64,000 bases of DNA, taken from contig NZ_CP134500.1 of the NCBI RefSeq assembly GCF_031760065.1, forward strand, positions 2,914,001 through 2,978,000. Reading direction: 5' to 3'. Origin of the DNA: Streptomyces durocortorensis (GTDB taxonomy: Bacteria > Actinomycetota > Actinomycetes > Streptomycetales > Streptomycetaceae). A model generated the notes under the pieces. That model was not told the origin of the DNA. It did no database searches and saw only the letters and a list, made by a program, of their open reading frames with translations. Of the stretch, positions 1 to 64,000 are shown one piece after another. Every line of letters begins with the position of its first letter. The stretch's first letter is position 1. The position numbers and the translations under genes were made by a program.

Positions 1-1424
1 GCCACGAGAAGCTCCATCACGCGTACTGCACCGCCCTGTTGGAGCGGGCCGCGCAGGAGCTGCACGGCCCCGGACAGCGGGCGTGGCTGGAACGGCTTGA
101 CCAGGAGAGCGCCAACCTCCGCGCGGCACTCGCACGTTCGGTGGAGCGCGGGGACACCGAGGGCGCGCTGCGGCTGGCGCTCGCGGCAACCTGGTACTGG
201 TTCCTGCGGGGCCGCTGGAGCGAGGCGCGGAGGGCGCTCGGAGCGGCGCTGGGCGGCCCGGTCGCGCCGGGCGACGCGGGGGCTGATCCGGGAGCCCGAG
301 CGGCTCTCTGGCAGGAGGGCTTCGCGGTGCTGGCGGGGGAGCGCGGCACTCCTGGCCTGAACGGCGTCCCTGGACCCGAGGGCACCCCCGGCCTGGGCGG
401 CACCCCCCACCCAGGCAGCACCCCCACTCTGGGAGCCTGGCCCTCAGCTTCCCCCCAACTGGCCCGCCCCACATGGTTTCTGGCGCACGCGGCGCTCTCG
501 GCCGGCGAGGACCTGCCCCGGAGCGAGGCGCTGGTGAACCGGGCCCTGACGGGTGCCAGGGCGGCGGGCGACGCCTGGGGCGCGGCGGCGGGGCTGGTCA
601 CGCGCTCCACGGCGGCGCTGTTCCGGGGCGACCTGGCCGGAGCGCGGCGGGACGCGACGGAGTCACACGCGACGTTCCGTGAACTGGGCGACGGATGGGG
701 CCAGTTGCAGAGCGGGTACGTCCTCGCCGCCCTGGCCTCGATCACCGGTGACTACGACCGGGCCGGGGAGCTGCACCGCAGCGGACTGGCGAGGGCCCAG
801 CACCTGGACCTGTGGCCGGACGCCGCCGACCGCCTCACCGGGCTCGGCCGGGTCGCCCTGCTGACCGGGGACTTCGCGGAGGCCGCCGCGCTGCACGAGC
901 GGGCGGTCGCGCTGTCCGCCGAGCACGGTTACGCGGCAGGCGAGGTGCACGCCGAGATCGGGCTCGCGCTCGGGGCCCGGCGCACGGGCGACGCCGATCT
1001 CGCCGAGAAGCTGCTCCACAAGACTCTGGCCTGGCACCGCGCGGTCTCCTTCGACCCCGGCCCGGCCCTGCTCCTGGCCGAGCTCGGCTTCCTCGCCGAG
1101 CAGCGGGGCGACGCGGAGGCAGCCCTGTCCCTGCACCACCAGGGGTTCGCCGTCGCCCGGGAGAGCGGCGACCCCCGGGCGGTCGCCCTGGCTCAGGAGG
1201 GACTGGCGGGGGCCCACGCCCTGGCGGGCGACCCAGTCCGGGCGGCCCGCCTGCTGGGTGCGGCACACCGGGCCCGCGCGGCAGCGGGGGCCCCGCTGCC
1301 CGAGGCCGAGCGGGGAGATGTGGACCGGGTGGGGGCGGCGGTGCGGGCGGCACTGGGCGCGGAGGAATTCACGCGGGAGTTCCTGGCGGACACCGATGAC
1401 TTTCCGGCCGGAGGAGGGTCATGA
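1..1424 (+). CDS. C-terminal part of a large AfsR/LuxR-type ATPase-TPR regulator (5' end outside window)
   Basis: The frame is open to the window edge (first full codon at base 3), so the N-terminal DNA-binding and NTPase domains lie upstream and are not visible. The first residues, ending in a LDQESANLRAAL stretch, match the post-NTPase helical region of SARP/LuxR-type ATPase regulators. The remainder is Ala/Leu-rich helical repeat of TPR type, with repeated patterns of the kind LGARRTGDADLAEKLL. These proteins usually act as pathway-level transcriptional activators. Odd point: bases 345-437 encode a Gly-Xaa-Pro collagen-like stretch inside the TPR region. The stop lies 37 bases before the next start, so cotranscription is possible. 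Family level is confident; the target is unknown. Confidence 0.75.
   Translation, partial: HEKLHHAYCTALLERAAQELHGPGQRAWLERLDQESANLRAALARSVERGDTEGALRLALAATWYWFLRGRWSEARRALGAALGGPVAPGDAGADPGARAALWQEGFAVLAGERGTPGLNGVPGPEGTPGLGGTPHPGSTPTLGAWPSASPQLARPTWFLAHAALSAGEDLPRSEALVNRALTGARAAGDAWGAAAGLVTRSTAALFRGDLAGARRDATESHATFRELGDGWGQLQSGYVLAALASITGDYDRAGELHRSGLARAQHLDLWPDAADRLTGLGRVALLTGDFAEAAALHERAVALSAEHGYAAGEVHAEIGLALGARRTGDADLAEKLLHKTLAWHRAVSFDPGPALLLAELGFLAEQRGDAEAALSLHHQGFAVARESGDPRAVALAQEGLAGAHALAGDPVRAARLLGAAHRARAAAGAPLPEAERGDVDRVGAAVRAALGAEEFTREFLADTDDFPAGGGS
345..437 (+). repeat. Collagen-like Gly-Xaa-Pro coding repeat inside the regulator gene
   Basis: In the regulator frame this stretch reads as about nine short Gly-containing units such as GTPGLNGVPGPEG and GTPHPGSTP. 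It is rich in Gly, Pro and Thr within an otherwise Ala/Leu/Arg helical protein. It is probably a flexible low-complexity insertion between TPR helices. Confidence 0.7.
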
Positions 1425-1461
1425 CCTGGCAGGACGCTTCACACGACCGAAGGAGCCCACC

Positions 1462-1872
1462 ATGACGGCAGAGAACGGCACCCGGACCAGCACCGATGCC
1501 ACCCGTCAGGGCGGAATCACCGGTCTCGGGGTCATCATCGGAACCACGGACACCGACGCCCTGATCGCCTGGTACCGCGCCGCTCTGGAGCCGCTGGGCG
1601 CCCGCTGGGTGGAGCACATGCTGCTGGTCGGCCCCGGGGCGGTCATCGGCTTCGACCAGCGGGACGATGTCGCGGAGAAGGCCGCCGAACCGGGCCGGCA
1701 GCTGGTCAACCTCACCGTGCGGGACATCCGGGCGGCCGAGAAGCACCTCAACACCCTCGGGGTGACCTGGGTGCGCCCGGTCGAGGAGGTCGGCGGGGGC
1801 TGGTTCTTCTCGACGATCGTGGACCCGGTGGGCAACTACCTCCAGATCCTCCAGGGGCCCGAAGCGTCCTGA
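1462..1872 (+). CDS. VOC (glyoxalase/bleomycin-resistance fold) family protein
   Basis: A 136-residue protein of single VOC-domain size. After about 18 variable residues it shows the usual first strand (GLGVIIGTTDTDALIAWYRAAL), then a second half with a conserved Gly-Trp-Phe-Phe and a C-terminal DPVGNYLQILQ strand carrying the typical metal-proximal region. The ATG at 1462 is chosen because AAGGAG lies 6 bases upstream; the longer frame upstream overlaps the previous gene and has no family similarity. VOC proteins include dioxygenases, isomerases and drug-binding proteins. The substrate cannot be told from sequence. Confidence 0.85.
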   Translation: MTAENGTRTSTDATRQGGITGLGVIIGTTDTDALIAWYRAALEPLGARWVEHMLLVGPGAVIGFDQRDDVAEKAAEPGRQLVNLTVRDIRAAEKHLNTLGVTWVRPVEEVGGGWFFSTIVDPVGNYLQILQGPEAS

Positions 1873-2055
1873 ATCCCTCGTGCCCGATCGGGATGCCCAC
1901 CAGGTTGACGGGGCCGCGGTGGTCCGTCGCGAGCCCCGTACGCCCCTCGACTCCGACGCGATGCCGCACCCACCGCCCCTCCCGTGGGGGGGCACGGTGT
2001 CGTAGACGTACATTGCACCGGTCTTCCCGAGTCGGCCCGGATGACCTCTGCCACG

Positions 2056-2089
2056 CACTTGAGGCGTTGGACCACTTGAGGCGTTGCAC
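2056..2089 (+). repeat. 17-bp tandem direct repeat in an intergenic region
   Basis: Two adjacent copies of CACTTGAGGCGTTG followed by GAC or CAC (16 of 17 bases identical). They sit in the 430-base gap between the VOC gene and the membrane protein gene, about 215 bases before the latter's start. No other gene was supported in this gap. Confidence 0.7.
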
Positions 2090-2302
2090 AGCGAACCCAG
2101 TCGTTTCGGCTTCCCTGACACTGAACCGCCGTGCGGGCAAGTCGCGTTCCGGTGGCCTGGACAGCCCTTAGGTGGAGCGCCCTGATTCGGGCTCGCCCGC
2201 GCGGCGGAGGCGATTCGGTCCGCCGAGCGATCCGTCCCGCCTCGTCGACTGCGAGTCTCGAAGTGCGCGGGCCGGTGCGGCCCGCGGACGGGAGGAACAC
2301 AG

Positions 2303-2953
2303 ATGCCGCAGGGCGAGGCGGTCGAGACAGCCGACGGTCCGGCAAGCGCGCCACTCCGCGAGGGTCGCCTACGACAAACGTGGCACGCGGCACACGAGCC
2401 CGCCGAAGGAGTGCCGCGCTGGGCCCGGTGGGTCGCCTACGCGGTGCCACTGGTGGTGCTCCCGTCCGGGATCTGGCGCCTGGGTGTGCTGTTCGCCGAG
2501 GACAAGCGTGGTGGGGCGATCGAGGACTGGGCGATGAACGGCTACGTCGTCTTCCTCACCCTCGTATCCGAGATCCTCGCCTTCACAGCCGTCGGGCTGA
2601 TCGCCCGCTGGGGCGAGGTGTTCCCAGGCTGGGTGCCGGGGCTGCGCGGGCGGCGGGTACCGACAGCCGCCGCGGTCGTCCCGGCCACGATCGGAGCGAC
2701 GATCCTGACCCTGATCTTCACGATCACCGCGACCGTCACCACGGTCACCCAGTCCAAGACCAACGGCGATCCGCTGCCGACCGACTTCCCGAGCAAGGCC
2801 GGCGGCTGGGAGACCGTCTACTTCTACGCGTCCTACACCCCTCTGGTCCTATGGGGCCCGATGCTCGGCATCCTGACGTACGCGTACTGGCGCCGGCGCG
2901 GGTCGGCGGCAACCGGGCCGCTGCTGCCGTCGGCAGTCAGCAGCACGAGGTAG
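2303..2953 (+). CDS. Four-helix hypothetical membrane protein
   Basis: A 216-residue protein with an ATG preceded by GGAGG at 2291-2295. About 40 hydrophilic residues are followed by four predicted membrane segments (roughly residues 44-62, 77-98, 115-140 and 172-192), ending in a basic YAYWRRRG tail. The region between helices two and three has a Trp-Val-Pro and a GRRVP motif. A decayed relative of the same family occurs at about 46841-47170. I do not recognise a function. The gene stands alone, with a non-coding stretch of about 460 bases after it. Confidence 0.75.
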   Translation: MPQGEAVETADGPASAPLREGRLRQTWHAAHEPAEGVPRWARWVAYAVPLVVLPSGIWRLGVLFAEDKRGGAIEDWAMNGYVVFLTLVSEILAFTAVGLIARWGEVFPGWVPGLRGRRVPTAAAVVPATIGATILTLIFTITATVTTVTQSKTNGDPLPTDFPSKAGGWETVYFYASYTPLVLWGPMLGILTYAYWRRRGSAATGPLLPSAVSSTR

Positions 2954-3297
2954 GCGGCTGCCCCGAGGTCCCCGTACCGACGGAACGTTCACCCGCGTCG
3001 CGCGGCAGGCGAGGACCCGCGCCGACCGCCCCGGTCCGCCGCACGTGACCTGCTGGAGCTCGCGAACCGCCCCTCCGGGCTCCGGCGGCCGCCCGCGCCC
3101 TGCGGGAAATCCGCGAGGCGTACCGGGTCGGCCTCTCCGGACCGGCCGCATCACGCTGGGGCCCGTCCGTGCCGACGACGCCGCACGGCCGGCCCGGCTG
3201 CCGGGCGCGGCGCCCCCGGCCACCGAACGGCCGGACCCCGACGGCACACCGGAGTCGGCCGTCCTCGCCGCCCTGGACGACCAGCTCGGCCGCGGTA

Positions 3298-3420
3298 CTC
3301 GATGGTCTCGGCTCGGGCGGTCTTGCGGTGGGGATTCATGGCTCCACCGCGCCGTCGCCGTGCCCTGAGGGCGGATCGCGACCTTCACGCTTCACGCGTG
3401 ATCAGCCACCCGACAGGCTC
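3298..3420 (-). mobile_element. IS-like remnant, left copy (inverted relative to 3772-3964)
   Basis: Bases 3298-3351, read on the minus strand, match 3912-3964 on the plus strand at about 51 of 54 positions, with one single-base indel. The copy encodes MNPHRKTARA on the minus strand. Its other end, at 3412-3420, is GAGCCTGTC on the minus strand, the same as the inner end of the other copy, followed by a shared TGATCACG. It is too short to encode a transposase, so I read it as a fragment of a decayed element. Confidence 0.5.
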
Positions 3421-3674
3421 TAAGGGTTGGAAGGGAGGTCGTTGATGCCGTGTTGGCAGCCCTTCTCGAACGCCTTCCGGTCGGCCTTGTCGTCATACTG
3501 CTCATTGGCCCACGTACCGCAGTGGTAAAGCTGGCCGAAGAGGTCGCCACCGAGGGTGCCCCGGCGTTCCTGGCCGTGTTCGTATCCGGCCTCGTAGGGG
3601 CTGCCAGCACCACATCCGGTGAGCAGCAGGGTGACGGCTGCGGCGGCTGTGGTGGCGGCTATGCGACTTCTCAA
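3420..3674 (-). CDS. Small secreted lipoprotein
   Basis: An 84-residue product with a basic n-region (MRSRIAA), a hydrophobic stretch and the lipobox LLTGC, with the lipidated Cys at about residue 21. The mature part is about 64 residues, hydrophilic, with one further pair of Cys residues (YHCGTW and KGCQHG) that could form a disulphide. The start is TTG at 3674, chosen because GGAG lies 9 bases upstream. The stop codon falls exactly where an IS-like end (GAGCCTGTC) begins, so the C-terminus may have been cut or set by that insertion. Function unknown. Confidence 0.65.
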   Translation of the reverse strand: MRSRIAATTAAAAVTLLLTGCGAGSPYEAGYEHGQERRGTLGGDLFGQLYHCGTWANEQYDDKADRKAFEKGCQHGINDLPSNP

Positions 3675-3771
3675 CGGATCTTGCTCCTATGGGTGTTGGA
3701 TGTCCTAACGACACTCCACATCGCAGGCGTCCTCATATCTTTTCCACGGGGCGATCAGAAGAAACGGCTCA

Positions 3772-3964
3772 GAGCCTGTCTGATCACGTGGTGTGTGCCA
3801 GTGCGACAACTCCGAGGCCATCAGCGGCCCATGCTGTCCATCCAGCCGGACCGATGAGATGTGGAAGATCATCCAACCGCTCCGTCCTGTCCCGGCTCGC
3901 CGGGCGACCATCGCGGTGGAGCCATGAACCCCACCGCAAGACCGCCCGAGCCAAGACCGTCGAG
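3772..3964 (+). mobile_element. IS-like remnant with a possible transposase N-terminal fragment, right copy
   Basis: It begins with GAGCCTGTC at 3772 and TGATCACG, as at the inverted left copy. Bases 3846-3912 encode DEMWKIIQPLRP, which resembles the start of IS5-type transposases (DE-x-W-x-x-I-x-P-L-L-P), and then stop. Bases 3912-3964 are the second copy of the inverted repeat; one base is missing after the ATG relative to the left copy, which shifts the MNPHRK frame. The IS5 assignment is by resemblance only. Confidence 0.45.
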
Positions 3965-4066
3965 GACCTCATCGCAGCGCACCAACCGGCCACCCGGCAG
4001 GCTCTCAGGCGGCGCGATCACGCTCGAACGGCTTTACGGCCCCGCCCCCTGGAGCACCGAGCGCCG

Positions 4067-5428
4067 TCAGGAGCGGGAGCGGCGCAGCACCGCTCCGCCC
4101 GCATAACGTGCCGACGCACCCAACTCCTCCTCGATCCTGATTAGTTGGTTGTACTTGGCCGTACGGTCGGAGCGGGACAGCGATCCGGTCTTGATCTGGC
4201 CGCAGCCCGTCGCGACCGCCAGGTCCGCGATGGTCGTGTCCTCCGTCTCCCCTGAGCGGTGCGACATGACGGCGGTCCAGCCCGCCCGGTGCGCGGTGGC
4301 GACCGTGTCGAGGGCTTCGGTCAGGGTGCCGATCTGATTGACCTTGACCAGGACGGAGTTGCCGACGCCGGTGCGGATGCCCTCGCGCAGCAGAGCCTCA
4401 TCGGTGCAGAAGACGTCGTCGCCGGTGAGCTGGCAGCGGCCACCGACGAGGGCGGTGAGCTCCCGCCAGCCGTCGAGGTCGTCCTCGGCCATGGGGTCCT
4501 CGATGGAGACGACCGGGTACGTGTCGATGAGCTTGGTCAGGTACGCGGCGTGCTCGGAGGGGGTGCGGCGCACACCCTCACCCTCGTAGACGTACGTACC
4601 GTCCCGGAAGAACTCCGACGAGGCGGGGTCCATCACCAGGCCGATGTCCGTGCCGGGCCGGTATCCGGTGCGGTCGATGGCCGCCATGACGAAGTCGAGC
4701 GCCTCCTCGGCCGTACGCAGCGCGGGCGCGAAGCCGCCCTCGTCGCCGACGCCCGTGGAGTACCCGGCGGACAGCAGGTCGCGCCGGAGGGTGTGGAAGA
4801 CCTCGGAACCCATGCGGACGGCTTCCGCGAAGCTCTCCGCGCCCACCGGGGCGATCATGAACTCCTGGAAGTCCAGCGGGTTGTCGGCGTGGGCGCCGCC
4901 GTTGACGATGTTCATCATCGGCAGCGGGAGCAGGCGGGCGTCGACACCGCCGAGGTAGCGGTAGAGGGGCTGGCGGTGGGCGGCCGCGGCGGCCTTGGCG
5001 GTGGCGAGGGAGACGCCGAGGAGCGCGTTGGCGCCCAGGCGGGACTTGTCCGCGGTGCCGTCGAGCGCGACGAGCACGGCATCCAGGCCCGCCTGATCGT
5101 CGGCGTCGCGGCCCACGACCGCTGCCGCGATCTCGCCGTTGACGTGGGCGACCGCGCGGTCGACGCCCTTGCCGTGCCAGCGGGCGGGGTCCTCGTCGCG
5201 CAGTTCCACGGCTTCGCGGGCGCCGGTCGAGGCACCGGAGGGGACGGCGGCCCGGCCCAGGGACCCGTCGGCGAGGAGGACGTCGGCCTCGACCGTGGGA
5301 TTGCCCCGGCTGTCGAGGACTCGGCGGGCGGTGACGGACCGGATGGCGGTCACGGACTGAGTGGCGGTCACTGACTGAACGGCGGTGGGGGACTGAATGG
5401 CGGTGGACTCGACTGCCCGGGAAACCAT
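4067..5428 (-). CDS. eno: Enolase (phosphopyruvate hydratase), probable second paralogue
   Basis: The glycolytic enzyme interconverting 2-phosphoglycerate and phosphoenolpyruvate, here 453 residues. All hallmark segments are present: SGASTG loop, NGGAHADN, the GDEGGF acid, metal ligands in DPASSEF, SIEDPM and GDDVF, the catalytic Lys in [18 protein letters not shown] and IKTGS. It is therefore probably active. Streptomyces usually carry a housekeeping enolase elsewhere, so this may be an isozyme; that is inference. The ATG at 5428 is chosen because the upstream frame lacks family similarity. The N-terminus carries about four repeats of a QSVTA-like unit before the conserved [14 protein letters not shown] start. 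The gene is divergent from marR. Confidence 0.93.
5345..5405 (-). repeat. In-frame 15-bp repeats extending the enolase N-terminus
   Basis: Units close to GACTGAATGGCGGTG recur about every 15 bases and encode [18 protein letters not shown] and TAIRS-V on the minus strand. The last unit runs into the native start of the enolase fold. This looks like slippage duplication of the first codons. Confidence 0.7.
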
Positions 5429-5504
5429 GGGAGGCCCTTCACGTTGAGGCGCGCCGCGGCCCTGCTGCGACAGCGCTGGCGCGTGCCGCGACATCGACGA
5501 CTCT

Positions 5505-5560
5505 ACAGCAATGCTGTTCAGTCCTGCTGTTCAGTTTTGCTGTTCAGTTTTGCTGTGCAC
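5505..5560 (+). promoter_or_regulatory. Palindrome plus 13-bp tandem repeats between eno and marR (candidate MarR operator)
   Basis: A perfect dyad ACAGCA-A-TGCTGT lies at 5505-5517. Its right half starts three 13-bp tandem units, TGCTGTTCAGTCC, TGCTGTTCAGTTT and TGCTGTTCAGTTT (5512-5550), followed by a partial fourth (TGCTGTGCAC). The array lies 45 bases before the marR start and 77 bases before the divergent enolase start, where it could control both. Confidence 0.6.
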
Positions 5561-5604
5561 GGACGGCGGGCGGCCTCGTCGGGCATCACCGGTTAAAGTG
5601 CCCT

Positions 5605-6027
5605 ATGCCCAACCCGGAACCCGCCGCCGTCGCCGCGGAACTGCGCATCGCGATGGGCAAGCTCACGCGGCGCGTGAAGCACGAGGACCGGATCCCGCAC
5701 GGCCAGGTCTCCGTGCTCGGCACCCTCGACCGCGACGGGGCCATGACCACCAGCGACCTCGCGGCGGACCAGCGCGTACGGCCCCAGTCCATGGCCCGTG
5801 CGGTCGGGCTGCTCGTGGACCAGGGCCTGGTAGTCCGCCGGGCGCACCCCACGGACGGCCGCAAGACCCTGGTCGACCTCTCCCCCGCCGGACGGACCGC
5901 GCTCGAAGCGGAACGCGGGCGCCGGGCCGGCTGGCTCGCCCAGGCCATCGAGGACGAGCTCACCGGCGAGGAGCGGGAGGTGCTGGCCCGCAGCGCCGCC
6001 CTGATGGAGCGGCTCGCCGCCCGCTGA
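5605..6027 (+). CDS. MarR-family transcriptional regulator
   Basis: A 140-residue winged-helix protein. Residues 30-95 hold the DNA-binding core: HGQVSVLGTLDRDGAMTTSD, recognition helix RVRPQSMARAVGLL, and wing VRRAHPTDGRKTLVDLSPAG, which has the D-x-R-x-x-x-V/L signature of MarR wings. The C-terminal helix (TGEEREVLARSAALMERLA) forms the dimer interface. No ligand-binding Cys pair is evident. It lies divergent from the enolase gene and downstream of a striking repeat array, which suggests autoregulation. The ligand is unknown. Confidence 0.88.
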   Translation: MPNPEPAAVAAELRIAMGKLTRRVKHEDRIPHGQVSVLGTLDRDGAMTTSDLAADQRVRPQSMARAVGLLVDQGLVVRRAHPTDGRKTLVDLSPAGRTALEAERGRRAGWLAQAIEDELTGEEREVLARSAALMERLAAR

Positions 6028-6117
6028 TCCACGCGGGATTGCCAGACCCCCCGGCACCGGCGCTCCCGCCGCGTCCCGCGCCACCCCTTGGCGTGAGCCG
6101 GTGACAGGCTGGGACCC

Positions 6118-6627
6118 ATGCCCATACCCACGTACAGCACGATGCCGTTCCACCTGGAAACCGAGCGGCTGCTACTGCGGCCGTGGGCCGATTCCGACGC
6201 GGCCGAGTTCGCCGCCCTCCTCTCCGAACGCGGCAAGGGAACACCCACGGTCGAGGAGACCCGGACGGACATCGCGAAGCTGCTCGCCGCGACCGTTTCC
6301 ACCGGGATCGCCCTGCTGCCCGTCCAACGCCGCGACGAAGGCGACTTCATCGGCTACTGCGGGCTGATCATCGGCCGCTCCACCCTGGAGGAACCGGAAA
6401 TCGCCTACGAGCTGTTCCGGCACGCGCACGGGCGCGGCTACGCCACCGAGGCGGCCGCAGCGGTGCTCGATGCGGCCACCGCGACCGGCCGGAAGCGGCT
6501 GTGGTCGACCGTCGGCACCTGGAACACCCCGTCGCTCCGCGTCCTGGAGAAGCTCGGGTTCGAGCGGGATCGCGTCTCCACGGAAGAGAACGGCGACGTC
6601 TTCTGGCTCACCCGCTCGCTGCCGTAG
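6118..6627 (+). CDS. GNAT N-acetyltransferase (RimJ/RimL type)
   Basis: 169 residues. It starts with the typical LETERLLLRPWADSDAAEF and has the acetyl-CoA loop around HAHGRGYATEAAAAVL, followed by the hallmark NTPSLRVLEKLGFE near residue 140. These enzymes acetylate protein N-termini or small amines. No clear Shine-Dalgarno precedes the ATG at 6118. The start is supported by the conserved N-terminus. The substrate cannot be inferred from the neighbours. Confidence 0.85.
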   Translation: MPIPTYSTMPFHLETERLLLRPWADSDAAEFAALLSERGKGTPTVEETRTDIAKLLAATVSTGIALLPVQRRDEGDFIGYCGLIIGRSTLEEPEIAYELFRHAHGRGYATEAAAAVLDAATATGRKRLWSTVGTWNTPSLRVLEKLGFERDRVSTEENGDVFWLTRSLP

Positions 6628-6632
6628 TTCGG

Positions 6633-6737
6633 TCAGCAGTCCGGAATCACCACGCCGATGTCGTCGCGGGCCTCGTCGTTGCCCCAGCGGGGGAGGCAGT
6701 ACGCGGAGACGCGGACCGCCGGCACCCGACCCTCCAT
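6633..6737 (-). pseudogene. 34-codon reading frame, probable tail of a lost gene, facing away from the antitoxin
   Basis: The minus strand reads ATG at 6737 to TGA at 6633. The product includes AYCLPRWGNDEARDD and ends in VVIPDC. Composition and residue order look like a genuine protein C-terminus rather than an antisense shadow, and the frame is not overlapped by a gene. Its first codons come from the palindrome at 6732-6760. It may be the 3' remnant of a gene truncated when the toxin-antitoxin cassette arrived, or a true small protein. Confidence 0.4.
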
Positions 6738-6760
6738 GTAGTATCATGTACTACATGGAG
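6732..6760 (+). promoter_or_regulatory. Perfect 12-bp inverted repeat over the antitoxin start (candidate TA operator)
   Basis: Left arm CTCCATGTAGTA (6732-6743), spacer TCATG, right arm TACTACATGGAG (6749-6760). The antitoxin ATG at 6755 lies in the right arm and the reverse frame's ATG at 6737 lies in the mirror position. There is no Shine-Dalgarno, so the antitoxin mRNA is probably leaderless or very short-leadered. Phd/YefM-type antitoxins bind palindromes at their own promoters. Confidence 0.75.
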
Positions 6761-6997
6761 ACCACGGCCCGCGAGTTCAACCAGAGATCCTCACAGATCC
6801 TCGCCGCGGCAGCACGCGGCGAGACCATCACCGTCACCAAGAACGGCACCGCCGTCGCACGCGTCGTACCCATCACCGAGGACGACATCCCCCCCTACCC
6901 CACCGACCCGATGGGCACCATAGACCTCCCCGACCTCGGCCTGCCCGACCTCACCGACGAGGACATCGAGGATGTGCTCAAGGGGATGGGATCGTGA
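6755..6997 (+). CDS. Type II antitoxin, Phd/YefM-like
   Basis: 80 residues. The N-terminal half has the Phd/YefM fold pattern: METTAREFNQRSSQILAAAA, then GETITVTKNGTAVARVVPI. The acidic C-terminal half (DLGLPDLTDEDIEDVLKGM) is the expected toxin-neutralising tail. It overlaps the toxin start by 4 bases (GTGA), indicating translational coupling. It probably represses its own operon through the palindrome that covers its start codon. Confidence 0.85.
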   Translation: METTAREFNQRSSQILAAAARGETITVTKNGTAVARVVPITEDDIPPYPTDPMGTIDLPDLGLPDLTDEDIEDVLKGMGS

Positions 6998-7440
6998 GCC
7001 TGGTTGCCATCGCCGACACCAACGCCCTCTACCGGCTCCTCGACCCACGACTCACCGGCCATGAAGCACACAAGAAGGCGCTGGCAACGATCAGCCACCT
7101 GATCGTCTCCCCACTCGTCCTTGCCGAACTGGACTACCTGATCACCACCAGGGCAGGGTCCGGCAAGGCTCTGGCAGCAGCGCGGTTCATTGAACGCAAC
7201 GTGGTCACCCGCCGCTTCGAGGTGCCCTCCGTCGGCGCACACCTGAGTGCGGCGATCGCCGTCGCGGAGGGCTACGTGGACGCGGACGGCGGCAAGGGCA
7301 TCGGGCTGACAGACGCGATGAACGTTGCCCTGGCCGCCGCGTACCGGACCGAGGCCGTCTTCACCTCGGACCGCCACTTCCGTATGGTCCGGCCCCTCAC
7401 CGGGCACAAGGCGTTCCGGTTGCTGCCCGAGGACCAGTGA
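6994..7440 (+). CDS. PIN-domain ribonuclease toxin (VapC-like)
   Basis: 148 residues from a GTG at 6994 that overlaps the antitoxin stop. The PIN acid residues are in place: Asp in IADTNALYRLL (residue 8), Glu in SPLVLAELDYL, Asp in GIGLTDAMNVALA and Asp in AVFTSDRHFR. PIN toxins cut RNA, often tRNA or rRNA, when freed from the antitoxin. Pairing with the preceding Phd-like gene makes a complete type II module. The target RNA is not predictable. Confidence 0.9.
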   Translation: MSLVAIADTNALYRLLDPRLTGHEAHKKALATISHLIVSPLVLAELDYLITTRAGSGKALAAARFIERNVVTRRFEVPSVGAHLSAAIAVAEGYVDADGGKGIGLTDAMNVALAAAYRTEAVFTSDRHFRMVRPLTGHKAFRLLPEDQ

Positions 7441-7470
7441 CGGGGGCACTCGCCACCAGGGCAGCCCCCC

Positions 7471-9396
7471 TCACCTCCGATACAACTCCTCGATCTCCCC
7501 CGAGAAGTCCCGCGCGATAGCGTCCCGTTTCAGCTTCAGCGACGGCGTCAAGTGGCCGCTCTCCTCCGTGAAGTCGACGGGCAGGACCGCGAACTTGCGG
7601 ATCGACTCCGCCCGCGAGACCAGGCGGTTGGCCTCGTCCACCGCGCGTTGCAGCGACGTGCGCAGGTCCTCGTCGTGGATCAGGTCGCGCATCGGGACGT
7701 CCTGCTTCTTCGTCATCTGGCGCCAGTGGTGGAGGCCGTCCGGCTCCAGGGTGATCAGGGCGGTGATGAACGAGCGGTTGTCGCCGACCACCATGCACTG
7801 GCCCACCAGGGGGTGGGCGCGCAGCCAGTCCTCCAAAGGGGCCGGGGTGACGTTCTTGCCGCCCGACGTGATGATGATGTCCTTCTTGCGGCCCGTGATC
7901 GTGAGGTAGCCGTCCTCGTCCAGGGCGCCCAGGTCGCCCGTGGGGAACCAGGCGTCGTCCAGGAGCGCTGGGGTCACCCCCGACCGTTCCGCGTCCCAGT
8001 AGCCCCGGAACACCTGGCCGCCCTTCAGGAGCACCTCGCCGTCGTCCGCGATGCGTACCGAGGTGCCGGGCAGCGGCCAGCCCACCGTGCCCAGGCGGGG
8101 CTTGAGGGGTGGGGTCACCGTGTGGGCGGCGGTGGTCTCCGTGAGGCCGTACCCCTCGAAGACACCGATGCCCGCGCCCTCGTAGAACGCGGCCAGCCGC
8201 CGGCCCAGCGGGGAGCCGCCGCAGATCACGTACCGGACCTTGCCGCCGAGTGCCGCCCGGATGCGGCGGTAGACCAGCGGGTCGTACAGGGCGCGGGCGG
8301 CACGCAGGCCGAAGCCCGGCCCCGGGCCCGTGCCGTGTTCGGCGGCCTCGACCGCCTCGCCGTAGCGCCGGGCGATGCGGGCCGCACGGTCGAACGACGA
8401 CGCCCGGCCCATCTTCTCCGCCGTCGCCCTCCCCGTGTTGTAGACCTTCTCCAGTACGTACGGGATGGCGAGGAGGAACGTCGGGCGGAAGCCCGCGAGG
8501 TCCGCCAGGAGGTCTTCCGTCCGGATCGAGGGGGCGTGGCCGAGGCGGACCCTCGCCCTCATGCAGCCGATCGCCACCATCCGGCCGAACACGTGTGAGA
8601 GGGGGAGGAAGAGGAGCGTGGAGGCGGGGTCCTTCGATACCGACTTGAAGACCGGGTGCAGGAGTTCGATCGCGTTGTCGACCTCGGCGAAGAAGTTCCC
8701 GTGCGTGATGACACAGCCCTTCGGGCGGCCCGTCGTGCCCGAGGTGTAGATGAGGGTGGCCGGGGTCTCCGGTGCCAGGGCCGTCCTGCGGGCCGTGACC
8801 GCCTCGTCCGGGATGTCCTTGCCCCGGGACTTCAGGTGGCCGATCGCCCCCGTGTCGAACTGCCACAGGTGCGCCAGATCGCCCAGCTGCTTGCGTTCCT
8901 GGCTGATCAGGCGGCCCTGTTCCGTCGTCTCCACCGCGCACGCCACCGCGCCCGAGTTCTGGAGTATCCAGCGGGTCTGGAAGGCGGAGGAGGTGGGGTA
9001 GATGGGGACCGTCACCAGGCCCGCCGCCCAGGACGCGAAGTCGAGGAGCGTCCACTCGTACGCCGTCCGGGCCATGATCGCCACCCGCTCGCCCGCCCGC
9101 AGCCCCTCCGCCATCAGGCCCTTGGCGACCGCAAGCACCTCGGCCGCGAACTCGGCCGCCGTCACGTCCCGCCAGACGCCCTCGTCGTCCTTGCGGCTGA
9201 GGACCGGGTCCGACGGGGCCTCCCGGGCGTTGTCGAACGGGATCTCGGCCAGCGAGCCGCGCTCCACGGTCGGCGCGAACTTCGGTACGGAGACCTCCTG
9301 GACCCTGCCGTCGGGGCCGCGCCTCTTCGTCGGTTCGACCAGGACGGGCGGCGATACAGCAGGGGCGGTTGCGGCGGATGAAGGGGGCGTTGACAC
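7471..9396 (-). CDS. Long-chain fatty-acid--CoA ligase (AMP-forming)
   Basis: 641 residues. It activates fatty acids to acyl-CoA through an acyl-adenylate. Motifs: P-loop YTSGTTGRPKG near residue 215, GYGLTETTA near 417, TGDLGALDEDGYLTITGRKKDII near 490 and the C-terminal Lys region KLKRDAI. Start at the GTG at 9396, with GAGGAG a few bases upstream. The longer frame to 9501 adds a Leu/Pro-rich stretch without family similarity. It lies directly downstream of the thiolase gene in the same orientation (about 100 bases between), in a block of fatty-acid genes. Confidence 0.92.
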   Translation of the reverse strand: MSTPPSSAATAPAVSPPVLVEPTKRRGPDGRVQEVSVPKFAPTVERGSLAEIPFDNAREAPSDPVLSRKDDEGVWRDVTAAEFAAEVLAVAKGLMAEGLRAGERVAIMARTAYEWTLLDFASWAAGLVTVPIYPTSSAFQTRWILQNSGAVACAVETTEQGRLISQERKQLGDLAHLWQFDTGAIGHLKSRGKDIPDEAVTARRTALAPETPATLIYTSGTTGRPKGCVITHGNFFAEVDNAIELLHPVFKSVSKDPASTLLFLPLSHVFGRMVAIGCMRARVRLGHAPSIRTEDLLADLAGFRPTFLLAIPYVLEKVYNTGRATAEKMGRASSFDRAARIARRYGEAVEAAEHGTGPGPGFGLRAARALYDPLVYRRIRAALGGKVRYVICGGSPLGRRLAAFYEGAGIGVFEGYGLTETTAAHTVTPPLKPRLGTVGWPLPGTSVRIADDGEVLLKGGQVFRGYWDAERSGVTPALLDDAWFPTGDLGALDEDGYLTITGRKKDIIITSGGKNVTPAPLEDWLRAHPLVGQCMVVGDNRSFITALITLEPDGLHHWRQMTKKQDVPMRDLIHDEDLRTSLQRAVDEANRLVSRAESIRKFAVLPVDFTEESGHLTPSLKLKRDAIARDFSGEIEELYRR

Positions 9397-9497
9397 GTGC
9401 GGCTCCTCGGTTCGGGGGGTCGGGCGGGTCGGTTCGCCGGGTCGTCCGTCCGGCAGTAGAAGCAGAAGAGGCGGAAGAGGCGGAAGAAGGGCGCAGG

Positions 9498-10760
9498 TCA
9501 CGGGCGTTCCAGGATCGCCGTCACCCCCTGCCCGCCCGCCGCGCAGATCGAGATCAGGCCCCGTCCCGGGCCGTCCCGTTCCGCCAGGAGTCTCGCCAGC
9601 GTCGCCACGATCCTGGCGCCCGTCGCGGCGAAGGGGTGACCGGTGGCCAGGGAGGAACCGGCCACGTTCAGGCGGGTGCGGTCCACCGGGGTCAGGCCCT
9701 GCTTCTCCCAGGCGGCGAGGGTGGCCAGCACCTGGGAGGCGAACGCCTCGTGGACCTCGACCAGGTCGAAGTCCTCCATCGTCAGCCCGGCCCGCTCCAG
9801 CAGGCGCGGCACCGCGTACGCCGGGGCCATGAGGAGCCCGTCCTCACCGTCCACGTAGTCCACCGCCGCCGTCTCGTACAGGGAGAGGTACGCCAGCGGC
9901 TCCATGCCTCGTTCCCGGGCCCAGTCCTCGGTGGCCAGCAGGACGGTCGCCGCCCCGTCTGTCAGGGGGGTCGAATTGCCCGCCGTCATGGTGGGGTTGG
10001 GGCCGGACACCCCGAACACCGGCTTCAGGCTTGCCAGTTTCTCGACCGTTGATCCCGGGCGCAGGTTCTGGTCGCGTTCCAGGCCCCGGTACGGGACCAC
10101 CAGGTCGTCCAGGAAGCCCCGTTCGTACGCCGCCGCCAGGCGCTGGTGGCTCGTGGCGGCCAGCAGGTCCTGGTCTCCCCGGCTCACCGCCCAGCGGCGC
10201 GCGGTGAGCGCCGCGTGCTCGCCCATCGACAGGCCGGTGCGCGGTTCGGCGTTGCGCGGGATGTCGGGGACGAGGTGGCGGGGGCGTACGGCGGCCAGGG
10301 CCTTGAGGCGGGCGCCGGTCGACTTCGCGCGGCGCGCGGCCAGCAGGATGCGGCGCAGTTCGTCGTTGACGCCCAGGGGTGCGTCGCTGGTCGTGTCGGA
10401 GCCGCCCGCGATCGCCGAGTCGGCGGCCCCGAGCGCGATCGTGTTGGCGGCGGCGATCACCGCCTGGAGGCCCGTGCCGCAGGCCTGTTGGATGTCGTAC
10501 GCGGGAGTGCGGGGGTCGAGCGCGGAGCCGAGGACGGTCTCCCGCGCCAGGTTGAAGTCCCGGCTGTGCTTGAGGACCGCGCCCGCGACGAACGCCCCGA
10601 TCCGGGCCCCGGCCAGCCCGTACCGCTCCACCAGGCCGTCGAGCGCGGCCGTCAGCAGGTCCTGGTTGGAGGCGGTCGCGTACGGGCCGTCCGAGCGCGC
10701 GAACGGGGTGCGGCTGCCGCCGATCACCGCCACGCGGCGCGGCTGCGGGAGAGGCGTCAT
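9498..10760 (-). CDS. Acetyl-CoA C-acyltransferase (thiolase, FadA/FadI-like)
   Basis: 420 residues. Catalyses the thiolytic step of beta-oxidation or its reverse. The nucleophilic Cys is in QQACGTGLQAV near residue 93, the second His in GHPFAATGAR near 373, and the second catalytic Cys in ISICAAGGQG near the C-terminus. The length and the NVAGSSLATGHPF motif fit the trifunctional-type thiolases. The ATG at 10760 is chosen; a GTG one codon upstream is also possible. It is divergent from the FabG-like gene across about 125 bases that hold a TTACTC/GAGTAA dyad. The remaining beta-oxidation steps are partly covered by the FabG and MaoC genes. Confidence 0.93.
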   Translation of the reverse strand: MTPLPQPRRVAVIGGSRTPFARSDGPYATASNQDLLTAALDGLVERYGLAGARIGAFVAGAVLKHSRDFNLARETVLGSALDPRTPAYDIQQACGTGLQAVIAAANTIALGAADSAIAGGSDTTSDAPLGVNDELRRILLAARRAKSTGARLKALAAVRPRHLVPDIPRNAEPRTGLSMGEHAALTARRWAVSRGDQDLLAATSHQRLAAAYERGFLDDLVVPYRGLERDQNLRPGSTVEKLASLKPVFGVSGPNPTMTAGNSTPLTDGAATVLLATEDWARERGMEPLAYLSLYETAAVDYVDGEDGLLMAPAYAVPRLLERAGLTMEDFDLVEVHEAFASQVLATLAAWEKQGLTPVDRTRLNVAGSSLATGHPFAATGARIVATLARLLAERDGPGRGLISICAAGGQGVTAILERP

Positions 10761-10845
10761 CACCGTGACCAGCTCGCCCCGGTCGGCCTCGTCCCGGACA
10801 GTCCAGGAAAGTTCATCTCGACCAGCTCCTGACTCTTCAGTAACC

Positions 10846-10859
10846 TTACTCAGGAGTAA
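10846..10859 (+). promoter_or_regulatory. TTACTC-AG-GAGTAA dyad in the thiolase/fabG divergent promoter
   Basis: A perfect 6-bp inverted repeat with a 2-base spacer, 27 bases before the FabG-like start and 85 bases from the thiolase start. Its size and symmetry suit a TetR-family dimer; the TetR gene at 13060-13704 closes the same cluster. The link is inference. Confidence 0.55.
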
Positions 10860-10886
10860 ATCTACGACCCACTGGGAGTCAGGACA

Positions 10887-12221
10887 ATGGCCGATCGCTA
10901 TCTGCACCTCACCGGCACAGCACCCGGCCGCTTCCTCACCCGTCGGCTCGGCCTGCCGCAGCCCGCACCGCTGCGCCGCTGGAGACTGGAGACGCCCCGG
11001 CTGGACGGGCCGCTGCTGCATCTGACCGCCGGGTCCTCGTCGGTCACGGACGAACTGGCGAAGGCGCTGGCCGCGACCGGGCTGACCGTCGACCCGCAGG
11101 CGGCCCAGCCCGGCGGGATCGTCCTGGACGCCACCGGGGTCGGCGCCGTCGCGGACCTGGCCCAGGTGCACGCCGCCCTCCACCCCGTCGTACGGTCGCA
11201 GGCTCCCGGTGGCCGGATCGTCGTCCTCGGCAGCCGGCCGTCCTCCGAGGACCACCATCAGGCCGCTGCCCAGCAGGCGTTGGAGGGTTTCGTCCGGTCG
11301 CTGGGCAAGGAGGCCGGACGCGGCACCACCGCGCAGCTCCTGCGGCTGGCGGCCGACGGGACCCCCGAAGCCCTCGTGTCCGCCGCCGAGTCCACCCTCC
11401 GCTTCCTCCTCTCCCCCCGGTCCGCGTACGTCAGCGGCCAGGTGATCGAGCTGACCGCCGCCACCCCCGGCCCCACCCCCGACCCGGCCGCTCCCCTCAC
11501 CGGCCGGACCGCCCTGGTCACCGGGGCCGCCCGGGGCATCGGCGCGTCCGTCGCCTCCGTGCTGGCCCGCGACGGGGCGCACGTCGTCGTGCTGGACGTC
11601 CCCCAGGCCCAGGACGACCTCGTACGCACCGCCGACCGCCTCGGGGCCACCGCGCTGCCGCTGGACATCACCGCGCCCGACGCCGCCGCCCGTATCGCCG
11701 CCGCCGCACCGGACGGGCTCGACGTCCTCGTCCACAACGCGGGCATCACCCGTGACCGCCGCCTCGCCAACATGCCGGCCGACCGGTGGGCCCAGGTCAT
11801 CGAGGTCAACCTCGGCAGCGTCCTGCGCACCACCGACGAGCTCCTGACCTCGGGCGCCCTGAACCGGGGCGGCCGCATCGTCGCCACCGCCTCCATCGCG
11901 GGCATCGCGGGCAACCACGGCCAGACCAACTACGCGGCCGCCAAGGCCGGGATCATCGGCCTCGTCCGCTCGCTCGGGCCGCGCGCCGCCGCCGAGCACG
12001 GCGTCACGGTCAACGCGGTGGCCCCCGGCTTCATCGAGACGAGGATGACCGCCGCCGTCCCGTTCCTCATCCGCGAGGCGGGCCGCCGGATGAACTCCCT
12101 CTCCCAGGGCGGCCTTCCGGTCGACGTCGCCGAAGCCGTCGCCTGGTTCGCCCAGCCCGGCTCCGGCGCGGTCAACGGCCAAGTGCTGCGCGTCTGCGGC
12201 CAGAGCCTGCTGGGGGCGTGA
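10887..12221 (+). CDS. 3-oxoacyl-ACP/CoA reductase, high-molecular-weight FabG4 type
   Basis: 444 residues, with two Rossmann-like halves as in the FabG4 subgroup. The N-terminal ~200 residues are a degenerate flavodoxin-like domain, with VLGSRP and an inactive SDR-like LEGFVRSLGKEA segment. The C-terminal half is a complete SDR with TGAARGIG near residue 211, NAG in VHNAGIT, and catalytic Ser...Tyr-Lys (ASIAG and YAAAKAG near 348). It reduces 3-oxoacyl thioesters with NAD(P)H. The start has a strong GGAG upstream. It is followed after 5 bases by the MaoC gene, so the two form an operon. Confidence 0.92.
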   Translation: MADRYLHLTGTAPGRFLTRRLGLPQPAPLRRWRLETPRLDGPLLHLTAGSSSVTDELAKALAATGLTVDPQAAQPGGIVLDATGVGAVADLAQVHAALHPVVRSQAPGGRIVVLGSRPSSEDHHQAAAQQALEGFVRSLGKEAGRGTTAQLLRLAADGTPEALVSAAESTLRFLLSPRSAYVSGQVIELTAATPGPTPDPAAPLTGRTALVTGAARGIGASVASVLARDGAHVVVLDVPQAQDDLVRTADRLGATALPLDITAPDAAARIAAAAPDGLDVLVHNAGITRDRRLANMPADRWAQVIEVNLGSVLRTTDELLTSGALNRGGRIVATASIAGIAGNHGQTNYAAAKAGIIGLVRSLGPRAAAEHGVTVNAVAPGFIETRMTAAVPFLIREAGRRMNSLSQGGLPVDVAEAVAWFAQPGSGAVNGQVLRVCGQSLLGA

Positions 12222-12226
12222 GACCG

Positions 12227-13063
12227 ATGACCTCGCTCAACGCCTCACTGGTGCGCGGGGCCGTCACCTCGCCGTTCAAACGCGCCGGGCAGCCGGGCGC
12301 CACCCTGCCCGCCGACCGCCTCACCCGCCCGGCCGCGCCCCTCGCCCCCGGCCCCCTCGCCGCGTACAGCAGGATGTGCGGCTTCGCCGAGTCCGGCCCT
12401 GTGCCGCTCACGTACCCGCATGTGCTGGCCTTCCCGCTCGCCATGCGGCTGATGACAGGCAGGTCCTTCCCGCTGCCCGTCGTCGGGCTCGTCCACACCT
12501 GGATCGAGATCGCGCCGCACCGGGCCGTGCAGCCCACCGAGTCGCTCGAACTGGCCGTGTACGCAGATGGGTTGACACCTCACCGGCGAGGCACCGAGGT
12601 CACGATGGTGACCGAGGCGCGGGTGGGCGGAGAGCTGGCCTGGGAGTCCCGCAGCGGGTATCTGTCGCGGCACGGGAAGGCGGACACCACGGCTTCGGAG
12701 CGATCCGCCCCGGCCGTGGGCGATCTGCCCGCCGTCGCCGAATGGCGGCTGCCCGGTGATCTCGGGCGGCGCTACGGAGCGGTCTCCGGCGACCGCAACC
12801 CGATCCACCTGTACCCGCTGACCGCCCGCCTGTTCGGCTTTCCCCGGGCCATCGCGCACGGCATGTGGACGGTGGCCCGCTGCCTGGCCGAGGCCGAGAA
12901 CCCGGCCGGAATCCGTTCCGTACGGGCCGAGTTCAGGGCGCCCGTCCTGCTGCCCGCCACCGTGACGTACGCGGCCGCCCCCTCCGGCGCCGCCTTCGCG
13001 CTGCGGGGTGCGGACGGTGGGCGCGTCCACCTGGCGGGGACGCTGAGCCGGGACAGCCCCTAG
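12227..13063 (+). CDS. MaoC-like (R)-specific enoyl hydratase
   Basis: 278 residues, double hot-dog size. The C-terminal half carries the hydratase-2 motif YGAVSGDRNPIH near residue 184 followed by the FPRAIAHGMWT segment, giving the catalytic Asp and His. The N-terminal half is a degenerate hot dog. It hydrates trans-2-enoyl thioesters to (R)-3-hydroxyacyl thioesters, the substrate of FabG-type reductases, which fits its place 5 bases behind the FabG4-like gene. It ends in a convergent overlap of 4 bases with the TetR gene. Confidence 0.9.
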   Translation: MTSLNASLVRGAVTSPFKRAGQPGATLPADRLTRPAAPLAPGPLAAYSRMCGFAESGPVPLTYPHVLAFPLAMRLMTGRSFPLPVVGLVHTWIEIAPHRAVQPTESLELAVYADGLTPHRRGTEVTMVTEARVGGELAWESRSGYLSRHGKADTTASERSAPAVGDLPAVAEWRLPGDLGRRYGAVSGDRNPIHLYPLTARLFGFPRAIAHGMWTVARCLAEAENPAGIRSVRAEFRAPVLLPATVTYAAAPSGAAFALRGADGGRVHLAGTLSRDSP

Positions 13064-13704
13064 GCCGTCGGGGGCTGCCAGGGGCGGGCGTGCATCAGGT
13101 TCTCCAGGCCTGCCCAGGCGAAGTTCATCAGCGTCGCCGCCGCCTCCTTCGCCGAGACGCCCGGGGTGTCGTTGGCCCAGCCCGCCAGCGACTCCGCGGC
13201 CCCCACCAGGGCCTGCGCCAGCCCAGCCACATCCCGGTCCGCGAGGGCGGGGTCGCTGTGCGCCTCACGGGCGGCGGCACCGATCAGGCCCGTCACGAAC
13301 GCAACGATCTCGTCCCGCATCACGACGACCTCGCTGACGAACGGCTCACCGTGCGACCGCGCCTGGCGGTGCAGCACCGCCCAGCCGTCCGGGTTCTCCG
13401 CGGTGTGGGTGAAGAACGCCCGCAGCCCCGACCACAGTTGGCGGTCGGCGGGCAGCCCCGGCTCCACACCCGCCCGTACGGCCTCCACCAGGGACTTCGC
13501 CTCGCGCCTGATGCACGCGGAGAACAGCTCTTCCTTCGAGTTCAGGTACAGGTAGACCAACGGCTTGGAGACGCCCGCCAGCTCCGCGATCTCGTCCATC
13601 GAGGCAGCCCGGTAGCCGCGCTGCCCGAAGGTCCGCACCGCGGCGTCCATCATCTGCTGCTCGCGCACCGCGCGCGGCATCCGTTTGCTCTTCACAGCAC
13701 CCAC
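13060..13704 (-). CDS. TetR-family transcriptional regulator
   Basis: 214 residues. The N-terminal helix-turn-helix is clear: MPRAVREQQMMDAAVRTFGQ, then GYRAASMDEIAELAGVSKPL, then VYLYLNSKEELF. The C-terminal ligand domain is helical and hydrophobic. Start at the GTG at 13704, with GAGGAAG about 6 bases upstream. Position at the end of the fatty-acid cluster suggests it senses an acyl-CoA and represses the thiolase/FabG divergent promoter; this is inference from context. Confidence 0.88.
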   Translation of the reverse strand: MGAVKSKRMPRAVREQQMMDAAVRTFGQRGYRAASMDEIAELAGVSKPLVYLYLNSKEELFSACIRREAKSLVEAVRAGVEPGLPADRQLWSGLRAFFTHTAENPDGWAVLHRQARSHGEPFVSEVVVMRDEIVAFVTGLIGAAAREAHSDPALADRDVAGLAQALVGAAESLAGWANDTPGVSAKEAAATLMNFAWAGLENLMHARPWQPPTA

Positions 13705-13930
13705 GTCCGACTTCCTCCCCACCCCATGGCCCTGCTTCCCCGGTCCTGCTCCCCGGCAAGAGTACGGCGCTGCCGGGCCCGACGCCGTACGGAGCGATCG
13801 GGTGCGGAACGGATGGCCGGTTGGCGTCGGCCGGGGGCCGGGAGAAGCCTGCTGGGTCCTCCCGTGGTCCGACACCGGTCCACCCGGCGTCCGATGCGCA
13901 CGCCCCGGACGCCCGCCTAGCGTTGCGGAC

Positions 13931-15178
13931 ATGGCGATCTTCCTCCGCAACCGACGACCGGCCGCTGCGGCCGCAGCGGCCGTCCTGACGGCACTGACCG
14001 CGCTGCTGGGCGCGGCCGCACCCGCCGCCGCGACCGGACCGGCCACGGCGGCAGCCCCTCCTGCGGCCTCCGCCTCAGCCCCTGCCCCCGGGGACCGCAC
14101 CCCCTCCGCCCTCGCGCTCCCCCGCCCCACGGGCCCGTACGCCACCGGCCGCGACACCCTGTTCCTCACCGACCACACGCGGCCCGACCCCTGGGTGCCC
14201 TCGGCGGGGGCGCGGCAGCTGCTGGTGTCGCTGCACTACCCGGCCCGGCCCGGCAGCGGCGGCGCCCCGGCCCCGTACATGGCGGAGGAGGAGGCGCGGC
14301 TCATGCTCGCGCAGCGCGGGCTGGAGGACGTCGTGCCGCCCGCCCTCGTCAGCGCCACCCGCACCCATGCCCGTACCGCCGCCCGGCCCGCCCCGGGGCG
14401 GTTCCCGCTGGTCCTGCTCTCCCCCGGGTTCGGGACGCCCCGGGCCACCCTGACCGGGCTCGCCGAGGATCTGGCGAGCCGTGGTTACGTCGTGGCGACG
14501 GCGGACCATCCGTACGAGTCGACCGGTACGCGGCTGCCCGACGGGCGGGTCCTCACCTGCGCCGCGTGCGACCGGGTGAGCGCGCAGCCCGACGACGCCG
14601 GCCGGCGGAAGGTGCTGGCCGCCGTCTCCGGCGGTCGGGCCGCCGACTTCTCGTTCCTGCTGGACCGGCTGACCGGCCCGCACGCGTCCTGGCGGTACGC
14701 CCGGATGATCGACCGGCACCGGGTCGGGATGGCGGGCCACTCCATCGGGGGCAACGCGGCCGCGTCCACCATGGCCGCCGACCTCCGCGTGGACGCGGGG
14801 GTCAACATGGACGGCACCTTCTTCGACCCGGTGCCCGCGACGGGGCTCGGCGGGCGGCCGTTCCTGATGCTGGGGACCCACCCCGGGCACGGGCCCGGCG
14901 ACGACACGTCCTGGGACGAGGGCTGGGACCGGCTGGCCGGCTGGAAGCGGTGGCTGACGGTGCGCGACGCGGGGCACTTCACGTTCACGGACACCCCGGA
15001 GATCGGTGAGCAGCTCGGCCTGGAGGACCCGGAGGCCCCGCTCTCCGCCGCCCGCTCGACCACGATCACCCGGAGCTATGTGGCCGCCTTCTTCGACCGC
15101 ACCCTGCGCGGGCGGGCGGCCCCGCTGCTGAACGGCCCGGCCCCGGCCGACCCCGAAGTCCTCTTCCAGCAGCCCTGA
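13931..15178 (+). CDS. Secreted alpha/beta hydrolase, PAF-acetylhydrolase/lipase-like
   Basis: 415 residues. An N-terminal export signal (basic FLRNRRPAAAA, hydrophobic core, AAATG region) precedes the mature enzyme. The nucleophile elbow is GHSIGG near residue 267. The acid is probably the Asp in NMDGTFFD and the His is in RDAGHFTFTD near 346. This order matches platelet-activating-factor acetylhydrolase-type lipases. No Shine-Dalgarno is visible; a TAGCGT -10-like hexamer lies 7 bases before the ATG, so the mRNA may be leaderless. The substrate is likely a short-chain ester or lipid. Confidence 0.85.
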   Translation: MAIFLRNRRPAAAAAAAVLTALTALLGAAAPAAATGPATAAAPPAASASAPAPGDRTPSALALPRPTGPYATGRDTLFLTDHTRPDPWVPSAGARQLLVSLHYPARPGSGGAPAPYMAEEEARLMLAQRGLEDVVPPALVSATRTHARTAARPAPGRFPLVLLSPGFGTPRATLTGLAEDLASRGYVVATADHPYESTGTRLPDGRVLTCAACDRVSAQPDDAGRRKVLAAVSGGRAADFSFLLDRLTGPHASWRYARMIDRHRVGMAGHSIGGNAAASTMAADLRVDAGVNMDGTFFDPVPATGLGGRPFLMLGTHPGHGPGDDTSWDEGWDRLAGWKRWLTVRDAGHFTFTDTPEIGEQLGLEDPEAPLSAARSTTITRSYVAAFFDRTLRGRAAPLLNGPAPADPEVLFQQP

Positions 15179-15194
15179 CCGTACGGAACACGAC

Positions 15195-15242
15195 AGCGCC
15201 CCCGGTCCGCGTATCTGCGTGCATACGTGGACCGGGGGCGCT
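15195..15242. terminator. Bidirectional hairpin terminator
   Basis: Perfect 14-bp arms AGCGCCCCCGGTCC and GGACCGGGGGCGCT, extended inward by CGCGTAT/ATACGTG with one mismatch, around an 8-base loop. It lies between the convergent hydrolase and symporter genes. Confidence 0.85.
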
Positions 15243-15261
15243 GCCCCACAGGGGTGCCGGG

Positions 15262-16644
15262 TTACGCGGTCGCCGGGACCGCGACCTTCCGGTCGATCTG
15301 CTCCGCGTCCCGCACGTCGTCCTCCTGGCCGAAGGAGTCGATCGGGGAGCCCGAGGCCGAGTTGTACTTGTCGTGGTCGAGGATCTTCTCGCGGGCCGCG
15401 ACGATGACCGGGACGACCGCCTGGCCGGCCACGTTGGTGGCGGTGCGGATCATGTCCAGGATCGGGTCGATGGCCATCAGCAGGCCGACGCCCTCCAGCG
15501 GGAGGCCCAGCGTGGACAGGGTGAGGGTCAGCATGACCGTCGCGCCGGTGAGACCGGCGGTGGCCGCCGAACCGATCACCGAGACGAAGGCGATGAGCAC
15601 GTAGTCGCCGATGCCCAGCTGCACGTCGAAGATCTGCGCGATGAAGATCGCCGCCAGCGCCGGGTAGATCGCGGCGCAGCCGTCCATCTTCGTGGTCGCC
15701 CCGAACGGGACGGCGAAGGAGGTGTACTCCTTCGGAACGCCGAGGCGCTCGGTGACGCGCTGGGTGACCGGCATGGTGCCGACCGAGGAGCGGGAGACGA
15801 AGGCGAGCTGGATCGCGGGCCAGGCGCCCTTGAAGAACTGGAGCGGGTTGACCTTGGCAACCGTGGCCAGAAGCAGCGGGTAGACGCCGAACAGCACCAG
15901 GGCGCAGCCGATGTAGACGTCGGCGGTGAACGTCGCGTACTTGCCGATGAGGTCCCAGCCGTAGTCGGCGATGGCGTAGCCGATGAGGCCGACGGTGCCG
16001 ATCGGGGCGAGGCGGATGACCCACCACAGGGCCTTCTGGAGGAGCTCCAGGATCGACTGGCTGAGGGTGAGGATCGGCTTGGCCTTCTCGCCGAGCTTGA
16101 GGGCGGCGATACCGGCGACGGCGGCCATGAACACGATCTGGAGCACGTTCAGCTCGGTGAACGGCGTGATCACGTTGTCCGGGACGATGCCGGTCAGGAA
16201 GTCGATCCAGCTGCCCTTGGTCTCGGAGAGCGCGCCGTCCTTCGGCGTGAGGCCGGTGCCGGAGCCCGGGTTGGTGACCAGGCCGATCGTGAGGCCGATG
16301 GCGACCGCGATCAGCGACGTGATCATGAACCAGAGCAGGGTGCGGGTCGCCAGCCGGGCGGCGTTGTTGACCTTGCGGAGGTTGGTGATCGACACCAGGA
16401 TCGCGAAGAACACGAGCGGCGCGACAGCCAGCTTCAGCAGCTGGACGAAGAGCGAACCGATCTCGTCGAGGGTGGTGACGAGCCAGCCGAGGTCCTGGCT
16501 GCGAGCCAGCCAGCCGAGCAGCACGCCGAGGACCAGACCGGCGACGATCTGGGCCCAGAACGGGACCTTGGGTATACGGAAACCGGGGCCGGAGCCGGTG
16601 GGCTGCTCGGCCTCGGGGGCGGCGGACGCGGAGTTCGCGGACAC
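15262..16644 (-). CDS. Dicarboxylate/amino acid:cation symporter (DAACS family)
   Basis: 460 residues with 8-9 membrane segments. The serine-rich loop SRSSVGTMPVT and the following GATTKMDGCAAIYPALAAIFIAQ-type helix are hallmarks of GltP/DctA transporters, which take up glutamate, aspartate or C4-dicarboxylates with H+ or Na+. Start at the GTG at 16644, with GGAG about 8 bases upstream; longer frames start in Arg/Pro-rich non-conserved sequence. The cytoplasmic tail is acidic. The single-gene unit has its own promoter region containing a CTTTGAG/CTCAAAG dyad. Confidence 0.92.
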   Translation of the reverse strand: MSANSASAAPEAEQPTGSGPGFRIPKVPFWAQIVAGLVLGVLLGWLARSQDLGWLVTTLDEIGSLFVQLLKLAVAPLVFFAILVSITNLRKVNNAARLATRTLLWFMITSLIAVAIGLTIGLVTNPGSGTGLTPKDGALSETKGSWIDFLTGIVPDNVITPFTELNVLQIVFMAAVAGIAALKLGEKAKPILTLSQSILELLQKALWWVIRLAPIGTVGLIGYAIADYGWDLIGKYATFTADVYIGCALVLFGVYPLLLATVAKVNPLQFFKGAWPAIQLAFVSRSSVGTMPVTQRVTERLGVPKEYTSFAVPFGATTKMDGCAAIYPALAAIFIAQIFDVQLGIGDYVLIAFVSVIGSAATAGLTGATVMLTLTLSTLGLPLEGVGLLMAIDPILDMIRTATNVAGQAVVPVIVAAREKILDHDKYNSASGSPIDSFGQEDDVRDAEQIDRKVAVPATA

Positions 16645-16892
16645 GGACACACTCCAGTGGGGACGCATCGGGACGTACGGGGACACCCGTACGGTCGTGC
16701 GGTGGAACGGGGACGGGGTCGCGGCGCCCGCGTCAGGGGCGGCGCCGCTGCATGATGCCGGATCAGACTTCGCGGCAACAGACCGCGGACATACAGCGGC
16801 AGAGATCGACATGCAGGCGCGCCACGAGCGGGATGCTCGCGGCATGACGGAGGCGCACAGCTGTCTTCATGCCGAATACGTTAACACTTGAA

Positions 16893-16909
16893 CTTTGAGA
16901 ACCTCAAAG
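16893..16909 (+). promoter_or_regulatory. CTTTGAG-AAC-CTCAAAG dyad upstream of the symporter
   Basis: A perfect 7-bp inverted repeat with a 3-base spacer in an AT-richer patch about 250 bases upstream of the symporter start. It is a candidate operator or promoter element; the binding protein is unknown. Confidence 0.45.
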
Positions 16910-16966
16910 CTTCTCTTTGGCTCCGAGGTGGCGCTTTCCCGCCGCGCAGTGTCCGGAAAACGCCGA

Positions 16967-17005
16967 GGGCCCCGTGCGGGAGCGGTCTGCTCCGGCACGG
17001 GGCCC
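16967..17005. terminator. Hairpin terminator after the DUF4229 gene
   Basis: 17-bp arms GGGCCCCGTGCGGGAGC and GCTCCGGCACGGGGCCC with one mismatch and loop GGTCT. It lies 42 bases beyond the stop of the minus-strand DUF4229 gene. Confidence 0.8.
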
Positions 17006-17046
17006 GGCGAAAAGGCGGCACGCGCGGCGCGCGCGTGTGAGGAACC

Positions 17047-17340
17047 TTACTGAACGGCGTCCTCGCGGGTGCGGTTGGCGTCGAGGCGCGCCTTGGTCCG
17101 GTCGACCGTGGAGACGATCTGCTCGGACAGCTCGTCGCGCTGCTTGCGCAGCAGCACATAGCTCAGGGGCGCGGAGAGGATGAGGCCGAGCAGGATCACC
17201 CAGACCATGTTGGAGCCGCCGAGCCCGGAGGGGATCAGCCCGAAGTGGACGGCGACACCGGCGACGAGGAAGCAGCCTACGAAGATCATCAGGCGCAGCG
17301 CGGTGTACCGGATCATCGCGCTCGACTTGGCAGCGGACAC
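17047..17340 (-). CDS. DUF4229 small membrane protein
   Basis: 97 residues with two membrane helices (about residues 15-35 and 43-62), the second followed by the LSYVLLRKQRDELSEQ amphipathic tail typical of actinobacterial DUF4229 proteins. Start at the GTG at 17340 with GAGAGGG 6 bases upstream. The C-terminus is charged and cytoplasmic. Function is unknown. In many actinomycetes this family lies close to menaquinone or cytochrome genes, as it does here, but no role is shown. Confidence 0.8.
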   Translation of the reverse strand: MSAAKSSAMIRYTALRLMIFVGCFLVAGVAVHFGLIPSGLGGSNMVWVILLGLILSAPLSYVLLRKQRDELSEQIVSTVDRTKARLDANRTREDAVQ

Positions 17341-17417
17341 GGCTGGCCCTCTCTTCCCATCAACTCTCTCGACACAGTCCTGCCCGTCCAGTGAAGCATG
17401 GCCCGGATTCTCTCGGT

Positions 17418-17954
17418 TCAGGGGGCTGCCGGGCCGAGCGGGAGCAGCATGATGATGTCGTCGCGGTCGTCGCCGGGGGCCAGCCGGATCGCGTCCGGAA
17501 CCCGGCCGACCTCCTTGTAGCCGCAGGCGGCGTAGAAGCTGTCGTTCCCGGTGCCGCCCCGGCAGGTGAGGCGGATGGCTTCGATGCCCTCGATGGAGCG
17601 CGCGGCGTCGGCGGCGGCCGCCATCAGGTCGCGACCGTACCCCTTGCCCTGGAGGCGGGGATGGACCATCACGGTGTAGAGCATCAGCCAGTGCTGGTGC
17701 AGCCGGTGGTCGTTCAGGGTGAGGAAGGCGGTGGCGACGACGGCACCGCCCTCGTCCCGGCCGACCAGCAGCCGGACGCGGCCCTTCTCGATGGCGGCGA
17801 GGTGCTTGAGCAGATCGGGCCGGATCTCCTCGGGGGTGACGGGCGCCACGAAGCCGACGGCGCCGCCCGCGTTGGTGACATCGGCCCACAGGGCGGTGAT
17901 GCCGTCGCGCAGGGCGGGCGAGAACGCGGGATCCAGCTCGAAGGTAAGTGCCAT
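17418..17954 (-). CDS. GNAT N-acetyltransferase
   Basis: 178 residues. The acetyl-CoA-binding strand and loop are visible as LYTVMVHPRLQGKGYGRDLM near residue 110, followed by NDSFYAACGYKEVGR near 150, the usual motif B. The N-terminal ALWADVTNAGGAVGFVAPV segment resembles a subfamily often found next to menaquinone genes in Streptomyces. The substrate is unknown. Confidence 0.85.
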   Translation of the reverse strand: MALTFELDPAFSPALRDGITALWADVTNAGGAVGFVAPVTPEEIRPDLLKHLAAIEKGRVRLLVGRDEGGAVVATAFLTLNDHRLHQHWLMLYTVMVHPRLQGKGYGRDLMAAAADAARSIEGIEAIRLTCRGGTGNDSFYAACGYKEVGRVPDAIRLAPGDDRDDIIMLLPLGPAAP

Positions 17955-18033
17955 ATGGCAAGATTAACCATTACGCGATCAGCATCTCAACCCGGTCCGC
18001 CCCGCGAACAGGGACGCGCTCGGGAACGCGGAC

Positions 18034-18064
18034 AAGCCCCGGCCGAGGACAGCGGCCGGGGCTT
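18034..18064. terminator. Hairpin terminator after mqnE
   Basis: Perfect 12-bp arms AAGCCCCGGCCG and CGGCCGGGGCTT with a 7-base loop, 27 bases past the minus-strand mqnE stop. Confidence 0.85.
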
Positions 18065-18090
18065 GCGGGGACGAGCAGGGGGCGTGCGCC

Positions 18091-19254
18091 TCAGACCCGC
18101 ATCGGCTGCGGGGACTCGCGCCGGTCCGCGTCGGGGCCCGGGTACTCGCGCAGGATCTCGTACCGGGTGTTCCGCTCCACCGGCCGGAAACCGGCGTCGC
18201 GGATCAGGTCCAGCAGGTCCTCACGGCCGAGCTTGTTCGGCGTACCGAAGTCGTCGGCGTCGTGCGTGATCTTGTACTCGACGACCGAGCCGTCCATGTC
18301 GTCCGCGCCGTGCTGGAGGGCGAGCTGGGCGGTCTGCACACCGTGCATCACCCAGAACACCTTGACGTGCGGCACGTTGTCGAAGAGCAGCCGGGAGACC
18401 GCGAAGGTCTTCAGCGCCTCGGCGCCGGTCGCCATCGTCGTCCGCGCCTGGAGCTTGTTGCGGACCTTGCCGTCCTTCATGTCGACGAAGTCGTGCTGGT
18501 AGCGCAGCGGGATGAAGACCTGGAAGCCGCCGGTCTCGTCCTGCATCTCGCGCAGCCGCAGCACGTGGTCGACGCGGTGCCGGGGCTCCTCGATGTGCCC
18601 GTACAGCATCGTCGAGGGGGTCTTGAGCCCCTTCTCGTGCGCGAGGCGGTGGATGCGCGACCAGTCCTCCCAGTGGGTGCGGTGGTCGACGATGTGCTGG
18701 CGGACCTCCCAGTCGAAGATCTCCGCACCGCCGCCGGTCAGCGATTCGAGACCGGCCTCGATCAGCTCGTCGAGGATCTCGGAGGCGGTGAGGCCGGAGA
18801 TCGTCTCGAAGTGATGGATCTCCGTCGCCGTGAACGCCTTCAGCGCCACGTTCGGCAGGGCTTCCTTCAGCGCGCTGAGCGAGCGCGGGTAGTAGCGCCA
18901 CGGCAGGGAGGGGTGGAGTCCGTTGACGATGTGCAGCTCGGTGAGGTTCTCGCCCTCCATCGCCTTGGCGAGGCGGACGGCCTCCTCGATGCGCATCGTG
19001 TACGCGTCCTTCTCGCCCGGCTTGCGCTGGAACGAGCAGTACGCGCACGAGGCGGTGCACACGTTGGTCATGTTGAGGTGACGGTTGACGTTGAAGTGCA
19101 CCACGTCGCCGTTCTTGCGCGTGCGCACCTCGTGCGCCAGCCCGCCGAGCCACGCCAGGTCGTCGGACTCGTAGAGGGCGATCCCGTCCTCGCGGGTCAG
19201 CCGCTCGCCGGCCCGGACCTTCTCCTCCAGCTCGCGCTTGAGTCCCGCGTCCAC
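18091..19254 (-). CDS. mqnE: Aminofutalosine synthase MqnE (radical SAM)
   Basis: 387 residues. Joins the enolpyruvyl product of chorismate to SAM-derived adenosine, making aminofutalosine, in the futalosine pathway to menaquinone. The radical SAM cluster motif CxxxCxxC appears as CTASCAYC near residues 65-73, preceded by the MqnE-type HFNVNRHLNMTN segment, which separates it from MqnC. The start is GTG at 19254 with GGGAGG 7 bases upstream; an ATG 15 bases earlier has poor spacing. The gene ends in a strong terminator, and an Lrp/AsnC gene is just upstream. Confidence 0.93.
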   Translation of the reverse strand: MDAGLKRELEEKVRAGERLTREDGIALYESDDLAWLGGLAHEVRTRKNGDVVHFNVNRHLNMTNVCTASCAYCSFQRKPGEKDAYTMRIEEAVRLAKAMEGENLTELHIVNGLHPSLPWRYYPRSLSALKEALPNVALKAFTATEIHHFETISGLTASEILDELIEAGLESLTGGGAEIFDWEVRQHIVDHRTHWEDWSRIHRLAHEKGLKTPSTMLYGHIEEPRHRVDHVLRLREMQDETGGFQVFIPLRYQHDFVDMKDGKVRNKLQARTTMATGAEALKTFAVSRLLFDNVPHVKVFWVMHGVQTAQLALQHGADDMDGSVVEYKITHDADDFGTPNKLGREDLLDLIRDAGFRPVERNTRYEILREYPGPDADRRESPQPMRV

Positions 19255-19303
19255 TAGGGCGCCTCCCATATCTCCGTACAACAGACTCCGCCCAACGGTA
19301 CGC

Positions 19304-19759
19304 CTACGACTCCTCGGGAAGTTCCCCGACCCGGTTCTCCCACTTGGTGGAGAGCACGATCGTGGTACGGGTCCGGGAGACACCCTTCGTCCCGCTCAGG
19401 CGGCGGATCGTCTTCTCCAGACCGTCCACGTCTCCGATGCGCACCTTGAGCATGTACGAGTCGTCGCCCGCGATGAACCAGCAGTCCTCGATCTCCGCGA
19501 GGTCCTTCAGCCGGCGCGCCACATCCTCGTGGTCGGCGGCGTCCGAGAGAGAGATCCCGATGAGCGCCGTGACTCCGAGGCCCAGCGAGGCGGAGTCGAC
19601 GGTGGCGCGGTAACCGGTGATGACACCGGCGGTTTCCAGCCGATTGATGCGGTCGGTGACGCTGGGGCCGGAGAGCCCCACGAGCCGCCCCAGCTCGGCG
19701 TACGAGGCCCTGCCGTTCTCCCTGAGGGCCTGGATGAGCTGCCTGTCCACCGCGTCCAT
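19304..19759 (-). CDS. Lrp/AsnC-family transcriptional regulator
   Basis: 151 residues. The N-terminal winged helix-turn-helix is textbook: DAVDRQLIQALRENGRASYA, LGRLVGLSGPSVTDRINRLE and the GVITGYRATVD linker. The C-terminal RAM domain follows (WFIAGDDSYMLKVRIGDVDG). The ATG at 19759 is chosen with GGAAGG 10 bases upstream; an ATG at 19777 is the alternative. It lies 49 bases upstream of mqnE in the same direction and faces a divergent small gene. It may sense an amino acid or aromatic metabolite and regulate the menaquinone block. Confidence 0.9.
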   Translation of the reverse strand: MDAVDRQLIQALRENGRASYAELGRLVGLSGPSVTDRINRLETAGVITGYRATVDSASLGLGVTALIGISLSDAADHEDVARRLKDLAEIEDCWFIAGDDSYMLKVRIGDVDGLEKTIRRLSGTKGVSRTRTTIVLSTKWENRVGELPEES

Positions 19760-19804
19760 ATGCCTGAAACCTTCCATTGTTCAGCAGTACCGCGAGTTTA
19801 CGTG

Positions 19805-19838
19805 TAGAATCTAAGGCATGCAGGGCTTCGACCCTGCA
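19805..19838 (+). promoter_or_regulatory. Promoter element and leader hairpin before a 44-codon gene
   Basis: A TAGAAT -10-like hexamer at 19805-19810 is followed by a perfect hairpin TGCAGGG-CTTCGA-CCCTGCA at 19819-19838, which would fall at the very 5' end of the transcript. The region is shared with the divergent AsnC-type regulator. Confidence 0.5.
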
Positions 19839-19892
19839 AATCTTCTAGAACATCCAAGAAAAGCTTTCGAATCTTCAGGAGTGAACTTCACC

Positions 19893-20027
19893 GTGTACAC
19901 GATCGAGATGGCCTACGCCCGGATGCGCGAGCTGCAGGACCTGGCCAACCGCTCGCGTGCCCACCAGCCCGCCGCCGCCCACCGCGTCGACAAGACCCGC
20001 GCCCCGCGCCCGTCCAAGAAGCGCTGA
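19893..20027 (+). CDS. Small basic hypothetical protein (44 aa)
   Basis: Starts at GTG 19893, with AGGAG 11 bases upstream, and encodes VYTIEMAYARMRELQDLANR then a basic tail ending PRPSKKR. The short helical N-terminus plus basic tail resembles small conserved Streptomyces proteins of unknown function. An in-frame ATG at 19818 would add 25 residues but lies inside the leader hairpin and has no usable spacing. It stands between the AsnC regulator and the UbiX-like gene. Confidence 0.55.
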   Translation: MYTIEMAYARMRELQDLANRSRAHQPAAAHRVDKTRAPRPSKKR

Positions 20028-20043
20028 CCCGGCCGACCCGGAC

Positions 20044-20730
20044 CTACAGGTCCTGAGCGCTGCGGGAGCCGCCACCGAGCTCTCCTTCCCAGCGGCGGTA
20101 CAGCCGGTGCGGCACGCCTGCCGCGTCCAGCACCCGCCCCGCGACGAAGTCCACCAGGTCCTGGATGTGCGTCGCGCCCGCGTAGAACGCCGGAGAGGCG
20201 GGCAGCACGACCGCGCCCGCCTCGTCCAGGGCCACCATCTGCTTCAGCGTCTGGCCGCTCAGCGGGGTCTCGCGCACCGCGACGACGAGCGGGCGGCGCT
20301 CCTTGAGCGTCACGCTCGCGGCCCGCTGGAGCAGATCCTTCGACAGACCGAGCGCCACTCCGGCCACACAGGCCGTCGAGGCCGGCACGATGAGCATCCC
20401 CTTCGCGGGGTACGACCCGGAGGACGGCCCGGCCGCCAGATCCCCGGCGGGCCAGTGGCGTACGCGCTCCAGCTCCGCGCCGCCCACCGCGAACGCGTCC
20501 GGCTTCCCGTCCGCGCCCCGCGCCAGCCAGGTTGCGAGGTCCTCGCGCCAGTGCCCGTCCCGGAAAGCGATGGCGGTCTCGTCCAGCAGGGTGAGCCGCG
20601 AGGCCCGGCTCACCACCAGATCGACGCTCTCGCCGGCCGCGAGAAGCCCGCGCAGCACGGCCGCCGCGAACGGGGTCCCCGAAGCGCCGGACACCCCGAC
20701 AATCCAAGGCCGCCGCTGCTGATGAGTCAC
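20044..20730 (-). CDS. UbiX-like flavin prenyltransferase of the menaquinone cluster
   Basis: 228 residues. It prenylates FMN to the prFMN cofactor needed by the UbiD-type decarboxylase encoded nearby. The motifs are GVSGASGTPFAAAVLRG at the start, Ser in VPASTACVAGVALGLS, and the RRPLVVAVRETPLS segment with LPASPAFY. Start at the GTG at 20730 with GGGA a few bases upstream; the longer frame to 20853 is not conserved. Members of this futalosine-associated set are sometimes called MqnM. Two genes of the set lie on the same strand beyond the rhomboid gene. Confidence 0.9.
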   Translation of the reverse strand: MTHQQRRPWIVGVSGASGTPFAAAVLRGLLAAGESVDLVVSRASRLTLLDETAIAFRDGHWREDLATWLARGADGKPDAFAVGGAELERVRHWPAGDLAAGPSSGSYPAKGMLIVPASTACVAGVALGLSKDLLQRAASVTLKERRPLVVAVRETPLSGQTLKQMVALDEAGAVVLPASPAFYAGATHIQDLVDFVAGRVLDAAGVPHRLYRRWEGELGGGSRSAQDL

Positions 20731-20851
20731 TGATGTCCCGGATTCCACATCTGCGAGCCTATCCGGCGCACCGCGGCGCCCCGCACCCGGAACCGGGCGG
20801 CGGCCCCGGACGTTCAACGGATGACGGGCAACCCAGGGGCAGGGGCAGACC

Positions 20852-21478
20852 ATGGGCGATTACTGGACCACCGGCCGCGACACGAGTTCCACCACGACCG
20901 GCGGCGCACGCGCGCTGACCGCCGGCATCCTGATGGTGAGCTGGGTGGCCCTGCTCTGGCTGCTCGAAGGCATCGACGTGATGACCGGGCACGCCCTGGA
21001 CACCTACGGCATCAGCCCCCGCGAGATCGCGGAGCTGCGCGATGTGGTGCCCGCCGCCTTCCTGCACAGCGGCTGGGAGCACGTCGCTTCCAACAGCGTC
21101 CCGCTGCTGGTCCTCGGCTTCATAGCCGCCCTGGGCGGGCTGCGCCGGTTCGCCGCCGTCGTCGCGACGATCATCGTGATCAGCGGCGTCGGCGTCTGGC
21201 TGACCGCCCCGGCGTACACGGTGACGCTCGGCGCGTCCGGCGTCGTCTTCGGGCTGCTGGGCTATCTGCTGGTCCGGGGCTTCGTGGACCGCCGCCCCTG
21301 GGACGTCCTCATAGGCATCGGAGTCGCCGTGGTCTACGGCTCCCTGCTGTGGGGCGTCCTGCCCACCGACTCGGGCGTCAGCTGGCAGGGGCACCTGTTC
21401 GGCCTGGCCGGCGGAGTGGCGGCGGCCTTCTTCTTCCGCCGCCCGCCCGGGCCCCGGGACAACCTGGTCACGGTCTGA
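20852..21478 (+). CDS. Rhomboid-family intramembrane serine protease
   Basis: 208 residues with about six membrane helices. Catalytic Ser in GASGVVFGLLGY near residue 128 and His in WQGHLFGLAGG near 180. The His/Asn region in the second helix is AAFLHSGWEHVASNSVPLLVLG. It cleaves transmembrane substrates within the membrane; the substrate is unknown. The gene is oppositely oriented to, and inserted among, the menaquinone genes, so any link to quinone synthesis is only positional. Confidence 0.9.
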   Translation: MGDYWTTGRDTSSTTTGGARALTAGILMVSWVALLWLLEGIDVMTGHALDTYGISPREIAELRDVVPAAFLHSGWEHVASNSVPLLVLGFIAALGGLRRFAAVVATIIVISGVGVWLTAPAYTVTLGASGVVFGLLGYLLVRGFVDRRPWDVLIGIGVAVVYGSLLWGVLPTDSGVSWQGHLFGLAGGVAAAFFFRRPPGPRDNLVTV

Positions 21479-21513
21479 GAAGCCTCACGGGGTGACGCCC
21501 TACAGGTGAGGCC

Positions 21514-22437
21514 TCACGGGGTGAGGCCGCGCACCAGCAGGTCCAGCAGCGCACAGGCGAAGAGCGCGATGCCGATGAAGCCGTTCACCGAGAAGAACGC
21601 ACGGTTCAGCCGGGACAGGTCGTGCGGCCGCACGACGCGGTGCTCGTAGACGAACGCCACCGCGACGATCACCATGCCCGTCCAGTAGAAGAACTCGGCG
21701 TCCGTGGCCAGCCCGAACCAGACCAGCAGCCCGGTCGTGATCACATGACAGACCCGCGCACCCCAGAGCGCGGCCGGGATGCCGAAGCGGGCCGGGAAGG
21801 ACAGCACCCCGTGGGCCCGGTCGGCCTGGACGTCCTGGCAGGCGAAGATCAGGTCGAAGCCGCCGATCCAGATCCCCACGGCGAGCCCGAGGATCACCGC
21901 GTCCCACGACCAGCTGCCGGTCACCGCGAGCCACGCGCCGACCGGCCCGATGGCCTGCGCGAGGCCCAGGATCGCGTGCGGGAAGTTCGTGAACCGCTTG
22001 CCGTACGGGTAGACCACCATCGGCACGACGGCCAGCGGCGCGAGCGCCAGGCAGAGCGGGTTGAGCAGGGCCGCGGCGCCGAGGAAGACGGCGAGCGCGA
22101 CGAGCGCCCCGGTCCACGCGGACTTCACCGACACCGCACCGGTCACCAGCTCCCGGCCCGCGGTGCGCGGGTTACGGGCGTCGATCTCCCGGTCGATGAT
22201 CCGGTTGGCGGCCATCGCGAAGGTCCGCAGCCCCACCATCGCCAGCGTGACGAGCAGCAGGACACCCCAGCCGATGGTGCCGTCCAGCCGGAACATCGCG
22301 GTCAGCGCGGCGATGTAGGCGAAGGGCAGCGCGAAGACCGAGTGCTCGATCATCACGAGCCGGAGGAACGACTTGACCTTGCTGCCCGAGGGCGCGGAAC
22401 CGGGTACGGACGCCGCCGCCTCCGCCGCGCTGCTCAC
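21514..22437 (-). CDS. mqnP: UbiA-family prenyltransferase of the menaquinone cluster (MqnP-like)
   Basis: 307 residues with 8-9 membrane helices. The two Asp-rich motifs are NRIIDREIDARNPRT near residue 78 and DVQADRAHGVLSFP near 200. The enzyme attaches a polyprenyl chain to the dihydroxynaphthoate-type intermediate in the late futalosine route. The GTG start at 22437 overlaps the stop of the upstream UbiD gene by four bases, so the two are translationally coupled. Confidence 0.9.
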   Translation of the reverse strand: MSSAAEAAASVPGSAPSGSKVKSFLRLVMIEHSVFALPFAYIAALTAMFRLDGTIGWGVLLLVTLAMVGLRTFAMAANRIIDREIDARNPRTAGRELVTGAVSVKSAWTGALVALAVFLGAAALLNPLCLALAPLAVVPMVVYPYGKRFTNFPHAILGLAQAIGPVGAWLAVTGSWSWDAVILGLAVGIWIGGFDLIFACQDVQADRAHGVLSFPARFGIPAALWGARVCHVITTGLLVWFGLATDAEFFYWTGMVIVAVAFVYEHRVVRPHDLSRLNRAFFSVNGFIGIALFACALLDLLVRGLTP

Positions 22438-23891
22438 AGCCCGTACTCCTTCCAGCGGCGGTCGACCTTCGCCGCCGTCTCCGGGTCGGAGACGACCATC
22501 TCCGGCCAGCCACCGTCCCGGGTGTAGCCCTCCGTGGGCAGCTTCCGGGTGGCGTCGATGCCCGCCTTGCCGCCCCAGAACTGCTGGTACGAGGCGTGGT
22601 CCAGGTGGTCGACCGGGCCTTCGACGACCGTGAGGTCACGGGCGTAGTCGGTGTTGCCGAGCGCCCGCCAGGCGACCTCGTTCAGATCGTGGACGTCGCA
22701 GTCCGCGTCCACCACGACGATCAGCTTGGTCAGCGACATCATGTGCGCGCCCCAGATCGCGCTCATCACCTTCTGAGCGTGCTTCGGGTACTTCTTGTCG
22801 ATCGAGACGATCGCGCAGTTGTGGAAGCTCGCCGACTCCGGCAGGTGGTAGTCCACGATGTCCGGCACGACGATCTTCAGCAGCGGCAGGAAGAACCGCT
22901 CCGTGGCCCGGCCCAGCGGCCCGTCCTCGGTCGGCGGGCGGCCCACCACGATGGACTGGAGCAGCGGCCGCTTGCGCATGGTGACGCAGTCGATGGTCAG
23001 CGCGGGGAACGGTTCCTGCGGGGTGTAGAAGCCGGTGTGGTCCCCGAACGGGCCCTCGGGGAGCATCTCGCCCGGTTCCAGCCAGCCCTCGATCACGACC
23101 TCCGCCTGCGCGGGGACCTGGAGCGGCACGGTCTTGCAGTCGACCATCTCGATCCGCTTGCCCTGGATGAACCCGGCGAAGAGATATTCGTCGATGTCCC
23201 CGGGCAGCGGGGCGGTGGAGGCGTACGTCACGGCGGGCGGGCAGCCGAACGCGATGGCGACGGGCAGCCGCTCGCCGCGCCGGGCGGCGACCTGGTAGTG
23301 GTTGGCGCTGTCCTTGTGGATCTGCCAGTGCATCCCGATGGTGCGCTTGTCGTGGCGCTGGAGCCGGTAGAGACCCAGGTTCCGTACGCCGTTCTCGGGG
23401 TGCTTCGTGTGGGTCAGGCCCAGGTTGAAGAACGATCCGCCGTCCTCGGGCCAGGTGAACAGCGCGGGCAGCCGGTCCAGGTCGACGTCGTCGCCGGTCA
23501 GTACCACTTCCTGGACCGGCGCGTCGGAGGACTTCACCTTCTTCGGCGGCACGTGCACCATCGAGCCGAGCTTCCCGAAGGCCTCCCGCACCCCGACGAA
23601 GCCATGCGGCAGCTCCGGCTTGAGCAGCCCGCCGATCTTGTCGCTGATCTCGCTGTACGACTTCAGCCCGAGCGCCTTGAGCAGGCGCCGGTCGGTGCCG
23701 AAGACGTTCATGGCCAGGGGCATCGAGGACCCCTTGACGTTCTCGAACAACAGGGCGGGGCCGCCGGCCTTGTTGACCCGGTCGACGATCTCACCGACTT
23801 CCAGGTGGGGGTCGACCTCGACCTTGATGCGCTTGAGATCACCGTCGCGTTCGAGGGCCCGGAGCAGGGAGCGAAGATCGTCGTAAGCCAT
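22434..23891 (-). CDS. UbiD-family decarboxylase of the menaquinone cluster (MqnL-like)
   Basis: 485 residues, the usual UbiD length. Motifs include the N-terminal [13 protein letters not shown], the [14 protein letters not shown] metal/prFMN site, the active-site glutamates in [19 protein letters not shown], and the [15 protein letters not shown] segment. It removes the carboxyl of the naphthoate intermediate with prFMN supplied by the UbiX-like enzyme. The ATG at 23891 is supported by the conserved [14 protein letters not shown] start. It is the first gene of the ubiD-ubiA pair. Confidence 0.92.
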
Positions 23892-24034
23892 GCGGTCCAG
23901 TTTGTCATCCCCGCCCGCGCCGCCCCGCCCGGGCTCCCCGCCGACGGGCCCCGGATCCTCGGCGCGGAGCCGGTACCCTGGCCGCGACACCGGGGACGCA
24001 TCACGCCCCACCGCCACTTCCTGGGGGACGCACC

Positions 24035-24496
24035 ATGAGAGCCCTGATGATCCTCGTGCCGATGGCTCTGATGATCTACGCCTTCATCGACTGCCTGAAC
24101 ACCCCCGAGGAGGAGACGAAGCACCTGCCGAAGATCGCCTGGGTCTTCATCATCCTGCTCTTCTGGGTCGTCGGCTCGATCGGCTGGCTCGTGGCCGGAA
24201 AGGTGCGGCACGGGGCGGCCGGGGTCGGCGCGCCCTCCTCGTGGCAGCGCGGCAGGCGGACGCAGTGGGTGGCCCCGGACGACAACCCCGACTTCCTGAA
24301 GTCGCTCAAGGGTGACAGCCCGAAGGACGACAGCGGCAAGGACGACGGCGGCGGGGGCGGGAAGGACGCCGCCGAGCCGAAGGCTCCGCAGCCGGAGGCG
24401 CCGCGGCCGGACGCGGAGAGCGACGCCGAGAAGGACCGCATCCGCCGCGAACGCAGCACGGGCCCCGACGACACGGCCCCGCCCGCCACGCCCTGA
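24035..24496 (+). CDS. PLDc_N-type small membrane protein with acidic/basic tail
   Basis: 153 residues. Two N-terminal membrane helices (residues 1-20 and 33-56) carry the [14 protein letters not shown] and [21 protein letters not shown] pattern of phospholipase D-nuclease N-terminal (PLDc_N) proteins. These are not nucleases but small membrane proteins. The tail after residue 90 is low-complexity and rich in Asp, Lys, Glu and Pro. It is divergent from the UbiD gene, with TACCCT as a possible -10, and ends at a strong bidirectional terminator. Confidence 0.8.
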
Positions 24497-24522
24497 CCTG
24501 GCGGTACGGCACCGGAGACACG

Positions 24523-24564
24523 GAACGGCCCCCGGGAGGACCTGCGTCCTCCCGGGGGCCGTTC
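24523..24564. terminator. Bidirectional hairpin terminator, perfect 19-bp stem
   Basis: Arms GAACGGCCCCCGGGAGGAC (24523-24541) and its exact reverse complement (24546-24564) around the loop CTGC, between convergent genes. Confidence 0.9.
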
Positions 24565-24585
24565 TCCGTTGCGGCGGGACGGGCC

Positions 24586-25668
24586 TCAGACCCCCGCGTA
24601 GGAGTGCAGGCCGGAGACGAAGATGTTCACGCCGTAGTAGTTGAACAGCCAGCAGGCGAAGGCGACGAGGGCCAGGTAGGCGGCCTTGCGGCCCTTCCAC
24701 CCGGCCGTGGCGCGGGCGTGCAGGTAAGCGGCGTAGGCGACCCAGGTGATGAAGGACCAGACCTCCTTGGGGTCCCAGCCCCAGTACCGGCCCCAGGCGT
24801 CGCCCGCCCAGATCGCGCCGGCGATGATCGTGAACGTCCACAGCGGGAAGACCGCCGCATTGATCCGGTACGCGAACTTGTCCAGCGAGGACGCCGACGG
24901 CAGCCGCTCCAGGACGGAGGTGGCGAACTTCCCGGGCGTGCCGCCGGATGCGAGCTTGGTCTCGTAGCTGTCGCGGAAGAGGTAGAGGACCGTGCCGACC
25001 GCTCCGAGGTAGAAGACGGCGCCGCAGATGATGGCGGTCGAGACGTGGATCCACAGCCAGAACGAGTCCAGCGCGGGTACCAGCTGGTCGCTGTCGGTGT
25101 AGAGGACCGTCGTCGCGAGACCGAGGTCCAGCAGGACCGTGGTGACCAGCGGGAGGCCGATCCAGCGGGCGTTCTTCCCCAGCGCGAGCAGCACCAGGTA
25201 GGAGCCGACCGCCACGGTGGAGAAGGTGATCGAGAACTCGTACATGTTGGCCCAGGGGGCCCGCTGCACGGAGAGGGCGCGGGTGAGGACGCCGCCCGCC
25301 TCGACGAGGAACGCCACCACGGTCAGCGAGACCGCGATCCGCCCCCACAGGTCGCCCTTGAACGTGCCGCCCGCCGCCCCCGGGCCGTCGGGCACGTCCC
25401 GCGCACCGGAGACCGCGCGGGTGACGACCTTGGGCCGCTCCAGCACGGCCGTACCGCCGGCCTGCGCGCTCACGGGGGAAGCGTCGGCGGAAGCACCGGC
25501 TGCGGAGCCGGACAGTGCGGCGGCGGTGCGGCCGACCTTGCTGCGGCTGCCGAGGACCCACTCCGCGATGTGCGCGAAGAAGGCCAGGGTGTAGACGGCC
25601 ATCGACGAATAGACCAGCACATTGCTGATATCCGCCAGGCTCTGGTTGGTCGCGGCGGCGAGATTCAC
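24586..25668 (-). CDS. ccsB: Cytochrome c biogenesis protein CcsB/ResC
   Basis: 360 residues with about eight membrane helices and a ~60-residue Ala/Ser-rich loop near residues 48-95. The haem-handling tryptophan-rich motif is present as WGRYWGWDPKEVWSFITW near residue 290, with conserved His in WLWIHVST and AYLHARA. It works with ResB to export haem and ligate it to apocytochrome c on the outer face. The GTG start overlaps the ResB stop by four bases. It is the last gene of the operon, followed by the 24523 terminator. Confidence 0.94.
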   Translation of the reverse strand: MNLAAATNQSLADISNVLVYSSMAVYTLAFFAHIAEWVLGSRSKVGRTAAALSGSAAGASADASPVSAQAGGTAVLERPKVVTRAVSGARDVPDGPGAAGGTFKGDLWGRIAVSLTVVAFLVEAGGVLTRALSVQRAPWANMYEFSITFSTVAVGSYLVLLALGKNARWIGLPLVTTVLLDLGLATTVLYTDSDQLVPALDSFWLWIHVSTAIICGAVFYLGAVGTVLYLFRDSYETKLASGGTPGKFATSVLERLPSASSLDKFAYRINAAVFPLWTFTIIAGAIWAGDAWGRYWGWDPKEVWSFITWVAYAAYLHARATAGWKGRKAAYLALVAFACWLFNYYGVNIFVSGLHSYAGV

Positions 25669-27434
25669 TTCTCAGCCCCTTCGGCAGGTGCTTCGGCAGG
25701 GTGTACGGGCCGGCTCCCGGCCTCGTGGGTGGCGTCGGGCGCGGCAGGTTTCTCCTGGGCGACCGGCGCCGTCGTGATCAGGGCGGCCGCGAGGTCGCCC
25801 AGTTCCTCGGGGAGCCGCGCGGACTCGCTGCGGCCCAGGCCCGCCATCTCCACGACGGTGACGCCGTCCGCGCCCCGGACCGCACGCACCCACACCCGGC
25901 GGCGCTGGATGAACAGCGATCCGGCGAGTCCGGCGATGGCGGCGACGGATCCGGTGAGCGCCCAGCCGTTGCCCGGCTGCTGCGAGATCTGGAAGCTGGC
26001 CCACTCCTCGACGCCCTCGAAGGTGATCGATCCGGCGCCGTCGGACAGTTCCAGCTTCTCGCCGGGCATCAGCATCTTCTTGAGCAGTTCGCCGTCCTCG
26101 TCCTTGAACTGCTTCATCTTGGACGTGTCGAGCTGGTAGACGTTCTGCGCGAGACCGGAGTCGACGCCCAGGGAGCCGTGGTAGGCGCTGAGCGCCAGCA
26201 CCGGGAACTGCAGGCCGGGGAACTGCGAGAACATCTGGCCCTTGCCCTGCCCCGCGAAGGTCGGCACGAAGAACGCCTTGAAGCCCAGCTGGGTCTTCTC
26301 GCCGGTCTTGTCCCGGTAGCCGTCCATCACCTTGATCGCGCCGGTCGAGGTGATGTTGTTGTCGATCGGCAGCAGCGGCACGGCGCTGCGCGAGACGACC
26401 TCGCCCTTGGCGTCCCGGACGGTGACGACGGGCGCGTAGCCGTGGGCGATCAGATAGACCTTGGTGCCGTCCACGACGAGCGGCTCGTTGACCTTGATGA
26501 CGGCCTTGCGCTCGGGGCCCTCGGCTCCCTCGGTGTACGTCACCCGGGCCTCGAAGGTCCGCGGGGTGCCGCGCTGGGGGCCGCTCTCCTCGTACGTACC
26601 GACGAACTCGTCGAGCACGAAGCTGAACGGGGCCAGCGAGTCGGAGTCGTACAGCGAGCCGGACCTGAAGTCGTCGTACTGGGTGAGCGTGTTGGAGAAC
26701 CCGTCGCCCTCGACGATCAGCTTGCCGCCCTCGGACTTGAAGAGCTGGCCCGCGGCGAAGGCGATCAGCATCACGATCAGGGCGAGGTGGAAGACCAGGT
26801 TCCCGGCCTCGCGGAGGTAGCCCTTCTCGGCGGCGACCGCGTCGCCCACCTCGTGCGAGCGGAACCGCCGCCCGCGCAGGACCAGGAGGGCCGCCTCGCG
26901 GACCTCCTCGGGCTCCGCCTCGGTGCGCCAGGTGGTGTAGGCGGGCAGCCGGGTCAGCCGCTTCGGGGCGCCCGGCGGGCGGCTGCGCAGCTGGCCGACG
27001 AACTGGCCGGTGCGCGGCACGATGCAGCCGATGAGCGAGACGAACAGCAGGATGTAGATCGCGGAGAACCACACCGAGCTGTAGACGTCGAAGAGCTGGA
27101 GCTTCTCGTAGATCGGGGTGAGCGTGGCGTGCTGGTCCTTGAAGGCCTGCACCTTCACCTCGTCGACGCTGGTCTGCGGGATCAGCGATCCCGGAATCGC
27201 GCCGAGGGAGAGCAGGAAGAGCAGGATCAGCGCGACCCGCATCGAGGTGAGCTGGCGCCAGAACCAGCGGGCCCAGCCGATCACCCCCATCGCGGGCACA
27301 CCGGCCCCGGTGTCGGTCTCCGGCCGCTCCTCGCGGGGTGCGGTGGAGAGCCGGTCGCCGGCCGCGCCGTGGGCGGACCCCTGCTCCCCCTCGTCCGCGC
27401 GCTCCCGCTCGTCGGTGCTGTTCGCGTTGCTCAT
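25665..27434 (-). CDS. resB: Cytochrome c biogenesis protein ResB
   Basis: 589 residues. Three N-terminal membrane helices (WRQLTSMRVALILLFLLSL, VWFSAIYILLFVSLIGCIVP, LVFHLALIVMLIAFAAGQL) are followed by a large extracytoplasmic domain and a last helix near residue 500 (GWALTGSVAAIAGLAGSLF), the ResB/CcsA-partner layout. A hydrophilic tail of about 70 residues is on the inside. The ATG at 27434 lies four bases after the ccdA stop, with GGGGA upstream. It forms the haem ligation complex with CcsB. Confidence 0.94.
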   Translation of the reverse strand: MSNANSTDERERADEGEQGSAHGAAGDRLSTAPREERPETDTGAGVPAMGVIGWARWFWRQLTSMRVALILLFLLSLGAIPGSLIPQTSVDEVKVQAFKDQHATLTPIYEKLQLFDVYSSVWFSAIYILLFVSLIGCIVPRTGQFVGQLRSRPPGAPKRLTRLPAYTTWRTEAEPEEVREAALLVLRGRRFRSHEVGDAVAAEKGYLREAGNLVFHLALIVMLIAFAAGQLFKSEGGKLIVEGDGFSNTLTQYDDFRSGSLYDSDSLAPFSFVLDEFVGTYEESGPQRGTPRTFEARVTYTEGAEGPERKAVIKVNEPLVVDGTKVYLIAHGYAPVVTVRDAKGEVVSRSAVPLLPIDNNITSTGAIKVMDGYRDKTGEKTQLGFKAFFVPTFAGQGKGQMFSQFPGLQFPVLALSAYHGSLGVDSGLAQNVYQLDTSKMKQFKDEDGELLKKMLMPGEKLELSDGAGSITFEGVEEWASFQISQQPGNGWALTGSVAAIAGLAGSLFIQRRRVWVRAVRGADGVTVVEMAGLGRSESARLPEELGDLAAALITTAPVAQEKPAAPDATHEAGSRPVHPAEAPAEGAEK

Positions 27435-27438
27435 GAAC

Positions 27439-28194
27439 TCAGATCCCCACAACGAAGCCGCTGGACCAGCTCTGGATCTGCTGCATGAGCGTGGCCCAGG
27501 CCCCGGTCAGCAGCAGGATTCCGGTCACGATCATCATGCCGCCGCCGATCCGCATGACCCAGGCGTAGTGGCGCTTGACCCAGCCGAACGCGCCGAGCGC
27601 CTTGCGGAAGGCGACCGCGGCCAGAACGAACGGGACACCGAGTCCGAGACAGTACGCGACGGTCAGTATCGCGCCGCGTCCGGCGGTGCCCTCGTTGAAC
27701 GCGAGCGTGCTCACGGCGGCGAACGTCGGGCCCATGCAGGGCGTCCAGCCGATCCCGAAGAGGGCACCCAGCAGCGGCGCGCCCGCCAGTCCGCTCACCG
27801 GCCGCTTGTGGATGCGGAACTCGCGCTGCGTCACGCCCGGCAGGAAGCCCATGAAGAAGACCCCCATGAGGATCATCAGCACGCCGAGGACCTTGTTGAT
27901 CACCTCGGCGTGCATCTGGAGCTCCCGGCCGAAGAAGCCGAAGAGCGCCCCGCCCGAGACGAAGACGACGGTGAAGCCGAGGACGAAGAGCGTGGCGCCC
28001 GTCACGATCCGGCCGCGCCGGGCCTCGGCCAGGTCGGTGCCGGTGACCCCGGTGACGTAACTCAGATAGCCGGGGACGAGCGGCAGCACGCAGGGCGAGA
28101 AGAAGGAGACGAGACCGGCCAGCAGTGCGATGGGCAGGGACACCAGCAGGGTCCCGCTCATCACGGTCTCGTTGGCCGCGGCGAGCGTGGTCAC
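27439..28194 (-). CDS. ccdA: Thiol-disulphide carrier CcdA (DsbD-like membrane domain)
   Basis: 251 residues with six membrane helices. The two redox cysteines are in FFSPCVLPLVPGYLSYV near residue 34 and GWTPCMGPTF near 150, each within a Pro-rich context as in CcdA. It passes electrons from cytoplasmic thioredoxin to the extracytoplasmic TlpA/ResA protein to keep apocytochrome thiols reduced. Start at the GTG at 28194; an ATG 11 codons in is possible. The flanking genes are 4 bases away on each side. Confidence 0.94.
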   Translation of the reverse strand: MTTLAAANETVMSGTLLVSLPIALLAGLVSFFSPCVLPLVPGYLSYVTGVTGTDLAEARRGRIVTGATLFVLGFTVVFVSGGALFGFFGRELQMHAEVINKVLGVLMILMGVFFMGFLPGVTQREFRIHKRPVSGLAGAPLLGALFGIGWTPCMGPTFAAVSTLAFNEGTAGRGAILTVAYCLGLGVPFVLAAVAFRKALGAFGWVKRHYAWVMRIGGGMMIVTGILLLTGAWATLMQQIQSWSSGFVVGI

Positions 28195-28198
28195 CGGA

Positions 28199-28801
28199 TC
28201 ACTTCTCCGCGATGATCGGGTCGATCATCTTGTGCAGCTCGTCCGCGTCGAGCGCCTGGAGCGTGCGGGCCGCGATCTTCCCGTCCCGGTCGATGACCAC
28301 GGTGGACGGGATGGCCTGCGGGTTCAGGGTGCCCTTGGGGAAGCGGAGGATGAGCTTGCCGATCGGGTCGAAGAAGCTCGGGTAGGTGATCCCGTAGTCC
28401 TTCTCGAAGTTCACCGCGGCGTCCCGCTGGGCGTCCCGGGTGTTTATCCCCACGAACTGGACGCCCTGGTCCTTCGTCTCCTCGGAGACCTTGGCGAAGT
28501 ACTTCGCCTCAAGTCGGCAGGGGCCGCACCAGGAGCCCCAGACGTTGAGGACGACGACCTTGCCCCGGTAGTCGGCGAGGTCGAGCGGCTTGCCGTCCAG
28601 CCCGTTGCCCGCCAGCTTCGGAGCCGCGACCCGCTCGCTCCTGGCGACGGTGGAGATACCCCCGCTGCCGGTGACGAAGTTGGTGTTGCCGCCACCCCCG
28701 GCCTTGTTGCCGTCCCCGCACGCGGACAGCGTCAGGGCACCGGCCACGGCGGTGGCGGCGAGCAGGGTGAAGCGGCGTCGGGACGCGCGGCCAAAGCTCA
28801 T
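28199..28801 (-). CDS. resA: TlpA/ResA-like thioredoxin-fold lipoprotein
   Basis: 200 residues. The lipobox TLSAC places the lipidated Cys near residue 25, after a twin-Arg-like basic n-region (GRASRRRFTLLAA). The thioredoxin active site WGSWCGPCRLEA is near residue 90, followed by the TlpA-type GINTRDAQRDAAVNFEKDY insert and a cis-Pro in QAIPSTVVID. It reduces the CXXCH thiols of apocytochrome c. It is the first gene of the resA-ccdA-resB-ccsB operon. The longer frame to 28900 is not used because the lipoprotein signal begins at 28801. Confidence 0.93.
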   Translation of the reverse strand: MSFGRASRRRFTLLAATAVAGALTLSACGDGNKAGGGGNTNFVTGSGGISTVARSERVAAPKLAGNGLDGKPLDLADYRGKVVVLNVWGSWCGPCRLEAKYFAKVSEETKDQGVQFVGINTRDAQRDAAVNFEKDYGITYPSFFDPIGKLILRFPKGTLNPQAIPSTVVIDRDGKIAARTLQALDADELHKMIDPIIAEK

Positions 28802-28868
28802 GTGAAAAGTTTCGCATGGCAGTTCCGGCGATCTCCCGCGCCCCCCTCGGTGCCCGTAAAGCCCCTTG

Positions 28869-30128
28869 TCAAGCTTGTTTAAAGAAGGAGTTCCAGCCAC
28901 CGGCGGGCGACTGTCCGACGTCCAGCGTGCGGAGCTTGGCGAGCACGGCGGGGTCCTGGACGTCGAGCCAGTCGACGAACTGCCGGAACGAGACGAGGCG
29001 CACGTCCTCCTTGCCCGCGACTTTCTTGATCACTTCTTCTACGGCGTCCATGTAGATGCCGCCGTTCCACTCCTCGAAGTGGTTGCCGATGAAGAACGGT
29101 GCGCGATTCGACTCGTACGCGCGCTGGAAACCGGCGAGATAGGCCCCGGTCGCCTGGGTGCGCCAGCCGGGATAACGCGAGGGCATGCCCTTCGTCGAAT
29201 TCTTCGACTGATTGGCGAGGATGTTGTAGTCCATCGAGAGCACCTCGAAGGAGTGCCCGGGGAACGGCATCGCCTGGAGCGGGAGGTCCCAGATCCCGCC
29301 GCGCTTCACGGGCCAGGTCTGGCGGCCGCCGGGCGAGCTGGCGTCGTAGCGCCAGCCCAGCTTCTTCGCGGTCGGCAGCAGATTGTCCTGGCCGAGCAGA
29401 CAGGGGGTGCGGCCGCCGACCAGTTCCTTGCGGTAGTCGAACGGGAGCGGGTCCTCGTTCTCCCAGCCGGTGTTGGTCCGCCATTCCGTGACGAAGGACA
29501 CAGCCTGATTGATCTCGCTGCGCCATTGGGCGGGCGTCCAGCGCTCCACCGATCCGGAACCGCCGCAGAAATGGCCGTTGAAGTGTGTGCCGATCTCATG
29601 ACCGTCGAGCCACGCCTGACGCACGTACTTCAGCGTGTCCTTGACGTGGCCGTCGGTGAGATAGCCGATGTCGGAAGCGCCGCGGGGATTGTTCGGCGGA
29701 CGGTAGAGGGATTTCTTCGACTCGGGCAGGAGATAGATCCCGGAGAGGAAGAAGGTCATGGCCGCGTCGTGTTCCTTGGCCAGGTCGAGAAAGCGCGGGA
29801 AGAGACCGTTGCCGACCTCGCCCGCACCGTCCCAGGAAAAGATCACGAACTGCGGGGGCTTCTGGCCGGGTTCGAGCGGAACGGGCGCGGAGGGCTGGTG
29901 CGGCTGCTTGCCGGTGTCGGCGGTGGAGCCGTCACCGATCAGCCGGACCCTGTCCTTCGGAGAACCGTTTCCGCCCCCGTTGCCTCCGGTGCCCGTGTCC
30001 CCCTTGCCGCCGCCCTGACCGGACCTGTCGCCTCCGGAGGAACCCGAGGCCCCGCAGCCGGCGAGTCCGATCGCGGCCGCGGCCCCGAGTCCGGCTCCGA
30101 GCAGCCCCCTTCGATTGATGTCGCGCAT
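28869..30128 (-). CDS. Polysaccharide deacetylase-like (NodB-fold) lipoprotein
   Basis: 419 residues. The signal has RRGLLGAG (Tat-like) and the lipobox IGLAGC. A Gly/Ser-rich linker reaches about residue 75. The NodB-like domain starts with VIFSWDGAGE, supplying the catalytic Asp, and has the His pair in DGHEIGTHFNGHF. It therefore probably acts on N- or O-acetylated cell-envelope glycans, or is a non-catalytic relative. The second Asp of the canonical DD pair is missing (WDG-A). It is monocistronic, with an AT-rich promoter region at 30130-30240. Confidence 0.82.
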   Translation of the reverse strand: MRDINRRGLLGAGLGAAAAIGLAGCGASGSSGGDRSGQGGGKGDTGTGGNGGGNGSPKDRVRLIGDGSTADTGKQPHQPSAPVPLEPGQKPPQFVIFSWDGAGEVGNGLFPRFLDLAKEHDAAMTFFLSGIYLLPESKKSLYRPPNNPRGASDIGYLTDGHVKDTLKYVRQAWLDGHEIGTHFNGHFCGGSGSVERWTPAQWRSEINQAVSFVTEWRTNTGWENEDPLPFDYRKELVGGRTPCLLGQDNLLPTAKKLGWRYDASSPGGRQTWPVKRGGIWDLPLQAMPFPGHSFEVLSMDYNILANQSKNSTKGMPSRYPGWRTQATGAYLAGFQRAYESNRAPFFIGNHFEEWNGGIYMDAVEEVIKKVAGKEDVRLVSFRQFVDWLDVQDPAVLAKLRTLDVGQSPAGGWNSFFKQA

Positions 30129-30392
30129 GCCGCCCCCATCTGCGGTCGTTTTATCTCAAGGACATACAAACTACTGAAGGGTTAGATGAGGTGGTCAACA
30201 CGACGGTTCCGCATATTTAAGGACTTTCTTTACGCTTTACCTTGCTGTCCGGCCCTGTCACCGCTGTCCGGCCCCGTCACCTTGCGCCCACTCCTGCGGA
30301 AGGACGCGCTGGGAGGCCCGTGCCGTTCCGGTCACCGCCCGAGCACATGTCCGGGAGCCGCCCCGCGGTTCGACTTCCCCGTCCCGGGGAGC

Positions 30393-30680
30393 TCATGCGC
30401 CCTGACCGCCGTCCCTCGCGGGGCGCCCCTGGCGGAAGGCCTCCACCAGCGTGTCGGCCAGGAGCCCCTGCCAACATGCGTGGTCGCGGCCGCCGTTGTG
30501 GACATCGCGGGTGACCCGGTGCCCCCGGGCGCGCAGTACGGATACGAGGGCCTCGCCGTGTTCGGCCGACACGGTCCCGTCGTGCAGTCCGATGTCGAGG
30601 TGGACGATGCCGCCGGGCTCCCGGTCCCCGCCGCCGGGCCGCCATCCCGGCGAGAGCGACGGACCGCCGGCGCACCGGCA
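30393..30680 (-). pseudogene. Remnant of an enterochelin-esterase-like hydrolase
   Basis: The minus-strand frame reads GGIVHLDIGLHDGTVSAEHG, then the GHRVTRDVHNGGRDHACWQG segment (catalytic His near the end) and LLADTLVEAFRQG. This matches the C-terminus of the esterase D/Fes-type family. Upstream, the frame degenerates into Arg/Pro-rich sequence with no nucleophile motif and no start, so only the last third of the gene is left. The rest of 30186-30392 and 30681-30900 shows no other gene. Confidence 0.6.
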
Positions 30681-30904
30681 GGCGATGGGGGTTGAGCGGG
30701 TCGGCGACGCCGTGCGCCGGCAGCGCCGGCAGCCGCCGCTGAAGCCGTACGGGATCGGTGGGCGCGCCACAGGAAGGTGACGGCGCGATGGCCGGGATCG
30801 CCGTCGAGCGGTTCGACGAGGGGGTGCCGGTGCGGGCGGCCGCGGCCCAGGACTTGGCCTGCCTTCGCGTTCGGTGCGCTTTCCCGCCGCACCCGGCAAC
30901 GAGG

Positions 30905-30943
30905 ACGGGACCGGCCGCCGCAGCTCGCGGCAGCCGGTCCCGT
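30905..30943. terminator. Hairpin terminator of the hemL-mutase operon
   Basis: Outer arms ACGGGACCGGC and GCCGGTCCCGT, then inner arms GCCGC and GCGGC around AGCT, with single-base bulges. It lies 36 bases beyond the minus-strand mutase stop. Confidence 0.8.
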
Positions 30944-30978
30944 GACGTCCGATCTCGTCGGCCCCCGGAGGCGTCGGG

Positions 30979-31683
30979 CTACGCCCCGAACGCCTTGGAC
31001 TGCCCCGGCTTCCCCTTCACCGGCTTGGCCCCCGCCAGCAGATGCGCGGGCACCAGGTCCCGGGCGGGCTCCGAGTAGCCGACCGAGACGATCGTGTCGC
31101 CCCGGTAGGTGAAGCTGGTCAGCGAGGCCAGCGTGCACTGGCGCTTGCGCGGGTCGTGCCAGAGCCGTCGGCGCTCCACGAAGGAGCGGACGATCCAGAT
31201 CGGCAGCTGGTGGCTGACGCAGACCGCCTCGTGCCCGCGCGCCGCGTCCTTGGCGGCGTCGAGCGCACCCATCATGCGGACGACCTGCTCGACGTACGGC
31301 TCACCCCAGGACGGCTTGAAGGGGTTGGTGAGGTGCTTCCAGTTGTCCGGCTTGCGCAGCGCCCCGTCGCCGACGCCGAAGGTCTTGCCCTCGAAGACGT
31401 TGGCGGCCTCGATCAGCCGGGCGTCGGTGGCCAGGTCCAGGCCGTGCGCCTTGGCGACCGGGGCGGCCGTCTCCTGGGCGCGCTCCAGCGGGGAGGCGAC
31501 GACATGGGTGATGTCGCGCCGCTCCAGGTGCTCGGCGACCCGGTCGGCCATCTTCCGGCCGAGGTCGGAGAGGTGGTAGCCGGGGCGGCGGCCGTAGAGG
31601 ACGCCCTCGGGGTTGTGCACCTCGCCGTGACGAACCAGGTGCACCACGGTCAGCTGCTCGTCGCGGCCGGCGTTGTCGCTCAT
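30979..31683 (-). CDS. Histidine phosphatase/phosphoglycerate mutase-like protein
   Basis: 234 residues. Catalytic His in [14 protein letters not shown] near residue 17; the second conserved elements are [13 protein letters not shown] near 63 and [11 protein letters not shown] near 160. The family includes mutases and phosphatases and this member is cofactor-dependent type. The ATG overlaps the hemL stop by four bases, so it is the second gene of that operon. A role as a phosphatase for a tetrapyrrole-related or sugar phosphate is possible but unproven. Confidence 0.88.
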
Positions 31684-32987
31684 GCGGTGGCCTCCGATGC
31701 GGCGCGGGCGGCGGCGGGGAGAGCGGCGGCGATGCGCTCGACCGCCCGCTCGTCGTGGGCGGTGGAGACGAACCAGGACTCGAACGCGGAGGGCGGGAGG
31801 TAGACGCCCTGCTCCAGCATGGAGTGGAAGAACGCGGTGAAGCGGAACGCCTCCTGCTTCTTGGCGTCGTCGTAGTCGCGCACCGGCTGGTCCGTGAAGA
31901 AGACCGAGAACATGTTGCTCGCGGCGGAGACGGTGTGGGCGACGCCCTCCTTGCTGAGCGCGGCGCCCACCAGGGTGCGCAGCTCGGCGGAGACCGCGTC
32001 GATCTTCGCGTACGCCGCATCGTCCAGCAGCCGCAGCTGGGCGAGGCCCGCGGCGGTGGCGACCGGGTTCCCGGAGAGGGTGCCCGCCTGGTAGACCGGC
32101 CCGGCCGGGGCGAGGTGGGCCATCACGTCGGCGCGGCCGCCGAAGGCCGCGGCGGGGAAGCCGCCGCCCATGACCTTGCCGAAGGTCATCAGGTCGGGCC
32201 GGACGCCGTCGACGCCGTACCAGCCCGCCTTCGACGTACGGAAGCCCGTCATGACCTCGTCGGAGATGTACAGCGCCCCGTTGGCCGCGCACAGTTCCTT
32301 GAGCCCGGCGTTGAAGCCGTCGGCGGGCGGGACGACGCCCATGTTGCCGGGCGAGGCCTCGGTGATCACACAGGCGATCTCGCCGGGGTGCGCGGCGAAG
32401 GCGGCGCGCACCGCGTCCAGGTCGTTGTACGGCAGCACGACGGTGTCCCCGGCCGTGGCGCCGGTCACCCCCGGGGTGTCGGGCAGCCCGAAGGTGGCCA
32501 GGCCCGACCCGGCGGCGGCGAGCAGCGCGTCCACGTGGCCGTGGTAGCACCCGGCGAACTTCACGACCTTGGCCCGGCCGGTGAAGCCGCGGGCCAGCCG
32601 GATCGCCGACATCGTCGCCTCGGTGCCGGAGGAGACCAGGCGGACCTGCTCGACCGGCTCGATCCGCGCCACGATCTCCTCGGCGAGCGCGACCTCGCCC
32701 TCACCCGGCGTACCGAACGAGGTACCCCGGGCGACCGCCTCCTGGACGGCGGAGATGACCTCGGGGTGGGAGTGGCCGAGAATCATCGGCCCCCACGAGC
32801 ACACGAGGTCGACATACTCGCGGCCGTCGGCGTCGGTGAGGTACGGGCCGGTGCCGGACACCATGAACCGGGGCGTACCGCCCACGGCCCGGAAGGCACG
32901 CACGGGTGAGTTCACGCCGCCGGGCGTCACGACGGACGCCCGGTCGAACAGCGACTGCGAAACTGGGGCTTCGTATGAATACGCCAC
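31680..32987 (-). CDS. hemL: Glutamate-1-semialdehyde 2,1-aminomutase
   Basis: 435 residues. A PLP enzyme making 5-aminolevulinate from glutamate-1-semialdehyde, the entry to haem in the C5 pathway. The N-terminal [19 protein letters not shown] is diagnostic. The PLP Lys is in [17 protein letters not shown] near residue 270. [13 protein letters not shown] (here SGTEATMSA) and YHGHVDALL are intact. The start is GTG at 32987 with CAGGA upstream. It complements the hemB, hemD and hemC genes at the right end of the window. Confidence 0.96.
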
Positions 32988-33429
32988 TTTGGTCCTGATC
33001 TGCGATGGGGGTATCGGGAGGCCGGGCCGGAAAATCCAGGGGAATCCCGGCCACCGGTGAGCAGGAAGCGCGCTCCGCTCGTATCACGAAAGAGCGTCAG
33101 TCCCCTCGCGTCTGCGAAACTGGGCCGACATAGGGAAAGCTCACACATGCCATGGTGTCAGAGGCACGGACGGTCTTGCGGACAGGTGTTTCACCGGACG
33201 CCCGCGGGGGAGGTCACTGACACGATGATCGGGTTGCGCGGCGGGGGCTGTGCCTCCTAAGAAGTAGTAGTCGGGTGGAGATATGCATCGCGGTGGCGGA
33301 GTGGGCGAAGGGACCGACGACCTGGGGCCCGAGCCTGCCCGACGAGGGCGGCACCGGCGCAGGGCCGAGCGCGTACAGGGCAGGGGCGCGGAGGGCACTC
33401 CGGACCCCGGGAGCAGGAGCGGTGGCGGA

Positions 33430-33867
33430 ATGGGGGTGACCTACAAGTATTTCGGCGCCCCGGACGGGGCCACGGCCGCACGGGTGCCCATTTCGATGCG
33501 CCCGGAGGAGCTCGGCGGCGACGAGCTGGGCATGGGCGGCATGTTCACCAAGATCAAGCCGGAGACGGTGGCCGCCATGGTCCTGACCGGCATCCAGGGC
33601 ATACCCCTGCACAAGGTCCCCCCGCTCGAACTGGTCGTGCTCCACCCCGACTACGCCGTGGTGAAACTCCCGATGACCGTCGTCGACCCGCTCCGCGGTG
33701 TCGGCGAGGAGTCCGTCGGCGCGGCGGCCTTCATCTGGTCCACCGTCCCCGACCGCGGCGGCCCGCGCGACGCCTTCAACGTCTATCAGCTGCTCCACGA
33801 GTGGCAGGACTTCTCCCACCGCCTGCACGACGCGGGACACCAGGCCTACTGCCTGGTGTGGCCCTGA
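33430..33867 (+). CDS. Conserved hypothetical protein, 145 aa
   Basis: Reads MGVTYKYFGAPDGATAARVP, then an FTKIKPETVAAMVLTGIQG segment and a Trp-rich C-terminus (NVYQLLHEWQDFSHRLHDAG). It has no signal peptide or membrane helix. Start at 33430, with AGGAG 10 bases upstream; an in-frame ATG at 33283 would add 49 Arg/Gly-rich residues and has only two bases after its GGAG. The body looks conserved and folded, but I do not recognise the family. The upstream 440-base stretch to hemL holds no other gene. Confidence 0.7.
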   Translation: MGVTYKYFGAPDGATAARVPISMRPEELGGDELGMGGMFTKIKPETVAAMVLTGIQGIPLHKVPPLELVVLHPDYAVVKLPMTVVDPLRGVGEESVGAAAFIWSTVPDRGGPRDAFNVYQLLHEWQDFSHRLHDAGHQAYCLVWP

Positions 33868-34174
33868 TCCGGAATTCCCCGGCGCGCTCCGCCCGAGGCC
33901 GTCCGACTCGGCGCGAGACGGCGGGCTGAGGCCGCCCACCTGCCCGGGGAGGCATAGCACCCGGGTGCCGGGCCGGGATCAACGACCGGAGCGAAAAGCC
34001 CTTTCGAGCGAAAATCGGCCGTACGGGTACTCGAAGCATTCAGACAGTCGCGCCCACGCGCACGTATTCGGTCGAATCGAGCCACACATCACGGGGAATT
34101 GGCCGACGGCCGGTCTTCAGCCGACCCTCCCCCCGCGCCGATGCAGAGGGCATCGACCGTCGAGGAGGTCCGCC

Positions 34175-34489
34175 GTGGGCGACGTTCTGCTGGCCCTGTC
34201 CATCCCCCTTCTGGTCTTCGGCAGCGGGATCTACGCCGCCTGCGACTGCTGGTGGCGCCGCAGACACCCGGCGCCGCCGTCCCCGTACACCCACCGGGCG
34301 GCCCGGCTCACGGAGCAGGAGATGCTGCTGCTGGCCGAGGAGATCGTGGACGACGCGCACGTCGCGCTCGGCCCCCTCTACGACGCCCCGGCCCCCACCG
34401 CCGACCGGCCCGCCGCCATCAGCGCGCAGCGGCCGGACGCCACCCCCGATCGCGCCCCGTCACCGCCGGCACCCGCTCAGAAGCGCTAA
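34175..34489 (+). CDS. Small single-pass membrane protein
   Basis: 104 residues from GTG 34175, with GAGGAGG 7 bases upstream, the best ribosome site in the area. One N-terminal helix (DVLLALSIPLLVFGSGIYAA) is followed by a Cys-Trp-Trp-Arg-Arg-Arg stop-transfer and a Pro/Ala-rich cytoplasmic tail with an acidic amphipathic piece (TEQEMLLLAEEIVDDAH). No function is recognised. The 300 bases upstream of it show no gene. Confidence 0.65.
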   Translation: MGDVLLALSIPLLVFGSGIYAACDCWWRRRHPAPPSPYTHRAARLTEQEMLLLAEEIVDDAHVALGPLYDAPAPTADRPAAISAQRPDATPDRAPSPPAPAQKR

Positions 34490-34685
34490 GGCCTGTCCGA
34501 CAGTTCCCGTCTGCCGCACGATCGCCCAGCACCATCAGGCCCACGGTCCGGGCAGACAGCCCCATCTGCCCGGCAGCCCCCTCCTCCGCTCCGGCCCGAG
34601 CCTCCGCCCCGGTGACGGGCTCCGACCGCTGCCACCCTCGCCAAATCCCTGGCCGCCCGCCTCGCCCGGGTGGCATCCTGGCCCC

Positions 34686-35420
34686 GTGAACGGACCCGAG
34701 ATCACCGTCGAAGTAGCCCCTGAGCTGCGGCTCTTCATCCCGCACGAGCGCCGCCGAGGCCCAACGCCGCTCACCACCGACGGCGCCTCCACCCTCGGCC
34801 ATGTCATCGAGTCCCTCGGCGTCCCCCTCACCGAGGCCGGGGACCTGCTGGTGAACGGTGACCCGGTGGACCGTTCCCATGTGCCGGAGCCGGGCGAGCA
34901 CATCGACGTACGGGCCGTGGAGCGCCCCCAGCAGGTCCCCGGCGCACCCCTGCGTTTCCTCCTCGACGTCCATCTCGGCACGCTCGCCCGCCGGTTGCGA
35001 CTGCTGGGCGTCGACGCGGCCTACGAGAGCGAGGACATCGGCGACCCGGCCCTCGCCGCCCTCTCGGCGCGGGAGCGGCGCGTCCTGCTCTCCCGGGACC
35101 GCGGGCTGCTGCGCCGCCGCGAGATCTGGGCGGGGGCGTACGTCTACAGCGACCGCCCGCAGGAGCAGCTGCGGGACGTCCTGGGCCGCTTCGCGCCGGT
35201 CCTCGCCCCGTGGACCCGGTGCACCGCGTGCAACGGCGTGCTGGCCGAGGCCGACAAGGACTCCGTGAGCGAGCTGCTGGAGCACGGCACACAGCAGGCG
35301 TACGACGTGTTCGCGCAGTGCACCGACTGCTCCCGGGTGTACTGGCGGGGCGCCCACCACGGCCACCTGGAGACGATCGTGGCGGACGCGGTACGGGAGT
35401 TCGGGGGCGCGGCGGCGTAG
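34686..35420 (+). CDS. Mut7-C RNase-domain protein with N-terminal ubiquitin-like domain
   Basis: 244 residues. Residues 1-85 are a ubiquitin-like beta-grasp (EITVEVAPELRLFIP to VPEPGEHIDVRAVERP). Residues 90-240 are Mut7-C, a PIN-related RNase fold: FLLDVHLGTLARRLRLLG, the Asp-rich YESEDIGDPALAAL, LLSRDRGLLRRR, and two zinc-ribbon Cys pairs, CTACNGVL and CTDCSRVYW. The fold predicts RNA cleavage. The GTG at 34686 begins the conserved domain. It is convergent with the ATPase gene at 35433. Confidence 0.88.
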   Translation: MNGPEITVEVAPELRLFIPHERRRGPTPLTTDGASTLGHVIESLGVPLTEAGDLLVNGDPVDRSHVPEPGEHIDVRAVERPQQVPGAPLRFLLDVHLGTLARRLRLLGVDAAYESEDIGDPALAALSARERRVLLSRDRGLLRRREIWAGAYVYSDRPQEQLRDVLGRFAPVLAPWTRCTACNGVLAEADKDSVSELLEHGTQQAYDVFAQCTDCSRVYWRGAHHGHLETIVADAVREFGGAAA

Positions 35421-35432
35421 TGGAGGGCCGTC

Positions 35433-36140
35433 TCAGCCGATGATGTGGCGCAGATATGCCTGCGGGTCGGCGAGGTAGCGCCGCCAGTGGTCGACGAGGG
35501 CCAGGTCCGCCCACCGCACCCGCTCCATCCCGCCGTCGCCCACCTGCACGATGTCGGCGCCCGGCAGCGCGGTGAGCAGCGGAGAGTGGGTGGCGCACAC
35601 CACCTGGCCGCCCGCCTTCGTCAGCTGGTCGATGTGGCCGAGCAGTTCGAGGCAGGAGGCGAAGGAGAGCGCGGCCTCGGGCTCGTCCATGACGTACAGC
35701 CCCGGCACCACGAACTTCTCCCGGAACGCGGCGAGGAAGCCCTCCCCGTGACTGCGGGAGTCCGGCTCCAGGCTCTCCCGGTCCAGGGCGTCGAGGGCGG
35801 TCTCCGCACGCAGGAAGAACCCCTTGCGCGCGGCCCGGCTGCCGATCATCCGCCGCCCGCGGGGCGCGGTGTCGAAGCGGACCCGCTCCCCGAGCGCGGA
35901 CTTGCCCCGCGAGGTGGCGTACTTCCAGTCGGCCGAACCGCCGTACGAGTCGAGCCCGAAACCTTCGGCCAGCGCCTCCACCAGCGTCGACTTCCCCGAA
36001 CCGTTCTCGCCGACGAGGAAGGTCACCGGCGCCCGGAAGCGCAGCCCCTCGGCGAGGAACTGCCGCACACAGGGCACCGACCAGGGCCAGGCGTCCGGCT
36101 CGGGGGCGTACACATGGGCGTAGGCGCGTTCGACGATCAC
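35433..36140 (-). CDS. AAA/ABC-type ATPase, single domain (AAA_21-like)
   Basis: 235 residues. Walker A VGENGSGKSTLVEAL near residue 45, Walker B GLYVMDEPEAALS near 150 and the switch ATHSPLLTALPGA near 190 are intact, with an RSHGEGFLAAF signature-like segment. The insert between Walker A and B is short, with no coiled coil, so this is not a SbcC/SMC protein. Similar chromosomal ATPases are of unknown role. Start at the GTG at 36140, the first start in the conserved frame. It sits 13 bases from the end of the Mut7-C gene, convergent. Confidence 0.85.
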   Translation of the reverse strand: MIVERAYAHVYAPEPDAWPWSVPCVRQFLAEGLRFRAPVTFLVGENGSGKSTLVEALAEGFGLDSYGGSADWKYATSRGKSALGERVRFDTAPRGRRMIGSRAARKGFFLRAETALDALDRESLEPDSRSHGEGFLAAFREKFVVPGLYVMDEPEAALSFASCLELLGHIDQLTKAGGQVVCATHSPLLTALPGADIVQVGDGGMERVRWADLALVDHWRRYLADPQAYLRHIIG

Positions 36141-36165
36141 CGGCCCATGATGACCGGTCCCCGGC

Positions 36166-36699
36166 TCAGAAGGCGTACGCGTCCCCGGTCGAAGGGGCCA
36201 GCACCGTGTGCTCGTCGTTCCGGGAGTCCGCGTCGCGTGTCCCGCCGCTCCACACCGTGTCGACCCGCAGGACCACCTCGGCCGGTCGCCCTGCGAGCCG
36301 CAGTTCCAGCGCGGTCTGCCGGGCCTGCCCGCCGGAGGGCAGCGCACCCGTCTCGCAGAGCACAGCGGCCCTGCCGCCCCACAGACAGCCCGGGGGCAGT
36401 TGCTGCCGTACGGACAGCGGCGCGGAGAAGCGGAGCCGTACCGTCGAGGCCGGTACGTCGGTGGGCCCGCGGTTCTCGGTCCGCAGCCGGATGCGGATCC
36501 GGTCGGCCCAGAGGGTGACGTGCCCGTGGTGGGCGATGTCCGCTTCCGGCACGGGGGCGGCGGCGGAGGAAGTCCCGGCGCGCTCCGTGGCCGAAGCGGC
36601 AGCACCGGGCACCACGGCAGCCGCCGGCACGGTCATCGCCGCGGCCGTCGCGAGCACGACGGACAGCGGCATCAACAGTCCTCTCCTACGCATCTGCAT
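36166..36699 (-). CDS. Secreted hypothetical protein
   Basis: 177 residues. A signal peptide (MRRRGLLMPLSVVLATAAAM core, cleavage near AAA-SA) precedes a beta-rich domain with a Cys pair (PPGCLWGGRAAVLCETG) that could form a disulphide. The pattern NRGPTDVPASTVRLRFSAPL suggests an Ig-like or DUF11-like fold. Start at 36699 keeps the positively charged n-region; an ATG at 36672 has a better ribosome site (GGAGAGGAC) but leaves a weak signal. Function unknown. Confidence 0.7.
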   Translation of the reverse strand: MQMRRRGLLMPLSVVLATAAAMTVPAAAVVPGAAASATERAGTSSAAAPVPEADIAHHGHVTLWADRIRIRLRTENRGPTDVPASTVRLRFSAPLSVRQQLPPGCLWGGRAAVLCETGALPSGGQARQTALELRLAGRPAEVVLRVDTVWSGGTRDADSRNDEHTVLAPSTGDAYAF

Positions 36700-36851
36700 G
36701 CCCGGAACATACCGATCACACCTACTAATCCGATGAACGTACCGATGTGACGCGCTCGCCCCCACCCACACAGCCCACGCCCACCCGGAAAGACCCCCTG
36801 TCGCCTGCCTATCCTTTCCCCGTAACCGATCAGCTGTCCGAGGAGATCGCC

Positions 36852-37610
36852 ATGGCCGCCACCCCCATCGCCGTCGTCACCGGCGCGAGCAGCGGCATCG
36901 GCGCCGCGACCGCCCGCACACTGGCCGCCGCCGGATTCCGCGTCGTGCTCACCGCACGCCGCAAGGACCGCATCCAGGCGCTGGCCGCCGAGATCACCGA
37001 GGCGGGGCACCAGGCGACGGCCTACCCCCTGGACGTCACCGACCGGGCGGCGGTCGACGAGTTCGCCACCGCTTTCCGCTCCCTCGCCGTCCTCGTCAAC
37101 AACGCGGGCGGGGCGCTGGGGGCCGACCCCGTGGCGACCGGCGACCCCGCCGACTGGCGACAGATGTACGAGACGAACGTCATCGGCACCCTCAACGTCA
37201 CCCAGGCCCTGCTGCCCGCCCTCACCGCGAGCGGCGACGGCACGATCGTGATCCTCTCCTCGACCGCCGCCCTGTCCGCGTACGAGGGCGGCGGCGGATA
37301 CGTCGCAGCCAAGCACGGCGAACACGTGCTGGCCGAGACCCTGCGCCTGGAGATCGTCGGCACCCCGGTCCGCGTCATCGAGGTGGCCCCCGGCATGGTC
37401 AGGACCGATGAGTTCGCCACCACGCGCTTCCGCGGGGACGCCGAGAAGGCGGCCAAGGTCTACGCGGGCGTCGACGCCCCCCTGACCGCCGAGGACGTCG
37501 CCGACACGATCGGCTGGGCCGTGACCCGCCCCAGCCACGTCAACATCGACCTCCTGGTGGTCCGGCCCCGCGCCCAGGCCTCCAATACGAAGGTCCACCG
37601 CACGCTGTGA
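36852..37610 (+). CDS. Short-chain dehydrogenase/reductase (YdfG-like)
   Basis: 252 residues, classical SDR. Cofactor motif TGASSGIGAATA near residue 10, an Arg-Arg-Lys after the second strand suggesting NADPH, NNAGGALG near 84, catalytic Ser in LSSTAALS and YVAAKHG near 151. The C-terminal VDAPLTAEDVADTIGW fits the YdfG/serine 3-dehydrogenase subgroup. Start at 36852 with AGGAG upstream; the longer 36747 frame starts in Pro-rich sequence. Single gene ending in a strong terminator. Confidence 0.9.
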   Translation: MAATPIAVVTGASSGIGAATARTLAAAGFRVVLTARRKDRIQALAAEITEAGHQATAYPLDVTDRAAVDEFATAFRSLAVLVNNAGGALGADPVATGDPADWRQMYETNVIGTLNVTQALLPALTASGDGTIVILSSTAALSAYEGGGGYVAAKHGEHVLAETLRLEIVGTPVRVIEVAPGMVRTDEFATTRFRGDAEKAAKVYAGVDAPLTAEDVADTIGWAVTRPSHVNIDLLVVRPRAQASNTKVHRTL

Positions 37611-37614
37611 GCCG

Positions 37615-37648
37615 GACGCCGGGGACCGGTGTTCCGGTCCCCGGCGTC
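37615..37648. terminator. Bidirectional hairpin terminator, perfect 15-bp stem
   Basis: Arms GACGCCGGGGACCGG and CCGGTCCCCGGCGTC around the loop TGTT, between the convergent SDR and ABC ATPase genes. Confidence 0.88.
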
Positions 37649-37679
37649 AGACGTCCGTGAACGTCATCGCAAGGGTCCC

Positions 37680-38744
37680 TCAGGACGGGGCGACGGCTCG
37701 CTCGGCGACGAGCACGGGGTTGTCGTGCGGGGTGATCGTGCAGCGAGCTCCCGGTGCCAGCGCGGTCGCCTCCCAGCTGGGCAGGTCGGCCTTGCAGTCG
37801 GCCCCCGAGTCCGTGGTGAGGTGCAGCCGGGTGGTGGCGCCGAGGAAGGTCGCCACCCGCACGGTCGCCGGGGTGCCCGACGTGTCGTCGGCGGCGCCGA
37901 CCGCCAGCCCCTCGGGGCGCAGCAGTACGTCGACCTCGGCGCCGGAGGCGGGCGTCTCGCCGTGGATGGGCAGCCGCCGCCCGAACAGCTCGACGACCCC
38001 GCCGTCCCGGACGGTCCCCGGCAGCCGGTTCATGGTGCCGACGAACTCGGCGACGAAGGGCGTCGCGGGACGGTCGTACAACTCGCCGGGCGCGGCGCAC
38101 TGTTCGAGCCGGCCGTCCTTCATCACGGCGACGCGGTCCGCCATGGACAGCGCCTCCTCCTGGTCGTGGGTGACGAAGACGGTGGTGATGCCCAGCTCCA
38201 GCTGGATGCGCCGGATCTCCTCGCGGAGAGTGAGCCTCACCTTGGCGTCCAGGGCGGACAGCGGCTCGTCGAGGAGCAGCACCTTGGGGCGGATGGCCAG
38301 GGCGCGGGCGAGCGCGACGCGCTGCTGCTGGCCGCCGGAGAGCTGGTGCGGGTAATGGCCCTCGCGGCCGGGCAGGCCGACCAGCTCCAGCAGCTCCCCC
38401 GCCCGCTCCTTGCGTTCGACGGCGCCCCGGCCCCGTACCCGCAGGCCGTACGCGACGTTCTCGGCGGCCGTCATGTTCGGGAAGAGGCTGTACGACTGGA
38501 AGACCATGCCGATGTCGCGGCGGTTGGCCGGGACCCGGGTGACGTCCTCGCCGTCCATCAGCAGCTCGCCGCCGTCGGCGGTCTCGAACCCCGCGATGAT
38601 GCGCAGCGCGGTGGTCTTGCCGCAGCCGGACGGCCCGAGCAGGGCGACCATCTCGCCCGGGGCGATGTCCAGGTCGAGCCCGTCGAGCGCGACCGTGGAG
38701 CCGAACTCCCGGCGCAGATTCTTGAGTTGCACAGGGACGGTCAT
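37680..38744 (-). CDS. ABC importer ATP-binding subunit
   Basis: 354 residues. Walker A GPSGCGKTT near residue 37, signature LSGGQQQRVALARALA near 135, Walker B LLLDEPLSALDA, switch VTHDQEEAL; a C-terminal TOBE-type regulatory domain follows residue 240. The layout is that of the polyamine/iron/phosphonate class (CUT/POPT-type) importers. The ATG overlaps the stop of the second permease by four bases. It powers the importer encoded by the three genes upstream of it. Confidence 0.94.
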   Translation of the reverse strand: MTVPVQLKNLRREFGSTVALDGLDLDIAPGEMVALLGPSGCGKTTALRIIAGFETADGGELLMDGEDVTRVPANRRDIGMVFQSYSLFPNMTAAENVAYGLRVRGRGAVERKERAGELLELVGLPGREGHYPHQLSGGQQQRVALARALAIRPKVLLLDEPLSALDAKVRLTLREEIRRIQLELGITTVFVTHDQEEALSMADRVAVMKDGRLEQCAAPGELYDRPATPFVAEFVGTMNRLPGTVRDGGVVELFGRRLPIHGETPASGAEVDVLLRPEGLAVGAADDTSGTPATVRVATFLGATTRLHLTTDSGADCKADLPSWEATALAPGARCTITPHDNPVLVAERAVAPS

Positions 38745-39583
38745 GACACGGTCTTCTTTCGGTTCTCGCGGCCGGAGTTCGTACGGCGGCGGCTGCGGCC
38801 GCCGGCCAGGGTGGTGAGCAGGAGCAGCAGCCCCCAGGTGATCAGCAGGCTCAGCATCGCGGCCGCGACCGACAGCTGCGCCTCGGAGTCCTTGATCTCC
38901 ACCATCCACACGGAGAACGGGCGGTAGGAGAGCACGGAGGCGACGGTGTACTCGCCGAGCACCATGGCCAGGCTGAGCACTGCCCCGCCCGTGACCGCGG
39001 TCCGCAGGTTCGGCACGATCACCTGCCACAGGGTCTGGAGGCGCGAGGCGCCCAGGCTGCGGGCGGCCTCGACGAGGGTGCGCAGGTCGACGGCGCGCAG
39101 CCCGGCGTCCAGCGAGCGGTACAGGAACGGCAGGGACATGACCGTGTAGACGAGCACGAGGACCAGCGGGAAGTTCTCGTCCCGCAGGACCTGGAAGGTC
39201 ATGTAGAGGGGCGTGTCGGCCAGATCCTGTTCCCAGGACAGCACGGTGGTGACGCCCGCGACCAGCGCGATCGGCGGGACGACCAGCGGCATCATGCACA
39301 GGATCTCGACGATCCGGCGCAGCCTGGGCAGATAGAGCGAGACCGCGACCAGGGTCGGCACCATCAGGAGCAGACCGCAGGCGATGGTGGCCAGGCCCAG
39401 ACGCACCGAGAGCATCAGGCTGGCGGTCAGCCCCTCGGTGCCGAGTCCCTGCGTGTACGCGTCGAAGCTGACGCCGTCCACCTCGTTGACGCTGAACCAG
39501 ATCGAGGCGCCGATGGGGACCAGGAAATACAGCGCGGCGACCGGCAGGACGATGCCTCGTGAGGTGATCTTCATCCGAGCCAT
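38741..39583 (-). CDS. ABC importer permease (second)
   Basis: 280 residues with six membrane helices. The EAA loop is EAARSLGASRLQTLWQVIVPNL near residue 175. Start at ATG 39583 with AGGAG 6 bases upstream; it overlaps the end of the first permease by 13 bases. Members of this permease pair bracket the ATPase via the EAA loop. The substrate is set by the lipoprotein two genes upstream. Confidence 0.92.
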   Translation of the reverse strand: MARMKITSRGIVLPVAALYFLVPIGASIWFSVNEVDGVSFDAYTQGLGTEGLTASLMLSVRLGLATIACGLLLMVPTLVAVSLYLPRLRRIVEILCMMPLVVPPIALVAGVTTVLSWEQDLADTPLYMTFQVLRDENFPLVLVLVYTVMSLPFLYRSLDAGLRAVDLRTLVEAARSLGASRLQTLWQVIVPNLRTAVTGGAVLSLAMVLGEYTVASVLSYRPFSVWMVEIKDSEAQLSVAAAMLSLLITWGLLLLLTTLAGGRSRRRTNSGRENRKKTVS

Positions 39584-40527
39584 CGGGTACTCCTGCGCTG
39601 CAACGGTATCTGTACGGCCATCACGAGCAGCGCGATCACGACCATGTTGAGGCTCATGGCGAGGGCGAGGTTCTCCTGGCCCACAAGGACGTTGCCGTTG
39701 AGGGCGTTGGCGATCTGGATGGTGATCAGCGGCTGCGAGGAGCCGACCATCACCGCGGCGGTGGCGTGCGAGGCGAACGCGGTGCCGAACATGAGCACCG
39801 CACCGCCGACCAGCGAGGGCGTCAGCACCGGGATGCCGACGTGCCGCCAGTACTGCGACCGGGTCGCACCGCAGGACGCGGCGGCCTCCTGCCACTGGGC
39901 GCGCAGACCGTCGAGCGCGGGCAGGACGATCACCACCATCAGCGGGATCATGAAGTAGAGGTAGGCCAGCACCAGGCCGGTGAAGCTGTAGAGGCTGAAG
40001 CCCGTCCGGTCCAGGTGGAACAGCTGGGTGACGGTGCCGGTCGTGCCGAGCGTCGCGATGAAGGCGAAGGCGAGCGGCGCGCCGGAGAAGTTGGCCAGCA
40101 CCCCGCTGGCCGAGACCACGATGCCCCGCAGCCCCGCCCGCGGGGAGCTGACGACTGCCTGGGCGATCAGGGCGCCGATCACGGTCGCCAGCAGGGCGGT
40201 CACGGCCGAGAGTTCGACGCTCCCGGTCAGCCCGGTCGCGTACGCCCCGGACAGCGACCCGCTGACGTTCTCGGTCGAGAGCTCACTGGTGCCGCTCGCC
40301 GGGTCGAGGACGGTGAACGCCCCGTACACCATGGTCCCGGCGGGCAGCCCGAAGCACACCGCGAGGAACACGAAGAACGGAACGACGACGGGCCACCGGT
40401 GCCGACGGGTGCGGCGGCGAGGGCCCCCGCCGTCCCGCACGGGTGGCGCGGGTGGCGCGGGGGCGGCCGTGCCCGCCGCGGGCACGGAGCCCGCGGCGGG
40501 GACGGGAAGTGCGGTCTTGTCGGGCAT
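39571..40527 (-). CDS. ABC importer permease (first)
   Basis: 318 residues. A Pro/Ala-rich cytoplasmic N-terminus of about 45 residues precedes six membrane helices. The EAA loop is EAAASCGATRSQYWRHVGIPVL near residue 230. It follows the binding-protein gene after two bases and overlaps the second permease, so the four transport genes form one transcript. Confidence 0.92.
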   Translation of the reverse strand: MPDKTALPVPAAGSVPAAGTAAPAPPAPPVRDGGGPRRRTRRHRWPVVVPFFVFLAVCFGLPAGTMVYGAFTVLDPASGTSELSTENVSGSLSGAYATGLTGSVELSAVTALLATVIGALIAQAVVSSPRAGLRGIVVSASGVLANFSGAPLAFAFIATLGTTGTVTQLFHLDRTGFSLYSFTGLVLAYLYFMIPLMVVIVLPALDGLRAQWQEAAASCGATRSQYWRHVGIPVLTPSLVGGAVLMFGTAFASHATAAVMVGSSQPLITIQIANALNGNVLVGQENLALAMSLNMVVIALLVMAVQIPLQRRSTRWLG

Positions 40528-40529
40528 GG

Positions 40530-41678
40530 TCAGCTGACCGCCTTGCCCCAGCCCTGCACGACCGTCTCCTTGGCCTTCGCTTCCTGCTCCGCGGTCGGCT
40601 CCTCGGGCACGCCGTCGACCTCGGGAATCTGCGCGACGGCGGCCTTGTCGGCGGTGCCGTCCTTCTTCATCGTGTCGAGGAGCGCCGGGCGCGAGAAGCC
40701 CTTCAGCCAGATGTTCTGGCCCTCGGGGCTGTAGATGAACTCCAGCCACAGGCGGGCGGCGGCCGGGTGCGGGGCGTACTTGTTGACGCCCTGGTTGTAG
40801 TAGCGCGAGTACAGGCCGTCGGAGGGCACCGCGACCTGCCAGTCGACGCCCTTGGGCTTGAGCTTCACGCCGTAGCCCAGGTTGAGGTAGTCCCAGTCGA
40901 TCGAGATCGGCGTCTCGCCCTGCTGGATGGTGGCGAGCGTGGACTTCGCGGGAACGAAGTTGCCCTTCTTCTTCAGCTCCTGGAAGAAGTCCAGGCCCGG
41001 CTGGGCGTCGTCCAGGGAACCGCCGTTGGCCAGCGAGGCCGCGATGACCGCGGCCAGCGCGGAGCCGGACTCGGTCGGGTCGCCGTTGAGCGCGACCTTG
41101 TTGCGGTACTCGGGCTTGAGCAGGTCCTTGAACGTCTCGGGGCAGTTCTTCACGGCCTTGGCGTCGCAGCCGATGGATATGAAGCCGCCGTAGTTGTTCA
41201 TGAAGGAGGCGTCCGGCTGCTTCTGCGCGTCCGGGATGTCGTCCCAGCCCTGGACCTTGTACGGCGCGAGCAGGTCCTGCTTCTTGGCCTCCTGCATGTA
41301 CGAGGTGCCGAGGTCCAGCGCGTCGACGGCCCGGCTCTGGCCCTTGCGCTTGGCCGCCGCGTTCAGCGCGCCCTGGCTGCTGCCGCCCGGGTCCTCGTTG
41401 TTGACCTCGATGGCGTACTTCTTCTCGAAGGCCGCGATCATCTCGCCGTAGTTGGCCCAGTCCGGCGCGAGGGCGTAGACGTTGAGCTTGCCCTCCTTCT
41501 CCGCCGCCTCGACGAGCTTGTCCATGCCGCCGAGGTCCGCGGCCGACTCCGCTTTCGCGGCCTTGCTGTCCTTCGCGCCCGCGTCGTCGGGCGCGGAGCC
41601 ACAGCCGGCGGCCACCACGACGGTGAGGCCTGCGAGGGCCGCGGCGGTCAGGACGCGACGGGGACGGTGTGCCTTCAC
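40530..41678 (-). CDS. ABC importer substrate-binding lipoprotein (ferric/phosphonate-type cluster)
   Basis: 382 residues. Lipobox VVAAGC with the Cys near residue 26. The mature protein is a periplasmic-binding fold of the SBP type with EKEGKLNVYALAPDWANYG, near residue 60, as in iron, polyamine or 2-aminoethylphosphonate binding proteins. Start GTG 41678 with AGGAG 8 bases upstream. The operon lies divergent from a GntR regulator and next to an HAD phosphatase, which makes a phosphonate or phosphate-ester substrate plausible. That is inference from context. Confidence 0.88.
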   Translation of the reverse strand: MKAHRPRRVLTAAALAGLTVVVAAGCGSAPDDAGAKDSKAAKAESAADLGGMDKLVEAAEKEGKLNVYALAPDWANYGEMIAAFEKKYAIEVNNEDPGGSSQGALNAAAKRKGQSRAVDALDLGTSYMQEAKKQDLLAPYKVQGWDDIPDAQKQPDASFMNNYGGFISIGCDAKAVKNCPETFKDLLKPEYRNKVALNGDPTESGSALAAVIAASLANGGSLDDAQPGLDFFQELKKKGNFVPAKSTLATIQQGETPISIDWDYLNLGYGVKLKPKGVDWQVAVPSDGLYSRYYNQGVNKYAPHPAAARLWLEFIYSPEGQNIWLKGFSRPALLDTMKKDGTADKAAVAQIPEVDGVPEEPTAEQEAKAKETVVQGWGKAVS

Positions 41679-41817
41679 GATGCGTACTCCTGGGTCTTCG
41701 GCGAGCCACCTGTATGGACAAGCCAGCGTCAGTAAGCCAGCCGAAGCTAGCAGCCTAATGACCGGCCAGTAAAGCCCTCACGGAGGAAAAAGTGCAGGTC
41801 AGAAGCGTTATAAAGAC

Positions 41818-41831
41818 GTAGGTTTACCTAC
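41818..41831 (+). promoter_or_regulatory. GTAGGT-TT-ACCTAC dyad in the divergent transporter/GntR promoter
   Basis: A perfect 6-bp inverted repeat immediately downstream of a TATAAA-like -10. It lies between the transporter operon and the GntR gene. GntR/HutC proteins bind short inverted repeats of about this size. Confidence 0.6.
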
Positions 41832-41992
41832 CGCCAAAGCGGAAAGACGCAGGGTTCGCACTTCTGGGGGAACACCGATTGCGCGCAGTTCAGGGATGCG
41901 GGACACCGCGTGCGGATGACATGATCGTCCTTGCCCGCCCGGGAGCCCGCCCGGACGCCCGCCGACAGCCCCGAAAGCCCCCTAGGAGAGAC

Positions 41993-42733
41993 GTGATCCG
42001 ACGGCACCAGCAGATCGCCGAGGAGCTGCGCGTCGCCATCGCCGAAGGCACCTATCCGGTGGGCTCCGAACTGCCGTCCGAGTCCGAACTCGCCCTGGCC
42101 CACGGGGTGTCCCGGGGCACGCTCCGGCAGGCCTTCGGCACACTCCAGTCGGAGGGCCTGATCGGCTCCCGGCAGGGCGCCCGCCGCACGGTCCTGTCCA
42201 CCACCCCCAGCCAGAGCTTCACCGAGCTGCGCAGCTTCGCCCAGTGGGCCAGGGCCGGCGGCCGCACCCCCGGCGGCCTGGTGCTCCGCTCACGCCGCGC
42301 GAAGGCCACCGAGGCACAGGCCGCCCAACTCCACCTCGCCCCCGGTGACACGGTCCTCCACGTCCTGCGGGTACGCACCCTGGACGGCGAGCCGGCGCTC
42401 CTGGAGCGCACGGTGTACGCCGGGTGGGCGGCGGCCGCCGTCGAACGGCTGCCGGACGACTGCGAGTCGGTCACCCAGAGCCTGTACGACGAGGCCCGCG
42501 TCCTCATGAGCCACGGCGAACACCACCTGGACGCGATCGCCGCGGGCACCACGGACGCCCGGGAACTGGCCGTACGGCGCGGCTCCCCGCTGCTGCGGGT
42601 GCGCCGCACCACGACCACGCCCGACGGCCGCCCGGTCGAGACCTCGGACGACCGCTACAAGCCGGGTTCGGTGGTCTTCACGGTCCGCAATTCGGTACAG
42701 GCGAATCCCCTGGTCCGCACGACGCCCGACTGA
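41993..42733 (+). CDS. GntR-family regulator, HutC/UTRA type
   Basis: 246 residues. The winged helix (HQQIAEELRVAIAEGTYPVG, SELALAHGVSRGTLRQAFGTL) is followed by a UTRA ligand domain with its typical LLERTVYAG and YDEARVLMSH segments. UTRA domains bind small effectors such as sugars, amines or phosphonates. Start at the GTG at 41993 with AGGAGA upstream. It is divergent from the ABC importer and 77 bases before the HAD gene, so it probably controls both. Confidence 0.9.
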   Translation: MIRRHQQIAEELRVAIAEGTYPVGSELPSESELALAHGVSRGTLRQAFGTLQSEGLIGSRQGARRTVLSTTPSQSFTELRSFAQWARAGGRTPGGLVLRSRRAKATEAQAAQLHLAPGDTVLHVLRVRTLDGEPALLERTVYAGWAAAAVERLPDDCESVTQSLYDEARVLMSHGEHHLDAIAAGTTDARELAVRRGSPLLRVRRTTTTPDGRPVETSDDRYKPGSVVFTVRNSVQANPLVRTTPD

Positions 42734-42810
42734 TGGGGCGGGCACGCCCCGCCCCACAGGCCACCCCCGACCAGCGCCCCGGTCACCCCTCCCACGAACA
42801 GCGAGCACGC

Positions 42811-43473
42811 ATGTCCCCGCTCTCCCTGCCCCCGCTCCCCCGCCCCGCCGCCCTCCTCTGCGACATGGACGGCACCCTCGTCGACACCGAACACGCCTGG
42901 CTGGACACCGTCGCCGGGTTCCTGCGCGCACAGGGCTCCCCGGCGGACGCGGACACGCTCGCCCCGTTCGCGGGCGCCGCGGTGGCCGACTCGGCGGACC
43001 GTCTCGTACGCGACGGCCTCACCGCCCTGTCCGCCGCGGAGACGGCCACCCGTCTCGACCGGGCGTTCACCGCACGGGTGGCGGCCGGAGTGGCCGTCCA
43101 GCCGGGCGCCCTCCGGCTGCTGGACCGGGCGCGGGCGCTGGGGGTGCCCACCGCCCTGGTGACCGCGTCCGAACGGCATGTGGCCGACCTGGTGCTCGAC
43201 ACCCTGGGCCGGCACCGCTTCGACACGTCGATAGCCTCGGGCGAGGCACCCCGCGGCAAGCCGCACCCCGACCCGTACCTGGCCGCCGCGGCCGCGCTGG
43301 GAGTGGCCCCGCAGGACTGCCTGGCCGTCGAGGACACCCCCACGGGCGCCGCCGCCGCCCTCGCCGCGGGCTGCCGCCTGCTCGCCGTCCCCTCGGTCCC
43401 CGGCATCGAGCCCGGCCCGCGCACGGTCCTGGTCACCTCCCTGACGGAGGCGGACCTGGCGGGGGCGGCATAG
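42811..43473 (+). CDS. HAD-superfamily phosphatase (beta-phosphoglucomutase-like)
   Basis: 220 residues. Motif I CDMDGTLVDTEHAW near residue 17 has both Asp residues, motif II TALVTASE near 112, the Lys in GKPHPDPYL near 150 and motif III CLAVEDTPTGAAAA near 170. The helical cap lies between. It removes or moves a phosphate on a small metabolite. Neighbourhood with a GntR-controlled importer suggests it acts on the imported compound or its product. Confidence 0.88.
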   Translation: MSPLSLPPLPRPAALLCDMDGTLVDTEHAWLDTVAGFLRAQGSPADADTLAPFAGAAVADSADRLVRDGLTALSAAETATRLDRAFTARVAAGVAVQPGALRLLDRARALGVPTALVTASERHVADLVLDTLGRHRFDTSIASGEAPRGKPHPDPYLAAAAALGVAPQDCLAVEDTPTGAAAALAAGCRLLAVPSVPGIEPGPRTVLVTSLTEADLAGAA

Positions 43474-43561
43474 GGCCCCCGCCGGGCCGGCGAGGGCTCC
43501 CCGCCGGGCCGGTGAGGGGGGCCGCCACCGGCGGCGACGCCCTTCACACGCGGGTGGCCCG

Positions 43562-44755
43562 TCAGCCCTTGATGCAGATGACCTGCTTGAGCTTGGCGAC
43601 GACCTCCACCAGGTCCCGCTGCTGCTCCATGACCTGCTCGATCGGCTTGTACGCGGACGGGATCTCGTCCAGAACGCCGGAGTCCTTGCGGCACTCCACG
43701 CCCCGCGTCTGCTCCTCCAGGTCCCGCACCGTGAACCGGCGCTTGGCGGCGTTCCGGCTCATCCGGCGACCGGCGCCGTGCGAGGCCGAGTTGAACGCCT
43801 TCTCGTTGCCCAGGCCCTTCACGATGTACGAGCTGGTGCCCATCGAGCCGGGGATGATCCCGAACTCGCCGGAACCGGCACGGATGGCCCCCTTACGGGT
43901 GACGAGCAGGTCCGCTCCGTCGTACCGCTCCTCCGCGACGTAGTTGTGGTGGCAGGAGATCTCCTGCTCGAAGACCGGCTTGGCCTTCTTGAACTCCTTG
44001 CGGACCACGTCCTTGAAGAGCGCCATCATGATCGCGCGGTTGTACTTGGCGTACTCCTGCGCCCAGTAGAGATCGTTCCGGTAGTCGGCCATCTGCGGGG
44101 TGTCCGAGATGAAGACGGCCAGGTCCCGGTCGACGAGGCTCTGGTTGTGCGGCAGCTTCTGGGCGATGCCGATGTGGTGCTCGGCGAGTTCCTTGCCGAT
44201 GTTGCGGGAGCCCGAGTGCAGCATCAGCCACACCGCCCCGTCACTGTCGAGACAGAACTCGATCATGTGATTGCCCGAGCCGAGCGTTCCCATCTGCTTG
44301 GTGGCACGTTCCTGACGGAACTTGACCGCTTCCGCGATCCCCCCGAACCGCCCCCAGAAGTCGTCCCACCCCGACGTCGGGAACCCGTGCAGCTTCCCCG
44401 GGTCCACCGCGTCGGCGTGCATACCCCGGCCCACCGGAATGGCCTGCTCGATCTTCGAACGCAGCCGTGACAGGTCGCCGGGAAGATCGTTTGCGGTCAG
44501 GGACGTCTTCACCGCCGACATCCCACAGCCGATGTCCACCCCGACCGCGGCCGGGCACACCGCGCCCTGCATCGCGATCACCGAACCGACCGTGGCCCCC
44601 TTGCCGAAGTGGACGTCCGGCATGACCGCGAGACCCTTGATCCACGGCAGCGTGGACACGTTCCGCAGCTGCTGCATGGCGACGTCCTCGACCGACGCCG
44701 GATCCGTCCACATCCGGATGGGAACCTTCGCTCCCGGCACCTCTACGTACGACAT
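43562..44755 (-). CDS. rtcB: RtcB-family RNA ligase
   Basis: 397 residues. RtcB joins 2',3'-cyclic phosphate and 5'-OH RNA ends using GTP and Mn2+. The motifs are all present: VMPDVHFGKG, VDIGCGMSA (metal Cys near residue 75), LGSGNHMIEF, HSGSRNIG, CHHNY and the active-site His in ASHGAGRRMSRNAAKRRF. It is shorter than the E. coli type but complete. It is a single gene with no RtcA or RtcR beside it. It is divergent from a DUF3558 gene, with about 160 bases between. Confidence 0.94.
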   Translation of the reverse strand: MSYVEVPGAKVPIRMWTDPASVEDVAMQQLRNVSTLPWIKGLAVMPDVHFGKGATVGSVIAMQGAVCPAAVGVDIGCGMSAVKTSLTANDLPGDLSRLRSKIEQAIPVGRGMHADAVDPGKLHGFPTSGWDDFWGRFGGIAEAVKFRQERATKQMGTLGSGNHMIEFCLDSDGAVWLMLHSGSRNIGKELAEHHIGIAQKLPHNQSLVDRDLAVFISDTPQMADYRNDLYWAQEYAKYNRAIMMALFKDVVRKEFKKAKPVFEQEISCHHNYVAEERYDGADLLVTRKGAIRAGSGEFGIIPGSMGTSSYIVKGLGNEKAFNSASHGAGRRMSRNAAKRRFTVRDLEEQTRGVECRKDSGVLDEIPSAYKPIEQVMEQQRDLVEVVAKLKQVICIKG

Positions 44756-44918
44756 AACTCCTCGATTCCCCCGAAAAGACTGAAAGCGCAAAACCGGTGC
44801 CAAGGTCGGCGAACACGTCGGCCGACCGGCATCCACAGCAGTGCGTGCGATACACATTGTCTCCATCGGCCGCCTAGCAGCGGCAACCGCTTTTCCGTAC
44901 CGAAGGGAGCCTGGGACG

Positions 44919-45767
44919 GTGCGACACAAGGCGTACGTACCCGGTGCCGCGCTCCTCGCAGCGCTCGTCGTCGGCTGTAGCGCCGGCGCCGACAGCGAAG
45001 CGAGCGGCGGCGACAGCAAGCCGGGCAGCCCTGCGGTCACCTCCGCGCCCCCCGGCAAGTACCTGACCCTGCCCGCCCCCTGCCGCTCCGTGCCGCGCGG
45101 GACGCTCAAGGACCTGCTGCCCGGCGCCGCGGAGCTGCCCGAGAGCCAGCAGGACAAGGTGTTCCGGGGCGTCGCGTCCGTCACGTACGACACCGACCGC
45201 AGGGTCGGATGCAGCTGGAAGTCGGACGCGCCAGACGCCACCCGGAGCCTCTCCATCGACCTGGAGCGGGTCGTGTCGTACGACCCCGCGGTCAGCGACG
45301 ACGACCGCGCCGACACGGTCTACGCGAAGAAGGAGAAGGCCGCCGGCCTGTCCTCCGCGACGCCCGGCCCGGACGCGGAGAAGAGCTCGGCGAAGGGCGA
45401 GGAAACAGACAAGGGCAAGGACGAGGACGAGGGCAAGGGGAAGCCGGAGGGCGCGACGGGCTCGTCGGACCCGTCCCCCTCGACAGCCTCCTCCTCGTCC
45501 GCCTCCCCCGGCAGCCCCGCCGACGACCTCCGCCCCCGTGTCCTCGACGGCCTCGGAGATGCCGCATTTCTGAACGATCGCCTCACCCGGGCAGGTTCCA
45601 CCGCGAAACACCGCACCGTGAGCGTGGTGTTCCGCACATCGAACGTGATCGTGACCGTCCGGTACGCCGAGCAGCCCGCCCTCGTCACCAAGGTGCCCGA
45701 CAGCAGGGAACTCCAGGAGAAGGCCCAGGCACTGGCCCGGAAGCTGGCCGAGAAGCTCAGCGAATAG
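44919..45767 (+). CDS. DUF3558-family lipoprotein (first of two)
   Basis: 282 residues from GTG 44919 with GGGAG upstream. Signal with lipobox ALVVGC. The conserved DUF3558 features follow: a PAPCRSVPRGTLKDLLP segment, a single internal Cys in VGCSWKSD and a C-terminal FRTSNVIVTVRYAEQP strand. The middle third is a low-complexity Glu/Lys/Ser/Pro linker (about residues 140-215). Surface-anchored; function unknown. Confidence 0.85.
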   Translation: MRHKAYVPGAALLAALVVGCSAGADSEASGGDSKPGSPAVTSAPPGKYLTLPAPCRSVPRGTLKDLLPGAAELPESQQDKVFRGVASVTYDTDRRVGCSWKSDAPDATRSLSIDLERVVSYDPAVSDDDRADTVYAKKEKAAGLSSATPGPDAEKSSAKGEETDKGKDEDEGKGKPEGATGSSDPSPSTASSSSASPGSPADDLRPRVLDGLGDAAFLNDRLTRAGSTAKHRTVSVVFRTSNVIVTVRYAEQPALVTKVPDSRELQEKAQALARKLAEKLSE

Positions 45768-45860
45768 GCCCCCTCCGACGGGTCCTCCACGGCCGGATTC
45801 CGGTCCGAGGGGGACCGGAACCGGGACGCGGGACGGTCGCCGGCCGTCGTACCGTGGCTG

Positions 45861-45934
45861 TCCGGAAGACGACCCGACGACGATCCGACGCAGACCCGAA
45901 GACGGTCCGAGGATGGTCCGAAGACGACCCGACC
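45861..45934 (+). repeat. Degenerate CCGAAGACG/GACCCGAC repeats between the DUF3558 genes
   Basis: Two long units sharing AAGACGACCCGAC at 45866-45878 and 45921-45933, with shorter copies (CCGAAGACGGTCCGA, ATGGTCCGAAG) between. Possibly a regulatory or slippage-derived array before the second lipoprotein gene. Confidence 0.55.
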
Positions 45935-45973
45935 TGCCCGCCGAGACCTCCGTGCCATCCGAGTGAAGGAACC

Positions 45974-46792
45974 ATGCACCGATCAGCCCCGCGCCTGTCC
46001 CGCCTCCTCGCCTGCGCCGCCGTCCCGGTGATGCTCGTAGCCGTCGGCTGCTCGTCGGACTCCGGCTCCGAGTCCGACGGCAAGAAGAACGAGGGCTCCT
46101 CGTCGTCCGGCTCCGCCGACACCAAGAAGCCCAGCGCGCCCGCGGTCGAACCGGCGAAGTTCTCCGACCTGCCCGACCCGTGCGCCTCGATCAAGAAGAA
46201 GACGATCGAGGACCTGGTGCCCGAGGCGAAGAAGAAGAACGGCACCGCGGGCCGCTCCAACGATCTCTCGATCCGCGGCAACTGCTCCTGGAACGGCCTG
46301 GACGACAAGGGTGTCAAGGGCTCTCAGTACCGCTGGCTGGACGTCGGCTTCACCCGCTTCGACTCGGACCAGTCGCTGGGCAGCGGCGCCAAGCGCGCCA
46401 CCGCCGAGTACGCCAAGCAGATCGCCAAGACGAAGGCCTCCGAGGGCGCCGAGAAGGTCGCCGCCGAGCCTGGCAAGGGCATCGGCGAGGAGGCCAGCGT
46501 CATCACGTACGGCCTCAAGCAGACGGACGAGGACTTCGAGTACGCCACCGTCGTCGCCCGCACGGGCAACGTCGTCGTCACCCTGACGTACAACGGCGCT
46601 GGGTACGCGGGCGCCAAGACACCCTCCAAGGCCGACATCACCAAGGGCGCGCTGAAGGCGGCGAAGGAGGCCGTCGCCGCGGTCGAGGCCACCGCCGAGT
46701 CCACGGCGACGCCTCCCGCGGAGGACAAGGCCGGGGACGACGCCAAGAGCGACGCGAAGGACGACTCCAAGGCCTCGCCCAAGGCGGGCTGA
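45974..46792 (+). CDS. DUF3558-family lipoprotein (second of two)
   Basis: 272 residues. Lipobox LVAVGC, then a Ser/Lys linker and a DUF3558 domain with LPDPCASIKKKTIEDLVPEA, the paired Cys in RGNCSWNG and a VVARTGNVVVTLTYNG strand. It aligns by eye to the preceding gene over these motifs, so the pair likely arose by duplication. The tail is Ala/Lys/Asp-rich. Both should be lipid-anchored on the membrane exterior. Confidence 0.86.
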   Translation: MHRSAPRLSRLLACAAVPVMLVAVGCSSDSGSESDGKKNEGSSSSGSADTKKPSAPAVEPAKFSDLPDPCASIKKKTIEDLVPEAKKKNGTAGRSNDLSIRGNCSWNGLDDKGVKGSQYRWLDVGFTRFDSDQSLGSGAKRATAEYAKQIAKTKASEGAEKVAAEPGKGIGEEASVITYGLKQTDEDFEYATVVARTGNVVVTLTYNGAGYAGAKTPSKADITKGALKAAKEAVAAVEATAESTATPPAEDKAGDDAKSDAKDDSKASPKAG

Positions 46793-46840
46793 GCACCGAC
46801 CACGGCATACCCGGCAACGGCCATCCGACCCTTCCGCTGA

Positions 46841-47170
46841 TCACCCTCCCGCAGGAGGGTGCGGCCCTCCTCGCCCTCGGGCCGCTCGGCAACTGGGGCC
46901 TTGTCACGCCGCGTTGGCTCCCGTTCATCGGCGGCAGGCCGGTCCGCCCGACGGTCGCGGTCGCGCCCCCCGCTCTCGGCGCCCTGCCCATGACCCTGGT
47001 GACGTCCAGTCAGCTGATGATCCGGGACTCGGTCGACCAGGGCACCCTCACGGGGGCCCACCGGGCGTTCATGGGCTGGTGTTGCGTCCCGCTGCTGCTC
47101 TGGGGCCCGCTGCCGGCGGCGGTCACCGTCTCCTACCACCTCCGGCGCAGGCAGGGGAGCCGGCGGGACA
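46841..47170 (+). pseudogene. 5'-truncated relative of the 2303-2953 membrane protein
   Basis: The frame encodes an EGAALLALGPLGNWG segment, then VTPRWLPFIGGRPVRPTVAV and, near the end, VPLLLWGPLPAAVTVSYHLR. These match, in the same order, the second half of the protein at 2303 (FPGWVPGLRGRRVP and TPLVLWGPMLGILTYAYWRR). No start or N-terminal half is present, so it is a decayed copy of the family rather than a working gene. Confidence 0.6.
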
Positions 47171-47302
47171 GTCGCGCCCCTCCCCGCGCAACGAAGCTCG
47201 CACACATGTGCCAGGCTGTCCCCTCGCCGGGCATCGGATGCCCGGACGGGAAACAACGCCGGACACAGAAGCCGGGTACAGAGGTCGGGGAGGGGATCGC
47301 CG

Positions 47303-48745
47303 GTGGCCGCCATGCAGCTGACCCGCACGCACCGCATACTCATCGGGGTCGTCGTCGCCGGTGCGGTGGTCATCGCCGCGATCGGTTTCGCGGGCTCCTA
47401 CGCCGCCGTGCGCGAGCTCGCGGAGGAGAAGGGCTTCGGGTCGTTCTCGCTGGTCTTCCCCATCGGCATCGACGCGGGCATCTGCGTCCTGCTCGCCCTG
47501 GACCTCCTGCTGACCTGGATGCGCATCCCGTTCCCGATGCTGCGCCAGACGGCGTGGCTGCTGACGGCCGCGACGATCGCGTTCAACGGCGCCGCCTCCT
47601 GGCCCGACCCGCTGGGCACCGCGATGCACGCGGTTATCCCGGTCCTCTTCGTCGTCTCCGTCGAGGCCGCCCGGCACGCGGTGGGCCGGATCGCGGACAT
47701 CACCGCCGACAAGCACATGGAGGGCGTACGCCTCACCCGCTGGCTGCTCTCCCCCATACCGACGTTCAAGCTGTGGCGGCGGATGAAGCTGTGGGAGCTG
47801 CGCAGCTACGAGCAGGTCATCAAGCTCGAACAGGACCGGCTGATCTACCAGGCCCGCCTCCAGGCCCGCTACGGCCGCAACTGGCGGCGCAAGGCCCCCA
47901 TCGAGTCGATGATGCCGCTGCGCCTGGCGAAGTACGGCGTCCCCCTCGCCGAGACCGCCCCGGCCGGGCTCGCCGCCGCGGGCATCGAACCGGCCCTGCT
48001 GCCGCCGATGCCCGTCGGGGCCGACCGCCCGAAGACGGAGCTGAGCAAGCCGGAGCAGAGCCAGGCGGAGCTTCCGTACGAACCGCGCGAGGAGCATGGG
48101 CAGGAGCGCGAGGAGCACGGGCCCCAGCAGGAACAGCCCCAGGAGCAGGCCCAGCAGCACCCCCAACAGCCCCACCAGCCGCAGCCGCAGCCCACATCAC
48201 TCCAGGAGCAGGCGCCCCAGCAGGACCCGGCGGCCCTCCAGGTCCCGCCCACCCACGACAGCCCCTGGTTCGCCGCCCAGAAGCTGCCGGACAACGTCCA
48301 CGAGAGCGCGTACAACCCGCAGTACGTCGAGGGCCTGGAGCCCGCCCCGGTCCAGATCCCCGCGGGCCCCGGCCGCACCCGGCCCCTCGGGGACGTGGGC
48401 ACCATCGGCGCGGTCCCGCACCCCCGCCGCGAGGAACTCCCCCAGCCCCCGGCCGCCGGGGCGCCCCAGGCACCCGAGGCGCCCCAGGCCATCGGCCCCG
48501 AAGAGGCCCCGCAGCTGGAGGAGTGGTCCCAGGAGGACTCCGAGTACGCCGAGATGGCCTTCGAGGTGTTCACCGCGTACACGGACCAGGAGGGCCAGTA
48601 CCCGAGCGTGGAGATCCTGGACATCCACCTCTCCGACACGCGCAACGTCCACCACCCCCGCTCGCGGGAGCTGCTCCTGCGCCTGATGCCCGAGTTCAAG
48701 CAGGCCTACGTCCCGGCGCGGTCGGCCGCCGACCAGACAGCCTGA
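47303..48745 (+). CDS. DUF2637 (SpdB-like) membrane protein
   Basis: 480 residues from GTG 47303 with GGAGGGG upstream. Four membrane helices in the first 145 residues follow the DUF2637 pattern: HRILIGVVVAGAVVIAAIGF, LVFPIGIDAGICVLLALDLL, QTAWLLTAATIAFNG and AVIPVLFVVSVEAARHAVGR. The rest is cytoplasmic, with a Gln/Glu/Pro-rich middle (about residues 255-320) and a conserved C-terminal helix domain. The family is related to SpdB spread proteins of Streptomyces conjugative plasmids, but this copy is chromosomal and solitary. Confidence 0.85.
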   Translation: MAAMQLTRTHRILIGVVVAGAVVIAAIGFAGSYAAVRELAEEKGFGSFSLVFPIGIDAGICVLLALDLLLTWMRIPFPMLRQTAWLLTAATIAFNGAASWPDPLGTAMHAVIPVLFVVSVEAARHAVGRIADITADKHMEGVRLTRWLLSPIPTFKLWRRMKLWELRSYEQVIKLEQDRLIYQARLQARYGRNWRRKAPIESMMPLRLAKYGVPLAETAPAGLAAAGIEPALLPPMPVGADRPKTELSKPEQSQAELPYEPREEHGQEREEHGPQQEQPQEQAQQHPQQPHQPQPQPTSLQEQAPQQDPAALQVPPTHDSPWFAAQKLPDNVHESAYNPQYVEGLEPAPVQIPAGPGRTRPLGDVGTIGAVPHPRREELPQPPAAGAPQAPEAPQAIGPEEAPQLEEWSQEDSEYAEMAFEVFTAYTDQEGQYPSVEILDIHLSDTRNVHHPRSRELLLRLMPEFKQAYVPARSAADQTA

Positions 48746-48790
48746 CCGAACAGCCCGACCAGACAGCCTGACCCGGCCACCGCAGCCGAA

Positions 48791-48824
48791 AGGGTCGCCA
48801 CCCGGAACCCCGGGCGGCGACCCT
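48791..48824. terminator. Bidirectional hairpin terminator
   Basis: 15-bp arms AGGGTCGCCACCCGG and CCGGGCGGCGACCCT (one G-T pair) around the loop AACC, between the convergent DUF2637 and lysS genes. Confidence 0.85.
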
Positions 48825-48839
48825 TCACCGTACGTACGG

Positions 48840-50603
48840 CTATGCGCCCAGCAGCCTCCGTACCCGCTCCGCACCCACCGCGAGCAGCAGCGTGGGCAGC
48901 CGCGGCCCCGTGTCGCGGCTGACGAGCAGCCGGTAGAGCAGCGCGAAGAAGGACCGCTGGGCGGCCTTCAGCTCGGGCGTCGGCTTGGCGTCCGGCTCAA
49001 GACCGGCCAGCACCTTCGGCACCCCGTAGACCAGCGTGGTGAGGCCGTCCAGCGACCAGTGGGTGTCCAGGCCCTCCAGGAGGAGGCGCAGGGACTCGCG
49101 GCCCTGGTCGTCGAGCGATCCCAGGAGCTCCTTGTCGGGCTCGTCGCGGACGATGGTGCGGGCCTCGGCCGGGACCTGGGTGGTGATCCAGTTCTCGGCA
49201 CGGTCGAGGCGCGGGCGCGCCTCGTCCAGCGAGGTCAGCGGGTTCTCCGGGTCCAGCTCGCTGAGGATGCGCAGCGTCTGGTCCTCGGCGCCGGCCGTGA
49301 TGTCGGCGACCGAGGCGAGCGTCCGGTACGGCAGCGGGTGCGGGGTGCTGGGAAGCTCCCCGGCCGCCGTGCGGACGGCGCGGGAGTACGCGGCGGCGTC
49401 GGCGGGCAGCACCGTGCCGTCGGCGACCTTGCGGCCCAGCGAGTCCCACTCGTCGTACAGCCGCTGGATCTCCTGGTCGAAGGCGATCTTGAACGACTGG
49501 TTGGGCTTGCGGCGGGCGTAGAGCCAGCGCAGCAGCGGCGCCTCCATGATCTTCAGCGCGTCGGCCGGGGTGGGCACCCCGCCCTTGCTGGAGGACATCT
49601 TGGCCATGCCGGAGATGCCGACGAAGGCGTACATGGGCCCGATGGGCTGGACGCCGTCGAAGACCTCACGGACGATCTGGCCGCCGACGACGAAGGAGGA
49701 GCCGGGCGAGGAGTGGTCGACGCCGCTGGGCTCGAAGATCACGCCCTCGTACGCCCAGCGCATCGGCCAGTCGACCTTCCAGACGAGCTTGCCGCGGTTG
49801 AACTCGTTGAGCCGGACCGTCTCGGCGAAGCCGCACGCCGAGCAGGTGTAGTTCAGCTCGGTGCTGTCGTCGTCGTAGGAGGTGACGACCGTGAGGTCCT
49901 TCTCGCAGTTGCCGCAGTACGGCTTGTACGGGAAGTAGCCCGCGCTGTTTCCGCTGCCGTCGTCCTCGTCGGCGGCGCCGGAGCCCTCGGCGGCCTCCAG
50001 CTCGGCCTCGTCGACCTTCTTCTGCTGCTGGGGCTTCTTACCGCCCTTGGCCGCGGAACCGGCCGCCGCCGGGTCCTTCTTCGTCCGGTAGCGGTCGAGG
50101 ACGGCGTCGATGTCGGCCCGGTGCTTCATCGCGTGCAGGATCTGCTCGCGATAGGTCCCGGCGGTGTACTGCTCCGTCTGGCTGATTCCGTCGTACTCGA
50201 CGCCCAGCTCGTCCAGGGCGGCCGTCATGGCGGCCTTGAAGTGCTCGGCCCAGTTCGGGTACGCGGAGCCGGCCGGGGCGGGCACCGAGGTCAGCGGCTT
50301 GCCGATGTGCTCGGCCCAGGACGCGTCCACGCCCGGAACCCCGTTGGGGACCTTGCGGTAGCGGTCGTAGTCGTCCCAGGAGATCAGGTGGCGCACGGTG
50401 TATCCGCGGCGGCGGACCTCGTCGGCGACCAGGTGCGGGGTCATGACCTCGCGGAGGTTGCCGAGGTGGATCGGGCCCGAGGGGGACAGACCGGAGGCGA
50501 CGACGACCGGTTTGCCAGGCGCACGACGCTCCGATTCGGCGATGACATCGTCCGCGAAGCGGGAGACCCAGTCGGTCTCGGTGCTGGTCTGACTCTCGGC
50601 CAC
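48840..50603 (-). CDS. lysS: Lysyl-tRNA synthetase, class I
   Basis: 587 residues. A class I LysRS, unrelated to the class II enzyme of most bacteria. HIGH-like motif SGLSPSGPIHLGNLREV near residue 40, KMSKS-like MAKMSSSKGG near 338, and the zinc-binding CGNC...CSAC set near 240. A 45-residue Ala/Glu/Gly insert at about 190-235 separates the catalytic halves. Start at the GTG at 50603 with GAGAAGGA 10 bases upstream; a GTG at 50612 is alternative. It is divergent from argS, with a shared promoter region. Confidence 0.93.
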   Translation of the reverse strand: MAESQTSTETDWVSRFADDVIAESERRAPGKPVVVASGLSPSGPIHLGNLREVMTPHLVADEVRRRGYTVRHLISWDDYDRYRKVPNGVPGVDASWAEHIGKPLTSVPAPAGSAYPNWAEHFKAAMTAALDELGVEYDGISQTEQYTAGTYREQILHAMKHRADIDAVLDRYRTKKDPAAAGSAAKGGKKPQQQKKVDEAELEAAEGSGAADEDDGSGNSAGYFPYKPYCGNCEKDLTVVTSYDDDSTELNYTCSACGFAETVRLNEFNRGKLVWKVDWPMRWAYEGVIFEPSGVDHSSPGSSFVVGGQIVREVFDGVQPIGPMYAFVGISGMAKMSSSKGGVPTPADALKIMEAPLLRWLYARRKPNQSFKIAFDQEIQRLYDEWDSLGRKVADGTVLPADAAAYSRAVRTAAGELPSTPHPLPYRTLASVADITAGAEDQTLRILSELDPENPLTSLDEARPRLDRAENWITTQVPAEARTIVRDEPDKELLGSLDDQGRESLRLLLEGLDTHWSLDGLTTLVYGVPKVLAGLEPDAKPTPELKAAQRSFFALLYRLLVSRDTGPRLPTLLLAVGAERVRRLLGA

Positions 50604-50747
50604 GGTCGGCACGTCCTTCTCTCGTCTGTCGTTTCCCGATGGGGTACGGACCATTCTCCCAGTTACCTCCCGCAGCGCGAAAACGGCTTTACGCCCCGTG
50701 GGATACTGGGGTGATCCCTTGTACCCCTACGGAAACGGCAGCCAGCC

Positions 50748-52520
50748 ATGGCCTCGGTCCCTTCCCTCGCTTCCACGCTCCAGCAGCAGCTGGCGGACGC
50801 CCTGACGGCAGCTCTGCCGGATGCCGGCACCGCGGACCCGCTGCTGCGCCGAAGCGACCGGGCCGACTTCCAGGCCAACGGCATCCTGGCGCTCGCCAAG
50901 AAGCTCAAGGGCAACCCGCGCGAGCTGGCGGGCCAGGTCACCGACGCCCTCCCGGCGGGCGGGCTGATCAAGGACATCGAGGTCTCCGGGCCCGGCTTCC
51001 TCAACATCACGCTCACCGACAAGGCCATCGTCGAGACGCTGGCCGCCAGGTCGGCGGACGACGGCGGCCGGCTCGGCGTGCCGCTGAGGGCGGAGGCCGG
51101 GACGACGGTCATCGACTACGCCCAGCCGAACGTCGCCAAGGAGATGCACGTCGGCCACCTGCGGTCGGCGGTCATCGGTGACGCGATGGTCAGGATCCTG
51201 GAGTTCACCGGCGAGGACGTCGTCCGGCGGCACCACATCGGCGACTGGGGCACCCAGTTCGGCATGCTGATCCAGTATCTGATCGAGCACCCGGGCGCCC
51301 TGAAGCACGAGGGAGGCGCGAGCGACGGCGAGGCGGCGATGTCGACGCTCAACCGGGTCTACAAGGAGTCGCGGGCCCTGTTCGACTCGGACGAGGAGTT
51401 CAAGGCGCGCTCCCGGGACCGGGTGGTGGCCCTCCAGGCCGGGGACCCGCAGACGCTGGAGCTGTGGCAGGGCTTCGTCGACGAGTCGAAGATCTACTTC
51501 CACTCGGTCTTCGACAAGCTCGACATGGAGATCCGTGACCCCGACATCGTCGGCGAGTCCGGCTACAACGACATGCTGGAGGAGACCTGCCGCATCCTGG
51601 AGGAGACGGGTGTCGCCGTCCGCTCCGAGGGTGCGCTGTGCGTGTTCTTCGACGACGTCAAGGGCCCGGACGGCAACAAGGTCCCGCTCATCGTGAAGAA
51701 GACGAACGGCGGCTACGGCTACGCGGCCACCGACCTCTCCGCGATCCGGAACCGGGTGCAGGACCTCAAGGCCGACACCCTGGTGTACGTGGTGGACGCC
51801 CGGCAGTCGCTCCACTTCAAGATGGTCTTCGAGACCGCCCGGCGGGCTGGCTGGCTGAACGAGGACGTGCGGGCCGTGCAGCTCGCCTTCGGCACGGTCC
51901 TCGGCAAGGACGGCAAGCCGTTCAAGACCCGTGAGGGCGAGACGGTCCGGCTGGAGGACCTCCTCGACGAGGCGGTCGGCCGGGCCACGGCGGTCGTCCG
52001 GGAGAAGGCCGAGAAGGTTGGCCTGACCGAGGACGAGATCGTGGAGAACGGCCGGTACGTCGGCATCGGGGCCGTGAAGTACGCGGACCTGTCCACCTCC
52101 GCCGTACGGGACTACAAGTTCGACCTGGACCAGATGGTGTCGCTGAACGGCGACACCTCGGTGTACCTCCAGTACGCGTACGCGCGTATCCAGTCGATCC
52201 TGCGCAAGGCGGGCGACGCGGTGCCGACCGCCCACCCGGAGCTGGCGCTGGCCCCGGCGGAGCGTGCGCTCGGCCTGCACCTGGACCAGTTCGGCGAGGT
52301 GCTGGGCGAGGTCGCGGCGGGCTACGAACCGCACAAGCTGGCCGCGTATCTCTACCAGCTCGCGTCCCACCTGACGACGTTCTACGACCAGTGCCAGGTG
52401 CTCAGCCCGGACAACGCCCCCGAGGTCGTCGAGAACCGGCTCTTCCTGGTGGACCTCACCGCCCGGACCCTCCACCAGGGGATGGCACTGCTCGGCATCC
52501 GGACGCCCGAGCGGCTCTGA
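50748..52520 (+). CDS. argS: Arginyl-tRNA synthetase
   Basis: 590 residues. The Add1 N-terminal domain is followed by the HIGH motif [16 protein letters not shown] near residue 132. The synthetase core has [12 protein letters not shown], and the KMSKS-equivalent region is [13 protein letters not shown], as usual for this family. The C-terminal DALR domain ends in [13 protein letters not shown] helices ([14 protein letters not shown]). The ATG at 50748 follows a GATACT -10-like hexamer about 50 bases earlier. A perfect 20-bp terminator follows it. Confidence 0.95.
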
Positions 52521-52531
52521 CCCCGGAGCGT

Positions 52532-52578
52532 ACGCGCGTGGGCCCCGGCACGGGTGATGTGCCGGGGCCCACGCGCGT
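52532..52578. terminator. Terminator of argS, perfect 20-bp stem
   Basis: The left arm ACGCGCGTGGGCCCCGGCAC (52532-52551) and its exact complement (52559-52578) surround GGGTGAT. It is the strongest hairpin in the window. Confidence 0.9.
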
Positions 52579-52638
52579 GGGGCACGCCCCAGGGGCGGCT
52601 GGTTCCACGGCGGCGTCGTAGATCCCCGCCGGTACGGC

Positions 52639-54045
52639 TCACCCCGGGGTGAAGGGCTCCCACTTCACTTCGTCGTTGCCGTACGTGTACATCGGCCGCC
52701 CCCGCATCCCGCTCGTACGGAACGGCTTGCCGTGGTCGTCGATCCGCAGCATCCCCTCACGCCCGCCGCTGCTCCACTTCAGCTCCAGGTACCAGGTGAC
52801 GTCGTACCCCACGGCCTTCATGTCCAGGTTGAAGACCTCCACGTCCTCGGACGTCACCTTGAACGGGAAAGGCACGGCGGGGATCGTCCGGTCGCCCTGC
52901 GTTCCGGGTACGGGGGTCATGATCGGGTGCCGGGTGTCGAGGTCGGACGCGAAGGTCTGGGGCGCGATGCCGCTGCCGCAGCCGTTCCCCATCAGGTACG
53001 CCGACCAGGGCAGCGGAGCCTTGCGGGACAGCACCCGCACATACAGCCCCTTCAGGACGACCGCCTCGCGCGTGGTGCCCTGCACGGTCAGCTGAAGCAG
53101 CATGTTCCCCGCGTCCACGCCACCGTAGGACTGGGCCCAGCCGCGCCGGTCCTGCGGCGGGGGCGGCGGAGCCAGGCCTTCCGGTCCCCGGTTCAGCAGG
53201 TAGAACTGCCCGCAGGGCTCATCCCAGTTGTACGAGGAGATGGTGACGGCCGGGGGCGCACCGAGCCCCGTACCGCCGCTCCTGGGCCGCTCCGCACCGG
53301 AACGGGCGGGCGCGCCGGGCTCCACCGGGGGCGCGGCCGACGGACCGCCGGATGACGGGGAGTCGCTCACCGACGGCGAGGCCGGGGAGGCGGGGAAGGA
53401 GGAGGCCCCGGGAACCACCGAATCGCCGCCCTCCCTCCCGGCCCGGTCCGAAGCAACCGCACCGCCCTCCGCCCCCGACCCAGCTCCTGACCCGACGAGA
53501 TCGGCGGCGACGACGGTGGTGGGCACGAGGAGCACGGCGGCCCCGGCGGCGGCGAGCAGCACCCGGGTACGCCGGGAGAGCCGGGCCCACGGGGAGCGAC
53601 TGCCACCGGGGGCTCCGGCGGGCGAGTCGGTGACGGGGTCGGGAGGCGCGGACGGGGGCACACGCTCGGCCGCAGGCGCGGACTCGGACTCGGGCTCCGG
53701 CGCAGGCTTCACCGAAGCCGAAGCCGAAGCCGAATCGGGAGCGGGAACGGGAACGGGAACGGGAGCAGGAGCAGGAACCCCCGCCCCCGTCGGCCGCCGC
53801 CGGGCCGCGTCCGCAACGATCCACCGCCGGTGCACCTCCACCAGCTCGTCGCCCGTCGCCCCGCACAGCCGCGCCAACCGCTCGACGGGAGCGTACTCGT
53901 TGGGCACGGCGTCACCGTTGCAGTACCGGTGGAGGGTCGACGTACTGACGTGCAGTCTCCCCGCGAGAACCCCGTAGCTGCGTCCCGAACGGCCCTTCAG
54001 TTCCTTCAGCAGGGCCGCGAAGTGCTCGGCCTCCGGCGTCGCCAC
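52639..54045 (-). CDS. XRE-type helix-turn-helix protein with one membrane helix and an extracytoplasmic domain
   Basis: 468 residues from GTG 54045. Residues 1-75 form a helix-turn-helix (FAALLKELKGRSGRSYGVLA, LHVSTSTLHRYCNG). A Pro/Ala/Glu-rich linker leads to a single membrane helix near residue 163 (VLLAAAGAAVLLVPTTVVA), and a second Ser/Gly/Pro linker to an extracellular beta-rich domain with a Cys pair (CGQFYLL and NGCGSG). The topology resembles one-component membrane sensors that bind DNA inside. The target is unknown. Confidence 0.85.
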   Translation of the reverse strand: MATPEAEHFAALLKELKGRSGRSYGVLAGRLHVSTSTLHRYCNGDAVPNEYAPVERLARLCGATGDELVEVHRRWIVADAARRRPTGAGVPAPAPVPVPVPAPDSASASASVKPAPEPESESAPAAERVPPSAPPDPVTDSPAGAPGGSRSPWARLSRRTRVLLAAAGAAVLLVPTTVVAADLVGSGAGSGAEGGAVASDRAGREGGDSVVPGASSFPASPASPSVSDSPSSGGPSAAPPVEPGAPARSGAERPRSGGTGLGAPPAVTISSYNWDEPCGQFYLLNRGPEGLAPPPPPQDRRGWAQSYGGVDAGNMLLQLTVQGTTREAVVLKGLYVRVLSRKAPLPWSAYLMGNGCGSGIAPQTFASDLDTRHPIMTPVPGTQGDRTIPAVPFPFKVTSEDVEVFNLDMKAVGYDVTWYLELKWSSGGREGMLRIDDHGKPFRTSGMRGRPMYTYGNDEVKWEPFTPG

Positions 54046-54067
54046 GACGGCGTTCCCCTCCCTGGTC

Positions 54068-54093
54068 CGTCCCGGAACGGCGTTCCAGGGACG
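54068..54093 (-). promoter_or_regulatory. Imperfect dyad just upstream of the XRE-membrane protein gene
   Basis: CGTCCC-GGAAC-GGC-GTTCC-A-GGGACG: the inner 5-bp arms are perfect and the outer 6-bp arms match with a one-base offset. Its position 23-48 bases before the GTG fits an autoregulatory operator. Confidence 0.5.
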
Positions 54094-54240
54094 CGAAATT
54101 CCCGCAGGTCACCGTACGCGTAGACGTTCCAGCATCCCCAATGGTTCAGCAGGCGTTGCGGCCGGAATCCACTGCCCCACAAGCTCGGACCAGACCACAG
54201 CAGCACCGCAGATCAACCGAGTACGGGGAGTACCACCGCC

Positions 54241-54957
54241 ATGCGCACCAACCGCATCCGCGCCACCGCCCTCGCCGCCACCGCCCTCGCGGCCGCTCTC
54301 TCGCTCACCGCCTGCGGCGGCGAGGACAAGGCCATGGGAACCAAGGCAGCCGACTCGACCGAGACGGCGGCCCCTGCGACCACGAGCGCCGACGGCGCCG
54401 ACGGCAAGACACAGCCCGACGCCCCGAAGGCCGGCGCGCCCGACACGCAGACGGTCCCCGCCGGGGGGAAGCACGCGAGCGGCAACGGCGACAGCAACGG
54501 CAAGAAGCCGGAGGCCGCGCCGAACGCGAAGGCCCCGGCGTCGATCCCGGCCTGCACGGCCACGAACTCCAAGGTGAAGGTCTCCTCGGTGAGCCGCCCG
54601 ATCAACCACCTGCTGCTCACGGTGACCAACACCGGCTCCGCCGACTGCGCCGCGTACTACGCACCCTTCCTCCGCTTCGACGACGCGCAGGCCGTGTACC
54701 CGGTCTACGAGGACAGCAAGCCGCAGGCGGTCGTCACGCTCTCCCCCGGCGAGAAGGCGTACGCGGGCATCGCGCTCCTCGGAGAGCCCGGTCAGAACGA
54801 GCCGGTCAAGAGCGACAACCTCGGCGTCACCATGGTCGACAGGAACAACAAGCCGAAGAACGAGGCCACGGTGAAGCTCCCGGCGGAGACCTACACCGAC
54901 AGCATGGGCTTCGTCACCTACTGGCAGTCGGACATCGAGACCGCCCTGATGTACTGA
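54241..54957 (+). CDS. DUF4232-domain lipoprotein
   Basis: 238 residues. Lipobox SLTAC with the Cys near residue 25, then an 80-residue Ala/Pro/Lys linker. From residue 105, a DUF4232 domain starts with IPACTATNSKVKVSS and includes HLLLTVTNTGSADCAAYYAP, with the Cys pair that usually forms a disulphide. Surface-anchored; function unknown. It is divergent from the XRE-membrane protein, whose outer domain could act with it, though nothing shows this directly. Confidence 0.87.
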   Translation: MRTNRIRATALAATALAAALSLTACGGEDKAMGTKAADSTETAAPATTSADGADGKTQPDAPKAGAPDTQTVPAGGKHASGNGDSNGKKPEAAPNAKAPASIPACTATNSKVKVSSVSRPINHLLLTVTNTGSADCAAYYAPFLRFDDAQAVYPVYEDSKPQAVVTLSPGEKAYAGIALLGEPGQNEPVKSDNLGVTMVDRNNKPKNEATVKLPAETYTDSMGFVTYWQSDIETALMY

Positions 54958-55006
54958 ACTGAGCGGACGAGGCAGCCAGGGCCAGCGCCTGACGTGCGGT
55001 AACTGT

Positions 55007-55041
55007 GCGCGACCCGTACACATTTGTTGTACGGGTCGCGC
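55007..55041. terminator. Hairpin after the DUF4232 gene
   Basis: Perfect 14-bp arms GCGCGACCCGTACA and TGTACGGGTCGCGC around the loop CATTTGT. It ends 38 bases before the XRE start, so it may also act on that promoter. Confidence 0.75.
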
Positions 55042-55078
55042 GTGCGTGAAGTGGGTTCCGGGGTGGGAGTGGGACCGT

Positions 55079-55903
55079 ATGCACCCCAGAAAGCGACAGC
55101 GTAAGAACGCGTCGACGATGAAGCTCGTGGGCAAGCTGCTGGCCCGCTTCCGCAAGGAGGCGGGCCTCACGCAGACCGAACTAGCCCAAGCGGCAGGCGT
55201 ACAGGAGGACACGATCGCCTCCGTCGAGCAGGGCAGACGCTCCCTCGTCCCGGATCTGGCGGAGACGATCGACGATCTGCTGGACACCAAGGGCGCGCTG
55301 TCGACGGCGGTCGACAACATGCCGGAAGTCGACCTGATCCCGCTGTGGGCCGAGCAGTACATCGACATGGAGCATGACGCGCTGGCACTGTCCTGGTACG
55401 ACAACCAGGTCATCCCGGGCCTGCTCCAGACGAAGGCGTACGCGGAGGCGGTGTTCCGCAACAAGATCCCGGTCTACAGCCCGGAGGAGATCGAGGCGCA
55501 GACGGCGACGCGACTGCAACGGCAGCAGATCCTGGACCGAAGGAAACCGCCGACGATCAGCATGGTGATCTGGGAACCGGTCCTGATGATGAAACTGACG
55601 TCGGACGAGGACCACCTGGAGCAGCTGCGCCACCTCTACGCGATGGCCCAACTCCCGGGAGTCTGCCTCCAGGTGCTCCCGCTCGACAGCAGGGCCCACG
55701 CAGGCCTCAACGGCCCCTTCACCCTCCTGGAAACACCGGACCACCAGCACGCCGCGTACTCCGAAACCCAGCGCGGCAGCAAGCTCATCTCCGACCGGAA
55801 TGAGATCAGCATCCTGGCCCAGAAATATGCGATGCTGCGAGCCCAGGCGCTCACCCCTCTTGAGACCCTGCGCCTGCTGGCCCGTTTACTGGGAGAGACA
55901 TGA
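55079..55903 (+). CDS. XRE regulator with DUF5753 domain
   Basis: 274 residues. An HTH at residues 15-70 (KLLARFRKEAGLTQTELAQA, GVQEDTIASVEQGRRSLVP) is followed by the DUF5753 effector region: YDNQVIPGLLQTKAYAEAVF and LQVLPLDSRAHAGLNGPFTL. Such proteins nearly always pair with a DUF397 gene in Streptomyces and often affect development. The ATG at 55079 has GGGAG upstream. It overlaps the DUF397 gene by 4 bases. Confidence 0.9.
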   Translation: MHPRKRQRKNASTMKLVGKLLARFRKEAGLTQTELAQAAGVQEDTIASVEQGRRSLVPDLAETIDDLLDTKGALSTAVDNMPEVDLIPLWAEQYIDMEHDALALSWYDNQVIPGLLQTKAYAEAVFRNKIPVYSPEEIEAQTATRLQRQQILDRRKPPTISMVIWEPVLMMKLTSDEDHLEQLRHLYAMAQLPGVCLQVLPLDSRAHAGLNGPFTLLETPDHQHAAYSETQRGSKLISDRNEISILAQKYAMLRAQALTPLETLRLLARLLGET

Positions 55904-56142
55904 GCACCGCACTGAACTGGTTCAAGTCGAGCTACAGCGGCGACGAAGGCGGGCAATGCCTCGAAGTCGCGTACGACTGGCGGAAGTCGAGCTACAGCGC
56001 CGACGAAGGCGGGGCCTGCGTCGAGATCGCCGCCTACCCCGCCGCCGTCCACGTCCGTGACTCCAAGGACATCGAGGGCCCGACGTTCACGGTCGCGCCC
56101 ACGGCCTGGTCGGCGTTCGCCGCCTACGCGGCGACCGCCTGA
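55900..56142 (+). CDS. Tandem DUF397 protein
   Basis: 80 residues. The DUF397 motif occurs twice: WFKSSYSGDEGGQCLEVA and WRKSSYSADEGGACVEIA, about 24 residues apart, then the usual HVRDSKD and a TAWSAFAAYA end. A normal DUF397 has one copy, so this looks like an internal duplication. The ATG overlaps the stop of the XRE gene (ATGA), indicating coupled translation. Such small proteins are thought to modulate their XRE partner. Confidence 0.9.
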   Translation: MSTALNWFKSSYSGDEGGQCLEVAYDWRKSSYSADEGGACVEIAAYPAAVHVRDSKDIEGPTFTVAPTAWSAFAAYAATA

Positions 56143-56172
56143 CCGCAGCGCCGTACAGCCCGCCGCACGGCC

Positions 56173-56739
56173 TTACGCCCGGACCGTCTCGTAACGGAGC
56201 AGCACGACCCCGTTGCCGAAGGTCCGGGTCTCCAGCAGCCGGAGCCCCTGCCGCTCCTCCGTGTCCCGGAAGAAGGGGCGGCCCCGGCCGAGGATGACCG
56301 GATGGATGTAGATCCGGTACTCGTCGACCAGGTCGAACCGCCGGAACGACTCCACCAGGTCCGCCCCGCCGACCACCAGGTCCCCCGAAGCGGCGTCCCG
56401 CAGCGAGCGCACCTGCTCGGGGTCGACCTCGTGCAGCAGCGTCGCCCCCGGCCCCACGCTCTCCAGCGTCCGCGAGAAGACGAACTTCGGCATGTCCCGC
56501 CAGATGCCCGCGAATTCGGCCATCGGGCCCTCGTTGTCCGGGTCCTGATCGGCGGTCGGCCAGAACTCCTCCATCAGCTCGTAGGTGACGCGCCCCTCCA
56601 CGAAGCCGCCCATCGTCCGCAGATAGTCGTTGAAGTGCTGGTGCACCTCCTCGTCGACGGTGTGCCAGTCGATGTCCTGGTCGGGCCCTTCGAAGAAGCC
56701 GTCGAGGGAGAGCGAGATGGACGTGACGATCCTGTTCAC
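56173..56739 (-). CDS. Dihydrofolate reductase/RibD C-terminal-like protein
   Basis: 188 residues from GTG 56739 with AGGAG upstream. The fold is visible as VTSISLSLDGFFEGPDQDID, GFVEGRVTYELMEEFWPT, KFVFSRTLESV and LVVGGADLVESFRRFDLVDEYRI, with HPVILGRGRPFF near the end. This is the RibD C-terminal/DHFR-like reductase family common in actinomycetes. Its start overlaps the amidohydrolase stop by four bases (GTGA), so the two form an operon. The substrate is unknown. Confidence 0.87.
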   Translation of the reverse strand: MNRIVTSISLSLDGFFEGPDQDIDWHTVDEEVHQHFNDYLRTMGGFVEGRVTYELMEEFWPTADQDPDNEGPMAEFAGIWRDMPKFVFSRTLESVGPGATLLHEVDPEQVRSLRDAASGDLVVGGADLVESFRRFDLVDEYRIYIHPVILGRGRPFFRDTEERQGLRLLETRTFGNGVVLLRYETVRA

Positions 56740-57977
56740 CGGGGGGCTCCTGGACGTTTGTGGACGGTTCCTTCCTTCATGACGAAGGCCACCTTGCCGG
56801 TGACCTCGATGTCGGTGAAGGGATCGCCGGGCATGGCGATGATGTCGGCGATCCTGCCGGGCGCGAGTACGCCGAGGTCGTCGAGTCCGAGCAGCTCGGC
56901 GGCGACGCTGGTCGCCGCTTTCAGGGCGCGGACAGGGGTGATGCCGGTGGAGACCATGGTGGGGAACTCCCGCCAGTTCTCCGCGTGCGGGAACATCCCG
57001 GCGTCGGTACCGAAAGCGATCTTGATGTCGGATGCCGCGACGTGCTCCGCGCCGTCCAGCAGCTCCTTCTGGTGAAGCTGGAACTTGCGGCGCTTGTAGG
57101 CGGGCTTCCCCTTCCAGGCCGCGTCGTCGTCGGCCTTGCGGGCGTCGTCGAGAACGGTGAACTGGGTGGGTACGAGGTAGACGCCCTGGTCGGCCATCAT
57201 CCGCAGGGTCTCGGCGGTGGCGAGGTTTCCGTGCTCGATGCTGCGGACACCGGCCCGCACCGCCCTGCGCACTCCTTCGTCGCCGTAGCAGTGCGGGGTC
57301 GCCGGTCGGCCCAGGTCCCGGGCGGTGGCGACGAGGGTGTCCATCTCGTCCTGGGTGTACGTCGTCTGGGTGGGCTCGTCGGAAGGGCTGGAGAACCCTC
57401 CGGTGGCACCGAACTTGATCCAGTCGGCGCCGGCCCGGATCTCGGTACGGACCCGGGTCCGGATCTCGTCGCAGCCGTCGGCGGCTGCCAGCTCCGCCAG
57501 CCGGGGAGGGCTCTGGTACTGGTCGCCCAGGGTGCTCGAAAAGTCGCCGTGCCCGCCGCGTGCGGAGATCAGGTGAGGGGCCACGAGCATGCGCGGCCCC
57601 TCGATCAGCCCCTCGGCGACCGCGTCCCGCAGGTCGAGCGTGTTGTAGGCGGGGTCGGCGCCGGTCAGGTCCCGGACCGTGGTGAACCCGTTGTGCAGCA
57701 GCGTACGCAGAATCGGAAGCGTGGCCAGCGCGGTCGCCGTGGCCGAGCGGCCGAAGGCCCCCGTGATGTCCGGGGTGATGGTGACGTGGGTGTGGCAGTC
57801 CATGAAGCCGGGGGTCACGGTGTGCCCGGACAGGTCGATCACCTCGGCGCCGTCGGGGGCCGGAATCCCCTCGTCGATCCTCGTGATCCGACCGTCCTCG
57901 ACCAGGATGTCGCGGACTCCGGCGGGCGCGTCCTTCAGCCCGTCCCACACGGTCGCTCCGGTAAGCAGCGTGGTCAT
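56736..57977 (-). CDS. Metal-dependent amidohydrolase (imidazolonepropionase/prolidase-like)
   Basis: 413 residues. The amidohydrolase signature residues are present: DCHTHV near residue 59, a Lys in WIKFGATGGF, ATPHCYG, SIEHGN and the Asp in AFGTDAGMFPHAENW. The C-terminal GVLAPGRIADIIAMPGDPF is typical of the superfamily. Start at ATG 57977 with AAGGG seven bases upstream; the ATG two codons earlier has no space for a ribosome site. It probably hydrolyses a cyclic amide or dipeptide. Confidence 0.9.
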   Translation of the reverse strand: MTTLLTGATVWDGLKDAPAGVRDILVEDGRITRIDEGIPAPDGAEVIDLSGHTVTPGFMDCHTHVTITPDITGAFGRSATATALATLPILRTLLHNGFTTVRDLTGADPAYNTLDLRDAVAEGLIEGPRMLVAPHLISARGGHGDFSSTLGDQYQSPPRLAELAAADGCDEIRTRVRTEIRAGADWIKFGATGGFSSPSDEPTQTTYTQDEMDTLVATARDLGRPATPHCYGDEGVRRAVRAGVRSIEHGNLATAETLRMMADQGVYLVPTQFTVLDDARKADDDAAWKGKPAYKRRKFQLHQKELLDGAEHVAASDIKIAFGTDAGMFPHAENWREFPTMVSTGITPVRALKAATSVAAELLGLDDLGVLAPGRIADIIAMPGDPFTDIEVTGKVAFVMKEGTVHKRPGAPR

Positions 57978-58528
57978 CGCCATCCCTTCAATCGTGAACA
58001 CGTCGAGAGCACAGGACGGACCGGAAGGCGGCCGAAGCCCCGGGGCCTGAAGACTTCCCGACTCCCCGGCCTCCCGGCCCCCCAGGCGTCGGGTCCCGGT
58101 GGTCCGGTCCACCGGCGGCGCCCCGGACCGACGGGCGGCCTGCGGAGGGTCCGACGGGACACCTGCCCGAGCAAGAGCCACCCGGCATACCGGCTCCGGC
58201 GGCCGCGTCCGTCGCCGTCCATATCGCCGCCGACACCGACGCACCGATCGGCCCGACACTCGCGGAGGCCGAGCGTCCGGCCGGAGCGAGGCCGTTCCTG
58301 CTTCCTGCGGAGGCATCCCTTCCCCGTGGGGAAGCAGCAGCGTCTCCTGTCACTCGTTCGGCCCCGAAGGAGCCGGAGCCGCCTGCCGTCCCGGCCGCGT
58401 CCGGGCCGCCAGGTCCGCGTACGAAGGCCCCACCCCGCCACCTCTCCGCCCGTCTCCCCGTGCCCCACCTCCCGTGAAGGGTCGGCGCTCGCTCCTGCCT
58501 GTCAGTGCCGCCGCCTACGCTCACCACC
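57978..58528. other. 550-base gap with no supported gene
   Basis: No frame here has both a credible start and family similarity. The plus-strand frame covering about 58120-58475 is open and reads protein-like (VHIAADTDAPIGPTLAEAE, PFLLPAEASLP), but it has no start or ribosome site and mixed third-position composition. It may be the tail of a lost gene. Confidence 0.5.
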
Positions 58529-59359
58529 ATGGCGACGCTCCCGAACCCCCTGCCCTCCCTGGCCTCCTCCGGCCTGGACCTCCCGCCCGGCTCCCTGGTG
58601 GACGCCACGCTGGACGGCCCCTGGCACGAGCCGCTGCTCTGGTACGCGGACGGCCCGGCGGCCCCGCGCGACTGGCCGGACCTGCGGGCGGCCGGGCGGC
58701 GGCTCGGGCTGCTGCCGGTGCTCGTCACCGGTGGCCGCCGAGACCAGTGGCCCGAGGAGTGGGACCTCTGCCCGGACGGCACGTCGTATCCCGGTGACCA
58801 CGACGCCGACGAGGTGCTGGCGGACTACTGGACGGAGTACGCGGACGACGAGATGGGCGAAGGCACGGCGGCCGGGGAGGGCGAGGAGCAGTCCGAGGGA
58901 CCCGGTTCCTGGCCCGGCCTCGCGCCCGTCCCCGCCCGGGAGGCGGCCGAGGACGCGGACACGGCGGCCGCGGGCCTCGCGGGCGTGATCGCCGCCGACG
59001 CGGACGAGTGGCTCGGCGGGACCCGGATGGCCCTCGTCCCGGCCCGCCGCAGCGCGGACATACCGGCGGCGATCGGCTGGTCGGGCCCGGTGAACCACGA
59101 GAACGACGTGGCCCGGCTCTGCGCGGTGCTCCGCTCCTGGGAGGACCGGTACGACGCCCGGGTCGTGGTGCTCGGCTTCGACACGATGATCGTCTCCGTG
59201 GGCCGCCCGCCCACCACCGTCGAGGAGGCCCGCGCGCTGGCCGCCGAGCACTACGCGTTCTGCCCGGACAACATCGACCAGTCCCCGCCCCACGACCTCG
59301 ACGTCTACGCACAGAAGCAGCTGCTGAACCAGGAAGTGTGGTCGTTCTGGTGGGATTGA
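58529..59359 (+). CDS. DUF4253 protein
   Basis: 276 residues. The C-terminal half has the DUF4253 signature: RTMALVPARRSADIPAAIGW-type strand (here GGTRMALVPARRSADIPAA), then NHENDVARLCAVLRSWEDRY, DTMIVSVGRPP and the FCPDNIDQSP end. The N-terminal half is variable and acidic. No Shine-Dalgarno is seen; the ATG at 58529 is preferred to a GTG at 58505 on position alone. Cytoplasmic; function unknown. Confidence 0.8.
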   Translation: MATLPNPLPSLASSGLDLPPGSLVDATLDGPWHEPLLWYADGPAAPRDWPDLRAAGRRLGLLPVLVTGGRRDQWPEEWDLCPDGTSYPGDHDADEVLADYWTEYADDEMGEGTAAGEGEEQSEGPGSWPGLAPVPAREAAEDADTAAAGLAGVIAADADEWLGGTRMALVPARRSADIPAAIGWSGPVNHENDVARLCAVLRSWEDRYDARVVVLGFDTMIVSVGRPPTTVEEARALAAEHYAFCPDNIDQSPPHDLDVYAQKQLLNQEVWSFWWD

Positions 59360-59455
59360 GCCAGGCCTGGCCAGAGGAGCGCGCTCACCTGCCGACCGGG
59401 AGCTGAGCCCTCGTACTCATGCGGGCGGCGGGCCCCCGGGGGTTGACTCGGCCAC

Positions 59456-60003
59456 ATGAGCGAGAACAGCCACGACGGCGGCAGCACCCCGAAGACCGCC
59501 CCCGAGCACGCCCCCGCCCCCCGCGCCTGGATCGCCCCGCTGATCTCCACGGTCGTGACCCTGCCGCTGGGGCTGGTCGCCCTGTTCTTCGGCGGGCTCA
59601 CGCCGATGGCGTGCGACTCCTGCAACGGGGCCGAGGCCGACCGCTTCGACGCCAAGGGCTGTCCCGCGATCCCTGGTGGGTCAGCGCGCGGCGTCAGATG
59701 CGGTGCATCGCAAGGCGGAGGGACGTCCGCATACTGGATGTATGCGGGCGTTCCGACAACGCGGCGAGGTGCCGCAGCTGTCGTCGTGCGCCCGCCAGGG
59801 ATCGCGGGACAGCCCTTGGCTTCACCGTCGCGTGGACCGTGCTCTGGATCGGCCTGCTGGTCGCCCTGATCGTGCTGATCGCGAGCTGGGCCGTCCCGCA
59901 CCAGGTCCGCTACGCGGCCCGGCGGGTGGGCCTGGCGCTCGCCGCACCCGCCACCGCCGTGGTCACTTTCGTAGCATTCATGGCACTGGTCGACTGGCCC
60001 TGA
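59456..60003 (+). pseudogene. Membrane-protein gene split by a 170-bp MITE-like insertion
   Basis: The first part (59456-59650) encodes one helix (WIAPLISTVVTLPLGLVALF) and a CDSCNG motif ending ADRFD. The second part (59821-60003) encodes FTVAWTVLWIGLLVALIVLI and VGLALAAPATAVVTFVAF helices, in another frame. Deleting exactly 59651-59820 joins codon GAC to TTC in frame and restores one protein of about 125 residues with three helices. The product as it stands is truncated and shifted. Function unknown. Confidence 0.8.
59651..59820 (+). mobile_element. 170-bp MITE-like element with 30-bp terminal inverted repeats
   Basis: Left end GCCAAGGGCTGTCCCGCGAT continuing CCCTGGTGGG (59651-59680); the right end (59791-59820) is its reverse complement with one mismatch. 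It has no coding capacity of its own and carries an inner dyad CCGCATAC/GTATGCGG (59727-59747). Its length of 170 bases (2 modulo 3) explains the frame change in the host gene. No clear target-site duplication is visible. Confidence 0.85.
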
Positions 60004-60021
60004 CAGAAAGTGTCCACCCCC

Positions 60022-60501
60022 ATGAACGACACGCACTCCCCGACCACGGCAGCGACGGCAGCCGCCGAAGCCGCCGAGCGCCTGATAGCCGAGTTCCGCG
60101 CCCTGCCCGCCGACAGCGACCGCAAGCGCGAGATCATCACCGAACTGGATGCCAACGCCCAGGCGTTGCCCTTCCTCGTCTCGGTCGTCGCGGACCCCGG
60201 TGAGTACGACCTCGCCCGGGTCGAGAGCGCCACGGTCCTGCGCGTCTGGCCCCCGGCCGACCCGGCCCTGCGCCGCGAAGCGGGCCGCGCCCTGCTCACC
60301 GCGCTGCGCGACCCGACCGAGGACCTGGTCCGCCAGTACGCGGCGATGTCGCTGGCCCCCTACACGGCCGACCCGGTCGTCGCCACGGTCCTGGACACCA
60401 CCGCGCGGGCCGACGAGGACCCCCTCGTGCGGGACAGCGCCCGCTTCTCCATCAAGGAGGCCCACCGGCTCCAGGAAACCGGAGCCGGCAGCAGCCCCTG
60501 A
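60022..60501 (+). CDS. Small helical protein, HEAT-repeat-like
   Basis: 159 residues from ATG 60022; a GTG at 60010 would add four. Helix pairs with the pattern of HEAT repeats are seen (EYDLARVESATVLRVWPP, REAGRALLTALRDPTEDLVR, QYAAMSLAPY, LVRDSARFSIKEAH). It is cytoplasmic, with no catalytic motif, and probably a protein-interaction module like those beside immunity or regulatory genes. It follows the MITE-disrupted membrane gene by 18 bases and may have been its operon partner. Confidence 0.7.
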   Translation: MNDTHSPTTAATAAAEAAERLIAEFRALPADSDRKREIITELDANAQALPFLVSVVADPGEYDLARVESATVLRVWPPADPALRREAGRALLTALRDPTEDLVRQYAAMSLAPYTADPVVATVLDTTARADEDPLVRDSARFSIKEAHRLQETGAGSSP

Positions 60502-60505
60502 GGCC

Positions 60506-61516
60506 TCAACCCCGGTCCGCGCCCCGCCCCAGCCACCCGGCGACCTCGGTCGCCCAGTAGGTGAGGATCATCTGCGCCCCGGCCCGCCGGATACCGGTCA
60601 GGCTCTCCAGGATCGCCTTGTCCCGGTCGATCCAGCCCTTCTCGGCCGCGGCCTCGATCATCGCGTACTCACCGCTGATCTGGTACGCCGCGACCGGCAC
60701 GTCCACGGCCCCGGCGACCTTGGCGAGGATGTCCAGATACGGTCCGGCGGGCTTCACCATGACCATGTCGGCGCCCTCCTCCAAGTCGAGCGCCAGCTCC
60801 CGCAGGGACTCCCGGGCGTTGGCCGGGTCCTGCTGGTAGGTCTTGCGGTCGCCGGTCAGCGAGGAGCCGACGGCCTCGCGGAAGGGGCCGTAGAAGGCGG
60901 AGCTGTACTTCGCGGTGTAGGCGAGGATCGACACGTCCTCGTACCCGGTCTGGTCCAGGGCGTCCCGGACCACACCGACCTGACCGTCCATCATCCCGCT
61001 GGGGCCCACCACATGGGCCCCGGCGTCCGCCTGCACCTGGGCCATCTCCGCGTACCGCTCCAGGGTCGCGTCGTTGTCCACGCGCCCGTCGGCCGTCAGG
61101 ACCCCGCAGTGGCCGTGGTCGGTGTACTCGTCCAGGCACAGGTCCGACATGACGACGAGGTCGTCCCCGACCTCCTCGCGCACCGCCCGCAGCCCGAGCT
61201 GGAGGATGCCGTCGGGGTCGGTGCCCGCCGTGCCCCGGGCGTCCTTCTTGGCGTCCTCCGGGACCCCGAAGAGCATGATCCCCGAGACCCCGGCCGACAC
61301 CGCCTCGACGGCTGCCTTCCGCAGGGTGTCCAGGGTGTGCTGGTGCACGCCGGGCATGGCCGAGATGGCGACCGGGGCGTCGATGCCCTCCCGTACGAAC
61401 GCGGGGAGGATCAGGTTCGCGGGGTCGAGCCGTGTCTCGGCGACCATCCGCCGCATCGCCGGGGTCGTCCGCAGCCGCCGGGGGCGGGAGCCGGGGAAGT
61501 TTCCGTACGCAGTCAT
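60506..61516 (-). CDS. hemB: Delta-aminolevulinic acid dehydratase (porphobilinogen synthase)
   Basis: 336 residues. Condenses two 5-aminolevulinates to porphobilinogen. Schiff-base Lys in [13 protein letters not shown] near residue 253, second Lys in [14 protein letters not shown] near 201, and [17 protein letters not shown] at the start. The metal-site segment reads [16 protein letters not shown], with two of the three Cys of the zinc type kept and Asp at the middle one. It is next to the CobA-HemD fusion and hemC on the same strand but has its own promoter region with a dyad. Confidence 0.95.
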
Positions 61517-61548
61517 CCTTCGACGATAGACCCGCACGCAGCACGGTC

Positions 61549-61570
61549 TTACCGACACCGGTACCGGTAA
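61549..61570 (-). promoter_or_regulatory. Dyad upstream of hemB
   Basis: TTACCG/CGGTAA arms (61549-61554 and 61565-61570) enclose a perfect palindrome ACCGGTACCGGT at 61557-61568. It starts 33 bases before the hemB ATG. Candidate operator; binding protein unknown. Confidence 0.45.
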
Positions 61571-61587
61571 AGGCCCCGGAAACGGTG

Positions 61588-61619
61588 GCGGGCCCGGCCG
61601 CCGAAGCGACCGGGCCCGC
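61588..61619. terminator. Hairpin terminator between the cobA-hemD fusion and hemB
   Basis: 10-bp arms GCGGGCCCGG and CCGGGCCCGC, one mismatch, three more pairs, loop CGAA region. It lies 20-52 bases beyond the minus-strand fusion-gene stop. Confidence 0.7.
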
Positions 61620-61639
61620 TCACCCTCGTACCACTATCA

Positions 61640-63310
61640 CTACGTCGTCGTCCGGCGCCTGCGCGCACCCGGGCGCCGCTCGCTCGGCCGGGTCACCGGG
61701 TCACCGGCCTCCTTCGCCGCGTCCCGGCGCTGCGCGCCGAAGGCCGCGAGCGCCTCGGCGAGCTTGTGCACCGACGGTTCCGGGGAGAGGACGTCGACCC
61801 GCAGGCCGTGCTCCTCGGCGGTCTTCGCGGTGGCGGGGCCGATGCACGCGATGACGGTCACGTTGTGCGGCTTGCCCGCGATGCCGACCAGGTTGCGGAC
61901 GGTCGAGGACGAGGTGAACAGGACCGCGTCGAAGCCGCCGCCCTTGATCGCCTCGCGGGTGTCGGCCGGCGGCGGCGAGGCGCGGACCGTGCGGTACGCG
62001 GTGACGTCGTCGACCTCCCAGCCCAGCTCGATGAGCCCGGCCACCAGGGTCTCGGTGGCGATGTCGGCGCGCGGCAGGAACACCCGGTCGATCGGGTCGA
62101 AGACCGGGTCGTAGGGCGGCCAGTCCTCCAGCAGCCCGGCGGCGGACTGCTCCCCGGAGGGCACCAGGTCGGGCTTCACGCCGAAGTCGACCAGCGCCGC
62201 GGCGGTCTGCTCGCCGACGGCCGCGACCTTGATCCCGGCGAAGGCACGGGCGTCGAGCCCGTACTCCTCGAACTTCTCCCGGACCGCCTTGACGGCGTTG
62301 ACGCTGGTGAAGGCGATCCACTCGTAGCGCCCGGTGACCAGGCCCTTTACCGCGCGCTCCATCTGCTGGGGTGTACGCGGCGGCTCGACGGCGATCGTCG
62401 GGACCTCGTGCGGCACCGCACCATAGGAACGCAGCTGGTCGGAGAGCGACGCGGCCTGCTCCTTCGTACGCGGCACGAGCACCTTCCAGCCGAACAGCTG
62501 CTTGGACTCGAACCACGCGAGCTGGTCGCGCTGGGCGACGGAGCTTCGCTCTCCGACCACGGCTATGACCGGCCGGTGGCCCTCCGGAGAGGGCAGCACC
62601 TTGGCCTGCTTGAGGACCTGGGCGATCGTCCCGAGGGTCGCCGTCCAGGTGCGCTGGCGGGTGGTGGTGCCCGCGATCGTCACGGTGAGCGGGGTGTCGG
62701 GCTTGCGGCCCGCGGAGACCAGCTCACCGGCGGCTGCCGCGACCGAGTCCAGCGTGGTGGAGACGACGGCGGTCGCGTCGCTCGCGCCGACCTCGCTCCA
62801 GCACCGGTCGGAGGCGGTACGCGCGTCGACGAAGCGGACGTCCGCGCCCTGCGCGTCGCGCAGCGGCACCCCGGCGTACGCGGGTACGCCGACGGCGTTC
62901 GCGACGCCCGGGACGACCTCGAAGGGCACCCCGGCGGCGGCGCAGGCGAGCATCTCCGCACCCGCGTCCCCGTCCAGGCCCGGGTCGCCCGCGACAGCAC
63001 GGACCACCCGCCTGCCGCCCTTCGCGGCCTCCATGACAAGATTGGCCGCATCCCTGAGAACGGGTACTCCGGCGGCTGTTGACGAGACGTCAACAACCGT
63101 CAGCTCAGGCGTGCTTACGCCTGCCCGCGCATGGCCGCGAACGACGTCGAGCACATCGGGCTCGGCGACAAGGACGTCCGCGCTCGCGAGCGCCTCGACG
63201 GCGCGCAGGGTCAGCAGTCCCGGGTCGCCGGGACCGGCGCCGAGGAAGGTGACCTGGCCTTGGGCGGACAGGACCGGAAAGTCGGATGCGGCGGGGCCGG
63301 TGGGGCTCAA
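61640..63310 (-). CDS. hemD: Uroporphyrinogen-III methyltransferase/synthase fusion (CobA-HemD)
   Basis: 556 residues. Residues 20-250 form a SUMT-like methyltransferase domain (VTFLGAGPGDPGLLTLRAVE and VVPGVANAVGVPAYAGVPL). Residues 290-530 are uroporphyrinogen-III synthase (VLVPRTKEQAASLSDQLRSYG, WIAFTSVNAVKAVREKFEEYG, VFLPRADIATETL, VTVIACIGPATAKTAEEHG). The methyltransferase loop that is usually GGDPFxFGRGxE reads AGDPGLDGDAGAE, so its activity is doubtful. The start is TTG at 63310, overlapping the hemC stop (TTGA). Confidence 0.92.
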   Translation of the reverse strand: MSPTGPAASDFPVLSAQGQVTFLGAGPGDPGLLTLRAVEALASADVLVAEPDVLDVVRGHARAGVSTPELTVVDVSSTAAGVPVLRDAANLVMEAAKGGRRVVRAVAGDPGLDGDAGAEMLACAAAGVPFEVVPGVANAVGVPAYAGVPLRDAQGADVRFVDARTASDRCWSEVGASDATAVVSTTLDSVAAAAGELVSAGRKPDTPLTVTIAGTTTRQRTWTATLGTIAQVLKQAKVLPSPEGHRPVIAVVGERSSVAQRDQLAWFESKQLFGWKVLVPRTKEQAASLSDQLRSYGAVPHEVPTIAVEPPRTPQQMERAVKGLVTGRYEWIAFTSVNAVKAVREKFEEYGLDARAFAGIKVAAVGEQTAAALVDFGVKPDLVPSGEQSAAGLLEDWPPYDPVFDPIDRVFLPRADIATETLVAGLIELGWEVDDVTAYRTVRASPPPADTREAIKGGGFDAVLFTSSSTVRNLVGIAGKPHNVTVIACIGPATAKTAEEHGLRVDVLSPEPSVHKLAEALAAFGAQRRDAAKEAGDPVTRPSERRPGARRRRTTT

Positions 63311-64000
63311 AGTGCTCGCTCCCCCATAAGACCGGCCGCACCCTTGGCAAGCATCTCGGCCGCGAGTTCGCGACCGAGGGCCGCCGCGTCGTCGTGCGAC
63401 GTGGGGACGGGACCGGTGGTGGACAGCTGTACCAGCGAGGAACCGTCGGTGGTACCGACGACTCCGCGCAGGCGCAGTTCGTTGACAACCTGTCCGTCGA
63501 CCAGGAGGTCGGCCAGCGCACCCACAGGTGCGGAGCAGCCGGCCTCCAGGGCGGCGAGCAGGGCACGCTCGGCGGTCACGGCGGCCCGGGTGTACGGGTC
63601 GTCGAGCTCGGCGAGCGCGGCGGCGAGGTCCGCGTCGGACGCGGCGCACTCGATCGCCAGGGCTCCCTGGCCGGGAGCGGGCAGGACGGTGTCGACCGGC
63701 AGGAAGTCGGTCACCTCACCGGTCCGGCCGAGACGGCTGAGCCCGGCGGCGGCGAGAACCACCGCGTCGAGCTTGCCGTCACGCACGAACCCGATCCGCG
63801 TGTCGACGTTGCCCCGGATGGGGACGGTCTCGATCCGCAGGCCGTGGGAACGCGCGTACGCGTTGAGCTGCGCCATGCGGCGCGGCGAACCGGTGCCCAC
63901 GCGGGCGCCGTCGGGCAGCTGCTCGAAGGTCAGCCCGTCCCGTGCGATCAGTGCGTCGCGCGGGTCCTCGCGCTGCGGCACGGCCGCCAGCACGAGGTCG
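63307..64000 (-). CDS. hemC: Hydroxymethylbilane synthase, C-terminal part (5' end outside window)
   Basis: The last 230 or so residues of the enzyme that builds the linear tetrapyrrole from four porphobilinogens. Present are GARVGTGSPRRMAQL, IRGNVDTRIGFVRDGKLDAV, VLPAPGQGALAIECA and the dipyrromethane cofactor Cys in EAGCSAPVGALA. Its TGA overlaps the TTG of the CobA-HemD gene, so the two are coupled. The rest of the gene lies beyond base 64000. Confidence 0.96.
   Translation of the reverse strand, partial: DLVLAAVPQREDPRDALIARDGLTFEQLPDGARVGTGSPRRMAQLNAYARSHGLRIETVPIRGNVDTRIGFVRDGKLDAVVLAAAGLSRLGRTGEVTDFLPVDTVLPAPGQGALAIECAASDADLAAALAELDDPYTRAAVTAERALLAALEAGCSAPVGALADLLVDGQVVNELRLRGVVGTTDGSSLVQLSTTGPVPTSHDDAAALGRELAAEMLAKGAAGLMGERAL

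Follow-up and report, generated by a model that had tools for sequence, protein, structure and literature searches.

MITEs are usually taken to be internal-deletion relics of one IS. As far as the available text of the source goes, the nearest known elements to the one described here are RUP of pneumococcus and the Correia/NEMIS elements of Neisseria (PMC2229807). RUP is 107 bp long, carries no transposase, has ends like those of IS630-Spn1 and targets TA, with no other signature of structure or function reported in that text, and Correia/NEMIS elements, of ~107 and 155 bp, are transcribed stem-loops for which a mode of action by way of RNase III has been proposed (PMC2229807). Among insertion sequences, the IS427 group of the IS5 family is described from Paracoccus, in the available account, as elements of 832 to 865 bp with ends of 13 to 21 bp, most of them with a 2-bp duplication (PMC3281130). 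For Streptomyces, candidate structured RNAs with comparative evidence for structure have been presented (PMC11109978, PMC2864571), and the named motifs in the accessible part of one of these reports sit upstream of particular genes (PMC11109978). No MITE family of Streptomyces was found in the open-access literature, mostly in top-ranked results, which is weak evidence of absence.

The insertion analyzed here lies in Streptomyces durocortorensis, within a window of 64,000 nucleotides (the whole stretch of DNA under analysis) of a genome that consists of a single contig of 7,296,298 bases. It splits a gene that probably encodes a hypothetical membrane protein, and we regard it with high confidence as a 162-bp MITE with a TA target and an IS5-type partner (Table 1). 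Like RUP, it is short, lacks a transposase, and has IS-like ends and a TA target (PMC2229807, available text). Unlike RUP as described there, its partner is probably IS5-type rather than IS630, and its core is common to many end types. In the available part of that source (PMC2229807), neither RUP nor Correia/NEMIS is presented as a single core combined with a variety of unlike ends, and a role of RNase III would here be an extrapolation. The core also differs from the structured RNAs of Streptomyces, as far as these are described in the accessible text, in being a dispersed repeat inside MITEs (PMC11109978, PMC2864571).

TABLE 1 Features of the insertion and of the gene it splits, in window coordinates
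Feature	Positions	Strand	Basis or remark
5' part of broken gene	59456..59654	+	frame continues through the element to 59869
Left target duplication, TA probably decayed to CA	59653..59654		family flanks and empty site
MITE, 162 bp, AGGGCTGTCCCG...CGGGACAGCCCT	59655..59816	+	ends from comparing copies; 162 + 2 = 164-bp empty-site difference
Left terminal inverted repeat	59655..59680	+	first 15 bases resemble ends of the 866- to 878-bp IS
Structured core, model R1	59686..59789	+	113.4 bits on +, 35.7 bits on -
Right terminal inverted repeat	59791..59816	-	arm comparison
Right target duplication, TA probably decayed to TG	59817..59818		family flanks and empty site
3' part of broken gene, other frame	59817..60003	+	frame analysis, empty-site comparison

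The element has terminal inverted repeats and, within its 162 bp, no transposase gene; it belongs to a family with many dispersed copies of constant length, a target duplication, and ends shared with IS-length elements. The arms at 59648-59680 and 59791-59823 are 94% complementary, and the 30-bp terminal inverted repeats reported in the earlier note do differ at one of 30 positions. The element region as a whole forms one hairpin, well beyond what chance would give (z score of -15.0 as RNA and -12.9 as DNA), and the 22-bp element end occurs twice in the window versus 0.01 times expected by chance. The boundaries given earlier, 59651-59820 (170 bp), prove to be 4 bp off on each side, because other copies share AGGG...CCCT and diverge outside those ends. 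With its flanks, the family consensus reads CTA/AGGGCTGTCCCG...CGGGACAGCCCT/TAG, the commonest flanks being CTA/AGGG...CCCT/TAG. To say that the element has no ORF of its own is to put it loosely, as all three plus-strand frames are open through 59651-59820; the upstream half of the gene therefore extends across it as a 137-aa ORF.

ORF reading bore out that the two parts of the gene are not in the same frame. When the split gene was searched in 60 other genomes, one genome among the matches listed (G005) matched to the left as well as to the right of the insertion. This relative has an intact gene and an empty site (locus L113), 164 bases shorter, that reads GAC GCG AGT TTC, or D-A-S-F, across the junction. 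The window with 164 bases removed also reads D-A-S-F, and with 170 removed it lacks A-S; taking out 59651-59820 does restore the frame, as had been claimed, but at the loss of these two codons. None of 90 homologues of the intact host protein carries the element-encoded KGCP motif, which would have marked the element as part of an intact ORF, and 18 aligned sequences (17 of the 90 homologues plus the protein of G005) are uninterrupted at this point. With copies and an empty site at hand, the reading of the split as a non-autonomous transposition event holds, the transposed unit being a palindromic MITE. From the empty site and the family consensus, the target at the window copy was presumably GCTAGC: the element would have entered at the TA of such a sequence, within a gene whose product has ~127 aa, with duplication of the TA. 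The upstream half now reads into the element as the 137-aa ORF, without the C-terminal half of the protein, and the predicted outcome is loss of function of the host protein.

The earlier note saw no target duplication. The 164-bp difference and the family consensus point instead to a decayed TA, now CA on the left and TG on the right, so that TA appears to have been duplicated here; the duplication at this copy has to be read indirectly because both copies of TA have since changed. In the family, TA stands on both flanks in 22 of the 38 type-1 copies found by similarity, which together with 42 found by a pattern scan that itself required CTAA make up a set of 80 type-1 elements. In elements in which either TA bears a single transition, left and right, the changes were symmetric in four of four cases (CA/TG twice, TG/CA twice; CA/CA and TG/TG never), and two further double changes (CG/TG and TC/CA) were of another sort. 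The symmetry could possibly stem from arm-to-arm repair or from upkeep of stop codons, with only four clear cases. The suggestion that the insertion is recent finds no support: both copies of its target duplication have decayed, and the nearest sister copies in the genome are 94% and 92% identical over the 162 bp.

Other copies with the same ends exist in this genome and in many other Streptomyces. A search of this genome gave 26 matching places (strands and arms counted separately), of which the full or near-full ones are 95, 92, 86, 84, and 84% identical and the rest are fragments or the middle alone. The 15-base end AGGGCTGTCCCGYGA, with at most one mismatch, occurs 30 times in this genome versus 2 for a reversed control pattern. 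A match of some kind was found in 205 of 295 Streptomyces genomes, many of them to the middle part alone. The distance from GGG to CCC is exactly 160 bp in 33 of 51 reported end pairs, a count in which full-length copies are favored since the loci were chosen as best matches; the remaining pairs comprise nine of >250 bp, probably chance pairings, and nine of 32 to 189 bp. The genome also holds palindromes of 32 to 38 bp that have the ends without the core (L020:1552-1589, L022:1569-1600, L034:1502-1536, L045:1502-1533, and L051:1502-1533). Plasmids carry the element in 49 of 72,556 records, all from Streptomyces, and carriage by phages was rejected, with no match to the element among 50,697 phage records.

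An IS with the same ends was found by scanning the contigs of named genomes for the consensus end, which occurred in at least 120 stretches, and by then pairing the ends in these. The pairing gave 37 pairs of exactly 162 bp, 11 of 866 to 878 bp, and 13 of 1,061 to 1,544 bp, after exclusion of two rows (791 and 823 bp) in which an end had been joined wrongly to another end of its locus. Each of the 24 longer elements is flanked left and right by TA, for which the pattern had preselected one of the two ends. The 866- to 878-bp elements are the full-length IS anticipated earlier and probably encode an IS5-type transposase: the two that were read have one transposase ORF each, of 256 aa, with PF01609, PF13613, and PF13359 over the cut-off, and the nearest NCBIfam model is that of IS5 (106 to 119 bits versus a cut-off of 140 bits). 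One transposase in the S. durocortorensis genome is 83% identical, with an open frame and the same domains, in an IS whose right end is recognizable and whose left end is lost. An IS630/Tc1-mariner partner, suggested by the TA target, was rejected, the locus of the single PF13358 match in the genome being without the exact 11-base end motif. Eight elements of 1,455 to 1,544 bp have the same ends and TA flanks (L122:2420-3885, L135, L137, L145, L152, L175, L180, and L197); in the one read, L122, the transposase gene is accompanied by another whose product has a SnoaL-like domain, and from this example the IS of this class may carry passenger genes.

In the IS427 group, the duplicated two bases are TA. 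The type-1 partner IS, with its 866 to 878 bp and TA duplication, may be related to that group, its length and 2-bp duplication agreeing roughly with the available account (PMC3281130); a point of difference is the one 256-aa ORF in each of the two partners read. Shared ends and target suggest mobilization in trans, in which an IS5-type element with matching ends would supply the DDE transposase that acts on the MITE.

Stop codons are frequent where the element meets its host sequence. One lies at the junction in 33 of the 80 type-1 copies (19 of 38 found by similarity and 14 of 42 by the pattern scan), and 35 stop junctions divide into 30 TAA, made of TA plus the first A of the element, 4 TGA, and 1 that is neither. 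By comparison, 111 stretches of Streptomyces DNA contained 235 CTAG sites beyond the elements, of which 28 were in stop codons, 27 coding, and 180 intergenic. The excess of 33/80 over 28/235 (Fisher P = 1e-7) compares counts made differently, the junction count allowing a few bases of slack and the CTAG baseline none, and some junction stops will be truncations, because TA plus A gives TAA in one frame of three. Around core elements with gene calls made here (n = 129), stop codons cluster at the ends as well. For 7 of 11 prepared sites, 392 genomes were searched with the two flanks joined, and alignments were made of the best matches at full length. At L108 the filled site reads CACTA/AGGG, and the orthologous sites read CACTAG in three of four cases (L367, L368, and L372) and CACTGA in L369; for this one site, the alignment shows insertion into a TAG stop, with TAA remade by the element. 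The empty site for the copy in L252 (L358) has a single CTA followed by different bases, and the aligned "empty" sites L359 and L360 differ at the insertion point. Insertion into a TAG or TAA stop would do little harm, since the A with which the element begins completes a new TAA.

The middle of the element, ~104 bp, recurs in elements with dissimilar ends. By ungapped comparison over 18 positions and single linkage, 17 end sequences fall into 14 groups at three or fewer mismatches, nine at four, seven at five, and six at six. Among 143 nonredundant core elements, both ends belong to one class in 109 (type 1 in 87), a single end could be classed in 19, and neither end in 15; no hybrid with two different ends was seen among the 109 with both ends classed. 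A second end type has end matches in 59 of 150 genomes, with pairs of 166 bp in G016 and of 903 bp in G082 and G027 among the matches listed, the ends of the 903-bp pairs being one or two bases different. In G027 the 903-bp element has a reading frame that we take, by eye, to resemble an IS5-type transposase. The core was absent from the loci of 24 IS-length type-1 elements and gave no match in G082, where 903-bp elements of the second type are many, and it is therefore unlike a relic of each IS.

Model R1, which describes this core, matches 107 of 121 Streptomyces genomes, with 13 matches in that of S. durocortorensis and at least 32 copies in some others (up to 32 candidates were scored per genome). 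Across the phylum, it matches 9 of 198 genomes, seven of them Streptomyces; two genera elsewhere in the phylum have single core matches (L273 and L275, in G503 and G355), possibly by horizontal transfer. In a DNA search, the core also appeared in another family of the same order (G040, G044, and G045). A weak partial match to R1 in the window, at 30903-30945 on the minus strand (22.2 bits, E value of 0.0074), is perhaps due to chance.

To describe the fold, 30 cores were aligned, the window core and 29 of 35 representatives; the six left out (L006, L072, L125, L132, L161, and L168) include some that fold less regularly. The alignment has 35 consensus pairs, 19 of them with changes on both sides. 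Paired cells amount to 95.6% versus 84.9% in shuffles, and cells with changes on both sides to 82 versus 20.8, the shuffles ignoring relatedness; slid controls reach at most 58% paired cells and 43 both-side cells. In 18 cores with different ends, the values are 96.3 versus 83.7% and 67 versus 21.7, again with shuffles that ignore relatedness. The plus strand folds better in all 33 cores compared (33 of 35 representatives, the other two having long insertions), with means of -63.3 versus -43.0 kcal/mol, ~20 apart. Against Rfam 15, 701 bases of the window gave two hits, both far below the gathering score, and six core loci with other end types gave none, so a known Rfam family was rejected as the identity of the core. 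A kink-turn reading of the GA/GACAA internal loop was dropped because its polarity was unsuited. Six core elements (L125, L128, L166, L177, L209, and L212) have palindromes of 201 to 234 bp, and in L125 one arm is lengthened by a segment containing a GGGGGTCCCCCC...GGGGG hairpin, as if by an insertion.

The reading that we favor, tentatively and a little short of calling it probable, is that the core is an unrecognized RNA module of Streptomyces, a strand-specific hairpin of ~104 nt under selection as RNA that outlives its vehicles, MITEs whose ends would have been exchanged repeatedly for those of different IS5-type transposons. It would be a separate module with conserved internal loops, retained under many dissimilar ends as these change to suit different IS5-type transposases. 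Selection would act on the transcript of the core, most likely a hairpin produced by read-through from a neighboring gene and possibly bound or cut by a host factor such as RNase III.

The core might also be functionless, its likeness among elements due to common descent and its pairing to upkeep of the palindrome by template switching between the arms, which we consider rather unlikely. All cores are homologous, the whole elements are palindromic, and the double TA changes by single transitions are symmetric in four of four cases, as such copying would have it. However, arm-to-arm copying gives no reason for 195 cells of G.U versus 14 of A.C among the core pairs, the unpaired letters of the internal loops are near invariant and among the least variable of the core, and the double changes exceed both the shuffles (relatedness ignored) and the slid controls. 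These properties of the core would fit selection on a single strand, with RNA more likely than DNA. A core acting as single-stranded DNA, extruded for example in replication and bound by a protein of the host or the element, seems improbable to us; the DNA fold is also strong (z score of -12.9) and G.T is better tolerated than A.C in DNA as well, but the ends on which DDE transposases of the IS5 kind work are double stranded.

Gene context bears on both the RNA module and a further alternative. From 147 core elements, 10 were dropped for short flanks and 8 for want of two neighbors, and the 129 used lie between genes that are both on the strand of the core (30), both on the other (35), convergent (40), or divergent (24). 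There is no orientation bias of the core with respect to the neighboring genes in these 129 elements; an orientation-bound 3'-UTR role was rejected on the 30 versus 35 co-directional cases, and a purely cis, orientation-bound role of the RNA is therefore disfavored. That convergent genes are the commonest context and stop codons adjoin the element ends would suit a bidirectional terminator or 3'-end stabilizer kept by the host between convergent genes, but we hold this to be similarly improbable, as divergent and co-directional contexts are common too, only one of the strands folds strongly, and the elements are dispersed multicopy repeats. Finally, a 170-bp element without target duplication is hardly credible: removal of 170 bp restores the frame and two sister copies in this genome share the left end CCAAGGG (one of them also the right end CCCTTGGC), but the empty site is 164 bp shorter, a span of 162 bp is the most frequent (33 of 51 end pairs, and 37 pairs in the pattern set), and TA flanks both ends in 22 of the 38 copies that similarity searches found.

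That one core is shared under dissimilar ends hints at the middle of these elements having a job of its own. If the RNA module is real, it would be a noncoding RNA family dispersed by borrowed transposition and present in about nine of ten sampled Streptomyces genomes. Whether MITEs in bacteria bring functional cargo with them, and what sort of cargo, thereby becomes a question that can be tested in a laboratory genus, and model R1 would allow these repeats to be annotated. A stop codon as the target, with TAA remade by the element, would offer a simple reason for their accumulation in compact, GC-rich genomes.
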